A DNA stretch of 44,012 nucleotides from assembly GCA_001919865.1 (NCBI GenBank), contig MNIR01000075.1, forward strand, positions 1 through 44,012. Reading direction: 5' to 3'. Source of the DNA: Gemmatimonadetes bacterium 13_1_20CM_4_69_16. GTDB lineage: Bacteria; Gemmatimonadota; Gemmatimonadetes; Gemmatimonadales; GWC2-71-9. Under the pieces are notes generated by a model. It was not told where the DNA came from, ran no database searches, and saw nothing but the letters and a program-made list of their open reading frames with translations. Numbering within the stretch: position 1 is the first letter of the stretch; each line of letters starts with the position of its first letter. Made by a program: the position numbers and the translations under genes. Positions 1 to 44,012 of this stretch are shown here, piece after piece.

Positions 1-203
1 TCGCGCGCCGTCTCGGCTTTCAATTGGGTGACGTTGAGCCCTGCCTTCTGAAGCAGCGGGACGACGATGCCGTCGTCCTGCGACAGCAGGGCGTGGAAGA
101 GATGAGCGTCGTTGATGACGGGGTTGCCACGCTCGCGAGCCAGGGCGCTCGCTTGCTGCAACGCCTCGGCGGCCTTCACCGTCAGTCGGTCAGGTCTGAT
201 CAT
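1..203 (-). CDS. clpB: ATP-dependent chaperone ClpB, N-terminal fragment (runs off left edge)
   Basis: The reverse strand from the ATG at 203 reads MIRPDRLTVKAAEALQQASA and continues through a Clp-N repeat with an INDAHLFHALL stretch, which is the typical start of the ClpB disaggregase. ClpB is a cytoplasmic AAA+ hexamer that works with DnaK to resolubilise aggregated protein. Only about 67 residues, the substrate-contacting N domain, lie in the window; the two AAA+ modules would lie beyond base 1. The gene is separated from its upstream neighbour by two stem-loops at 274-294 and 321-336, so it probably has its own promoter. ClpA or ClpC share the N domain, but the MIRPDRLT-type opening favours ClpB. 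Confidence 0.85.
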   Translation of the reverse strand, partial: MIRPDRLTVKAAEALQQASALARERGNPVINDAHLFHALLSQDDGIVVPLLQKAGLNVTQLKAETAR

Positions 204-273
204 GGCGCCGGCTTCCCGGGCAACCTTTGTGCCCGTTGAAAGATGCCGAATCGGCAGCGCACAAGTCAAAATG

Positions 274-294
274 CCCCCGACGGGCTGTCGGGGG
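274..294 (-). terminator. stem-loop downstream of the sorting-tail protein gene
   Basis: An 8-base perfect stem, CCCCCGAC with GTCGGGGG, encloses a 5-base loop. It is the second hairpin after the gene that ends at 339 and could back up the first terminator. No clear U run follows on the minus strand, so its role is uncertain. Confidence 0.4.
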
Positions 295-310
295 TGCGTC
301 AAGCACGCAG

Positions 311-336
311 AAAGTGAAACGGGGGCCTGCGCCCCC
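311..336 (-). terminator. probable intrinsic terminator
   Basis: On the minus strand a GGGGGC / GCCCCC stem with a 4-base loop is followed by GTTTCACTTT, a T-rich tail. It begins three bases past the stop codon at 339, so it fits termination of the small secreted protein gene before clpB. Confidence 0.55.
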
Positions 337-338
337 GC

Positions 339-788
339 TCACTTCATGATGATCATCTTCTTGGTGACTCGTCGCTCGTCTACGACCAGTTGGTAGAGGT
401 ACACGCCCGACGCGGCCTGCTGACCGGTATTGCGGATGTTGCCGTCCCAGTAGGCACTGTAGGAGCAGCCGTCCGGGCTCGAGCAGCTCAGCTCCAGGTT
501 GTCGAGCGCCTGCCCCGTCCCCTGCAGGATCGGCACCGCGACGAGCTGCGCCAGCACGTTGTAGACCTTCAGCGAAACCCTCGGCCGGTGACCGTTAGCA
601 AACAGATCGCCGCTCAGCGTGAACGGGATCGTGGTCGCCGGGTTGAACGGGTTCGGGTAGTTCTGCTTGAGCTCCACCGCGGGTCTGGGATCCTGCGCCC
701 ACGCGCATCCCACCCCCACCCCCACCCCCACCCCTGACCCCGCCGCCCACAGCCCGAGCCGCAGCACCGCCCAGGCGTGCTGCTTCAT
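339..788 (-). CDS. small secreted protein with Por/FlgD-type C-terminal sorting domain
   Basis: The 149-residue product starts with a signal peptide (about residues 1-31, cleavage after AWA) and then has QNYPNPFNP at about 42-50. The rest is a FlgD-Ig-like/Por-secretion tail ending in [20 protein letters not shown], with the usual gapped Tyr and Val pattern. In other bacteria such a domain ends large type IX-secreted proteins and is recognised in the outer membrane; here there is almost no cargo before it. The start is supported by AGGAG six bases before the ATG. The h-region of the signal peptide is encoded by a CCCCCA hexamer repeat that gives alternating Gly-Val. It could be a truncated gene, a short exported decoy, or a complete small protein; the function is unknown. 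Confidence 0.7.
711..734. repeat. CCCCCA hexanucleotide tandem repeat (about 4 copies) inside a signal peptide
   Basis: Four near-perfect six-base units encode Gly-Val dipeptides in the hydrophobic part of the signal peptide of the 339-788 gene. Copy changes would keep the reading frame but change the length and hydrophobicity of the signal. The other strand is G-rich and could fold as a quadruplex. Confidence 0.7.
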
Positions 789-873
789 CCACCGCTCCTG
801 TGCGAACGAGAAAAGAACCTTGGGACCGGACTCCTTGTCACGGGTGAACCATGCTACGACGCTTCCTGGAATA

Positions 874-2796
874 CTACGGGCCGCCTTTCCTCGCTGTCAA
901 TCGGGCGAGCACCCGGGCATCCCCGGCGCGGCGGGTGATACCGTGGCGGTCCGCCCACTCGAGCAAGGGAATCAAGTACTTGCGGGTCAGGCCGAAGCGG
1001 TCGCGCAGCTCGGCGGGCGTCGCCTGCCCCAGCTCGGAAAGGGCGGATTCGAGGCTCGTGCGGAACGACTCCAGCGCCTGGCGCGGCGCGTAGCGGTCCT
1101 GGTCTATCTGCTCGGCTTCGCCCGCGCGGGCGAGATGCGCGAGCATGGCGCGGATCGGTGCGCCGGGAAATTCCCGCTCGAGCTCCGCCAGGGTCGGCAC
1201 CTCCCAGCGGGCATCCGCCAGGCGGCGGGTCAACCTCTCCCGCAAGTCGCTGGTGCGGGTGTCGAAGGCGGGTCGCCATCCCGCGAGCCGGGCCACGCTC
1301 CCGGCGATCTCGAGCTGCCGCTCCCGCGTGCCGAGGTCGAGCACCGCGTCCACGACCGCCGGCGGAGGTGCCGGCGCTCCCACCGCTGCTCGGAGGGCCT
1401 GCAGCGACATCCCTGGATCGAGCGGATGCTCCTCGTGGTAGCGCCGGAGAACCTCTGCGAGGCGCGTCGCCTCAGCCGCCACGGCTCCCCGCGCGACGAC
1501 TGCGTCGGCCAAGCTTACGAGGTCCTCGCGCGCCTCGGCGATGACGCCGGTCACACGCGCCGGGGGCAGACCGAGCCGTACGGGAAGGCTCGCCACCGCG
1601 AGCCCAGCGAGCCCGGCCTCGCGCGCCAGCTGGCGCAGCCGCTCTACCGGTGGCTGCTCCGCCGCGAGCCGCCGCTGGCGCAGCCGCGGCCGCTGCGCCG
1701 GGAAGGGGTCGAGCACGACGCCGCCGCCGATCGTCGTCACGGGCGAAAACGACCGCAGCACAAACCGGTCACCGCCGCGGGCGACGAGCGGTGTCTCGAG
1801 CATCAGGCGCGCGAGACCCTGTTCGCCCGGTGCGATAGATCGCACCTGGACCACGCGTGCCAGCACCTCGGCTGTGCCGAGGTGCACGCGGAGCCGGGTA
1901 CGGGAGGCGATCGCCTTGTGCGCGGTGGGGAGCAGCTCGACGGCCGCGTCCAGCATGGTCGTGGCGCGCCACCCCGCCCCGGTTACGGCCACGTGGCCGC
2001 GCGCCAACTCGCTCTTGTCCACTCCGACCAACGCCAGCGCCGTACGGCGGCCCGGCCCGGCGCGCTCCGCTGTCTGGCCGTGCACCTCGATCGAGCGCAC
2101 CCGCGCCTCACGCTCGAGCGGCAGCAGCCGCACAGAGTCTCCCACGGTGACGCTGCCGGTCCACGTCGACCCCGTGACGACCGTACCCGCGCCGGCCACG
2201 GCGAAGACACGATCGATCGGCAGCCGGAACAAGTCGTCCGCCGGCCGTTCGACGAGCTCTTCCGCGACCTGCCGCAGCGCCGATCGCAGCTGATCCAACC
2301 CCTCTCCCGTCACCGCGGAGGTGGGGACCGGTGGGGACCAGCGGACCCGGCTCCGCTCGAGCCGCTCGACGACCTCCGCCTGCACCAGGTCGAGCCACTC
2401 CGGCTCGGCTAGGTCCCGCTTGGTGATGACCGGGATGCCACGCCGCACCCCCAGCAGCTCGACGATCGCGAGGTGCTCCTCGGTCTGCGGCATGATCCCT
2501 TCGTCGGCCGCCACCACCAGCAGGGCGACGTCGATGCCAGTCGCGCCGGCGAGCATGTTGCGAACGAAGCCCTCATGGCCCGGGACGTCCACAACACTGG
2601 CCTGGAGCTGGTCGCCGAGCGGCAGCGGGGCAAACCCCAGATCGATCGTGATTCCGCGGCGCTTCTCCTCCTCCCACCGGTCGGTGTCGACACCGGTGAG
2701 GGCCTTCACGAGCGCCGTCTTACCGTGGTCGATGTGGCCGGCGGTGCCGACTACGAAGCGGCGGAGGGAGCCGGAGTGGAGGGCGTGGGGGTCCAG
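874..2796 (-). CDS. selB: selenocysteine-specific elongation factor SelB
   Basis: SelB is a GTPase that brings Sec-tRNA to the ribosome at UGA codons marked by a SECIS hairpin. The reverse strand shows the G1 loop [19 protein letters not shown], the G3 DVPGHEG, the G4 TKRDL, beta-barrel domains II and III and a long C-terminal part fitting winged-helix RNA-binding domains. The first ATG/GTG/TTG in frame is GTG at 2709, but it lies after the P-loop, so it cannot be the true start. I extended the gene to a CTG at 2794-2796, which has GGGAG eight bases upstream and gives about 640 residues, close to the normal length. It overlaps the end of recO. No selA, selD or tRNA-Sec is in the window. The family call is firm; the start is not. 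Confidence 0.85.
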
Positions 2797-3545
2797 GCGT
2801 GACGCTCCCAGAAGTCGAGGGCGGAGAGGGCACCGGTCTCGGCGAAGTGGTGACGGACGAACCGAGCGACGAGGCGGCGGTGGGCGGCGGCATGCGGCGC
2901 GTCGAGCCGTGGCAGGTCCGCTCGAGCGTCGTTCAGAGCGAGGAGGTCCCGGTAGGCCTGCCGCGGCAGCCGGGAGAGAGGTGGGCTCGGTGTGCAGTTC
3001 GAGCAGGCGACGCCCCCGTCGGCCACGCTGAACGCCACGGGGTCGGTGCCGTCAACGATGGCGGCGCCGTCCCGCACGCAGGTCGCGAGTGACGGCTCGA
3101 AGCCGAGCACCCCCAGCAACAGCCACATCCCCCGCACGCCGGCGGCATCGATCGCATCCGGCGGCGCGACGGCCAGCGCGTCCAGCGCCCCCGTCAGCGT
3201 GTCGTACGCCAGCGGGAGCGGGGCCGGTGGCGCCATCTTGAGCATCACCTCGGCGAGCGCCGTCGCCCCGGCGAACCGTCCCACGTCGGCCGCCAGATCG
3301 CGTCGCAAGTCGAGCACATCGAAGGCGCCGAGCGTGTGCAGCTCCCGCGTCTCCCGGAAGTACAGCTGCGCCATCCCTTCGCTCAACAGCTCCAGTCCCG
3401 CCCCGAACGGACTCTTGGGGCGAAGCACCCCCTTGGCCATGGCGCTCTGCACGCCCAGCTCGCGTGTCGCGAGCCGCACCACCTTGGAGGTTTCGCTGTA
3501 GCGGTAAGTCTGGAGGACGACCGCGGGGGTGGTGACGAGCGCCAT
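2751..3545 (-). CDS. recO: DNA repair protein RecO
   Basis: RecO works with RecF and RecR to load RecA on SSB-coated single-stranded DNA in gap repair. The 264-residue protein opens with the conserved N-terminal OB fold ([20 protein letters not shown]) and has a helical middle and a C-terminal part with ACSNC. Only one CxxC pair plus a single earlier Cys is visible, so the usual four-Cys zinc site may be reduced. The ATG at 3545 is chosen because the family match begins there; the frame stays open farther upstream without homology. It starts 28 bases after the propeller lipoprotein ends and overlaps selB, so it is probably on the same transcript as the B12 genes. Confidence 0.9.
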
Positions 3546-3573
3546 AGGACCAAAGGTAACGGCGCGGCGCGTC

Positions 3574-4614
3574 CTACGGCACGACCGCGAGCGCCGTTGC
3601 TGACGGGCAGACGCCGACAGCGACGGCCTGCAACTCGCCGTAGTCGGGCGGCGCGGAAAGCACGTGGACGACCCCCGCGCTGGTGCAGGCGCCGGCATCG
3701 AGCGCGTACAGCCGGGCCGCCTGATCGATCGCCAGCCCGCTCACGCCCCTCCCTCCCGGTTTCAGGCCTTGCCCCGGCCCACGGGTCAGTGAACGCGTCA
3801 GCGTGTTCACCTCGAGGATCCCGTCACTCGCGGAGGCGATCAGGACCCGCCCCGAGGGATGAAACGCCGCAGCCCCCGGAGACTCGCCCAGTCCGTTGAT
3901 CACCACGAGCTCCGCTCGGGCCACTGGATCCACGATCGACAGCTTGCCGTCGCCGCGCGTCGCGTGGCCGGCGTTCACCACATAGAGCAGGCTGTCGTCT
4001 CCTACGGCGAGGAAGCGTGCGTTCGTTCCCGAGAGCGGAATCGAGTCGGCCGGTGAGGCGCCGCAGCAGGCGAACGCGGTGAGCCAGCTCGGGCCGGCGG
4101 GGGTGCCATTCACGAGATTGCCGTTCGCGACGAACACGCGACCCTTCACGAACGCCACGGCTTGGGGGTACACGCCTACAGGAAAGTTGGTGGTAGCACC
4201 CGAGAAGAAATTGAGTCGTGTAACGGTGTTGAGCTTCGGGTTCGCCACCCAGGCGATCGAGTCGTCCTGAATCGCCACGCCGGTGGCGCCGGACCCCGTG
4301 GCGAGGGGGAAGACCACCACCGGGCGCACGCACAGGCCCGCGGAGCACAGGCCGGCGTTGTTGATCACGGCCACGGAGTCCGCGGGGCCGAGCGGCACGA
4401 CCACCGTTCTGCCGCGGCCGGCAGCCGTCGTCCCCCGCCCGGCCGGCGTTTGCAGATCCACGGTCCGGACCGACAGGTCTTTCGCCGACACGAACGACAC
4501 CGAGTTGTCGGCCGAGTTCACGATGGCGATCACCTGGCCGGCCGAGCTGGTCTGCTCCAGCGCGTCACTGCAGGCCGCGGCAAGGGCCAGTCCCAACAGA
4601 CAGAGTCGTCTCAT
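3574..4614 (-). CDS. beta-propeller (YncE/YVTN-like) surface lipoprotein in the B12 operon, BtuG-like candidate
   Basis: The 346-residue product has a lipoprotein signal with a lipobox LAAAC (lipidated Cys at residue 15). It is followed by repeated blade-like units, such as IAIVNSADNSVSFVSA, DSIAWVANPKLNTVTRLNF, GRVFVANG, LLYVVNAG and GRVLIASASDGILEV, typical of a YncE/NHL-type beta-propeller. It overlaps the DUF71 gene by four bases (ATGA) and lies three genes after btuD in a riboswitch-led B12 unit. In Bacteroides the lipoprotein BtuG is a seven-bladed propeller that binds B12 and passes it to BtuB. Position and fold together suggest an equivalent here; this is inference, and sequence alone cannot show B12 binding. 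Otherwise it is a propeller lipoprotein of unknown role. Confidence 0.75.
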   Translation of the reverse strand: MRRLCLLGLALAAACSDALEQTSSAGQVIAIVNSADNSVSFVSAKDLSVRTVDLQTPAGRGTTAAGRGRTVVVPLGPADSVAVINNAGLCSAGLCVRPVVVFPLATGSGATGVAIQDDSIAWVANPKLNTVTRLNFFSGATTNFPVGVYPQAVAFVKGRVFVANGNLVNGTPAGPSWLTAFACCGASPADSIPLSGTNARFLAVGDDSLLYVVNAGHATRGDGKLSIVDPVARAELVVINGLGESPGAAAFHPSGRVLIASASDGILEVNTLTRSLTRGPGQGLKPGGRGVSGLAIDQAARLYALDAGACTSAGVVHVLSAPPDYGELQAVAVGVCPSATALAVVP

Positions 4615-5294
4615 GACGTGGGGATCTCCTCGAGATCACAATACACAAACCGGTCCTCCCGCACCACGATCGCGCCGCGGCGATGGGGCACCGGCGCGTG
4701 CAGGATCGGCCCCGCGTACACGAACGTGTGGAACTCGCCGTTCTCGCCGCAGGGGTCGATCCCGGGTGGGAGGTCGCCCAGCAGCGCGGTGTCGAACTCC
4801 CGCCCCGCGAACGCCGCCGGGAGCGCACGCGAATCCACGCACGCAAGCACGGCCTTGTACCCTTGCCGCACGCAGTCGGCCGCCAGCTCCCGCGTGTCCC
4901 GGAGCCACAGGGGGAACAGCCCGCGCATCCCGATCCGCGCGAGCATGCGCTCCCGGTACGCCCGGATGTCCGCGAGAAACAGGTCGCCGAACACCACGGC
5001 GTCGAGGCCGGCGCAGCGCGCCCGGGCGGCGGTGAGCGTCGCCGCCATTTGCCGCTCGTACTCCTCGTTCGAGGCGTGGGGCGAGATCAGGACCTCGTCG
5101 AGCCGCAGGCCCAGCGCCCGGGCTTGCCGGTGCAGCAGAGTGCGGCGCACGCCGTGCATGCTGATCCGCTCGTATCCGGTCGTAACCGTGGTCACCAGCG
5201 CGACCACGCGATAGCGCTGGTCGCGCAACACTTCCTGCAGGGCCAGGGCGCTATCCTTCCCGCCGCTCCAGGCCATGAGCACCGGCTCGGCCAT
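4611..5294 (-). CDS. DUF71/COG2102 PP-loop ATPase (diphthine-ammonia ligase family), predicted B12-linked
   Basis: The 227-residue protein has the N-terminal PP-loop SGGKDSA at residues 10-16, the family stretch GDLFLADIRAYRERML, and a C-terminal ENGEFHTFVYAGPI. Eukaryotic and archaeal members (Dph6) amidate diphthine on elongation factor 2, a modification bacteria lack. Published comparative genomics of DUF71 predicted that a bacterial branch acts in B12 salvage, probably as an amide-forming ATP-dependent ligase. Here it lies 27 bases after btuB and overlaps the propeller lipoprotein gene by four bases, under a cobalamin riboswitch, which agrees with that prediction. The reaction is unknown. 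The start ATG at 5294 gives the full PP-loop domain. Confidence 0.85.
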   Translation of the reverse strand: MAEPVLMAWSGGKDSALALQEVLRDQRYRVVALVTTVTTGYERISMHGVRRTLLHRQARALGLRLDEVLISPHASNEEYERQMAATLTAARARCAGLDAVVFGDLFLADIRAYRERMLARIGMRGLFPLWLRDTRELAADCVRQGYKAVLACVDSRALPAAFAGREFDTALLGDLPPGIDPCGENGEFHTFVYAGPILHAPVPHRRGAIVVREDRFVYCDLEEIPTS

Positions 5295-5321
5295 CTCAGG
5301 CTCCGGGCGACGCGGTACGAC

Positions 5322-7214
5322 TCACCAACCCCAGTCGAGGCGACCGCCCAGCAGGAGCGTGCGACCGCGGGCGGGGAAGTTTTTCACGTCTTCGTAGCGA
5401 GCGCCCAGCAGGTCCTCGAGACGCGCCGTGATCGCCAAGCCGGGTAGCGTGCCGCGAGCTCGACTCAGCTCGTAGGTGCTCGACGCGTCCACGCGGGTGT
5501 GAGGCGGCAGGGTAACCCGCCGTGCCGGAAAAGTCGAATAATCGTAGTCGTCGCGATCGCCCGTGTAGACGGCCACGAGGGATGCGGTTCCGCGCGCCCC
5601 CACGCCATAGCCGAGCCCCAGGCTGGCCGTGTGCGAGGGGCGGCGCTGCAGCCGCAGGTTGGTCGCAAAGTCGCGCGAGTCGAGGTACGTATAGCTGGCA
5701 TCGAACGCCAGCCCCCCCGCGAGGGCGCCCTGGACGCCGAGTTCCGCCCCTTGCGCCGCCGCGTCGGCGACGTTGCTGTAGTTGACCGAATCCGGGCCCA
5801 CCGGCGTGCCACTGTACTGGATCAAGTCCCGGAACCGCTGGTGGAAGTATGTAGCGCGGGCGGTCAGGGTTTTCCCCAGTCCTCTGTACTCGAGCCCTGT
5901 TTCCCAGTTGAGGGCGTGCTCGGGTCTCAGATTCGGATTCCCGCGCACGAAGCCGGTCGCAAAGTTCTCGTAGAAACTCGGCTCCTTGAAGCCCGTGCCG
6001 ACAGAACCGATCGCCCGCGTGCCTCCCGCGATCCGGAGAGACATGCCGATGCGATACGTCGCGTAGGTGCCGAAGCGTTGATTGTCCTCGAGCCGTGCGC
6101 CGACGGCGAGACCGACCAACCGCTCCAGCGGGGAGGCAACCTGTAGGTAGACGGCTCCGTTATTGCGCGAGCGCGGCATAGCGAGCGTGGTTCCGTTCAT
6201 CGCCTGCCGCTCGAGCGCGCCCCCCACGGTGATGACGTCGCGTGGCGCGAGCGTGAGGTTGAGCCGGGCGTCCAGCCCGCTGCGCGTGACCCAATCAGAG
6301 CTGCTATAGGGGAAAGTAGTGGTGTCGGCGGAGCTGTTCGGCCCGATGGCATACTGATTGTTGTCGCGACGCCAATCGGCCGTGAGGCGGCTCTCCACAC
6401 GGCCCGAGAAGCGGTGCCCCAGATCCAGCCCGATCGACGGACCACGGTCGAGCTGATGTTGGTTATTGCTCACCACGGTCCCGCCCCCATCCGTGGGGAA
6501 ATGGTACAGGGCGTCCCCATATCGGAGCGACAGCGCCGCGTCGGTACGCTCGTCTGGGCGGACGCGCACCCGTCCGCTCAAGACCTCGTTGCGGTATTGG
6601 TTGTTGATCGAGTAGACGCCGTCGCTGGAGAAGCGCGACATGCCAACCGAGTAGCCGGCGCGCCCGCCCCCTCCAGCGAAGGTCGCATCGACCGCGTTGC
6701 TGCCGTAGGTGCCGCCGCTGACGGCTACGCTCCCGTGTGCCGCGCCGCGACCGTCGCGGGTGAAGATCTGTACCACGCCCGTCATCGCGTCGGACCCGTA
6801 CAGCACGCTGGTCGGTCCTCGCACTACCTCGATTCGCTCCACGTTGTCGGTGGTCAGGTTGGCGAAGTCGTACGCCCCGCCAGGCGCGTTCTGCGGCACG
6901 CCATCGATCAAGACCTTCACGTAGTCGCTCTCCCCGCCGCGCAGAAACAGTGAGGTTTGGCTCCCGTAGGCGTTGGTCGTCACGACGCTCGCGCCGGGAA
7001 CGGTTCGCAATGCCTCGGCCACGGTGCGGATCCCTTGCTGCCGCAGCTGCACGCCGCTGATCACCGTCACCGCGACTGGTAAGTCCGCGGCGGGGGTCGG
7101 AATCCGGGTAGCGGTGACCACCACCGGGTTGAGCTTCACCGTGTCGGTCGGGGTCTGGCCGGCGAGTGACAGGGGGAAGACGAGGAGCCAGAACGCGCGC
7201 AGGGCCAGTCTCAT
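5322..7214 (-). CDS. btuB: TonB-dependent vitamin B12 receptor BtuB
   Basis: The 630-residue outer-membrane receptor has a signal peptide (cleavage near SLAGQ), a TonB box (NPVVVTATR), a plug domain with QQGIRTVAEALRTVPGASVV and IEVVRGPTSVLYGSDAMTGVVQIFT-type motifs, and a 22-strand-type barrel ending in an aromatic LDWGW. BtuB imports corrinoids with energy from TonB/ExbB/ExbD, which are not in this window. The sequence alone would fit several TonB-dependent receptors. The substrate call rests on its place in a btuFCD unit behind a cobalamin riboswitch and on its BtuB-like length. It overlaps btuD by four bases (ATGA). Confidence 0.9.
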   Translation of the reverse strand: MRLALRAFWLLVFPLSLAGQTPTDTVKLNPVVVTATRIPTPAADLPVAVTVISGVQLRQQGIRTVAEALRTVPGASVVTTNAYGSQTSLFLRGGESDYVKVLIDGVPQNAPGGAYDFANLTTDNVERIEVVRGPTSVLYGSDAMTGVVQIFTRDGRGAAHGSVAVSGGTYGSNAVDATFAGGGGRAGYSVGMSRFSSDGVYSINNQYRNEVLSGRVRVRPDERTDAALSLRYGDALYHFPTDGGGTVVSNNQHQLDRGPSIGLDLGHRFSGRVESRLTADWRRDNNQYAIGPNSSADTTTFPYSSSDWVTRSGLDARLNLTLAPRDVITVGGALERQAMNGTTLAMPRSRNNGAVYLQVASPLERLVGLAVGARLEDNQRFGTYATYRIGMSLRIAGGTRAIGSVGTGFKEPSFYENFATGFVRGNPNLRPEHALNWETGLEYRGLGKTLTARATYFHQRFRDLIQYSGTPVGPDSVNYSNVADAAAQGAELGVQGALAGGLAFDASYTYLDSRDFATNLRLQRRPSHTASLGLGYGVGARGTASLVAVYTGDRDDYDYSTFPARRVTLPPHTRVDASSTYELSRARGTLPGLAITARLEDLLGARYEDVKNFPARGRTLLLGGRLDWGW

Positions 7215-8014
7215 GGAGCATCCTTTCGCGGTCGTAAGGGGATCATCTGGGGCCGGCCCTCGAACGGGGCGATCGATACCGGCCAGGCGAACACACGCTC
7301 GGCGGTCTCGCGAGTGAGCACTTCACCGGGCGCGCCGGCCCCAGCGGACCGCCCCTCGGCCAGCAGGAGAACGCGATCGGCGAAACGCGCCGCCAGATTC
7401 ACGTGGTGCGTGATCATGAGGACGGCGAGCCCCTGGGCGTCCACCAGCGCGCGCACCAGCTCGAACAGCTCCATCTCGTGCCGCAGGTCGAGCGACGCGG
7501 TCGGCTCGTCGAGCACGAGAAGCCGGGGTTCCTGGGCGAGGGCCCGCGCCAGCCGAATCCGCTGGTACTCTCCGCCGGACAGCGTCCAGAGCCAGCGGTC
7601 GGCCAGGTCTCGGGCGTCGCACGCGACGAGTGCCCGCTCGACGGCCGCTCGGTCTGTCGCCCGCATCCCCCCCAGGAGCGAGAGGTGCGGGTATCGGCCG
7701 AGCAGCACCGTTTCTCGCACGCGCTGCGGGAACAGGTTGTCCTCGCGCTGCGGGAGGACCCCGACCACCCTCGCCAGCTCGCGGCGGGACCAGGCGCTCG
7801 CCGGGCGCCCCAGGATGTCCGCGTGGCCTTCGACCGGTCGGACGAGGCCGAGCGCCGTGCGCACCAGCGTCGTCTTGCCGCTGCCGTTGGGCCCGAGCAC
7901 GGCGTGGAACTCGCCCGCGCGCACCTCGAGCGAGACGCCCTGCAGAATGTCGCGCGGGGCGCCCGGGTAGCGGCACGTGACGCCGCTCAAGGCGAGGATC
8001 AGCTCACGGTCCAT
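7211..8014 (-). CDS. btuD: corrinoid ABC transporter ATP-binding protein BtuD
   Basis: The 267-residue ATPase has Walker A GPNGSGKTT, a Q-loop (GVLPQREDN), the signature LSGGEYQR, Walker B LLVLDEPTASLD and the switch His in MITHHVN. It powers inner-membrane import of B12 together with BtuC and BtuF. The start ATG at 8014 was chosen because the ABC domain begins at once (MDRELILALSGVTCRYPGAP); the open frame continues far upstream without homology. It overlaps the end of btuC by 16 bases and the start of btuB by four. A haem or siderophore ABC ATPase would look alike; the riboswitch decides for corrinoids. Confidence 0.9.
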   Translation of the reverse strand: MDRELILALSGVTCRYPGAPRDILQGVSLEVRAGEFHAVLGPNGSGKTTLVRTALGLVRPVEGHADILGRPASAWSRRELARVVGVLPQREDNLFPQRVRETVLLGRYPHLSLLGGMRATDRAAVERALVACDARDLADRWLWTLSGGEYQRIRLARALAQEPRLLVLDEPTASLDLRHEMELFELVRALVDAQGLAVLMITHHVNLAARFADRVLLLAEGRSAGAGAPGEVLTRETAERVFAWPVSIAPFEGRPQMIPLRPRKDAP

Positions 8015-8940
8015 CGGCGCAGCAAGAAGGCGAACACGGGGACGCCGAGCAGGGCAGTCACGATGCCCACCGGCAGCTCGCGCGGGGCCACCACGGTGCG
8101 AGCCAGCGTGTCGGCCGCCACGAGCAGAATCCCACCGGCGAGGAAGGCTGTTGGGAAGAGGGTGCGGTGGAGCCGGCCCCACACGAGGCGGCAGACGTGC
8201 GGCACGACGAGCCCGACGAACCCGATCACGCCCGCGACCGCGACTGCGGCGGCGGTCAAGAGCGACGCGGCGAGATAGACGAGCCGCTTGAGCCGTCGCA
8301 CGTCCGCGCCGAGGTATTGCGCGGGCTCCTCGCCGAGGGCCAGCAGGTCGAGGGGCCGGGCGGCCGCGGCGAGGACGGCGAGCGGCAGCGGCGCGTACAC
8401 GACCATCACGAGCACCGTGGTCCACGAGGCGCCGGAGAACCCGCCCCAGAGCCAGAGGAACGCGTTGCGCAGCTCGGTAGCTTGGGCGAGCGAGACGATC
8501 GCGGTGGTGATCGCCCCGGCGAACGCGCCCACAGCCACGCCCCCGAGCAGCAGGATCCGCGGGTCGAGCTCGGCGCCACCCATGAGCCCAAGGCGGTACA
8601 CCAACGCCATCGCGCCCACCGCCCCGACGAACGCCGCGAGTGGAAGGGCCCACGGGCCCGGGAGGTCGAAGGCGATCGCGACCACCGCCCCGAGCCCGGC
8701 CCCGCCCGAGAGGCCGAGCAGGAACGGGTCCGCCAGTGGGTTTCTCACGAGCGCCTGAAGGCCCACGCCCGACACGCCGAGTGCGCCGCCCACCAGAAAC
8801 GCGAGCACCGCGCGGGGAAGGCGGAGCTGCCAGACGATGGGCGAGGCAACCATATCGCGGAGCGGCACCTCCGCGGCCCCGAGCAGCACCGCGCCGGCGA
8901 GCGTCACGACCGCTACAGCCGCGAGCAGGACGTACTTCAT
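7999..8940 (-). CDS. btuC: corrinoid ABC transporter permease BtuC (FecCD family)
   Basis: This 313-residue FecCD-type permease has about ten hydrophobic segments and the family stretches LRLPRAVLAFLVGGALGVSG, GLQALVRNPLADPFLLGLSGG near the N-terminus and VIGFVGLVVPHVCRL plus the closing GVPVFAFLLRR. It forms the membrane channel of the BtuCD complex. ATG 8940 overlaps the btuF stop by four bases (ATGA), which supports the start. Confidence 0.92.
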   Translation of the reverse strand: MKYVLLAAVAVVTLAGAVLLGAAEVPLRDMVASPIVWQLRLPRAVLAFLVGGALGVSGVGLQALVRNPLADPFLLGLSGGAGLGAVVAIAFDLPGPWALPLAAFVGAVGAMALVYRLGLMGGAELDPRILLLGGVAVGAFAGAITTAIVSLAQATELRNAFLWLWGGFSGASWTTVLVMVVYAPLPLAVLAAAARPLDLLALGEEPAQYLGADVRRLKRLVYLAASLLTAAAVAVAGVIGFVGLVVPHVCRLVWGRLHRTLFPTAFLAGGILLVAADTLARTVVAPRELPVGIVTALLGVPVFAFLLRRWTVS

Positions 8941-9836
8941 GGCGTGGCGTCGAGGCGGTGGCGGAGCTCGCGCACCGCTTCTGCGACGCGCGGTCCGGGC
9001 CGCCCAAACAGCTGACCCGGAAGGAACAGGAACCGCCCCGCCCGCACCGCGCGGACCACCCGCCACTCGGGGCGCCCAGCGTAGCGCGGTGGCACGACGC
9101 TGTCCGAGAGGACGGCGACGAAATCCGGGTCGCGGGCGGCGATCGTCTCGATCGAAACCTGCGCCGAGGGCGCAGCGATGTCGTGAAACACGTTGCGGGC
9201 CCCTGCGAGCGAGGCGAGCCGGTCGAGGTAGCTCCCCGCCCCGATCACGATTGGTGGGTTGTCCCAGACGATGAAAACCAGGGACTGGGGGCCGGGGGTT
9301 AGGGGTTGGGGAGGGGCTGCGGCCAGGCTGTCCATGGCACGCGCCAACGAATCGGCCGACGCTACGCGACCTGTGAGCACGCCGAGGCGGCGGGCGGCCG
9401 GCCCAAGCTCCTCGAGCCGATTGAGATCGAGCAGCACCGTCTTGATGCCGAGGCGCTCCAACTGCTCGGCCGCCGTGACGTTCGGGCCGGATCGATATAG
9501 GACGGCGAGGTCGGGGTGTCGTGCCGCGACGGCTTCCACGTTGGGGGGCATGCCGTCGCCGACGCTCGGCACGCGGAGCGCCTCTGGCGGGTAGTCGCAC
9601 CATGCGGTCCGACCCACGAGGCGGTCGCCCGCGCCGATCGCGAACAGCAATTCGGTGAAGGACGGCAGGAGGGATACGACCCGCTGGGCCGGCGCGGCGA
9701 GCCCCACGCGCCGGCCGGCGTCGTCGGTGACGACGACCCCCTGGTGCGACGGCGACCGCTCCGCCTGCCGGCACGCGAGGAGCACGGCCGACAGGAGGAG
9801 GCCCGCGAGGTGGGTGCGATGTGCCCAGCGGCGCAT
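8937..9836 (-). CDS. btuF: corrinoid-binding lipoprotein BtuF
   Basis: The product is a class III (helical-linker) solute-binding protein of about 299 residues. It has a lipoprotein signal with lipobox LLAC, followed by RVVSLLPSFTELLFAIGAGDRLVG, which is the usual BtuF opening, and VPSVGDGMPPNVEAVAARHPDLAV. It catches corrinoid in the periplasm and docks on BtuC. I chose ATG at 9836; a GTG at 9851 in the same frame is possible. Between residues about 155 and 165 a Pro-rich linker is encoded by a strongly G/C-skewed low-complexity stretch (9281-9316), unusual within this family. The gene is the first after the cobalamin riboswitch. Confidence 0.9.
   Translation of the reverse strand: MRRWAHRTHLAGLLLSAVLLACRQAERSPSHQGVVVTDDAGRRVGLAAPAQRVVSLLPSFTELLFAIGAGDRLVGRTAWCDYPPEALRVPSVGDGMPPNVEAVAARHPDLAVLYRSGPNVTAAEQLERLGIKTVLLDLNRLEELGPAARRLGVLTGRVASADSLARAMDSLAAAPPQPLTPGPQSLVFIVWDNPPIVIGAGSYLDRLASLAGARNVFHDIAAPSAQVSIETIAARDPDFVAVLSDSVVPPRYAGRPEWRVVRAVRAGRFLFLPGQLFGRPGPRVAEAVRELRHRLDATP
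9284..9316 (+). repeat. G-run low-complexity tract inside btuF (potential G-quadruplex)
   Basis: The plus strand has five runs of four or five G separated by one to three bases. This meets the usual G-quadruplex pattern on the template strand of btuF. In the protein it gives only a Pro/Gly/Gln-rich linker. Confidence 0.6.
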
Positions 9837-9880
9837 AGCAACAGAGCCCACCCCCGACGGAAGCGGAGATGGGCTAGCGT

Positions 9881-9935
9881 CTGCGCCGGATGCGCAGCGC
9901 CACCATCCCTCCCGCGAGGGATCTACAGGTGGCGC
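9881..9935 (-). promoter_or_regulatory. expression platform of the cobalamin riboswitch
   Basis: On the minus strand the aptamer is followed by a long hairpin (9897-9935) with an outer stem GCGCCACC/GGTGGCGC and an inner stem ATCCCT/AGGGAT, then by a second hairpin (9881-9897, CTGCGC/GCGCAG). The first hairpin shares its outermost two bases (9934-9935) with the P1 strand of the aptamer, so P1 and the hairpin base compete. No U run follows, which argues for translational or Rho-linked control more than classical intrinsic termination. Confidence 0.55.
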
Positions 9936-10077
9936 GAACGGAGACGTCTCCTGGCTTCGGGCGGTCGGCTCGCCTTCCCGGGTGAAGACACCCAGTGGCG
10001 TAGAGCCGTTACCACTTGCCCGTTACAGTGGCGGGGCCGCGCCGGACTCGCACCGGCTTCCGTGATTCCCCGTTCGC
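9934..10077 (-). promoter_or_regulatory. cobalamin (AdoCbl-type) riboswitch aptamer
   Basis: The minus strand carries the conserved cobalamin-riboswitch core: GGTGCGAGTCCGGCGCGG, then CCCGCCACTGTAACGG (10018-10037 region), and the B12-box-like GAAGCCAGGAGACG at 9944-9958. The ends form a perfect 8-base P1 helix, GCGAACGG at 10070-10077 with CCGTTCGC at 9934-9941 (minus-strand reading). It lies just before btuF and so should repress the B12 uptake operon when corrinoid is plentiful. The class is clear; the exact ligand preference (AdoCbl or MeCbl) is not. Confidence 0.93.
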
Positions 10078-10094
10078 TTTGTACGACGAGCGCT

Positions 10095-10123
10095 AGTCTA
10101 TGCGAGGAACCTTCGGAGCGCAA
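10095..10123 (-). promoter_or_regulatory. possible promoter of the B12 operon
   Basis: A weak sigma-70-like pair, TTGCGC and TAGACT spaced 17 bases, would start transcription near 10088, a few bases before P1 of the riboswitch. The match is modest and rests mainly on position. Confidence 0.3.
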
Positions 10124-10127
10124 GACA

Positions 10128-11018
10128 TCAGACGTCAGACGTCTTCTTCCGCAGCGCCACCACGAAACCCACGGCGAGCGCCGCCGCCGCTGCGACCACC
10201 ACGAATGGCACCAGTGACTCGGCCTGGAACGCGTGACCGACCGCAAAAGCGATGGTGACCGCTGCCCCGGCCGGCACGACACGGATGCGGTAGCGGGCGA
10301 AGCGCCGACGCTCGAGCTCCTGCACGCCCAGTGTGTCGAGCGCTGGGGCCGTCACGGTCGCCGTCGTGTCTTCGACCAGCAGATCCACCTCCGCGATCGG
10401 CTGATCGATGGGAATCGCAAGCCGCGCGACGCTCCCGGGAAGGACGTACGCGTAGCTCAATTGCTTCGCCTCGCCCGGCGGAATCGGCCCGAACACCGCC
10501 ACGCGGGTGCCCTGCAGCGCGACCGCTTGCGGCGAGAGGTCGCCCTGGGCGACTTGGAACTGGACCGCCTCGGACGGGATGGCGCCGGCCCACGTGGGTT
10601 GGAGCGTGTCCGCTGCGATGCGCGTCTTGGTGCCGGGATTCACCAGCTCGACCAGCTCGAGCACGTCCCGCGCCCCATCCGGCTTCCGGCGCGCCACCGT
10701 GAGGAGGCGCCGGGCCACCTGCACGCCCGGTCCCGCCGAGGTCGTGTCGTACACCAGCAGCGGCCGCAGCTCGGTGCGCTGCCGGAAGGCCCTCACCGGC
10801 TCGGAGAAATACGCGATGCCGTCGTACCAGCTGGACACGACGTAGATCGCGGCGGTGTCGGGGCGGCCCATCGACAGGGTGAAGGCGCCGCGTGCATCAG
10901 TGCGAGTCGAGTCGACGGGCCCGCCGGCCCCGCCCAGCGTCACTCGATGCAGCACCACCCAGGCGTGGGCCAGCGGAGTGCCGTGTGGCCCACCGTGGAG
11001 GACCCGGCCCGAAGCCAC
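10128..11018 (-). CDS. exported, C-terminally membrane-anchored protein with carboxypeptidase-regulatory-like domain
   Basis: The 296-residue product opens with a beta-sandwich-like stretch (ASGRVLHGG..PLAHAWVVLHRV..DARGAFTLS) typical of carboxypeptidase regulatory-like domains, has further beta-rich sequence, and ends with one membrane segment (LVPFVVVAAAAALAVGFVVAL) and a basic RKKTSDV tail. The annotated GTG at 11018 leaves no export signal. The frame remains open upstream and there encodes LRSTLALACLLAGG, a good signal peptide, but without any ATG, GTG or TTG; a CTG at 11106 is the only near-standard choice. It is the last gene of the long gene train and ends 28 bases from the suggested B12 operon promoter. 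Function unknown. Confidence 0.65.
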   Translation of the reverse strand: MASGRVLHGGPHGTPLAHAWVVLHRVTLGGAGGPVDSTRTDARGAFTLSMGRPDTAAIYVVSSWYDGIAYFSEPVRAFRQRTELRPLLVYDTTSAGPGVQVARRLLTVARRKPDGARDVLELVELVNPGTKTRIAADTLQPTWAGAIPSEAVQFQVAQGDLSPQAVALQGTRVAVFGPIPPGEAKQLSYAYVLPGSVARLAIPIDQPIAEVDLLVEDTTATVTAPALDTLGVQELERRRFARYRIRVVPAGAAVTIAFAVGHAFQAESLVPFVVVAAAAALAVGFVVALRKKTSDV

Positions 11019-11079
11019 CGCACGCTGCGCGACGAGATCGCCGCCCCCACCAGCCAGCAGGCAGGCGAGGGCGAGTGTG

Positions 11080-11580
11080 CTACGGAGTGAACTTCCCGAA
11101 GTCTTCAGGATCGAGATTCTGAAGGTAGGTCTTCAACTCGTCGGGGCCGAGCGGAGTGGGGCCCGGCTCGGCGCCGGGCTCGCCCGTCTCGACCGAGGTG
11201 AGCGCGAGCAAGTTCTCCGTGGTGAAAATCGGCGCCTTGAGCCGCAGCGCCACGGCAATCGAGTCGGAAGGCCGCGCGTCGACTTGAATCACCGCGTCGC
11301 CGCGATAGATATGCAGCTCGGCGTAGTAGGTGTTGTCCTTCACCTGCGTGATGATCACCTTGCGGAGGTCCGCGCCCAGGCCGAGGATGATCTGCTTCAA
11401 GAGGTCGTGCGTCAGCGGCCGCGCGAACTTGACGCCGGCCAGCTCCATCGCGATCGCGCTCGCCTCCGCGGGCCCGATCCAGATCGGGAGCACCCGCTCT
11501 CCCTCCTGCTCCTGAAGGATCACCACCGGCGTATTGGTGGTGCGGTCGAGTCCGAGGTGCGCGACGCGGACCTGGATCAC
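11080..11580 (-). CDS. bifunctional nuclease (BFN/DUF151) family protein
   Basis: The 166-residue protein reads VIQVRVAHLGLDRTTNTPVVILQEQ, then LPIWIGPAEASAIAMELAGV, RPLTHDLL, and DARPSDSIAVALRLKAPIFT, the DUF151 signature. Characterised members have RNase and DNase activity, and bacterial ones are often next to metabolic or ribosomal genes. The GTG at 11580 matches the family start; a CTG at 11595 with GGGAG eight bases upstream is an alternative. It begins eight bases after ahcY ends. A poorly conserved acidic C-terminal tail of about 40 residues follows the domain. Confidence 0.85.
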   Translation of the reverse strand: MIQVRVAHLGLDRTTNTPVVILQEQEGERVLPIWIGPAEASAIAMELAGVKFARPLTHDLLKQIILGLGADLRKVIITQVKDNTYYAELHIYRGDAVIQVDARPSDSIAVALRLKAPIFTTENLLALTSVETGEPGAEPGPTPLGPDELKTYLQNLDPEDFGKFTP

Positions 11581-11588
11581 TTTGGCCG

Positions 11589-14158
<2,570 letters not shown>

Positions 14159-14177
14159 CTCCTGATCCGACGAGGGT

Positions 14178-15980
14178 TTAGACGTTCAAGCTAGCGGCGC
14201 GCCGCCCCGCGGGCAACCGGGCGTCGGGGTCGAGCAGCTTCAGATCCACCGCTTCGGCGAGCGCGAGGCGGAGCAGATCGAGCACTTCGTCGGCGGTGCG
14301 GGCGGCGAGCGCCTGCTCCGCCGCCGCGCGCGCGCGCGCCGCGCCCACCTGCCGTACCGTCCACTTCACGAGCGGCAGCGCCGGCGGCGCGACCGACAGC
14401 GTTTCGTAGCCGAGCCCGATGAGTAGGAACGCCAGGAGCGGTTCCGACGCCATTTCGCCGCACACGCTCGCCGGCTTGCCGGCCGCGCGCGCTGCGTCGG
14501 CCACGAGCTTGAGCAGGCGCAGCACGCTCGGGTCGTGCGGGTTGAAGCGATCGGCCAGCCGCGCGTTGCCACGATCCACGACGAGCGTGTACTGCGTGAG
14601 ATCGTTGGTGCCGACGCTCAGAAAATCGCTGACCGCCGCCAGCCGATCCGCCATCACCGCTGCCGCCGGCGTCTCCACCATCACACCCACGGGGAGCGAC
14701 GCCTTCGCCTCCACGCCGTCGCGCGCGAGATTGGCCGCCTCCTCGCTCACCAGCGCGCGCGTGCGGTCCACCTCGTCGAGCCGGGTGACGAGCGGGATCA
14801 TGACGTGGATGTCGGCGTGCACGGCCGCGCGCAGCGCGGCGCGCAGCTGCGTGCGGAAGATTTCCGGGCGGTCGAGGCACACCCGTATCGCCCGCCAGCC
14901 GAGCTGTGGGTTCCCCTCGGCCTGGACGCGGAACGGGCCGGGCAGCTTGTCGCCGCCCAGGTCGTACGTGCGGACGACGACCGGGTGCCCCGCGAACGCC
15001 TCGCCCACACGGCGGAAGTACTCGGCCTGCTCGTCCTCGGTCGGGAGCGCCGTGTGACTGGTGATGAGGAATTCGGTGCGCAGCAGGCCGACTCCTTCCG
15101 CCCGGTGTTCCTGGGCGGCGCGGATTTCGTCGGGGAGGTCGACGTTGCCGCGCAGCCGGATGCGGACGCCGTCGGTGGTGACGGCCGGCTGCTCGACCAC
15201 CTCCTCGAGCTGGGACGCGAGCTCGCGCCGCCGGCGCTCGCGTGCCCGCGCCTCGGCGATCTCCGGCGCGGTCGGGTTGAGGAGTACGGTGCCGCGCGTG
15301 CCGTCCATCACCAGGGTGGTGCCCTGCTCGATCCGTTGCATCGCGCCCGCCACGCCGAACACGGCGGGAATCCCGATCGAGTGCGCCAGGATCGCGGCGT
15401 GCGAGGTGCGCGTGCCCTCCTCGCTCACCAGCCCGACGACGTGCTCGCGATCGAGCTGCACCGTGAGCCCGGGGCCCAGCTCCTTCGCCACCACCACCGA
15501 GGGCTGCGTGATGCCCTCCCACAGCTCGTCCGCGCCGCGGTGCATGAGGTGCTCGATCACGCGAATCGCCACGCCCGAAAAGTCGGCGAGCCGGTCCTTC
15601 AAACGCGGGCTGCCGGTCGCGGTCCACATGTCGCGCACCTCGAGCGCCTTGAACTCGAACGCCTTCTCGGCCGTGAGGCGGTTCTCGCGGATCAGGTCGG
15701 CGACGCCGGACAGGAACTGTTTGTCCTCGAGCATGAGGAGCTGAGCGTCGAAGATGCGGGCCTCGTCGACGCCGGCGCGATCCTCGGCCTTGGTCTTCAG
15801 CTCCTGGAGGTAGCGCTTCACGTCGCGCACCGCGGCGCGCAGCCGACGGACTTCCTTCTCCACCTGCGAGCGGGGCACGACGCGGTGCGGGACCTCGGGC
15901 ATCGTCCAACGCACCACCACCGCGGGACCCACCGCGATCCCCGCGGACACGCCGATTCCCTTGAGGAGCCGCTCGCTCAT
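14178..15980 (-). CDS. ptsI: phosphoenolpyruvate-protein phosphotransferase (PTS enzyme I)
   Basis: Enzyme I takes phosphate from PEP and passes it to HPr. The 600-residue protein starts [20 protein letters not shown], has the phospho-His in [20 protein letters not shown] (His at about 194), then [23 protein letters not shown] and the C-terminal PEP site ([26 protein letters not shown]). No GAF domain is present, so it is the sugar-type EI rather than the EI-Ntr form. ATG 15980 overlaps the HPr stop by four bases (ATGA). Confidence 0.95.
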
Positions 15981-16318
15981 ACGCCCTCTTCCGCTGCTTT
16001 GTCCTCCGCGTCGCGCAACTCCGCCTCCCGCAGCTCCGCCGTGAGGTGCATCTCGTGAAAGCCGTCGGCCACCAACGCGAGCAACGCCGTCATGGCCGCT
16101 TCCGCATCGTCGCCGTCCGTCATGATGATGAGCGACGAGCCGCATTCGGCGGCGAGCATCATCACCCCCAGGATGCTCTTGCCGTTCACCGCGAGATCGT
16201 CCTTGCGCACTTCGACGGCCGATTTGAAGCGGCTCGCTACCTTGACGAACTCCGCCGCCGGCCGGGCGTGCATCCCCAGCGGGTTGACGATCTTGGCCTC
16301 CCGCTCGATCACCGCCAT
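15977..16318 (-). CDS. ptsH: phosphocarrier protein HPr with acidic C-terminal tail
   Basis: The 113-residue protein has the phospho-His at residue 17 (NPLGMHARPA) and the serine site VNGKSILGVMML that HPr kinase modifies; hprK is in the same train. The domain ends near residue 88 and is followed by about 20 charged residues (ELREAELRDAEDKAAEEG) not found in classical 85-90-residue HPr. It overlaps the EIID end by 10 bases and EI by four. It links EI to the mannose-type EII proteins encoded just upstream. Confidence 0.93.
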   Translation of the reverse strand: MAVIEREAKIVNPLGMHARPAAEFVKVASRFKSAVEVRKDDLAVNGKSILGVMMLAAECGSSLIIMTDGDDAEAAMTALLALVADGFHEMHLTAELREAELRDAEDKAAEEGV

Positions 16319-17061
16319 AGCCACCCCACCAGCGCGGCGACGGCGAGCAGGGCCAGGCCGTAGCGCAGCCCCGTCAGCCTCCCCCGTCCCCACCACAGGA
16401 GCGCACAGCCGGCGGCGGTCGCCACGGCGAGCACCTCCCGCGCCCAGCCGGTGAACGCCCCACCCAAGTAGCCGGCCGACAGCGGCAGCGCCATGCCCAC
16501 GGCCAGCGCCATCGCCGGGCCGCTCCACGCCGCGGCCCGCTGCAGCAGCGGCTGATGCAAGGCGACCGCGACGCGCACGCCGTGCGTCCAGCCCGCCCAC
16601 AGCGCCCACCAGCGCAGCCCGACGTGCCCGACGTTGTACACGACCAGGAAGCCGATCACCGCGTCCAGCCCGAGCCCCAGCGCCACGCCGATGAGCGCGA
16701 GCGCCGACGTGACGGGGAGCCACCCCGCCCAGACCAGGCGGTCGCCGAGCGACCCGAGCGGGCCGCACAGGGCGCTGCGCAGCCGCTCCACTTGCTCCGG
16801 GGTCGCACCCTCGTGCTCGGCCCGCGCCGCCGCTCCCACCGCGAGTCCGCACAGGTAGGGGTGCGCGTTGAAGAAGTGCGCGCCCCGCGCCACGGCCGCT
16901 CGATAAGCGGCGCCATTCTCCCCCGCCCGCAGGTCTCGCAGCAACGGCTCCTCCGCCACCCCGACCCCGATCCCCTGCAGGCGCTCGTAGTTCCACGAGC
17001 CCTGCACGGTGAACAGCCGCAGCAAGGAGCGGCCGAGCGGCGGGCGGCGGGCGCGCGTCAC
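16309..17061 (-). CDS. PTS mannose-family EIID component
   Basis: The 250-residue membrane protein shows GSWNYERLQGIGVGVAEEPLL, ARGAHFFNAHPYLCGLAVGA, LCGPLGSLGDRLVWAGWLP and several membrane segments at the C-terminus; these are the conserved EIID(Man) motifs. With EIIC it forms the sugar channel of the splinter-group PTS. The start is GTG at 17061, overlapping the EIIC stop (GTGA). The substrate cannot be told from sequence. Confidence 0.88.
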   Translation of the reverse strand: MTRARRPPLGRSLLRLFTVQGSWNYERLQGIGVGVAEEPLLRDLRAGENGAAYRAAVARGAHFFNAHPYLCGLAVGAAARAEHEGATPEQVERLRSALCGPLGSLGDRLVWAGWLPVTSALALIGVALGLGLDAVIGFLVVYNVGHVGLRWWALWAGWTHGVRVAVALHQPLLQRAAAWSGPAMALAVGMALPLSAGYLGGAFTGWAREVLAVATAAGCALLWWGRGRLTGLRYGLALLAVAALVGWLWR

Positions 17062-17735
17062 CGCAGCCAGACCAGCACGGTACCGCCGAGCACCCCGGCA
17101 ACGAACCACCCCAGGCTCGCCCCGCGACCCACCACGCGGAGTGTCCCCGCCGTCGCGGCTGCGAGCGCGGCGGCGACGGCAGCGATGCCCAGCAGCGTGA
17201 CACCCCGCAGCGGCAGCGTCCCGGCCAGGAACAGCCGCACCAGGTGGGCGAACCCGAGTCCCGCGGCGGTCACCGCGGCGGCGCGGAGCGCGTCGCGCGC
17301 GATCGCCGAGACGTGCAGCCGCACCAGCAGGCGCGCATCCCCGGCCTCGAGCCGGTCGGTGACCGCGTGCACCGCGCGGGCGGTGGCGCGGCGCACGATG
17401 TACATGCTCAAGCCGCCCAGCATGGCCGTGACGAGCCCCACCAGCGCTCCCAACCCGAGACCGAGCGCCCCCGCGGCGCCGTGGGCCGCGCTCACCGCGG
17501 CGACGGTGGCCGGGCCGTACTCCGGGTAGCGCGTCGCGCCCATCGGCAACACGTCGTACTGGAACAGCTCGAACAGGACGCCCAACTGGAGTCCCGCCCC
17601 GAGGTCGCCGAGCATCGCGCCGGCGATGGGCCCCGCCACGATGGGACGCGCGATCATCATCTGGGGCACGCTCACGAGATCGAGGCCGACGAGCGTGCCC
17701 CACAGCAGCAGGACGAGCTGGAGCTCGAGGCTCAC
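17058..17735 (-). CDS. PTS mannose-family EIIC component
   Basis: The 225-residue protein has several membrane segments with LVGLDLVSVPQMMIARPIVAG, GAMLGDLGAGLQLGVLFELF, and RYPEYGPATVAA, matching EIIC of the mannose/sorbose group. GTG 17735 overlaps the EIIB stop by four bases. It is a little shorter than typical EIIC (about 250-270 residues), but the core motifs are present. Partner of EIID in the membrane. Confidence 0.85.
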   Translation of the reverse strand: MSLELQLVLLLWGTLVGLDLVSVPQMMIARPIVAGPIAGAMLGDLGAGLQLGVLFELFQYDVLPMGATRYPEYGPATVAAVSAAHGAAGALGLGLGALVGLVTAMLGGLSMYIVRRATARAVHAVTDRLEAGDARLLVRLHVSAIARDALRAAAVTAAGLGFAHLVRLFLAGTLPLRGVTLLGIAAVAAALAAATAGTLRVVGRGASLGWFVAGVLGGTVLVWLR

Positions 17736-18205
17736 GCGAACTCCTCGAGTGGGACGGGGCGCGCGGTGGGCACGTCCTGGGCCGTGATCTCGATCCCCTG
17801 TCCGGCGAGCTCCTTCAGCTTGACGGCCTCGCTGTCGCTCAGGTACACGTAGCGCAGCCGCTGCGAGCGGCCCGGCTGGTGATGGATCCCGCCCAAGTTG
17901 ATCCGCTTCACGCGATGGCTGTTGGCGGACAGGGCGGCGAGCGTGTCGATGCTGCCCGCGAGCAGGATACCGGGTCGCGGATCCGCCTCCCATTCGGGGA
18001 GCCGCTGAGCCGCTTCGGCGATGGAGGCGAAGCTCACCTCGATATGCGGGGGCACCCCCATGCGATACAGGTCCTGCTCCCAGTCGCTCGCGCGCACCGC
18101 GTCGTCGACGAGCACGATGAAGCCCACGTGGAACGGCTGCCCCCAACCCACGATCACCTGGCCGTGAATCAAACGATCGTCTACTCGGTAGAGCACGATG
18201 CTCAT
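17732..18205 (-). CDS. PTS mannose/sorbose-family EIIB component
   Basis: The 157-residue cytoplasmic protein has the phospho-His in RVDDRLIHGQVIVGWG (His 14), and RINLGGIHHQPGRSQRL, and YLSDSEAVKLKELAGQGIEI, all typical of EIIB(Man). It receives phosphate from EIIA. It overlaps EIIA and EIIC by four bases each. Confidence 0.93.
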   Translation of the reverse strand: MSIVLYRVDDRLIHGQVIVGWGQPFHVGFIVLVDDAVRASDWEQDLYRMGVPPHIEVSFASIAEAAQRLPEWEADPRPGILLAGSIDTLAALSANSHRVKRINLGGIHHQPGRSQRLRYVYLSDSEAVKLKELAGQGIEITAQDVPTARPVPLEEFA

Positions 18206-18582
18206 GCCGCCGGCGTGCGGATGGCTTTGCTTCCCGCCTCCCCGGCTCGGCGCGCAGCCTCGAGGGGTGGCAGGTCGCGGTGGAACACGAAGTCGAGCAG
18301 CATCGCCAGGTTGACCCCGGTGACCACCGCGACGTCGGTCCTGCCCTTCGCGAGCCGGATGGCACTCGTGAGGCACGAGCCCCCCGGCAGGTCCACGAAC
18401 AGGACCGCCGGCTTCCCACCGATCGCCGCGGCGAGGCGCTCCGAGAGCGCGCCCGAGTCACAGCCGTCATTGCTCACCGGGATGAGGGCGTCCTCGACAC
18501 CGGTGATCGTCCCGACGGCCGATTTGAGCGCCTGCGCGACCGCCGCGTGCGACACAATCACGCCGCGCAACGGCTCACTCAT
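18202..18582 (-). CDS. PTS mannose-family EIIA component
   Basis: The 126-residue protein has the phospho-His at residue 12 (GVIVSHAAVAQAL), the glycine-rich FVDLPGGSCLTSAIRLA and VVTGVNLAMLLDF, which define the EIIA(Man) fold. It takes phosphate from HPr and gives it to EIIB. It overlaps hprK by eight bases. In several proteobacteria a rapZ gene sits between hprK and this gene; here it is absent. Confidence 0.93.
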   Translation of the reverse strand: MSEPLRGVIVSHAAVAQALKSAVGTITGVEDALIPVSNDGCDSGALSERLAAAIGGKPAVLFVDLPGGSCLTSAIRLAKGRTDVAVVTGVNLAMLLDFVFHRDLPPLEAARRAGEAGSKAIRTPAA

Positions 18583-19543
18583 AGTCCTCCTCCAGGTACT
18601 GCTGCAGCTCGCGCCGCTCCGCCATCCGCTGGATCAATCTTTGGTTGAAGCGCTTCGCCGAATCGACGCCGCCGTAACGCTGCAGGTGGTTCATCGCCAC
18701 CACCTCGCAGATCACCGTGAGGTTCTTCCCCGGGTTCAACGGGACGGTCACGAGCGGCAAGGCGACGTCCAGGACCTGGGTCGTCTGGCCATCGAGCCCG
18801 GTGCGGTCGTACTCACGCGACGCATCCCAGTCGTCCAGCTGCACCACCACCTCGATGCGCTTCTGCTGGCGCACCGCGCGCACGCCGAACAGCTCACGGA
18901 TGTCGATCAACCCCACGCCGCGAATCTCCATGTAGTGCCGCGCCAGCTCGTGACCGCGCCCGATGAGCACGTCGTTTCCGCTGCGCGTGATGTGCACGAG
19001 GTCGTCGGCGACGAGCCGGTGGCCGCGCTCGACCAGGTCGAGCACGCACTCGCTCTTGCCGATCCCCGAGCGGCCGAGGAACAGCAGGCCCACACCGAAC
19101 ACGTCCGCGAGCGACGCGTGCATCGTCGTGGTCGGGGCAAACGCGTCGTCGAGGAACGGCTTCAGCCGGCGATAGAACTCCGCCGTCTTCAGCTTCGTGC
19201 GGATCACCGGCACGCCTTTCGCCCGCGCCAGCTCGAGCAGCTCGGCAGGCGGCTCCTGTCCCTTCGAGATCACGACGCAGGGCAGGTCGAAACCAAAAAA
19301 CGTCTCGAGGGATTTCCGGCGCTCGGCCGGGGCGAGTGACGCGAGGTAGGTGATCTCGGTCTCGCCCAAAATGTGGATACGGTGCGCCGCGAACCGTTGG
19401 GTATAACCGGCCAGCACGAGGCCGGGGCTCGATGCCTCGGGCGTCGGGATGAGGCGGTCGAGCCCCACGTCTCCGGTGAGGGTCTCGAGCTGCAGCGGGT
19501 CCCCCTTCCGCTCGAGCAGGTCGCGCACACGGGGACCGGTCAC
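18575..19543 (-). CDS. hprK: HPr kinase/phosphorylase
   Basis: The 322-residue protein has an N-terminal regulatory domain, then MHASLADVFGVGLLFLGRSG with the P-loop GRSGIGKSE at 157-165, the HprK signature EIRGVGLIDIRELFG and the C-terminal LNPGKNLTVICEV. It phosphorylates and dephosphorylates the serine of HPr and so ties PTS transfer to energy state. GTG 19543 overlaps hpf (GTGA). Confidence 0.96.
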   Translation of the reverse strand: MTGPRVRDLLERKGDPLQLETLTGDVGLDRLIPTPEASSPGLVLAGYTQRFAAHRIHILGETEITYLASLAPAERRKSLETFFGFDLPCVVISKGQEPPAELLELARAKGVPVIRTKLKTAEFYRRLKPFLDDAFAPTTTMHASLADVFGVGLLFLGRSGIGKSECVLDLVERGHRLVADDLVHITRSGNDVLIGRGHELARHYMEIRGVGLIDIRELFGVRAVRQQKRIEVVVQLDDWDASREYDRTGLDGQTTQVLDVALPLVTVPLNPGKNLTVICEVVAMNHLQRYGGVDSAKRFNQRLIQRMAERRELQQYLEEDYE

Positions 19544-19866
19544 CGGGACTCCCGCTCGACGGCGCGGCGCGCGGCGGCCACGCGGCGCCGCTTGGGCGCG
19601 GCCTTCCCGAGCTGCCGGCGCACGCGGGCCACGGCGAGGTCGAGCGCCGAGCGGTGATCCTCCCCGTCAGCCGTCGCGACGTGCATCACCCCGCGCGCGG
19701 CGTGCACGCGTACTTCGACCGTGGGCGTGCCGTGGTCCTCACCGAACAGCACCTGCGCGTCGTGCGGCCGGGTCGCGACCCGGCCGAGCCGCTCGATCAG
19801 CGTGCGTGCCCGGGCCCGCAGCTCGTCGGGTATGTCGCAATGCCGCGCGGTGATCGTGATGCGCAT
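19540..19866 (-). CDS. hpf: ribosome hibernation promoting factor (short HPF/YfiA type)
   Basis: The 108-residue protein has the YfiA pattern MRITITARHCDIPDELRARA, then VEVRVHAARGVMHVATADGEDHRSALDLAVARVRRQL and a basic C-tail. It binds the small ribosomal subunit in slow growth. It lacks the long dimerisation domain, so it is the short form. Hpf next to hprK and EIIA(Man) is a common arrangement, usually with rpoN, which is not here. Confidence 0.88.
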   Translation of the reverse strand: MRITITARHCDIPDELRARARTLIERLGRVATRPHDAQVLFGEDHGTPTVEVRVHAARGVMHVATADGEDHRSALDLAVARVRRQLGKAAPKRRRVAAARRAVERESR

Positions 19867-19868
19867 GG

Positions 19869-20990
19869 TCAGCCCCCTCCCCCATGAGCGAGAACGCGCT
19901 GGAGCTGCGCTTCCGTGGCCCGGGCGGCGCGCTCCCACGACAGCTGCTCGGCGAACGCGCGGGCGCCGCGTCCCAACCGGGCCACGAGGGCCGGATCGGC
20001 GGCGAGCGCGAGCATGCAGTCGGCTAACGCCCGCGCGTCGCGATGCGGCACGAGGAAGCCGGTCTCGCCGTGGCGCACCGACTCTCGCAGACCGGGACTG
20101 TCCGAGGCGATCGCCGGCGTGCCGCACGCCGCCGCCTCGACGTTCGAGATGCCCCATCCCTCTTTCGGGCTGGGGAACACCACCGCCCACGCTCGGCGCA
20201 GCAAGCGGCGCTTCTCCTCCTCCGGCACGAACCCCAGGAACCGAACCGCGGCCCCCAAGCCGAGCGCGCGCACCAGTCGCTCCAGCCGCGCGCGGTCGTC
20301 CCCCTGCCCGGCGATCTCGAGCGTCACGTCGGGGCGCGCCTGCCGCGCCAGACCCAGCGCCTGCACCGCAGTCTCCACTCCTTTATAACGCTTGAGGCGC
20401 CCCACGTACAAGAACGTCGGGTCGTCCGCCCGCGGCGTCGCGGGGTCGGGGGAGTACCACGCGGCATCGACGCCTGGATAAATGACTTCGATGCGCTCCC
20501 GCGGGATGCCGCGTCGCACCAGATCGTCGCGCGTGCTGTCGGAGATCGCGTGAAACGCCGCCCGCCGGTACACTCGGGGAATCAGCCGCTCCGCCGCCCA
20601 GACGACCGTGGCGATCGGCCAACTCGCTTCGGCGAAGGCGGTCGTGCCGAACAGGTGCGGCACGATCACGCAGAACGGCAGGTCGGTCAACTGCGTCAGG
20701 TAGAGCGGCAGCTTGTTGATGTCCTCCACCACGACGTCGTAGCGCGAGGCGGCCAGTAGCCGCCGTACGGCGCCGCGTGCCCGCAGCGCGAACGTGTGAC
20801 GCCCGCCGACCCGGTGCACCCGCAGCCCGTCGAGCACGGTCTGCGCTGCGCCCCCGGGCCAGCCGCTGGTCACCAGGTCGATCGCGTGCCCCCCCCCCAC
20901 CAGACGGCCGAAGATCTCGTGCAGATGAATCTCCGCCCCGCCCGCATGGGGATTCTCGCGGTCGTTCCAATTGACCAGCAGGATCTTCAC
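19869..20990 (-). CDS. GT4-family glycosyltransferase with a 10-G tract near the start
   Basis: The 373-residue protein has a GT-B fold: N-terminal MKILLVNWNDRENPHAGGAE with GGAE, C-terminal FLYVGRLKRYKGVETAVQAL, LEIAGQGDD, and the EX7E motif region PSPKEGWGISNVEAAACGTP. It probably transfers a sugar to a surface glycan or lipid. GTG 20990 overlaps nusB (GTGA). A run of ten C on the plus strand at 20889-20898 encodes VGGGH at about residues 31-35. Slippage there would shift the frame and end the protein early. Acceptor and sugar are unknown. Confidence 0.9.
   Translation of the reverse strand: MKILLVNWNDRENPHAGGAEIHLHEIFGRLVGGGHAIDLVTSGWPGGAAQTVLDGLRVHRVGGRHTFALRARGAVRRLLAASRYDVVVEDINKLPLYLTQLTDLPFCVIVPHLFGTTAFAEASWPIATVVWAAERLIPRVYRRAAFHAISDSTRDDLVRRGIPRERIEVIYPGVDAAWYSPDPATPRADDPTFLYVGRLKRYKGVETAVQALGLARQARPDVTLEIAGQGDDRARLERLVRALGLGAAVRFLGFVPEEEKRRLLRRAWAVVFPSPKEGWGISNVEAAACGTPAIASDSPGLRESVRHGETGFLVPHRDARALADCMLALAADPALVARLGRGARAFAEQLSWERAARATEAQLQRVLAHGGGG
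20889..20898. repeat. 10-base C/G homopolymer inside the glycosyltransferase gene
   Basis: Ten consecutive C on the plus strand (G on the coding strand) fall within codons for Gly-Gly-Gly. Poly-G tracts of this length in glycosyltransferase genes are classical phase-variation sites in other bacteria. Confidence 0.85.
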
Positions 20991-21400
20991 AGCGCGCCGT
21001 AGTCCCGCGCCACCGCGTCCAGCACGCCGTTCACGAAGGCGGGGGCCTTCGCGCCCGCGAACCAATGTGCCAGCTTCACGGCTTCGTCGATCACCACGCG
21101 CGGCGGCGTGGCCCCCTCGGCGAGCTCGGCGAGCGCCAGGCGAAGGATGCTCTTTTCCACGACGCCCACACGATCGAAGCGCCAGTGCTCGGCCGCGTCG
21201 GCGACGCGCCGGTCGAAATCGGGGAGGCCGGCGATCGCCTTGGCGGCGAGGTCCGCGCCGCGGTCGAAGCCTTCGGGCACGTGTCCGAACGCCCCGCCCA
21301 GCCGGCCGACCACGCTGGCGATCGACGGCCGGCCCGACAACTCCCATGCGTAAAGCAGCTGGAGCGCGCGGGCCCGCGCCTTAGTCTCGGGCCGCTGCAC
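20987..21400 (-). CDS. nusB: transcription antitermination factor NusB
   Basis: The 137-residue all-helical protein has KARARALQLLYAWELSG at the start, EKSILRLALAELAEG in the middle and VVIDEAVKLAHWFAGAKAPAFVNGVLD at the end, the NusB pattern. It binds boxA RNA with NusE (S10) in rRNA antitermination. It overlaps ribH by 20 bases, and rib-nusB linkage is common. Confidence 0.95.
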   Translation of the reverse strand: MQRPETKARARALQLLYAWELSGRPSIASVVGRLGGAFGHVPEGFDRGADLAAKAIAGLPDFDRRVADAAEHWRFDRVGVVEKSILRLALAELAEGATPPRVVIDEAVKLAHWFAGAKAPAFVNGVLDAVARDYGAL

Positions 21401-21866
21401 GGGTCAGCTCGGACAGGACGTCGGCGGTCGTGAGCGCCGCTTCCGCCGCTTCGTAGCCCTTGTTGCCCGCTGCGCCGCCGGCCCGCGCCATCGCCTGCTC
21501 GAGCGACTCCGTCGTCAGTACGCCGAACCCGACAGGGAGCCGGTGCGCCACCGCCACGTTGCCGAGCCCGCGCGCCGCCTCACCCGCCACGTACTCGAAA
21601 TGCGGCGTCTCCCCGCGGATGACGCAACCGAGCGCGACGATCGCGGCGTAGCGTCCGCTCGCCGCCGCCGCCTCCGCGGCGACCGGCAGTTCGAAGGCGC
21701 CGGGCACCCAGACCACGTCCACCCGGGCATCCGGCACGCCTTTCTCCCGGAAGCACTGGCGTGCTCCATCCAGCAAGCGGGCGGTGACGATCTCGTTGTA
21801 GCGGGCGACGAGCACGGCCACGCGGACCTGACGCGGCGCGCGGGGCGCACCCCCGATCTCGGCCAC
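21381..21866 (-). CDS. ribH: 6,7-dimethyl-8-ribityllumazine synthase
   Basis: The 161-residue protein shows VAVLVARYNEIVTARLLDGA, VVWVPGAFELPVAAEAAA, ALGCVIRGETPHFEYVAGEA and PVGFGVLTTESLEQAMARAGG, GNKGYEAAEAAL, the full lumazine synthase signature. It makes the lumazine from the ribD product and 3,4-dihydroxybutanone phosphate. GTG 21866 starts two bases after ribBA stops. Confidence 0.96.
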   Translation of the reverse strand: MAEIGGAPRAPRQVRVAVLVARYNEIVTARLLDGARQCFREKGVPDARVDVVWVPGAFELPVAAEAAAASGRYAAIVALGCVIRGETPHFEYVAGEAARGLGNVAVAHRLPVGFGVLTTESLEQAMARAGGAAGNKGYEAAEAALTTADVLSELTRAAARD

Positions 21867-21868
21867 GA

Positions 21869-23074
21869 TCAGTGGTTCAGCAGGTGGCCGAGCTTGTCCC
21901 GCTTGGCGTCGAGGTAGGCGCGGTTCTCGTCCGAGGGGGCCATGACGATCGGGACGCGCTCGACGATCTCCAACCCGTAGCCCTCGAGGCCGACGAGCTT
22001 CATCGGGTTGTTGGTGAGCACCCGGATAGCGGAGAGCCCGAGGTCGAGCAGGATCTGCGCCCCGATGCCGTAGTTGCGAAGGTCGGGCTTGAAGCCCAGC
22101 TCGCGGTTCGCGTCCACCGTGTCGTGACCCGCGTCCTGGAGCTCGTAGGCCTTGAGCTTGTTGAGGAGGCCGATCCCCCGGCCCTCCTGATCCAGGTAGA
22201 CGACCACGCCGCGTCCCTCGGCCGCGATCATGCGCATGGCGCTGTGCAACTGCCAGCCGCAGTCGCACCGAGCCGATCGGAAGACGTCCCCCGTGAGGCA
22301 CTTCGAGTGCATGCGCACCAGCACGCGCGGCTGCTGCGCCACATCGCCGTACACCAGCGCCACGTGCTCCGCGGCGTCCACGTCGTTGCGGTAGGCGATG
22401 ATCGTGAACTCGCCGTACGGCGTCGGGAGCCGGGCGTGCGCCACGCGGTGCACCAGTCGCTCGTGCGCGAGCCGGTAGGCGACGAGCTGGGCGACGGTGA
22501 TGAGTGTGAGGCCGTGCTGCGCGGCGAACCGCTCCAGGTCCGGGCGCCGCGCCATCGTCCCGTCGGGGTTGAGGATCTCGCAGATCACACCCGCGGGGTA
22601 GAGCCCCGCGAGCCGGGCGAGGTCGACACTCGCCTCGGTCTGACCCACGCGCTGCAGCACGCCACCCGGACGCGCGCGCAGCGGGAAGACGTGCCCGGGC
22701 CGGCGCAGGTCACCCGGCACGCTGGCCGGATCGATCGCGACGCGGATCGTCGTGGCCCGGTCACGCGCTGAAATCCCGGTCGTGACACCGAAGCGGGTGG
22801 CCGCGTCGATCGAGACCGTGAACGCGGTCTCGTGCGCCTCGGTGTTGTGCTCGGTCATCTGGCTCAGCCCCAGGGCCTGGCAGCGCTCCGGCATGAGCGT
22901 CAAACAGATCAAGCCCCGGGCGTGCATCGCCAGGAAGTTGATCATCTCGGGGGTCACCCGCTCGGCCGCGCCGACCAGGTCGCCCTCGTTCTCGCGGCTT
23001 TCGTCGTCGGCAACGATGACGAGCTTCCCCGCGCCGATGTCCGCGATCGCCTGCTCTATGGTGTGGTGCGACAT
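21869..23074 (-). CDS. ribBA: bifunctional DHBP synthase / GTP cyclohydrolase II
   Basis: The 401-residue protein has an N-terminal RibB domain ([47 protein letters not shown]) and a C-terminal RibA domain starting near residue 205 with the zinc ligands in [15 protein letters not shown] and the catalytic [11 protein letters not shown]. It makes both precursors of riboflavin. It overlaps ribE by 19 bases. Confidence 0.97.
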
Positions 23075-23682
23075 AGTTGCCTCACGTACTTTCCCAGCAC
23101 ATCACCCTCCACGTGAACGCGTGCGCCCACGCGCAGCGCTCCGAGCGTCGTGTGCTCGCGTGTGAACGGGATCAACGCGATCTGGACCAGATCAGGCCCC
23201 GGCAGCGCGTTGATCGTCAGGCTCACCCCGTCCAGCGTGATCGAGCCGTGCGGGATCGCGATCTCGCGCACCTCGGCCGGCACGCGCAGATCGTACACCC
23301 AGGCGTCGCCCCGCCGCTCGGTGCGCACCACCTCGGCGACCCCGTCCACGTGCCCCTGCACGAGGTGGCCGCCCAGACGGTCCGCCGCGCGCAGCGCGCG
23401 CTCGAGGTTCACCCTGCGGCCGGTCGCATACTCGCCGAACAGCGTGCGGCCCGCGGTGGTGTCGATCACGTGCACTTGAAACCCGCCTTTCACCACGCGC
23501 GCAACGGTCAGACATGCGCCGCTCACGGCGATGCTCTCACCCCGCTTCAGACCCTTGTAGGGCGCGCGGATCGTGAGAGCGAGCCCGTCCTCGCGTTCCC
23601 CCTTCCCCCTGCCCCGGCCCGTTCCCCCGTTGCGCGAAACGACCTCGACCCGCCCGATGGCGCTCACAATTCCGGTAAACAT
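23056..23682 (-). CDS. ribE: riboflavin synthase, alpha chain
   Basis: The 208-residue protein has the start [15 protein letters not shown], two lumazine-binding repeats ([16 protein letters not shown] and [15 protein letters not shown]) and [15 protein letters not shown]. It makes riboflavin by dismutation of two lumazines. A Pro/Arg/Gly-rich insertion ([15 protein letters not shown]) after residue 17 is encoded by low-complexity sequence. It overlaps ribD by 19 bases. Confidence 0.96.
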
Positions 23683-24797
23683 AGCCGCCTATCCAATACC
23701 AATAATGTATCCGGGCCCATGGCGCGCCGCTCCACCGGGATCCAGCGCGGCGCTTCGGGGAGTGGCGCCGCCGGCACGCCCGGAAAGGCCGGTACGGCGC
23801 CCTCTCCCAGCCACACGGGGGCCTGGATCCAGTACAGCCGATCGACCAGCCCCTCCGCGAGCAGTTTCGCGCCCAACGCCCCTCCCCCCTCGCACAGCAG
23901 GGAGTGGATCCCGGCCGCGCGCAGCATGCGCAGGCCGTCGGCGAGCGAGGTCGGTCGCGAGACGCGCACTCCGCTGCCCTCCAGCTGCGTGACGCTCGCC
24001 ACCGGGGCGTCGGGCGACGCCATGACCCAGGTCGGCACCGTGCGGGCCGTGCTCACGAGGTTGACGGTCTCGTTCAGCATCGCCCGCCGGTCGAACACGA
24101 CGCGCACCGGCGCGCGGCGCGGCGTGATGGGGCCGCGCACGGTGAGCTGCGGATCGTCCTTCAAGGCCGTCGTCCCGCCCACCGCGATCGCGTCGAATCC
24201 GGCGCGCAGCCAGTGCACGTACTCGCGCGCGGCCTCTCCCGACACCCAACGCGAGCTTCCCCGCGCGTCGGCGATCCGGCCGTCAATCGAGGTGGCGAGC
24301 TTGAGCGCCACGAACGGCCGCTCCGCCTGCTGGTGCGCGAACAGGAACGGTGCGTTGAGCGCCGCAGCCGCCTCGGCGAGCACACCGAACGCCACGGCGA
24401 CGCCTTGGGCGCGCAGCACGTCCGCCCCACCGCGCGCCTCGGGGTCCGGATCGCGGATCGCGGCGACCACGCGCGCCACGCCGGCGGCGACGATCGCATC
24501 GGTGCAGGGCGGTGTCTTGCCGTAGTGGGCGCAGGGCTCGAGCGTCACGATCAGCGTCGCGCCGCGCGCCCGCGCGCCCGCGGCCGCGAGCGCTGCGACT
24601 TCCGCGTGGGGCCCGCCGTACTCGGCGTGAAAGCCCTCGCCGACCACGGTGTCGCCCTGGAGGATGACCGCCCCGACCAGGGGATTCGGGGCGACGCGCC
24701 CCCAACCCCGCCACGCGAGGTCGAGGGCGCGCCGCATTGCCGACCGTTCGGCCGGACGCTCAGAATCCGAAGCGGAAGCCGATGCCTCCGAAGACAT
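23664..24797 (-). CDS. ribD: bifunctional pyrimidine deaminase/reductase RibD
   Basis: The protein has a zinc deaminase domain (GRVAPNPLVGAVI, HAEVAAL, LEPCAHYGKTPPCTDAI) and a C-terminal reductase (ALKLATSIDGRIADARGSSRWVSG, LLCEGGGALGAKLLAEGLVD). It converts the GTP cyclohydrolase II product to the pyrimidinedione. ATG 24797 has AAGG at a fair distance and overlaps the upstream gene by 38 bases; ATG 24737 (MRRALDLAWRGWG) is also possible. No FMN riboswitch precedes it. Confidence 0.95.
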   Translation of the reverse strand: MSSEASASASDSERPAERSAMRRALDLAWRGWGRVAPNPLVGAVILQGDTVVGEGFHAEYGGPHAEVAALAAAGARARGATLIVTLEPCAHYGKTPPCTDAIVAAGVARVVAAIRDPDPEARGGADVLRAQGVAVAFGVLAEAAAALNAPFLFAHQQAERPFVALKLATSIDGRIADARGSSRWVSGEAAREYVHWLRAGFDAIAVGGTTALKDDPQLTVRGPITPRRAPVRVVFDRRAMLNETVNLVSTARTVPTWVMASPDAPVASVTQLEGSGVRVSRPTSLADGLRMLRAAGIHSLLCEGGGALGAKLLAEGLVDRLYWIQAPVWLGEGAVPAFPGVPAAPLPEAPRWIPVERRAMGPDTLLVLDRRLCLPEL

Positions 24798-25734
24798 GCC
24801 CCGCCTTGGGATCGAAGTCCCGGAACGTGGTGGCGAAGCCCTGGTCCTTCCCGGTCTGGAACCCCAGCTCGGCCACGAGCTTCACCGCGGCGAGGCTGAG
24901 CCCCGCGTCGGCGAACAATACTTCGCGGGTGTTGGTCGGATTGATGACGATCGTCCTAGCGCTGGTCGGCAGAACGGCATCGTAGAAGCGGATCGTCGTC
25001 TGGCTCGAGCTGTAGTGATCGATGCCGAGCCCGGCCGCGAGATCCACGAGCACGAACTTCCAGCTCGCGACCGCGCGATAGTTGTCCGCCTTCAAGTCCA
25101 TGCTGAACTCGAACTGGTCGCCGGTACCGAACGCGGGACCCAGGCTGCCGTACTGGATGCGCGGCAGCGTGCGATGCATCCAGCTCACCGATACCGCCGG
25201 GATCGGAAAGCTTCCGCCGAGCAGGCCCACCCGCGCACCATAGCCGATGCCGAGCGCGGCGCCGCCGATGTGCGCCGCGTTCGGATCCACGGACAGACCC
25301 GACACGCGGCCGGTCGGCAGCACGACCGCGGAGCCGAGCGCGTCGACGGCAAGCAGGCCGCCGCGCCCACGGACCAGCCCGACCGCCGCTTCGACGAGCG
25401 GAGCCGGGAGCGCGCCGTGGAAGCTCGATGGCACCCGGCTCTGGCTCGCTGAGTCGGGGTTCGGCAGCGACGCCCCGATCGCGTTCACGCGTGCCGTCAC
25501 GGTGAGGTGCCCGATGCCACCGAGCGATCCCGACGTGCCGAGCACCGGGTTGCCGCCGCTCACGATCATCCCGGCGAGCGGGTGGAACGCCCGGATGGCG
25601 TCGACCGCGGTGTTGCACGCGGCCGTGGCGTTGGGGTTGGCCATGCTGCACTGGGGCTCCTGAGCGGCGAGGGAGCGCGACACCAATGCAATAAGGGCGA
25701 CTGCGACGGTCGTTCTGCTCTTGAGTGAATGCAT
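24760..25734 (-). CDS. predicted outer-membrane beta-barrel protein
   Basis: The 324-residue product has a signal peptide (cleavage near SLAAQ), many alternating amphipathic strands and a C-terminal Phe (GGIGFRFGF), the sorting signal of outer-membrane barrels. It lies between purM (nine bases upstream) and ribD within the gene train. I do not recognise the family. A riboflavin or nucleoside link is possible only by context. Confidence 0.7.
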   Translation of the reverse strand: MHSLKSRTTVAVALIALVSRSLAAQEPQCSMANPNATAACNTAVDAIRAFHPLAGMIVSGGNPVLGTSGSLGGIGHLTVTARVNAIGASLPNPDSASQSRVPSSFHGALPAPLVEAAVGLVRGRGGLLAVDALGSAVVLPTGRVSGLSVDPNAAHIGGAALGIGYGARVGLLGGSFPIPAVSVSWMHRTLPRIQYGSLGPAFGTGDQFEFSMDLKADNYRAVASWKFVLVDLAAGLGIDHYSSSQTTIRFYDAVLPTSARTIVINPTNTREVLFADAGLSLAAVKLVAELGFQTGKDQGFATTFRDFDPKAGHVFGGIGFRFGF

Positions 25735-25743
25735 GCGTCCTCC

Positions 25744-26769
25744 TCAACGCTCCGCGAAGCGCACGCCCTTCGTTCCGGCGCGCACCTCGCCGATCAGCCA
25801 CGTCTCGATCGACTCGCGGCGGGCCGCCGCCGTGATCGTTTCCACGTCATCACGGCCCACGATCGCGATCATGCCGATCCCGAGGTTGAAGACGCGGCGC
25901 ATTTCGCTGAGCGACACCCGGCCCGCGCGCATTAGTACCCGGAAGACGACCGGCCAGCGCCACCCGCTGGCGTCGACGAGCGCCTCGCAGCCCTCGGGCA
26001 GCACGCGCACCAGGTTGCCCGCGATGCCCCCGCCGGTGATGTGGGCGAGGGCGTGCACCCGTGAGAAGACTGGAGTTACCGCCGGCGCGTAGCTGCGGTG
26101 CACGTCGAGCAACACCTGTGCCACGGACCGCCCCGTCTCCGGAAACTCGTCGCCCACTTCGAGCCCCAAGGTCTCGAACACGACGCGCCGCGCCAGGGTG
26201 TACCCGTTGGTGTGCAGTCCGTTCGACGCGTAGCCGATCAACACGTCGCCCGGGCGCACGCGGTCGCCGTGCAGCGCCGCCCCCTCCTCCACGACGCCCA
26301 CAATCGTGCCCGCGAGGTCGTAGTGCCCCGGCTGAAACAGCTCGGGCAGTTGTGCCGTCTCGCCTCCCGCCAGCGTCATCTCGTGGGCGCGGCAGCCGCG
26401 CGCCAGGCCGGTCACGAGCGCGGCGGCGACGTCGGGCTCGAGCCGACCGGTGGCGATGTAGTCGAGCAATGCGAGCGGCCGTGCTCCGTGGACCAGGATG
26501 TCGTTGACACAGTGGTTGACGAGGTCCTCCCCCACGGTGTCGTGGATTCCGGCGCGCGCGGCGACGAGCACCTTGGTGCCCACGCCGTCGGTCGAGAGCA
26601 CGAGCACCGGGCGCTCGTACCCCGGCGGGAGGCGCACCATCCCGCCGAACGCTCCGATGTCGCCGAGCGCGAGCGCGGTGCGCGTGGTGCGCACCAGCTC
26701 GGCGATGCGACGCTTCGCTTCGTCCGCGGCGTCCAGATGCACGCCGGCGGCGGCGTAGCGGTTAGTCAA
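25744..26769 (-). CDS. purM: phosphoribosylformylglycinamidine cyclo-ligase
   Basis: The 341-residue enzyme (AIR synthetase) shows YAAAGVHLDAADEAKRRI, VLSTDGVGTKVLVA, DLVNHCVNDILVHGARPLA, GGETAQLPELF, GLHTNGYTLAR and AHITGGGIAGNLVRVLPEG. It closes the imidazole ring in purine synthesis. The start is TTG at 26769, overlapping the kinase stop (TTGA); the family match begins directly there. Confidence 0.95.
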   Translation of the reverse strand: MTNRYAAAGVHLDAADEAKRRIAELVRTTRTALALGDIGAFGGMVRLPPGYERPVLVLSTDGVGTKVLVAARAGIHDTVGEDLVNHCVNDILVHGARPLALLDYIATGRLEPDVAAALVTGLARGCRAHEMTLAGGETAQLPELFQPGHYDLAGTIVGVVEEGAALHGDRVRPGDVLIGYASNGLHTNGYTLARRVVFETLGLEVGDEFPETGRSVAQVLLDVHRSYAPAVTPVFSRVHALAHITGGGIAGNLVRVLPEGCEALVDASGWRWPVVFRVLMRAGRVSLSEMRRVFNLGIGMIAIVGRDDVETITAAARRESIETWLIGEVRAGTKGVRFAER

Positions 26770-27704
26770 GCGGCTCCCCCCGCATCCCCCGAGGCCGGGT
26801 CCACGTCGAAGTGCACCAGCTGCTTGAAGGCGCACACCCGCGCGTACACGTCCGCTTGGGTGACGCCGGCGAGGCCCTGCACGCCGAACGCTTCCACCGC
26901 GAACGAGCCCAGCGCCGCGCCGTACACCATGGCGCGCCGCAGATTCGCCGGGCCGAGGTCGCCGGTGGCCGCCAAGTGAGCCATGAAGCCGCCGGCGAAC
27001 GCGTCGCCCGCGCCCGTCGGGTCGAACACCTCTTGCAGCGGGTAGGCAGGGACTTTGAACGTCGTGTCGCGATCGACCAGCAGGGCGCCGTGCTCCCCCT
27101 GCTTGATCACGGTCCGTTTGGGACCCCGCTCGAGGATCCACTGGGCGGCGCGGTAGATGTTCCAGTCGCCCGAGAGCTCCCGCGCCTCCGAGTCGTTCAC
27201 CATGAGGATGTCGATGTGGCGTAACAGCTCGAGCAGCAGGTCCTGCTTGGAGTGAATCCAGTAGTTCATCGTGTCGCAGGCGACGAGCGCCGGGCTCTTC
27301 ACCTGATCGAGCACGCCGAGCTGGAGCTCGGGATCGATGTTGCCCAGGAACACGTAGCGAGCGTCGCGGAACTTGGGCGGCAGCTTGGGGCGGAACTGGG
27401 CGAACACGCCCAGCCGCGTGTCGAGCGTCTCGCGGCTGGAGAGGTCGTAGGAGTACTTCGCCTTCCAGCGGAACGACTCACCGGGCATCTGCTCGACGCC
27501 GGACAGATCCACGCCGCGCGCCTCGAGCGCCTTGAGGGCGCCGAGCGGGTAGTCGCTCCCGACCACACCCACCACCTGGACGGGATGCAGAATCGCGCCC
27601 GCGGCGCTGAAGAACACCGCCGAGCCGCCGGGCGCGTCGGCCGTCTCACCGAACGGCGTCGCGACCGAATCCAACGCGATCGAGCCCACCACGAGGAGAC
27701 CCAT
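26766..27704 (-). CDS. PfkB-family carbohydrate/nucleoside kinase
   Basis: The 312-residue protein starts MGLLVVGSIALDSVATPFG, has GGSAVFFSAAG, a middle with MVNDSEARELSG and the C-terminal signature DPTGAGDAFAGGFMAHLA with the catalytic Asp. It belongs to the ribokinase/adenosine kinase group; the substrate cannot be fixed. Adenosine released by ahcY would be a fitting substrate, but this is only a guess. ATG 27704 is used; GTG 27710 overlapping the argS stop is equally likely. Confidence 0.9.
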   Translation of the reverse strand: MGLLVVGSIALDSVATPFGETADAPGGSAVFFSAAGAILHPVQVVGVVGSDYPLGALKALEARGVDLSGVEQMPGESFRWKAKYSYDLSSRETLDTRLGVFAQFRPKLPPKFRDARYVFLGNIDPELQLGVLDQVKSPALVACDTMNYWIHSKQDLLLELLRHIDILMVNDSEARELSGDWNIYRAAQWILERGPKRTVIKQGEHGALLVDRDTTFKVPAYPLQEVFDPTGAGDAFAGGFMAHLAATGDLGPANLRRAMVYGAALGSFAVEAFGVQGLAGVTQADVYARVCAFKQLVHFDVDPASGDAGGAA

Positions 27705-27706
27705 CG

Positions 27707-29350
27707 TCACATCCGCTCCGGCGCCGTGATCCCGAGCAAACCAAGTCCGTTGGCGAGCACCCGGCGCACCGCCGCCGCGAGCGCGAGCCGCTCCCGCTCT
27801 TCGGGCTCGCCCAGCACCCGGTACTTGTGATACCACGCGTGGGCGATCCGGGCGAGCCCCTCGAGGTAGCCCGTGATGCGGTGCGGCTCGAGCGTTTCGG
27901 CGGCCCGTGCCACGACGCCGGGGAACGCCGCGAGCTCCTTCAGCAGGTCGAGCTCCTCGGGCTGCGTCAGGACGCTCCCGTCCACCGGCGCGGGTGGGAG
28001 AGAGGCGGGGTCGCGCGCCGCCACACGGAAGATGCCGCTCATGCGCGCGTGCGCCATCTGCACGTAGAACACCGGGTTCTCCTCTGTCTGGCTCTTCGCC
28101 AGGTCGACGTCGAACACGAACTGCGAGTCCGCCCGACGCATCAGGAAGAAGAAGCGCGCCGCGTCCACCCCCGTCTCCTGGAGCAGGTCGCGCAGCGTGA
28201 CGAACTCACCCGTGCGCTTGGAGAACCGCACCTCTTCCCCACCCCGCATCACCCGCACGAGCTGCACGATCTCCGCGTGAAAGAAATCATCGGGGTAGCC
28301 GAGCGCCAGCATCGCGGCCTGGACGCGCGCGACGTACCCGTGGTGATCCGCGCCCCAGATGTCGATCGCCTTGGCGAAACCGCGCGCGCGCTTGTGGCGG
28401 TGGTAGGCGATGTCCGGCAAGAGATAGGTGTAGCTGCCGTCCGACTTGCGCAGCACGCGATCCTTGTCGTCTCCGAACGCGGTGGACCTGAGCCACAGGG
28501 CGCCGTCCCGCTCGTAGGTGTGGCCCCGCTGAGCCAGATCGGCCAGGGTCTGTTCGATGAGCCGTTCCTGGTAGAGCTGGGACTCGAAGAAGATCACGTC
28601 GAACCGGACTCCGAACTCCCGCAGGTCCTCCTCCTGTTCGGCGCGCTGCGATTGGACGCCGATCGTGCGGCAGCGGCGCAGGCCTTCCGGCTCGGGGAGG
28701 TCGGCGAACGCCCGGCCCTCGCGCGCCAGAATCCGCTCGGCCAGCTCGACGAGATACTCCCCGTGATAGCCGCCGTCGGGAACCTCGGCCGCCCGACCCA
28801 CCGCCTGCTGGACCCGCGCCCACAGCGAGCGGGCCAGCTTGTCGATTTGGGTTCCTGCGTCGTTGACGTAGAACTCGCGGGTCACCCCGTAGCCGGTCCA
28901 GTCGAGCAGCGCTGCAATCGCATCCCCCAGGGCCGCCCCCCGGCCGTGGCCCACGTGCAGCGGGCCCGTGGGATTGGCGGAGACGAACTCGACGTTGACC
29001 TTCGCGCCGCGTCCTGTGTCGCCGCGGCCGAACCGCTCGCCCAAGGCGTGAACGGTCGCCAGCACGGCGGCGAGCTGATCCTCGGCGAGGAAGAAATTGA
29101 TGAAGCCGGGACCCGCGATCTCGATCTTCTTGACGATGCCCTGGGGAAGCGTGAGGGCCCTCACCAGGTCCTCCGCGACGGCGCGTGGCGGCTTACCCAG
29201 CCCCTTGGCAATGACCAGCGCCAGGTTGGTGGCGCCGTCGCCGTGCGAGGGATCGCGCGGGGTTTCGTACTTGAACTCCGGAAGCGAAGACACGCCGATC
29301 TTGTGGGCCGCGTCCCGCAGACCGCGGACGATCTCGTCGTGCGCCTTCAC
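27707..29350 (-). CDS. argS: arginyl-tRNA synthetase
   Basis: The 547-residue class I enzyme has the HIGH-type motif HVGHGRGAALGDA after EFVSANPTGPL, FYVNDAGTQIDKL, IWGADHHGYVARVQAAM, the KMSKS-equivalent VRFSKRTGEFVTL and a C-terminal DALR anticodon-binding domain. The reduced second motif is normal for many arginyl enzymes. It overlaps the fmdB-like gene by four bases (ATGA). Confidence 0.97.
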   Translation of the reverse strand: MKAHDEIVRGLRDAAHKIGVSSLPEFKYETPRDPSHGDGATNLALVIAKGLGKPPRAVAEDLVRALTLPQGIVKKIEIAGPGFINFFLAEDQLAAVLATVHALGERFGRGDTGRGAKVNVEFVSANPTGPLHVGHGRGAALGDAIAALLDWTGYGVTREFYVNDAGTQIDKLARSLWARVQQAVGRAAEVPDGGYHGEYLVELAERILAREGRAFADLPEPEGLRRCRTIGVQSQRAEQEEDLREFGVRFDVIFFESQLYQERLIEQTLADLAQRGHTYERDGALWLRSTAFGDDKDRVLRKSDGSYTYLLPDIAYHRHKRARGFAKAIDIWGADHHGYVARVQAAMLALGYPDDFFHAEIVQLVRVMRGGEEVRFSKRTGEFVTLRDLLQETGVDAARFFFLMRRADSQFVFDVDLAKSQTEENPVFYVQMAHARMSGIFRVAARDPASLPPAPVDGSVLTQPEELDLLKELAAFPGVVARAAETLEPHRITGYLEGLARIAHAWYHKYRVLGEPEERERLALAAAVRRVLANGLGLLGITAPERM

Positions 29351-29655
29351 TTGTCGCCGGAGTCTTTTTTCTTCTTGGCACTCTCGCCGGACTTCGACTC
29401 GGCGGGCTTCGACTCCGCGGCGGGCTTGGACTCGTCCTTTTGCTTCTGCTCCTGCTGCCCCTGCTTCTCACCCGCTCGCTTGTAGTCGGTGGTGTAGAAC
29501 CCGGAGCCCTTGAAGACGAGACCCGCCCCGCCGGAGATCTGCCGCTCGGCCGGTTTGCCGCACGTGGGACACTTCTCCCGCCGCTTGTAGTTCATCGTCG
29601 GGTAGAACTTCTCGAACACGTGCCCGGCCGGGCACTTGTACTCGTAGGTCGGCAT
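29347..29655 (-). CDS. FmdB-type zinc-ribbon protein
   Basis: The 102-residue protein starts MPTYEYKCPAGHVFEKFYPT and has KCPTCGKPAERQISGGAGLVFKGSGFYTTDYKR, the FmdB regulatory-protein family pattern, then a Lys/Glu/Ser/Ala-rich tail. The first zinc knuckle has only one Cys (CPAGH), with a His two positions on; the second is a normal CPTC. Members are often annotated as putative regulators but few are tested. It heads the long gene train that includes argS. Confidence 0.88.
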   Translation of the reverse strand: MPTYEYKCPAGHVFEKFYPTMNYKRREKCPTCGKPAERQISGGAGLVFKGSGFYTTDYKRAGEKQGQQEQKQKDESKPAAESKPAESKSGESAKKKKDSGDK

Positions 29656-29664
29656 CAGGCAAGA

Positions 29665-29693
29665 ACTTAAGCGCCGAGACCGGGACCGGTCAA
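29665..29693 (-). promoter_or_regulatory. probable promoter of the fmdB-argS gene train
   Basis: A TTGACC box (29688-29693) and TTAAGT (29665-29670) are 17 bases apart. Transcription would begin within a few bases of the ATG at 29655, so the first gene would be leaderless or nearly so; no Shine-Dalgarno is present. Confidence 0.45.
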
Positions 29694-29709
29694 TCGGCCC
29701 GCGAATCGC

Positions 29710-30144
29710 TCAGCGCACGTCGTAGAAATAGCTGCTCAAGTGCTTGAGCGTGGCCTCCTGCTCGGCGAACTGAAACGCCAACACGTCGCCGCTCGTGACC
29801 ACGCCGCACAGGCCCTCCGGACCCACCACCGGGAGGTGGCGGATGCGCCGCTCGGTCATCACGGCCGCGCACTGCTCCAGCGGCGTGTCGGGCTGGCAGC
29901 TGATCAAGGAGGTGGTCATCACGTCGCGCACCGGGGTCGTGACCGGATTGCGCTGCTCCGCAACGACGCGCCGCAGCACGTCCCGCTCGGTGAAGATCCC
30001 TACCGGTTTCTTGCCTTCGAGAACCAGGACGCTGCCTGTGCCGCGGGTGTTCATGAGTTGCGCCGCCTCGAGCACCGTCGCCCCCGGCGGAACGGCCACG
30101 ATGTCCCTGCCCTTGCGCGCCAGAATGTCGCGCACCGTGTCCAC
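29710..30144 (-). CDS. tandem CBS-domain protein
   Basis: The product of about 144 residues holds two CBS domains: AVPPGATVLEAAQLMNTRGTGSVLV..PVGIFTERDVLRR, and SCQPDTPLEQCAAVMTERRIRHLPVV..LCGVVTSGDVL. Such stand-alone pairs bind adenine nucleotides and may sense energy state. AGGAGG lies directly before the first GTG (30150), so the second GTG at 30144, six bases farther, is the better start. Confidence 0.88.
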   Translation of the reverse strand: MDTVRDILARKGRDIVAVPPGATVLEAAQLMNTRGTGSVLVLEGKKPVGIFTERDVLRRVVAEQRNPVTTPVRDVMTTSLISCQPDTPLEQCAAVMTERRIRHLPVVGPEGLCGVVTSGDVLAFQFAEQEATLKHLSSYFYDVR

Positions 30145-30154
30145 TGGCACCCTC

Positions 30155-30328
30155 CTAGAACTCCCGCTTCTTCATCTCCGAAAAGAAGTCGCGCACGTCC
30201 ACGTCGTCCTCCTGCTCGGGAGGAAGCGTGCGGTCGTATTGGCGTCGCTTGTTCGGCTTGGCCTTGGCCGCCTTGGCGGCATTCTTCTTCGCCAGGGCGG
30301 CAATTTTCTGGTCGTCGCTCTTCGACAT
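30155..30328 (-). CDS. small lysine-rich protein, conserved hypothetical
   Basis: The 57-residue product is highly basic at its N-terminal half (AALAKKNAAKAAKAKPNKRR) and acidic after it (EQEDDVDVRDFFSEMKKREF). ATG 30328 has GGAG eight bases upstream. It ends 10 bases before the CBS protein starts, so the two are likely cotranscribed. A nucleic-acid-binding role is possible from charge alone. Confidence 0.55.
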   Translation of the reverse strand: MSKSDDQKIAALAKKNAAKAAKAKPNKRRQYDRTLPPEQEDDVDVRDFFSEMKKREF

Positions 30329-30438
30329 CGCTGCTGCTCCGGTCAAGAAGTCCCGCTCTCCACCCAGCGGTCGGGGGGGGCGTCACAGCCAATGCATAAG
30401 GTGGGTTGTTCAGGCGCCCTCAGGCAAGTGCGGGCGCG

Positions 30439-30448
30439 CCCCCCCCCC
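30439..30448. repeat. 10-base C/G homopolymer, intergenic
   Basis: Ten consecutive C lie between the small lysine-rich gene and the end of the cytochrome gene, in a 120-base stretch that also has eight G at 30373-30380. No gene is seen there. Confidence 0.7.
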
Positions 30449-30472
30449 GCCGTGGCGGCCAGGATCAAGGCG

Positions 30473-31111
30473 TCACTGACCCGCCCCTGCGCCTCCCGCG
30501 TTGAGAAAGGCCGCGAGCGCCGCGATCTCGAGCGGCTTGAGATGCAGATTCGGCATCTGCCCCGTGGGGCTCGCCAGAAACGGCTTGAGAAACTCAGGCG
30601 GATAACGTCTGAGGGTGAGATCCGGCCCAACCGCAACGCTGGTCTCGCCAACGTCGCGGTGGACATGGCAACTGACGCAGCCCTTCGCCACGAAGAGCCT
30701 GCGTCCTCGCTCCGACTCGGCGAGGGGAGGCGGCGGCGCCGCGCCTGAATCGATCGCGGTCACCGGAAGCAGCGTGACGCGGCTATTCCCGAAGCCGCTG
30801 TGGATCGTGATGGTCCATTGACCGGCCTGTGGCAGCGTCAGCGTGGCGGTGTACTGACCGGTTTCTCGTCCAGCAGTCGCCGCCGCGCTCGCTTCCAGGC
30901 TGCCCGCCGTGGCGGCGACCTTGCCCTTGAGCCCGTCGAGCGGTTTGACGCCGTGCTGGCGCACGGTAAAGGCGAGCGTGACGGGCTGGCGTGCCACCAC
31001 TTGGTCCGGCAAATCCTCGACCGTGATCGCGGCCCACCCGCCGACGTTGGCTGCGATCACCGGGAGCACCAGCACACCAGGCAGCAGTAGTCGAAAGGCT
31101 CGTGTGGTCAT
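30473..31111 (-). CDS. exported YtkA/FixH-like domain fused to cytochrome c
   Basis: The 212-residue product has a signal peptide, a beta-sandwich of about residues 28-120 (VEDLPDQVVARQPVTLAFTV..GQYTATLTLPQAGQWTITIHS) like YtkA/FixH copper-site-associated domains, and a C-terminal monohaem domain with CVSCH at 145-149 and a likely axial Met in PTGQMPNL. AAGGAGG precedes the ATG by six bases. It is probably a periplasmic electron carrier or a copper-trafficking helper. The combination of both domains in one short chain is noteworthy. Confidence 0.8.
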   Translation of the reverse strand: MTTRAFRLLLPGVLVLPVIAANVGGWAAITVEDLPDQVVARQPVTLAFTVRQHGVKPLDGLKGKVAATAGSLEASAAATAGRETGQYTATLTLPQAGQWTITIHSGFGNSRVTLLPVTAIDSGAAPPPPLAESERGRRLFVAKGCVSCHVHRDVGETSVAVGPDLTLRRYPPEFLKPFLASPTGQMPNLHLKPLEIAALAAFLNAGGAGAGQ

Positions 31112-31230
31112 CGCTTCCTCCTTGGGACCTGATGCCCAGAGGATTTCTCGGGGCTATCGGTAGTTCGATGCCACACAATGCCTATAGGGTTTATGCCCTC
31201 CTTCTACCAGCGTCCCCCCCCCGGCGCCGC

Positions 31231-31791
31231 CTATCGCGGCCACAGCCAGCCGAACGTGGCCGCCGTGAGGAGCGCGTAGATCAACCCATCCACCGTCGCC
31301 TTGATCGTGGTGCTCCAGGCGCGGCGATACCAGATGGACATCTGCCACAACGCTACGGAGTACCCGATGAATGCGGTGACTCCCGTGAACCGGAAGACGC
31401 TCGCGACGCTCGCCCCGGCGGGGAGGGCACGTCCCGCGACGTAGGCCGCGAACAGACCGACCACCGCCGCGTACAGGAACCAGAGCGTGAGGTTCTTCCC
31501 CATCTGAAAGGGGCCGCTCGGCAACACGGTGAGGATCAGGTTCGGGCCTCGCTTCACCTTGTCGGCGAACTCCGGTGATCGCATCTCCTCCCTGGTCTTC
31601 GGACGCGGCACCATGTAGTCCCCCGGCGGGATGGCGAGCGGCCGGAGCGCATCTCTCAGCTTGTCTTCGTCGGGCACCCTGGGGTAATCACTCTTATGCC
31701 AGGGCGACACCATGTGGATGGCGGAGCTCACGACGAAAACGAGCACCGCCGACAGTAGGATGGGGAGCCACAGCGCGGTTAGTCCCGTCAT
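31231..31791 (-). CDS. conserved membrane protein, three to four segments
   Basis: The 186-residue product has a membrane segment at the start ([21 protein letters not shown]), a charged loop ([20 protein letters not shown]) and two to three more segments after residue 95. ATG 31791 is preferred over 31818 because AGGAG lies six bases before it. Function unknown; it starts 47 bases after the DoxX-like gene ends. Confidence 0.7.
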
Positions 31792-31837
31792 CGCGATCTC
31801 CTGTGATGGTGTGGCCATGCAATCGTGAAAACTGTGA

Positions 31838-32176
31838 TCATGGTGGCGGCGCGGGTCGCCAGGCGCTGCCGTGCAGCGTCACGTACAGGGCCGCCGCCGC
31901 GTACACCAGAAACTCCGCCGGGAATTGGCCCCGCACGGCGTGCACCAAAACGGCTGTCAGAAAGATCACGACCAGGGCGACCCCGCCGACGCGCATCGTG
32001 CGAGGCCACAGAAAGAGGAGTGCCGCGACGGTCTCGACCGCGGCGACCACTGCCAGATGGCCGTGGTGGGCCGCACCCAAGGCGTGGATCAGCGCGCGCA
32101 CGCCCTCGAACGCGATCACCAGGCCGAGCGTCAGGTGCAGCGCGATGAACGAGCGGCGCAGGTTCAGGTCGGTCAC
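31838..32176 (-). CDS. small four-helix membrane protein (DoxX-like)
   Basis: The 112-residue product has four hydrophobic segments ([72 protein letters not shown]), the size and pattern of DoxX-like proteins. Its 5' end faces the GH2 gene across a 142-base divergent region. Confidence 0.65.
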
Positions 32177-32282
32177 GGTAAGGTCGGTTGAGCCCGAGTG
32201 CCCGGAGTGCCCAGAGCGAATGATCCGCTGGGTGACAGACCGGGCTCAAGCTACGCGCTGGCGGCCACCGCGCAACGCGCCC

Positions 32283-32311
32283 TTGAGGACGCGCGGACGG
32301 CAGGCAAATTA
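32283..32311 (+). promoter_or_regulatory. possible promoter of the GH2-epimerase gene
   Basis: TTGAGG (32283-32288) and AAATTA (32306-32311) are 17 bases apart. The start of transcription would fall at the ATG (32319), and no ribosome-binding site is seen, suggesting a leaderless message. The boxes are weak. Confidence 0.3.
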
Positions 32312-32318
32312 CGCTCCC

Positions 32319-35111
32319 ATGCCGAACGCCGCGCTCGCCGCCTGTCTCGTGCTGCTGCAGCAACCGGCGGTCTCCCGCCCTTCCTTGACGACCCGGTGGA
32401 CTGCTGAGGTAACGCCCGAGCACGTCCTGCCTGAGTACCCCCGCCCCGACCTCGTGCGGCCCACTTGGCAAACCCTCAACGGGACGTGGCAGTACGCCGT
32501 GCGCGATTCGGGCAGCACCTCTTCGCCGCGCGCGTGGGACGGCACGATCCTTGTTCCCTTCCCGATCGAATCGCAGCTCTCCGGCGTGCGGCGGACGGTG
32601 ACGGACCGGCAGCGGCTGTGGTATCGCCGGACGTTCCGGATACCCTCGACGGCGGCCGGCACGCGCTGGCTGCTGCACTTCGGCGCGGTGGACTGGGAGG
32701 CGATCGTTTCCGTGAACGGGCGGCGCGTCGGCGCTCACCGTGGCGGCTATGACCCCTTCACGCTCGACATCACCGGCGCACTGCGTCCCGCCCCCGGCGA
32801 CCAGGAGCTGGTCGTGCGCGTGTGGGATCCGACCGACCGCGGGGACCAGCCGCGCGGCAAGCAGGTCCTCAAGCCGCAGAGCATCTGGTACACGGCCGTG
32901 ACGGGGATCTGGCAGACGGTGTGGCTCGAGGCGGTGCCGCGCGCGTATATCACGGCACTCGACGTCCGGCCCGATGTGGACGCCGGGACGGTGAGCGTGC
33001 GGGTCGCCGCGAGCGGCACCACGCCCGCCGCCCGCGTGCAGCTCGCCGCGCTCGACGGAGACAGCACCGTCGCTCGGGGGACCGGGCCGCCCGGCCAACC
33101 GCTGACGCTCTACATCCCGGCCCCGAAGTTGTGGGGACCGGGGCACCCTTTCCTGTACGGCCTGCGAGTGCGGCTGGGTGACGACACGGTGACCGGCTAC
33201 TTCGGGATGCGGAAGATCGCCGTGGCGCGGGACGGCGTCGGGAGGTTGCGTCTGTTTCTCAACAACCATCCGCTCTTCGAGTATGGCACGCTGGATCAGG
33301 GGTGGTGGCCCGACGGCTTGTATACCGCGCCCACCGACGCGGCACTGCGCTCGGATATCGAGACGCTGCAGCATCTCGGATTCAATCTGATCCGCAAGCA
33401 CGTGAAGGTGGAGCCGGCGCGCTGGTACTACCACTGCGACCAGCTGGGGATGCTCGTGTGGCAGGATATGCCCAGCGGCGACAACAAGACTCCGGCCGCG
33501 CGGCAGGAGTTCGCCGACGAGCTGGATCGTGTGGTGGCCGCGCTCCGCAATCATCCCGCCATCGTCATGTGGGTGCCGTTCAACGAGGGTTGGGGCCAGC
33601 ACGACACGCGGCGCATCGTGGCGCGGCTGAAGCAACGCGACGCCACGCGCCTGGTGGACAATGCCAGCGGCTGGACCGACGCACACGTCGGCGACGTGCT
33701 CGACATCCACGACTACCCCGGGCCCGCCCTTCCCCCGCCGGACTCGACCCGCGCCTCGGTGCTGGGCGAGTTTGGTGGGCTCGGCTTGCCGATCGAGGGT
33801 CATACCTGGCAGGCGAAGGACAACTGGGGCTACCGGCGCTACGCCAACCAGGACGAACTTTCGGCCGCCTACCGCGCCCTGCTCGACCGGCTCCGGTCGC
33901 TCGAGAGCGAGGGGCTCGCCGCGGCGGTGTACACGCAGACGTCGGACGTGGAGATCGAGGTCAACGGCGTCATGACGTACGACCGTGAGATCGTGAAGCT
34001 CGCGGGCGACGTGGCGGCGGTGAACCGGCGGCTGCAGGATCCGCAAGGAGCGACCGTGACGCGAGCGCCGTTCGGCCGGACGGCCGAGGGAATCGCCGTG
34101 GAGGCGTACACCCTCACCAACCCCCAGGGGATGCAGGTGCGGGTCATCACCTACGGTGCCATCCTCCAGGCGATCCGGGTGCCCGATCGCGCCGGCCGTG
34201 TGGACGATGTCGCCCTCGGCCACGACGACTTGCAAGGGTATCTCACCAACACACCGTATTTCGGCGCGATCGTAGGACGCTACGCCAACCGGATCGCCCA
34301 GGGGAGGTTCACGCTCGACGGCACGACGTATCGGCTCGCGACCAACAACGGCCCCAACCATCTGCACGGCGGGACGAAAGGCTTCGACAAGGCCGTGTGG
34401 CAGGCCGAGCCGTTCCAGCAGGGGGACACCGTCGGCGTCCGGCTGAGCCATACGAGCCCAGCGGGCGACGAAGGGTATCCGGGCACCCTCGCCGCCCGCG
34501 TCACCTACTCGCTCACGCCGGCGAGCGAGCTGGTCGTGGACTACATGGCGACGACCGACCAGGCGACACCGGTGAACCTCTCACAACACACCTACTTCAA
34601 CCTGGGCGGTGTAGGTGGCGGTGACATCCTCCGCCACATTCTCTCGATTGACGCCGACAGGTACACGCCGGTGGACTCGACCCTCATTCCCACGGGCGAG
34701 CTGGCGAGCGTCGCCGGCACGCCGCTCGACTTCCGCGCAGCCACGGCGATCGGCGCGCGCATCGAGCAGCCGGACCCCCAGCTCGGGCGGGGTCGCGGCT
34801 ACGATCACAACTTCGTGCTGAACCGAACCGGATCCGGCCTGGCGCACGCGGCACACGTGCTCGAGCCGACGAACGGCCGCACGCTCGACATCTTCACCAC
34901 CGAGCCGGGGTTGCAGTTCTACTCGGGGAACTTCCTCGACGGCACGATCACCGGGAAGGGAGGGCACGCTTACCAGCACAGGTCCGGCTTCTGCCTCGAG
35001 ACCCAGCACTTCCCCGACTCGCCGAACCACCTGTCTTTTCCGTCCACGATCCTACGGCCGGGAGCGGAATACCGGTCGCGCACCGTCTTCGCGTTCGGCG
35101 TGAGTCGCTAG
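32319..35111 (+). CDS. GH2 glycosidase fused to aldose 1-epimerase
   Basis: The 930-residue product has a short signal peptide-like start and a GH2 part: sugar-binding sandwich (YPRPDLVRPTWQTLNGTWQY, residues about 40-200), an Ig-like linker domain and a TIM barrel with the acid/base Glu in WVPFNEGWGQ (about 423) and the likely nucleophile in LGEFGGLG (about 484). From about residue 580 follows a complete GalM domain with NHLHGGTKGFDKAVW (His about 683), NLSQHTYFNLGG (His about 757) and FCLETQHFPDSPNH (Glu about 894). GH2 enzymes release beta-sugars, and GalM converts beta to alpha anomers, so the fusion would couple both steps. The sugar (galactose, glucuronate or mannose) is not decided. 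It is the only long plus-strand gene in this region. Confidence 0.9.
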   Translation: MPNAALAACLVLLQQPAVSRPSLTTRWTAEVTPEHVLPEYPRPDLVRPTWQTLNGTWQYAVRDSGSTSSPRAWDGTILVPFPIESQLSGVRRTVTDRQRLWYRRTFRIPSTAAGTRWLLHFGAVDWEAIVSVNGRRVGAHRGGYDPFTLDITGALRPAPGDQELVVRVWDPTDRGDQPRGKQVLKPQSIWYTAVTGIWQTVWLEAVPRAYITALDVRPDVDAGTVSVRVAASGTTPAARVQLAALDGDSTVARGTGPPGQPLTLYIPAPKLWGPGHPFLYGLRVRLGDDTVTGYFGMRKIAVARDGVGRLRLFLNNHPLFEYGTLDQGWWPDGLYTAPTDAALRSDIETLQHLGFNLIRKHVKVEPARWYYHCDQLGMLVWQDMPSGDNKTPAARQEFADELDRVVAALRNHPAIVMWVPFNEGWGQHDTRRIVARLKQRDATRLVDNASGWTDAHVGDVLDIHDYPGPALPPPDSTRASVLGEFGGLGLPIEGHTWQAKDNWGYRRYANQDELSAAYRALLDRLRSLESEGLAAAVYTQTSDVEIEVNGVMTYDREIVKLAGDVAAVNRRLQDPQGATVTRAPFGRTAEGIAVEAYTLTNPQGMQVRVITYGAILQAIRVPDRAGRVDDVALGHDDLQGYLTNTPYFGAIVGRYANRIAQGRFTLDGTTYRLATNNGPNHLHGGTKGFDKAVWQAEPFQQGDTVGVRLSHTSPAGDEGYPGTLAARVTYSLTPASELVVDYMATTDQATPVNLSQHTYFNLGGVGGGDILRHILSIDADRYTPVDSTLIPTGELASVAGTPLDFRAATAIGARIEQPDPQLGRGRGYDHNFVLNRTGSGLAHAAHVLEPTNGRTLDIFTTEPGLQFYSGNFLDGTITGKGGHAYQHRSGFCLETQHFPDSPNHLSFPSTILRPGAEYRSRTVFAFGVSR

Positions 35112-36487
35112 CCCGCGTACACCCCGATCGCGAGCGGCCGCGGAGCCACCACCGCGTCCTCCACCACGACACGTAGCCGGCGAACGGACGCCGGCGCGAA
35201 CCGGTCCAGTTTGCGGTATCCGATCGTCTCTCCTCGCACCAGCTCGGTCCACGCGCCGCTCTCTCCGGCCCCGAGCACAGCGTAGCGAGCGACCCTCTGG
35301 CCGTGCGCGATGTCCTCTTCGAGTCGGACGAGCCCGGCTGTGACACGCCGCCCGAGGTCCACCTCGACCACGGCGCTGCGCGGGCTGGTGATGTGCTGCG
35401 TGGGGCGCCGGCCCGCGGCGAAATCCTCGGCAAACAGCGCGGCGAGGCGATCGTGCCAGCTCGCGAGCCGCGCGACGTCGTTGTCGTGCAGCACGCCATC
35501 GCGCGTGGGCGGGACGTTGAGCAACAGCTTCGAGTTGCGTCCGACGGAGTTGAAGTAGATCTCCGTAAGCGCAGCCACGCTCTTCACTTTGTCGTCCTCA
35601 GCGGGATGATGAAACCACCCGGGGCGGATCGACGTGTCGGTCTCTCCCGGTCGCCACACGGAGCCCGCGGGGTCCCCGTGCTGGAGGGCCCGGCCGATCG
35701 CCTCGCTCCACACGCCGGGCGCGGGGACGACGGCGGGATCCATCGTGGACCAGTTCGGATCGCCCGCCGAGCCGGTCTCGTTCCCGATCCAGCGGACGTC
35801 GGGGCCGGCGTCGGAGAAGATGACCGCGTCGGGCTGGAGCCGGCGCACCGTGGCGAAGATGCGGGGCCAATCGTACGCCTGGCGGCGCCCGTTCGGCCCT
35901 TCGCCGTTGGCGCCGTCGAACCACACTTCGGTGATGCGCCCGTACCGGGTGAGCAGCTCGGCGAGCTGATCGCAGTAGAAGTCGTTGTAGCGGGGCGTTC
36001 CGTAGACGGCCGCGTTGCGATCCCACGGCGAGAGATACAACCCCGCGCGCAGCCCCTCGGCGCGACAGGCGTCGGTGAACTCGCCCACCACGTCCCCCGC
36101 CCCGCTGCGCCAGGAACTCTTCGCCACGCTGTGGTCGGTGACCCCGCTGGGCCAAAGGCAGAACCCATCGTGGTGCTTGGCCGTGAGGATCATGGCGCGG
36201 AAGCCGGCCGCGCGCGCCGCCCGGGCCCACTGCCGGGCGTCGAGTCGCCCGGGAGCGAAGCTGCGCGCCGCTTCCGTCCCGTCGCCCCACTCGCGGTCGG
36301 TGAAGCTGTTCACGCCGAAGTGCAGGAAACAGCTGAGCTCCTCGCGCTGCCAGGCCAGTTGCGCCGGCGACGGAGCGGGGCGCGCCCGCGGCGTCCTCGC
36401 CCAAGCCACGCCAGCGGCGAGGGTGGCGCCGGCGAGCGTCGCGGCGAACTCGCGACGCGTGAGCGGAGTGAGACGGAGCGAGCTCAG
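35108..36487 (-). CDS. GH29 alpha-L-fucosidase, Tat-type signal, start uncertain
   Basis: The catalytic part begins LAWQREELSCFLHFGVNSFTD and has LTAKHHDGFCLWPS, DACRAEGLRAGLYLSPWD, the nucleophile region ITEVWFDGANG and GNSKLLLNVPP-like NSKLLLNVPPTRDG, typical of GH29. A C-terminal beta-sandwich of about 120 residues follows. Before it a twin-arginine signal LTRREFAATLAGATLAAGVA is encoded, but no ATG, GTG or TTG lies in frame between it and the broken LysE gene. CTG 36487 is my choice; GTG 36409 would remove the signal. An ATG in another frame at 36525 ends in a stop right at that CTG, which suggests a one-base frameshift or a fresh junction. It is convergent with the GH2-epimerase gene, sharing CTAG. 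Confidence 0.85.
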   Translation of the reverse strand: MSSLRLTPLTRREFAATLAGATLAAGVAWARTPRARPAPSPAQLAWQREELSCFLHFGVNSFTDREWGDGTEAARSFAPGRLDARQWARAARAAGFRAMILTAKHHDGFCLWPSGVTDHSVAKSSWRSGAGDVVGEFTDACRAEGLRAGLYLSPWDRNAAVYGTPRYNDFYCDQLAELLTRYGRITEVWFDGANGEGPNGRRQAYDWPRIFATVRRLQPDAVIFSDAGPDVRWIGNETGSAGDPNWSTMDPAVVPAPGVWSEAIGRALQHGDPAGSVWRPGETDTSIRPGWFHHPAEDDKVKSVAALTEIYFNSVGRNSKLLLNVPPTRDGVLHDNDVARLASWHDRLAALFAEDFAAGRRPTQHITSPRSAVVEVDLGRRVTAGLVRLEEDIAHGQRVARYAVLGAGESGAWTELVRGETIGYRKLDRFAPASVRRLRVVVEDAVVAPRPLAIGVYAG

Positions 36488-36521
36488 GCTTGCGGGCGCG
36501 CGGGAGTCGGGTCCCGCCGCA

Positions 36522-36635
36522 TCAGTGAGACCGGCTGATGGTGCGTGCCAGCACGTATAGCATGCCCGGGCCGGGGGAGATCGCCAGCAGGGCCGCCGCC
36601 GACAGGAACAGAGTGAAATGAACGGTATCAGGCAT
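36522..36635 (-). pseudogene. N-terminal remnant of a LysE/RhtB-family exporter
   Basis: From ATG 36635 the frame reads MPDTVHFTLFLSAAALLAIS and PGPGMLYVLARTISRSH, then stops. This is the first membrane helix and the PGPxMLxVLAR signature of amino-acid exporters of the LysE family, which are about 200 residues long. The rest is missing and is replaced by the start of the fucosidase. It looks like a breakpoint of a deletion or insertion. Confidence 0.7.
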
Positions 36636-36651
36636 CGCTGCAAATCCACCG

Positions 36652-37056
36652 CTAACGGCGCGCCACCCGTAGCTCTGCCCATTCCACCTCACGAGCCTCG
36701 ACAACATCTCGGACCTGGCGCTCCCGGTTGGTCAAGTCCGACGCCCCGGTCTTGACCTCGAGGAACACGATGCGACGCAGCTGACCGTCGGCCAGGCCGT
36801 CGAACACGACGAGGTCCACCGGCGTGCCAAGAAAGCGAGCGTCCTTCGGGTTATAGCGGAACTCGGGGAGGTACGGGACCACTTGCTCGTGGACCTTCCC
36901 GACCGTAACGGCCTGGCTGCGCTGCACCGCATCCTCGCGTATGGTGGCCGTGTAACGCGCTTTCCAGATCAGGACGTACACCCAGGCGAGCAGCAGCCCG
37001 ATCGCGATGCCCACGCACAGCGCGAACAGGTCGGGTGGCACGGCGGACGCGCGCAA
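36652..37056 (-). CDS. Holliday junction resolvase-like endonuclease (Endonuc_Holl family)
   Basis: The 134-residue product has an N-terminal membrane segment (LFALCVGIAIGLLLAWVYVLIW), then REDAVQRSQAVTVGKVHEQVVPYLPEF, YNPKDARFLGTPVDLVVFDGL and IVFLEVKTGASDLTNRERQV. The D..(x)..EVKTG pattern is that of PD-(D/E)XK nucleases. The family is annotated by resemblance to resolvases; few members are tested. TTG 37056 or GTG 37041 may be the start. Confidence 0.8.
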   Translation of the reverse strand: MRASAVPPDLFALCVGIAIGLLLAWVYVLIWKARYTATIREDAVQRSQAVTVGKVHEQVVPYLPEFRYNPKDARFLGTPVDLVVFDGLADGQLRRIVFLEVKTGASDLTNRERQVRDVVEAREVEWAELRVARR

Positions 37057-37063
37057 CGCGCCG

Positions 37064-37717
37064 CTACGTCGGCTGCTGCACCGTGCGCAGATAGGGCTTC
37101 TGCGTCTTGAAGCCCTGCGGGTACTTCTTTCGGGCGTCCTCGTCCGAGACGGAGGTCGGGATGATCACGTCCTGGCCGGGCTTCCAGTTCACCGGCGTCG
37201 CCACGGTGTGTTTCGCGGTGAGCTGCACCGAGTCGAGCAGCCGCAGTACCTCGTCGAAGTTGCGGCCGGTGCTCATGGGATAGACGATCATCGCTTTGAC
37301 CTTCTTGTCCGGGCCGATCACGAACACCGAGCGGACCGTCGCATTCTCCACCGCCGTGCGCTTGCCGCCGCTCGCGTTCGGATGGATCATGTCGTACAGC
37401 TTGGCCACGTTCAGGTCGGCGTCGCCGATCAGCGGATAGTTCACCGCGTGGCCCTGCGTCTCCTTGATGTCGCTGACCCACCGGGCGTGGTCACTCACCG
37501 GGTCGGCGCTGAGGCCGACGATCTTGGTGTTGCGCCGCTCGAACTCGGGCTTGAGACGCGCCATGTAGCCCAGCTCCGTGGTGCACACCGGGGTGAAGTC
37601 CTTGGGGTGCGAGAACAGGATCGCCCATTTGTCGCCGATCCACTCGTGAAAGTGGATGGTGCCCTCGGTCGTTTCGGCGGTGAAGTCGGGGGCCTCGTCG
37701 CCAATGCGGATCGCCAT
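37064..37717 (-). CDS. 1-Cys peroxiredoxin (Prx6 type)
   Basis: The 217-residue enzyme has the peroxidatic Cys at 45 in HPKDFTPVCTTELG, a middle with GLSADPVSDHARWVSDI and the Prx6-type C-terminal arm (VATPVNWKPGQDVIIPTSVSDEDA, YLRTVQQP). It reduces hydrogen and organic peroxides. AAGGAGG lies seven bases before the ATG, one of the best ribosome-binding sites in the window. It ends seven bases before the start of the nuclease gene. Confidence 0.95.
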   Translation of the reverse strand: MAIRIGDEAPDFTAETTEGTIHFHEWIGDKWAILFSHPKDFTPVCTTELGYMARLKPEFERRNTKIVGLSADPVSDHARWVSDIKETQGHAVNYPLIGDADLNVAKLYDMIHPNASGGKRTAVENATVRSVFVIGPDKKVKAMIVYPMSTGRNFDEVLRLLDSVQLTAKHTVATPVNWKPGQDVIIPTSVSDEDARKKYPQGFKTQKPYLRTVQQPT

Positions 37718-37771
37718 CGTCAACCTCCTTCGCCTGGTGTTACGCGGGTCGATACTCGCTTGTAAGCTGCG

Positions 37772-37812
37772 GGCCGGGGCGACCGCCTTCAAGGTCGGCC
37801 CCCGCCCCGGCC
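37772..37812 (-). terminator. stem-loop after the TMEM175-type gene
   Basis: A 10-base perfect stem, GGCCGGGGCG with CGCCCCGGCC, closes a 21-base region that can form an inner hairpin. It lies between the stop of the channel gene (37866) and the peroxiredoxin start. No clear U run follows. Confidence 0.45.
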
Positions 37813-37865
37813 TTATCTCCGTCGATCGTACTCGTGTGGACGGCCGCCGCGAAACCGTTCGCGCG

Positions 37866-38444
<579 letters not shown>

Positions 38445-38512
38445 CCCTTACCCCTTCGCCCGTCCTGGCCACCAGCGCCGCACGGTCCGACGGTACGCCT
38501 CGTACGCGCTAC

Positions 38513-39079
38513 TCACGTCGCATCGAACCCGGCGTAGTCCCCCCGCTGGTACACGTTTCCCTTGTACTCCTGGTCGGCGTGGATCCCGACCTTGGAGGTG
38601 TAGTACGCTCGCACCGTCCACCCCTTGAGATCCTGGAAGAAATGCTCGGCGGGAGTCTTGGGGTCGTGCTCCCCCGCCGCCATCCGCGTGAGCACCGCGA
38701 CCCGTTGATCGGCGGAAGCTTGCAGGAACGCCTGCCCGTTGTTGAGCTCCTTCGACAGCGCCTCCACCGCCGCGAGCCCCGAGCGCCACTTGGTCTGCTG
38801 CTCGGGCTCGGCCGAGTCGGACAAACGGAAATCGATGTAGGCGGCCACGCCGGCGGCGCGCGCGCCGGGGGAATGGGCGTCCGCCGGGATGATCAGCTCC
38901 GCCAGCTCATCGAGCAGGGCGAGCTCCGGCGCGGTGAAAAACTTGGAGACGGCCTGGAGCGCCGGCGGCGCCGCCGCGGGGCCCAGCTTGACCAGCGGAG
39001 CGGCGAGTGCCGCTGCGGTCACCTCGAGCATCTCGCGGCGCGAGAGCGACTCGCCCTCCGGATGGGTCGCGTCGGTCAT
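38513..39079 (-). CDS. gluconate 2-dehydrogenase subunit 3-like protein, Tat-type signal
   Basis: The 188-residue product has a twin-arginine start (LSRREMLEVTAAALAAPLVKL), then FFTAPELALLDELAELIIPADAHSPGARAAGVAAYIDF, typical of the small subunit that escorts GMC dehydrogenases to the periplasm. It overlaps the GMC gene by four bases and is upstream of nothing else. Confidence 0.88.
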   Translation of the reverse strand: MTDATHPEGESLSRREMLEVTAAALAAPLVKLGPAAAPPALQAVSKFFTAPELALLDELAELIIPADAHSPGARAAGVAAYIDFRLSDSAEPEQQTKWRSGLAAVEALSKELNNGQAFLQASADQRVAVLTRMAAGEHDPKTPAEHFFQDLKGWTVRAYYTSKVGIHADQEYKGNVYQRGDYAGFDAT

Positions 39080-40869
39080 ACGTTCCCTTTCTTGAATTCG
39101 TCCGCCAGATACTCACAAGAGCGCCACGCCAGAGCCATGATGGTCCAGGTGGGATTCTGACACGACGCGCTCACATGACTCGACCCGTCCACGACGAACA
39201 GGTTCTTCACGTCGTGGGACTGCTGGAACTGGTTGAGCACTGACGTCTTGGGGTCGCTGCCCATCCGCGCCGTGCCCAGCTCGTGAATGGACCACCCCTC
39301 GGTGAGCATCTTCTCGTCCGTCCCTATGACCTCGATCCCCGCCGCCTCGAGCATCTCGCGGCCCGCGACGACCATGTCCTCGCACATCTTGCGCTCGTTG
39401 TCGCCGAACTGATAATGGAAGCGCAGCGTGGGGATGCCCCACGCGTCTTTCGTGTCGGGATCGAGATCGACATAATTCTCGTAGCGCGACAGCACCTCGC
39501 CGAAGCCACCCATCCCGATGAACGCCCCGGCGTGGTCACGCACCTCTCTCTTGAATTGCGCGCCGAATCCCGGGGTCCCAAACGCATTCCCGGGGAAAAT
39601 TGAAAAGCCACCGCCCCCCTCGAAGCCGTAGCCGCGGACGAACCCCGGTTGCCGGTCCTTCAGGTTCCGGAACCGGGGGATGTAGAACCCCCCGGGGCGG
39701 CCGTCGTCGAGCGTGGACGGCTTGCCGACCAAGTCTTTCACGAGCCCCGTGACCCCGGGGCCCATCACGTGTTCGCAGAAGTTGTGACCCACGTGCCCGC
39801 TCGAGTTGCCGATCCCGTTGGGATGCTGCGGCGAGCGCGACAGGAGCAGCAGGCGGGCGGATTCGAGCGTGGACGCAGCCACGATCACGACCTTGGCCTT
39901 GGCTTCGTAGCTCTTGCGCGTCGCGCTGTCGAGGAAGGCGACCCCACGCGCCCGCCCCGTGTTCTTGTCGACCAGGACCTCGTGAGCGATGGAGTTGGGC
40001 CGCACCGTGAGGTTCCCGGTGTCCATGGCGGGGTAGATGAGCCCGGTGGGCGAGTCGAACGCGGCGTGGATGTCGCATCCGCCGGGCCGCCGGTCGCAGG
40101 CGCCGCGGCCATAGCACTTGCTGCGGTAGCGGTTGTGCTTCAAACCGTCGGTGGTGACGCCGGCGCGGTACGGCGTCAGGACGCGCCCCATTTTCTTCAG
40201 GCCCTCGCGCAGCTTCACCTCGCTGGACGTGAGCTTGTTGGGACGCTGGAACAGGCTGTCCGGCAGGTGCGGCAGGTTTTCCTTCACACCGGAGATGCCA
40301 AGGTAGAGATCGACCTTGTCGTAGTAGGGCTGGAGGTCCGCGTACGAAATCGGCCAGTCGTCGCCGTACCCGTCGTGCGTCTTCGCCTTGAAATCGTAGT
40401 CGGACAGACGCAGCGCCAGGCGGCCCCAGATGTTCGTCTTCCCCCCGAGCGCGCGAGCGCGCACCCAGGCGTACTTCGTGCCGGTGTAGGGGTGATCCTT
40501 CTCGTCGACCAGAATGTTCTTGACGTAGTCGGACCCGCCCCACCCGCCGACATAGGACATGACGTGCTTGGCCGTGCTGTTCTTCGCGTACGGTGGGGTC
40601 CGGATGGTGTACTCGTTGAACGAGAGAGAATGGTATCCCGGCGGCGCGTCCCCCCGGCGGGGGTGATCGTACGGCCACTGCATCGAGCGCAGCTCTTGCT
40701 CGATGGGCAGCTTCTTCCCCGCCTCGAGCATGAGCACCTTCAGACCGCGCGTCGTCAGGACGTGGGCGGCCATGCCGCCGGCCGCGCCCGAGCCCACGAC
40801 CACCGCGTCGTAGGTCTTGGATAGATCGACGTCCTGCTCGAGATGTGGGGCAACCCGAACCAGAGTCAT
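39076..40869 (-). CDS. GMC oxidoreductase, periplasmic sugar/alcohol dehydrogenase
   Basis: The 597-residue flavoprotein has the FAD motif VVVGSGAAGGMAAHVLTTRG (GxGxxG at 26-31), GGKTNIWGRLALRLSDYDF, and the C-terminal HELGTARMGSDPKTSVLNQF and VDGSSHVSASCQNPTWTIMAL with the catalytic His and Asn. No signal of its own is seen; it would ride out with the Tat-type subunit encoded just after it. The substrate may be a sugar (gluconate, glucose or glucoside 3-position), not fixed by sequence. Confidence 0.9.
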   Translation of the reverse strand: MTLVRVAPHLEQDVDLSKTYDAVVVGSGAAGGMAAHVLTTRGLKVLMLEAGKKLPIEQELRSMQWPYDHPRRGDAPPGYHSLSFNEYTIRTPPYAKNSTAKHVMSYVGGWGGSDYVKNILVDEKDHPYTGTKYAWVRARALGGKTNIWGRLALRLSDYDFKAKTHDGYGDDWPISYADLQPYYDKVDLYLGISGVKENLPHLPDSLFQRPNKLTSSEVKLREGLKKMGRVLTPYRAGVTTDGLKHNRYRSKCYGRGACDRRPGGCDIHAAFDSPTGLIYPAMDTGNLTVRPNSIAHEVLVDKNTGRARGVAFLDSATRKSYEAKAKVVIVAASTLESARLLLLSRSPQHPNGIGNSSGHVGHNFCEHVMGPGVTGLVKDLVGKPSTLDDGRPGGFYIPRFRNLKDRQPGFVRGYGFEGGGGFSIFPGNAFGTPGFGAQFKREVRDHAGAFIGMGGFGEVLSRYENYVDLDPDTKDAWGIPTLRFHYQFGDNERKMCEDMVVAGREMLEAAGIEVIGTDEKMLTEGWSIHELGTARMGSDPKTSVLNQFQQSHDVKNLFVVDGSSHVSASCQNPTWTIMALAWRSCEYLADEFKKGNV

Positions 40870-40967
40870 TGGGCCGTTCCTCGCTCCGTGGTACCGTGCC
40901 GGTGGGAATCGCGCTTAAGCTGCGGGCCGAACCTCCAGGACGCAACGGCTCCCGTCGGGGGGGGCGG

Positions 40968-41078
40968 TCAGGCTGCGATGTGTAACAGTCGCAGCAGCCA
41001 GTCGAGGAAGGCCCGCGGTATCGGCAGCAGTGTGAGCCCGACCGAGAAGACGAACCCGTTGTACACGGGGCGCCTCAA
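40968..41078 (-). CDS. putative 36-residue membrane peptide
   Basis: A TTG start (41076-41078) with GGGAG upstream leads to RRPVYNGFVFSVGLTLLPIP and a hydrophobic end (LDWLLRLLHIAA). It starts 15 bases after the stop of the 91-residue gene, so both may be one unit. The evidence is size, hydrophobicity and position only. Confidence 0.35.
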   Translation of the reverse strand: MRRPVYNGFVFSVGLTLLPIPRAFLDWLLRLLHIAA

Positions 41079-41093
41079 GAGCCGCGGCGCTCC

Positions 41094-41369
41094 CTAGCCC
41101 GGAATCCAGATCGACCTGGCGTCGATGAGCTGGGCCCGCCCCGGCAGCGGCAACGGATCGGGCGACATGGTAAAGAAGGCGAGCCCCTTGTAGGTCGTGA
41201 GATAGCGCCAGTGGATCCGGAAAAAGCCGCCCCGCGCGCACACCACGATCGGTTCGTCTTGCTGGTTCAGGATCCTCTGGAAGTTCGCGGGCTCGACCCG
41301 GACAACCACGCCCGAGGCCTTGATGGCCTGCGCGATTGCTGCAGCGTGCACAGCGGCGGACTCGGCCAT
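41094..41369 (-). CDS. conserved small hypothetical protein
   Basis: The 91-residue product has AAAIAQAIKASGVVVRVEPANF and YLTTYKGLAFFTMSPDPLPL, and ends LIDARSIWIPG. AGGAGG lies seven bases before the ATG. I recall similar short proteins in soil bacteria, without known function. No signal peptide or membrane segment is seen. Confidence 0.7.
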   Translation of the reverse strand: MAESAAVHAAAIAQAIKASGVVVRVEPANFQRILNQQDEPIVVCARGGFFRIHWRYLTTYKGLAFFTMSPDPLPLPGRAQLIDARSIWIPG

Positions 41370-41479
41370 GGCTCAGCCTCCTGCGGCTACGTCAGCGCGT
41401 GCGGCGCGCGCGATGGTGAGGCCCGCTAACCCGAGCCACAGAAACGCCGGTACGTTGGCGAAGAGGGAGTGGCTCTTGG

Positions 41480-42595
41480 CTACCGCGTGGTGTGCGGATC
41501 CCAGACCGCCACGCTGACCCGGGAGTCCGCGGTTCCGTAATACAGATACCAGCGCCCGTTGAATGGAACCAGCCCCTCCACGAACGTCGTTCCCTCCACG
41601 TACTGCCCGGTCCGCTCGTAGGCCTCGGTGGGCCTGATGAAGGGCTCGTCCGAGCGGGCAAGCAGCTTGACCGGATTTCGCGGGTCGTACAGCGCCTGCC
41701 CACCCGTGTAGATCCGGTGCGGCAGACGGGGATCACCGTACCGCTCGCTGTTTCCCGCATTGTACAGCACCAGGATTCCATGTTCGGTCATGAGGGCCGG
41801 CGGGCCAGCCTCGACCAGCCAGGAGTCGAAGTACCCCGGCCGAGGAGAGAGCACCTTCACCAGCTTCCCATTGGTGTCCTCGAGGGGCGTCCAGTCAGCG
41901 AGGTTGTCGGATGTCGCGATGAGAATATCGGGCACGTTGAAATACATCCAGTACTTCCCGTCCAGCCTGGTCGCGATCACGCGATTCCCGTCCACCCGGC
42001 TGAGGATCGCCCCGGACTTGGATTCCAGGTTGCGGTACTTCCCGTCGATCATCCTGGCGAACGCGGGACCGTGCTTATCCCAATGAATGAGATCGCGCGA
42101 GGTTGCAATCGCGAGCCGGGGGACGTCGCGGTTCCACTGCGTGTAGGTGAGCACGTACGTGCTGTCCTCCGCCTCGACGATGCGCGGATCCTCGACTCCC
42201 CCGGGCCACTCGAAGCTCGCCTGCGCGTCGTTGTCTGGGTACAAGACGGGCGCGCTGCGGCGAGTGAAGCGCAGCCCATCCGCACTTTCCGCCAGCCCGA
42301 TGCGCGAAGTGTGATGGCCGATTTTCATCTCACCGGTCGCATCTTCGGCGCGGTACAATACGGACACCTTGCCGTCTCTCACCACGGCAGCGGGGTTGAA
42401 GGTGGCGAACGCCTCCCAATAGACGATGCTGTCATTCATAGGTGAGCGGAACTGCGAAGTTCGACTCGGCGCGATCACCGGGTTCACCAGGGAGGGCTTT
42501 TCAAAGGGACCGAGCATCCCCCCCCGCCCCTGCCCGCCCGCCCGCTCCCCCGTCCAGCACGCGAGGCAGCACCCAACCAGGAGGGGTAGCCTCAT
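41480..42595 (-). CDS. exported GH130-like glycosidase/phosphorylase
   Basis: The 371-residue product starts MRLPLLVGCCLACWTGERAG, a signal with Cys residues that may act as a lipobox, and has a five-bladed propeller-type pattern: FNPAAVVRDGKVSVLYRAED, EWPGGVEDPRIVEAEDSTYVLTYTQW, and YFDSWLVEAGPPALMTEHGILVLYNAG. The GGVEDPR Asp fits the GH130 acid. Cytoplasmic members are phosphorylases; exported ones are often mannosidases. ATG 42595 overlaps the upstream small gene (ATGA). An 8-base C run (42518-42525) lies near the start of the mature chain. Confidence 0.82.
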   Translation of the reverse strand: MRLPLLVGCCLACWTGERAGGQGRGGMLGPFEKPSLVNPVIAPSRTSQFRSPMNDSIVYWEAFATFNPAAVVRDGKVSVLYRAEDATGEMKIGHHTSRIGLAESADGLRFTRRSAPVLYPDNDAQASFEWPGGVEDPRIVEAEDSTYVLTYTQWNRDVPRLAIATSRDLIHWDKHGPAFARMIDGKYRNLESKSGAILSRVDGNRVIATRLDGKYWMYFNVPDILIATSDNLADWTPLEDTNGKLVKVLSPRPGYFDSWLVEAGPPALMTEHGILVLYNAGNSERYGDPRLPHRIYTGGQALYDPRNPVKLLARSDEPFIRPTEAYERTGQYVEGTTFVEGLVPFNGRWYLYYGTADSRVSVAVWDPHTTR

Positions 42596-42897
42596 TCCCA
42601 AGGCAGCAGCCCCTGCCTCCGCAGCTCAGCGAGGGAGCCCTCGTCCAGGTAGTACCGGCCGCGCACCGGCTCGCGAATAACGCCTGTCCTAAGCAACTGG
42701 ATGAACGCGTCTTCGTCGGGACGGGAGCGGGCGTGAAACGACCGTGCAGTCTGCGGCGTGAGAGCCCTCGCTTCTCGAAACTGTCGCACGATGCGCTGGG
42801 CCGGGAGCGGCCACAGCGGAAGGGCCGCGAGGAAAGCCTGGAATCGCTCCGCCCAGGCACGAAGAACGGTTCGGAAGGATCTGAACGAGAAGAGCAT
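42592..42897 (-). CDS. small hypothetical protein
   Basis: The 101-residue product is basic and aromatic at the N-terminus (MLFSFRSFRTVLRAWAERFQ) and ends with EDAFIQLLRTGVIREPVRGRYYLDEGSLAELRR, like the winged part of a helix-turn-helix. It overlaps the GH130-like gene by four bases. The family is not recognised. Confidence 0.5.
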   Translation of the reverse strand: MLFSFRSFRTVLRAWAERFQAFLAALPLWPLPAQRIVRQFREARALTPQTARSFHARSRPDEDAFIQLLRTGVIREPVRGRYYLDEGSLAELRRQGLLPWE

Positions 42898-42975
42898 GGT
42901 TTGGGCTAGTCCCAGGCTTGTCTCGCGAGGACGGTCACGCGATCACAACCATCGGACATCCCCGAATCCCGCCCG

Positions 42976-43242
42976 CTAACGGAGGTACCGCACCGAGAAA
43001 CGAACCAGCAGAACAAGCCCAGCCGCGAGCACGGCCTCGATCGCCCCGACCAGGCCTGAGTTCCACACTGTGCGAAGCACGGCGACGTGGGCGGCTTGGA
43101 AGGCCAGCACGAGCCCGACCAACGCGCCTAGGCCAGCTCCCCAGAGCGCTGCCGCCAGCAGTGCGTGGTGCCACGGGCCGGACGCCCGGCGCGCCCCTAC
43201 CGCGACGCCCGCGACGAGGGGGAGAAGCAGCAGGAGGTTCAA
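42976..43242 (-). CDS. small membrane protein
   Basis: The 88-residue product has three hydrophobic segments (LLLLLPLVAGVAVG, ALLAAALWGAGLGALVGLVLAF, GAIEAVLAAGLVLLVRFSV). The TTG start at 43242 has a G-rich site about six bases upstream. Function unknown. Confidence 0.5.
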   Translation of the reverse strand: MNLLLLLPLVAGVAVGARRASGPWHHALLAAALWGAGLGALVGLVLAFQAAHVAVLRTVWNSGLVGAIEAVLAAGLVLLVRFSVRYLR

Positions 43243-43561
43243 GCACCGCCCCCTCTTGGTGTGGACCGAGTCGGCCTCTGGTCTCGTCGATGCCGCAGCA
43301 ACTGCGCGGGTCGCGGACGCAGACCGTCATCATGGATGTAGTCGGAAGGTACCGGTCGTACGCGCAAAAAACGAGCGCCGACGAGTCAGCCGTGCACTAA
43401 AGTGAGGCGCGATGTGCGTGGCGCCCGCGCATCGACTGCGCGCTTCCAACGCGGTCGCTCGTTGCCTCCCACGTCCTCCACGCGCCGGTCCAGAACTTGC
43501 TTTGCACAACGCAGTTAGCAGTCGCTTGGCACAGTCGGACTGCCTATCTCGGAGGACCCGT
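43243..43561. other. 319-base intergenic region with one stem-loop, no gene seen
   Basis: The region lies between the small membrane protein and the repeat lipoprotein, whose 5' ends face each other, so it should hold both promoters. A 9-base stem with one G-U pair and a 7-base loop is at 43410-43434 (CGATGTGCG with CGCGCATCG). GGAGG at 43551-43555 serves the lipoprotein. I see no convincing promoter boxes or RNA gene. Confidence 0.5.
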
Positions 43562-44012
43562 ATGTTACGAGCCGTTCGCCGCAGTCTACTCGCAGCAATG
43601 GCTGCGACCGTGGCGGTCGCACTTGCCTGTAATCGCGACGCCGAGAGCCCGCCGCCCGCCAGCCCCAACGCGTGGCTGACCGACATCGGCGGTCTCGTCG
43701 TCTCGACGGCCACTACCGGCTCCTCCATCGACCCCAACGGTTACGTCGTCGTCGTGGACAACACCCAGCGCCAGTCGATCGCCCCGAGCGGGGTCGTCGT
43801 CTTCACCGGGCTCGCGCCGGGTCAGCATACGGTCGCCCTCACGGACGTCGCGTCAAACTGCACGGTGAGCACGCCCCTGACGGTGATGGTGTCGCTGCTC
43901 GGGTCCGGCACGGCGGCGTTTCCCGTGAGCTGCGCGCCGGCCGGAGACCTCACCGTCTCGGCCAGCACCACCGGCTCCAACCTCGATCCCGACGGCTACA
44001 CCGTCACGCTCG
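43562..44012 (+). CDS. tandem-repeat lipoprotein, N-terminal part (runs off right edge)
   Basis: From the ATG at 43562, with GGAGG six bases upstream, the frame stays open to the window end. It has a lipoprotein signal (VALAC, Cys at residue 23), then repeats of about 85 residues: VVSTATTGSSIDPNGYVVVV starts near 43694 and TVSASTTGSNLDPDGYTVTL near 43949, each with a GLAPGQHTVAL-like centre and NCTV and a CAP end. Repeats of this kind are PEGA-like beta modules in surface proteins. Function unknown; the total repeat number is not visible. Confidence 0.75.
   Translation, partial: MLRAVRRSLLAAMAATVAVALACNRDAESPPPASPNAWLTDIGGLVVSTATTGSSIDPNGYVVVVDNTQRQSIAPSGVVVFTGLAPGQHTVALTDVASNCTVSTPLTVMVSLLGSGTAAFPVSCAPAGDLTVSASTTGSNLDPDGYTVTL

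Follow-up and report, generated by a model that had tools for sequence, protein, structure and literature searches.

In Bacteroides, the TonB-dependent receptor BtuB is capped by the propeller lipoprotein BtuG. This lid has a very high affinity for corrinoids, and its closing releases the bound corrinoids to the receptor (PMC10404256). So far, BtuG has been regarded as confined to Bacteroidetes (PMC6143338), and other organisms with BtuB have been said to lack it (PMC12751083). In the open-access literature we found no paper naming a BtuG in Gemmatimonadota. The clustering of DUF71 genes with btuCDF has already been published (PMC3541065). In this study, we analysed a window of 44,012 nucleotides from Gemmatimonadetes bacterium 13_1_20CM_4_69_16 (contig MNIR01000075.1), in which a propeller lipoprotein gene lies within a riboswitch-headed set of B12-uptake genes, and we followed this gene across the phylum.

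Results

A propeller lipoprotein gene in a B12-uptake operon

The operon of the window lies on the minus strand throughout, in the order cobalamin riboswitch-btuF-btuC-btuD-btuB-DUF71-propeller-recO. The riboswitch aptamer at its head (9926..10128) scores 84.9 bits with RF00174 (gathering score 31.5). The first gene encodes a btuF-like periplasmic binding protein (8937..9851; PF01497, 98.9 bits), which has a lipobox-like start and whose best NCBIfam equivalog match is PRK03379 BtuF, below the cut-off. The btuC-like ABC permease (7999..8940) and the btuD-like ABC ATPase (7211..8014) were assigned from their reading frames and sequences, and both are neighbours kept in related loci; the former overlaps btuF by 4 bases and the latter overlaps the start of btuB, likewise by 4. 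The btuB-like TonB-dependent receptor (5322..7214) carries the Pfam domains Plug and TonB_dep_Rec_b-barrel, and its top NCBIfam match is TIGR01779 TonB-B12, at 280 bits below the cut-off of 599.7. Next come a DUF71/PF01902 PP-loop ATPase, putatively of the DUF71-B12 salvage subgroup (4611..5294; PF01902, 105.7 bits), the propeller gene (3574..4614) and, 28 bases 3' of the latter, recO (2751..3545; Pfam RecO_N/RecO_C, with matches to PF11967 and PF02565). By synteny, recO is the constant right-hand neighbour in the family of the window, and it is not itself a B12 gene; a reading frame for a selB-like GTPase, assigned from sequence only, also lies downstream of the propeller. Genes overlap at btuF/btuC, btuC/btuD, btuD/btuB and DUF71/propeller, the last through an ATGA in which the propeller start overlaps the DUF71 stop (4611-4614, TCAT on the plus strand). 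Because of these overlaps, and of gaps of only 27 bases between btuB and DUF71 and 28 before recO, the propeller gene is part of a tight operon.

Two further minus-strand genes of the window caught our attention. One (10128-11018), whose product shows a carboxypeptidase-regulatory-like domain weakly, stops at the point where the riboswitch starts, a position that most loci of the window's own family preserve. The other (339-788) encodes a secreted protein of 149 aa with an NYPNPFNP motif, by eye a T9SS/FlgD-like C-terminal domain, and with a GVGVGV repeat within its signal peptide.

The propeller reading frame (4614-3574, minus strand, ATG start) encodes 346 aa. Its lipoprotein signal, MRRLCLLGLALAAA/C15, ends in a lipobox leading to Cys15 (LAAA/C-SDALEQ; 4570..4614, minus strand), and of 64 family members aligned, 62 have the lipobox cysteine. 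Since Pfam gives no match to the window protein, its assignment as a propeller rests on a structural model and on profile and fold searches. An AlphaFold2 model, computed from the window protein aligned with 10 homologues, reached a mean pLDDT of 85.9 and a pTM of 0.85, and poor confidence was confined to the signal peptide and one short loop. Read strand by strand, the predicted structure comprises seven four-stranded blades, and the C-terminus (337-344) supplies the innermost strand of blade 1, closing the ring. Related genera retain an intact homologue with 54-81% identity, which, together with the seven-bladed model, argues against a chance reading frame. Two cysteines, Cys310 and Cys336 (span 3607..3687, minus strand), are conserved in 88% and 86% of the family; in the model they sit on loops of blade 7 and of the blade 7-1 junction, and they could form a disulfide across blades 7 and 1.

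An earlier note on this DNA had proposed a lipoprotein with propeller repeats at 3574-4614, translationally coupled to the genes before it in a riboswitch-headed B12 operon, after btuB and a DUF71 gene. The Cys15 lipobox and the seven blades counted in the model of the protein alone bear out the first part, and the coordinates and gene order of the second were right.

Relationship to BtuG and to other propellers

We compared the AlphaFold2 model with 350,542 PDB chains in Foldseek. The first rank was taken by 8ptf, a BtuG structure with cyanocobalamin, and BtuG made up 13 of the 16 top chains. TM-scores (query length) were 0.70-0.75 for BtuG as against about 0.55-0.69 for generic propellers; with so modest a margin, the ranking obtained for the predicted structure is a lead for function and no proof of it.

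At the sequence level a family profile was needed, because a single-sequence PDB search with the window protein gave just weak generic propellers. A profile of 50 members of the propeller family (A2) matched the generic YVTN protein 1L0Q first and BtuG1 next (E 4e-12); BtuG2 and BtuG3 had E values between about 5e-4 and 8e-4. We built a second profile (A4) from three Bacteroidota BtuG, whose loci were found with a BtuG1 fragment in a plasmid search; Gemmatimonadota family members gave no match in the plasmid search. Aligned by hhalign, A2 and A4 share 264 columns in blade register at 16% identity (probability 96.3, E 1.6e-9). A2 gives ordinary Gemmatimonadota propellers higher scores (65-116 bits) than BtuG (22-42 bits).

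The BtuG1 fragment scores 33.6 bits against PF16819 DUF5074 (cut-off 27.2), whereas the window protein gives no match and no Gemmatimonadota member rises above the cut-off (best 20.4 bits). DUF5074 was also rejected as a family label because the PF16819 matches of these genomes lie elsewhere than the riboswitch-linked propellers. On present evidence, the Gemmatimonadota propeller is BtuG-like, yet no member of BtuG by the curated family criterion that can be tested. Among 50 family members, PF21783 YNCE matched a single one (E 0.019) and fell short of the cut-off. We also discarded a link to PQQ through TIGR03866, for which the score was 20 bits (cut-off 287); for the receptor of the window, PqqU gave 75 bits as compared with 280 for TonB-B12.

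In an unrooted maximum-likelihood tree of three groups, the riboswitch-linked propellers and the diverged propellers of family f7 form one clade (100/99), apart from the generic paralogues and from BtuG. Because there are three groups and no root, the tree designates neither BtuG nor the generic paralogues as the sister of this clade. We entertain, tentatively and with more doubt than belief, that propeller-lid B12 capture in Gemmatimonadota evolved independently of BtuG, by recruitment of a YVTN propeller that became paired with BtuB and SusC-like receptors. If so, lipoprotein-capped B12 uptake would have arisen more than once.

We also looked in the propeller for features of the BtuG binding mode. 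The b-c loop of blade 1 has 4 residues in the window protein (34-37) against 11 in the BtuG chain 8puj, and the long b-c loops of the window propeller are found in blades 4 and 5. A search for a clustered conserved face on the propeller revealed no significant bias (permutation p 0.16), and a search for a negatively charged face, by loop counts rather than an electrostatic map, found the charges of the b-c/d-a loops balanced, with 5 acidic and 5 basic residues.

Distribution and linkage to the cobalamin riboswitch

Family membership was defined by an A2 match of E 1e-50 or better; generic matches stood at 1e-29 and weaker, with a gap between. By this definition, the family is present in 80 of the 298 Gemmatimonadota genomes sampled. 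A same-strand RF00174 riboswitch lies 2.2-6.8 kb upstream of the propeller in 60 of the 80 members, or in 60 of the 65 whose loci are not cut by a contig end (15 are), and the other five (G008, G037, G107, G158 and G184) adjoin btuF/C/D genes. With genomes of 3.7 Mb carrying about 1.3 riboswitches each, we estimate that about 0.1 such linkages in 80 would arise by chance. These data bear on the idea that a generic YVTN/YncE propeller happens to sit in the operon and plays no part in B12 uptake. Other YVTN propellers of similar sequence do occur in the phylum, but the riboswitch-linked proteins form a single clade separate from those paralogues, and linkage at nearly all assessable loci, persisting through several reshuffled layouts, disfavours a chance association so strongly that we give it hardly any credence.

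The earlier note had suggested checking whether homologues accompany btuB across Gemmatimonadota, and they do co-occur there with btuB-type receptors and cobalamin riboswitches. Its reading of the protein as a B12-capture component was largely right, on the grounds of fold and phylum-wide linkage, and can be broadened to that of a phylum-wide, optional partner in B12 uptake. The label 'YncE type' applies only loosely; the closest solved fold is BtuG, and E. coli YncE was not seen among the best matches.

Most Gemmatimonadota sampled do without the propeller and carry btuFCDB alone. We examined nine loci that lack the propeller: in seven the same btuFCD-btuB-recO operon is present, recO following btuB directly, and of the remaining two, L131 contains a different insertion and L134 is cut off by a contig border. 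The diverged f7 propellers (L144-L146) are found in riboswitch-btuFCD-receptor-propeller-recO-selB operons. Elsewhere we saw the orders FCD-B-(DUF71)-propeller, B-propeller alone, FCD-propeller with btuB(-DUF71) at a second riboswitch, and B-propeller-FCD. These layouts, together with the propeller-free operons, mark the propeller as an optional and separable addition to B12 uptake.

Two departures from the family pattern were noted along the way. In genome G111 (L059:4206-5201), the propeller is 44% identical to that of the window, as compared with 62-92% for the neighbouring genes, which points to either faster evolution or replacement of the propeller. In two metagenome-assembled genomes (L040, about 4000-5060; L041, 4204-5196), apparent frameshifts, due to assembly error or decay, break the propeller frames.

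Receptors and operon layouts

Of the 44 loci scanned, 40 have a gene with a Plug domain upstream of the propeller, and in 31 of the 44 this receptor bears a SusC-like N-terminal CarboxypepD_reg domain. In all seven upstream receptors examined, TonB-B12 TIGR01779 was the best or second-best NCBIfam match, below the cut-off. The commoner arrangement places the propeller next to a receptor. Within family f1, several genera have the propeller directly after btuFCD, with btuB or a receptor related to it, often accompanied by DUF71, at a second riboswitch.

This last arrangement favours what we rank as the main rival to a BtuG-like role, a propeller that faces the periplasm, where it would take corrinoid from BtuB or store it and pass it to BtuF. 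Lipoproteins can face the periplasm, and we know of no surface-export machinery in Gemmatimonadota. However, the step is already performed by BtuF, which in these loci is often a lipoprotein as well (36 of 44), and the propeller more commonly adjoins the receptor. Moreover, the segment after the lipobox cysteine of the propeller is acidic and contains almost no basic residues, a trait shared with the three Bacteroidota BtuG but not with BtuF; against other lipoproteins the difference in this segment is not significant (11 vs 11, p 0.31, a small baseline). We therefore consider a periplasm-facing carrier unlikely.

The variety of partners also bears on whether a B12-regulated propeller could serve another purpose, either binding a different ligand or playing a structural part, for instance in receptor assembly or stability. 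Such a role would accord with the fact that no B12-contact residue of BtuG can be mapped onto the propeller, and with the many ligands or proteins that propellers of the same fold bind. Yet the partners change between two receptor types, or are reduced to btuFCD alone, and the B12 riboswitch is the constant, which makes this explanation rather improbable.

Several loci showed additional features. In genus g63 (G250 and G272), two tandem propellers stand behind one SusC-like receptor (L097:2060-4797; L099:8256-10489, minus strand), which suggests a duplication. Family members of 457-460 aa occur at L105:7829-9208, L106, L109, L111 and L113, and that of L105 has a PKD/Big_7-like domain between lipobox and propeller (PKD E 1.8e-4, just under the cut-off). 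In families f5 and f7 (L105, L106, L107, L109, L111-L113), the receptor-propeller pair and the btuF/btuC/btuD genes lie on opposite strands and diverge, and a second, oppositely facing cobalamin riboswitch is present in most of these genomes.

Discussion

Taken together, fold, membrane anchor, operon and regulation make a role like that of BtuG the best reading of the propeller. We put at about 0.62 the probability that it is an outer-membrane lipoprotein working as BtuG does, that is, as a surface lid over the TonB receptor that catches corrinoids and passes them on. According to this model, scarce B12 would cause the riboswitch to switch the operon on. The propeller would then sit at the surface atop the TonB receptor (BtuB, or a SusC-like receptor in other genera), where one of its faces would catch corrinoids and hand them down, and BtuF and BtuCD would bring them into the cell. 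The model thus presumes that the protein binds corrinoids, is exposed at the surface and forms a lid-like complex with BtuB. In favour of the BtuG-like role we count the riboswitch linkage, which survives the reshuffling of layouts, the receptor genes found upstream, the gene order shared with Bacteroidota btuG loci, the fold and profile matches to BtuG, and the need for B12. Against it stand the DUF5074 miss, the higher scores of generic propellers, the short blade-1 loop, the missing face signal and the fact that most sampled Gemmatimonadota manage without a propeller.

The need for B12 is apparent from gene content. CbiC, a marker of de novo corrin synthesis, was absent from all 12 genomes tested, the window genome included, and proteins with a B12-binding domain were present in all 12. 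The window genome (G000) is 85% complete, so its lack of CbiC would by itself be weak evidence, and the pattern among its relatives supports it. Because cultured Gemmatimonadota need B12 (PMC10581226), the question of a lid touches on how members of this phylum compete for the vitamin.

Propeller-lid B12 capture may be more widespread than thought. The origin of BtuG had been tied to gut competition; a BtuG-like part in several Gemmatimonadota families, from soils, waters and sediments, would separate this invention from the gut. The loading of a TonB receptor by a lid lipoprotein could then be studied in a second phylum as well. In this respect the phylum is a natural experiment, with the same operon lacking the lid in some members and the lid combined with a SusC-like receptor in others.

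Among known systems, the E. coli BtuBFCD machinery has the same transport core as the Gemmatimonadota operon and is not known to include a propeller lipoprotein (PMC10404256). The PF01902 gene of the window is clustered with btuFCD, as published for the DUF71-B12 subgroup (PMC3541065); this likeness concerns a neighbour in the operon and not the propeller, and elsewhere the gene accompanies btuB at a second riboswitch. The YVTN surface-layer propeller 1L0Q, top match by sequence profile and second by fold, shares YVTN-type repeats with the family, but it is an archaeal surface-layer repeat protein without a known link to B12.

The comparison with BtuG1, BtuG2 and BtuG3 of Bacteroides thetaiotaomicron (PDB 8BLW, 8BMX, 8OKV, 8PTF and 3DSM; PMC6143338, PMC10404256) is the closest and cuts both ways. 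Identity is about 11-16%, and in BtuG2 an 11-residue b-c loop of blade 1 (Asn54-Thr64) clamps B12, whereas the Gemmatimonadota propeller has a short turn there. Unlike BtuG, the latter falls below the DUF5074 cut-off, carries a conserved cysteine pair, belongs to another phylum and is often paired with a SusC-like receptor; B12 binding is known for BtuG, and for the Gemmatimonadota propeller we infer corrinoid binding. On the other hand, both are lipoproteins with a seven-bladed propeller (predicted in our case), an aligned blade register and a C-terminal closing strand, and the gene of each adjoins that of a TonB receptor at a locus with a cobalamin riboswitch. The acidic segments after the lipobox cysteine in the three Bacteroidota BtuG (CSDDDDD, CSDDSNG and CDDMED) resemble those of the Gemmatimonadota propellers. 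The likeness extends to gene order: one Gemmatimonadota locus (L082, family f9) reads riboswitch-receptor-propeller-btuF-btuC-btuD, the Bacteroides finegoldii btuG locus reads riboswitch-receptor-BtuG, that of Prevotella follows the order of L082 as far as it was read, and the Phocaeicola control locus, riboswitch-receptor-BtuG-FCD, has the same order as L082.
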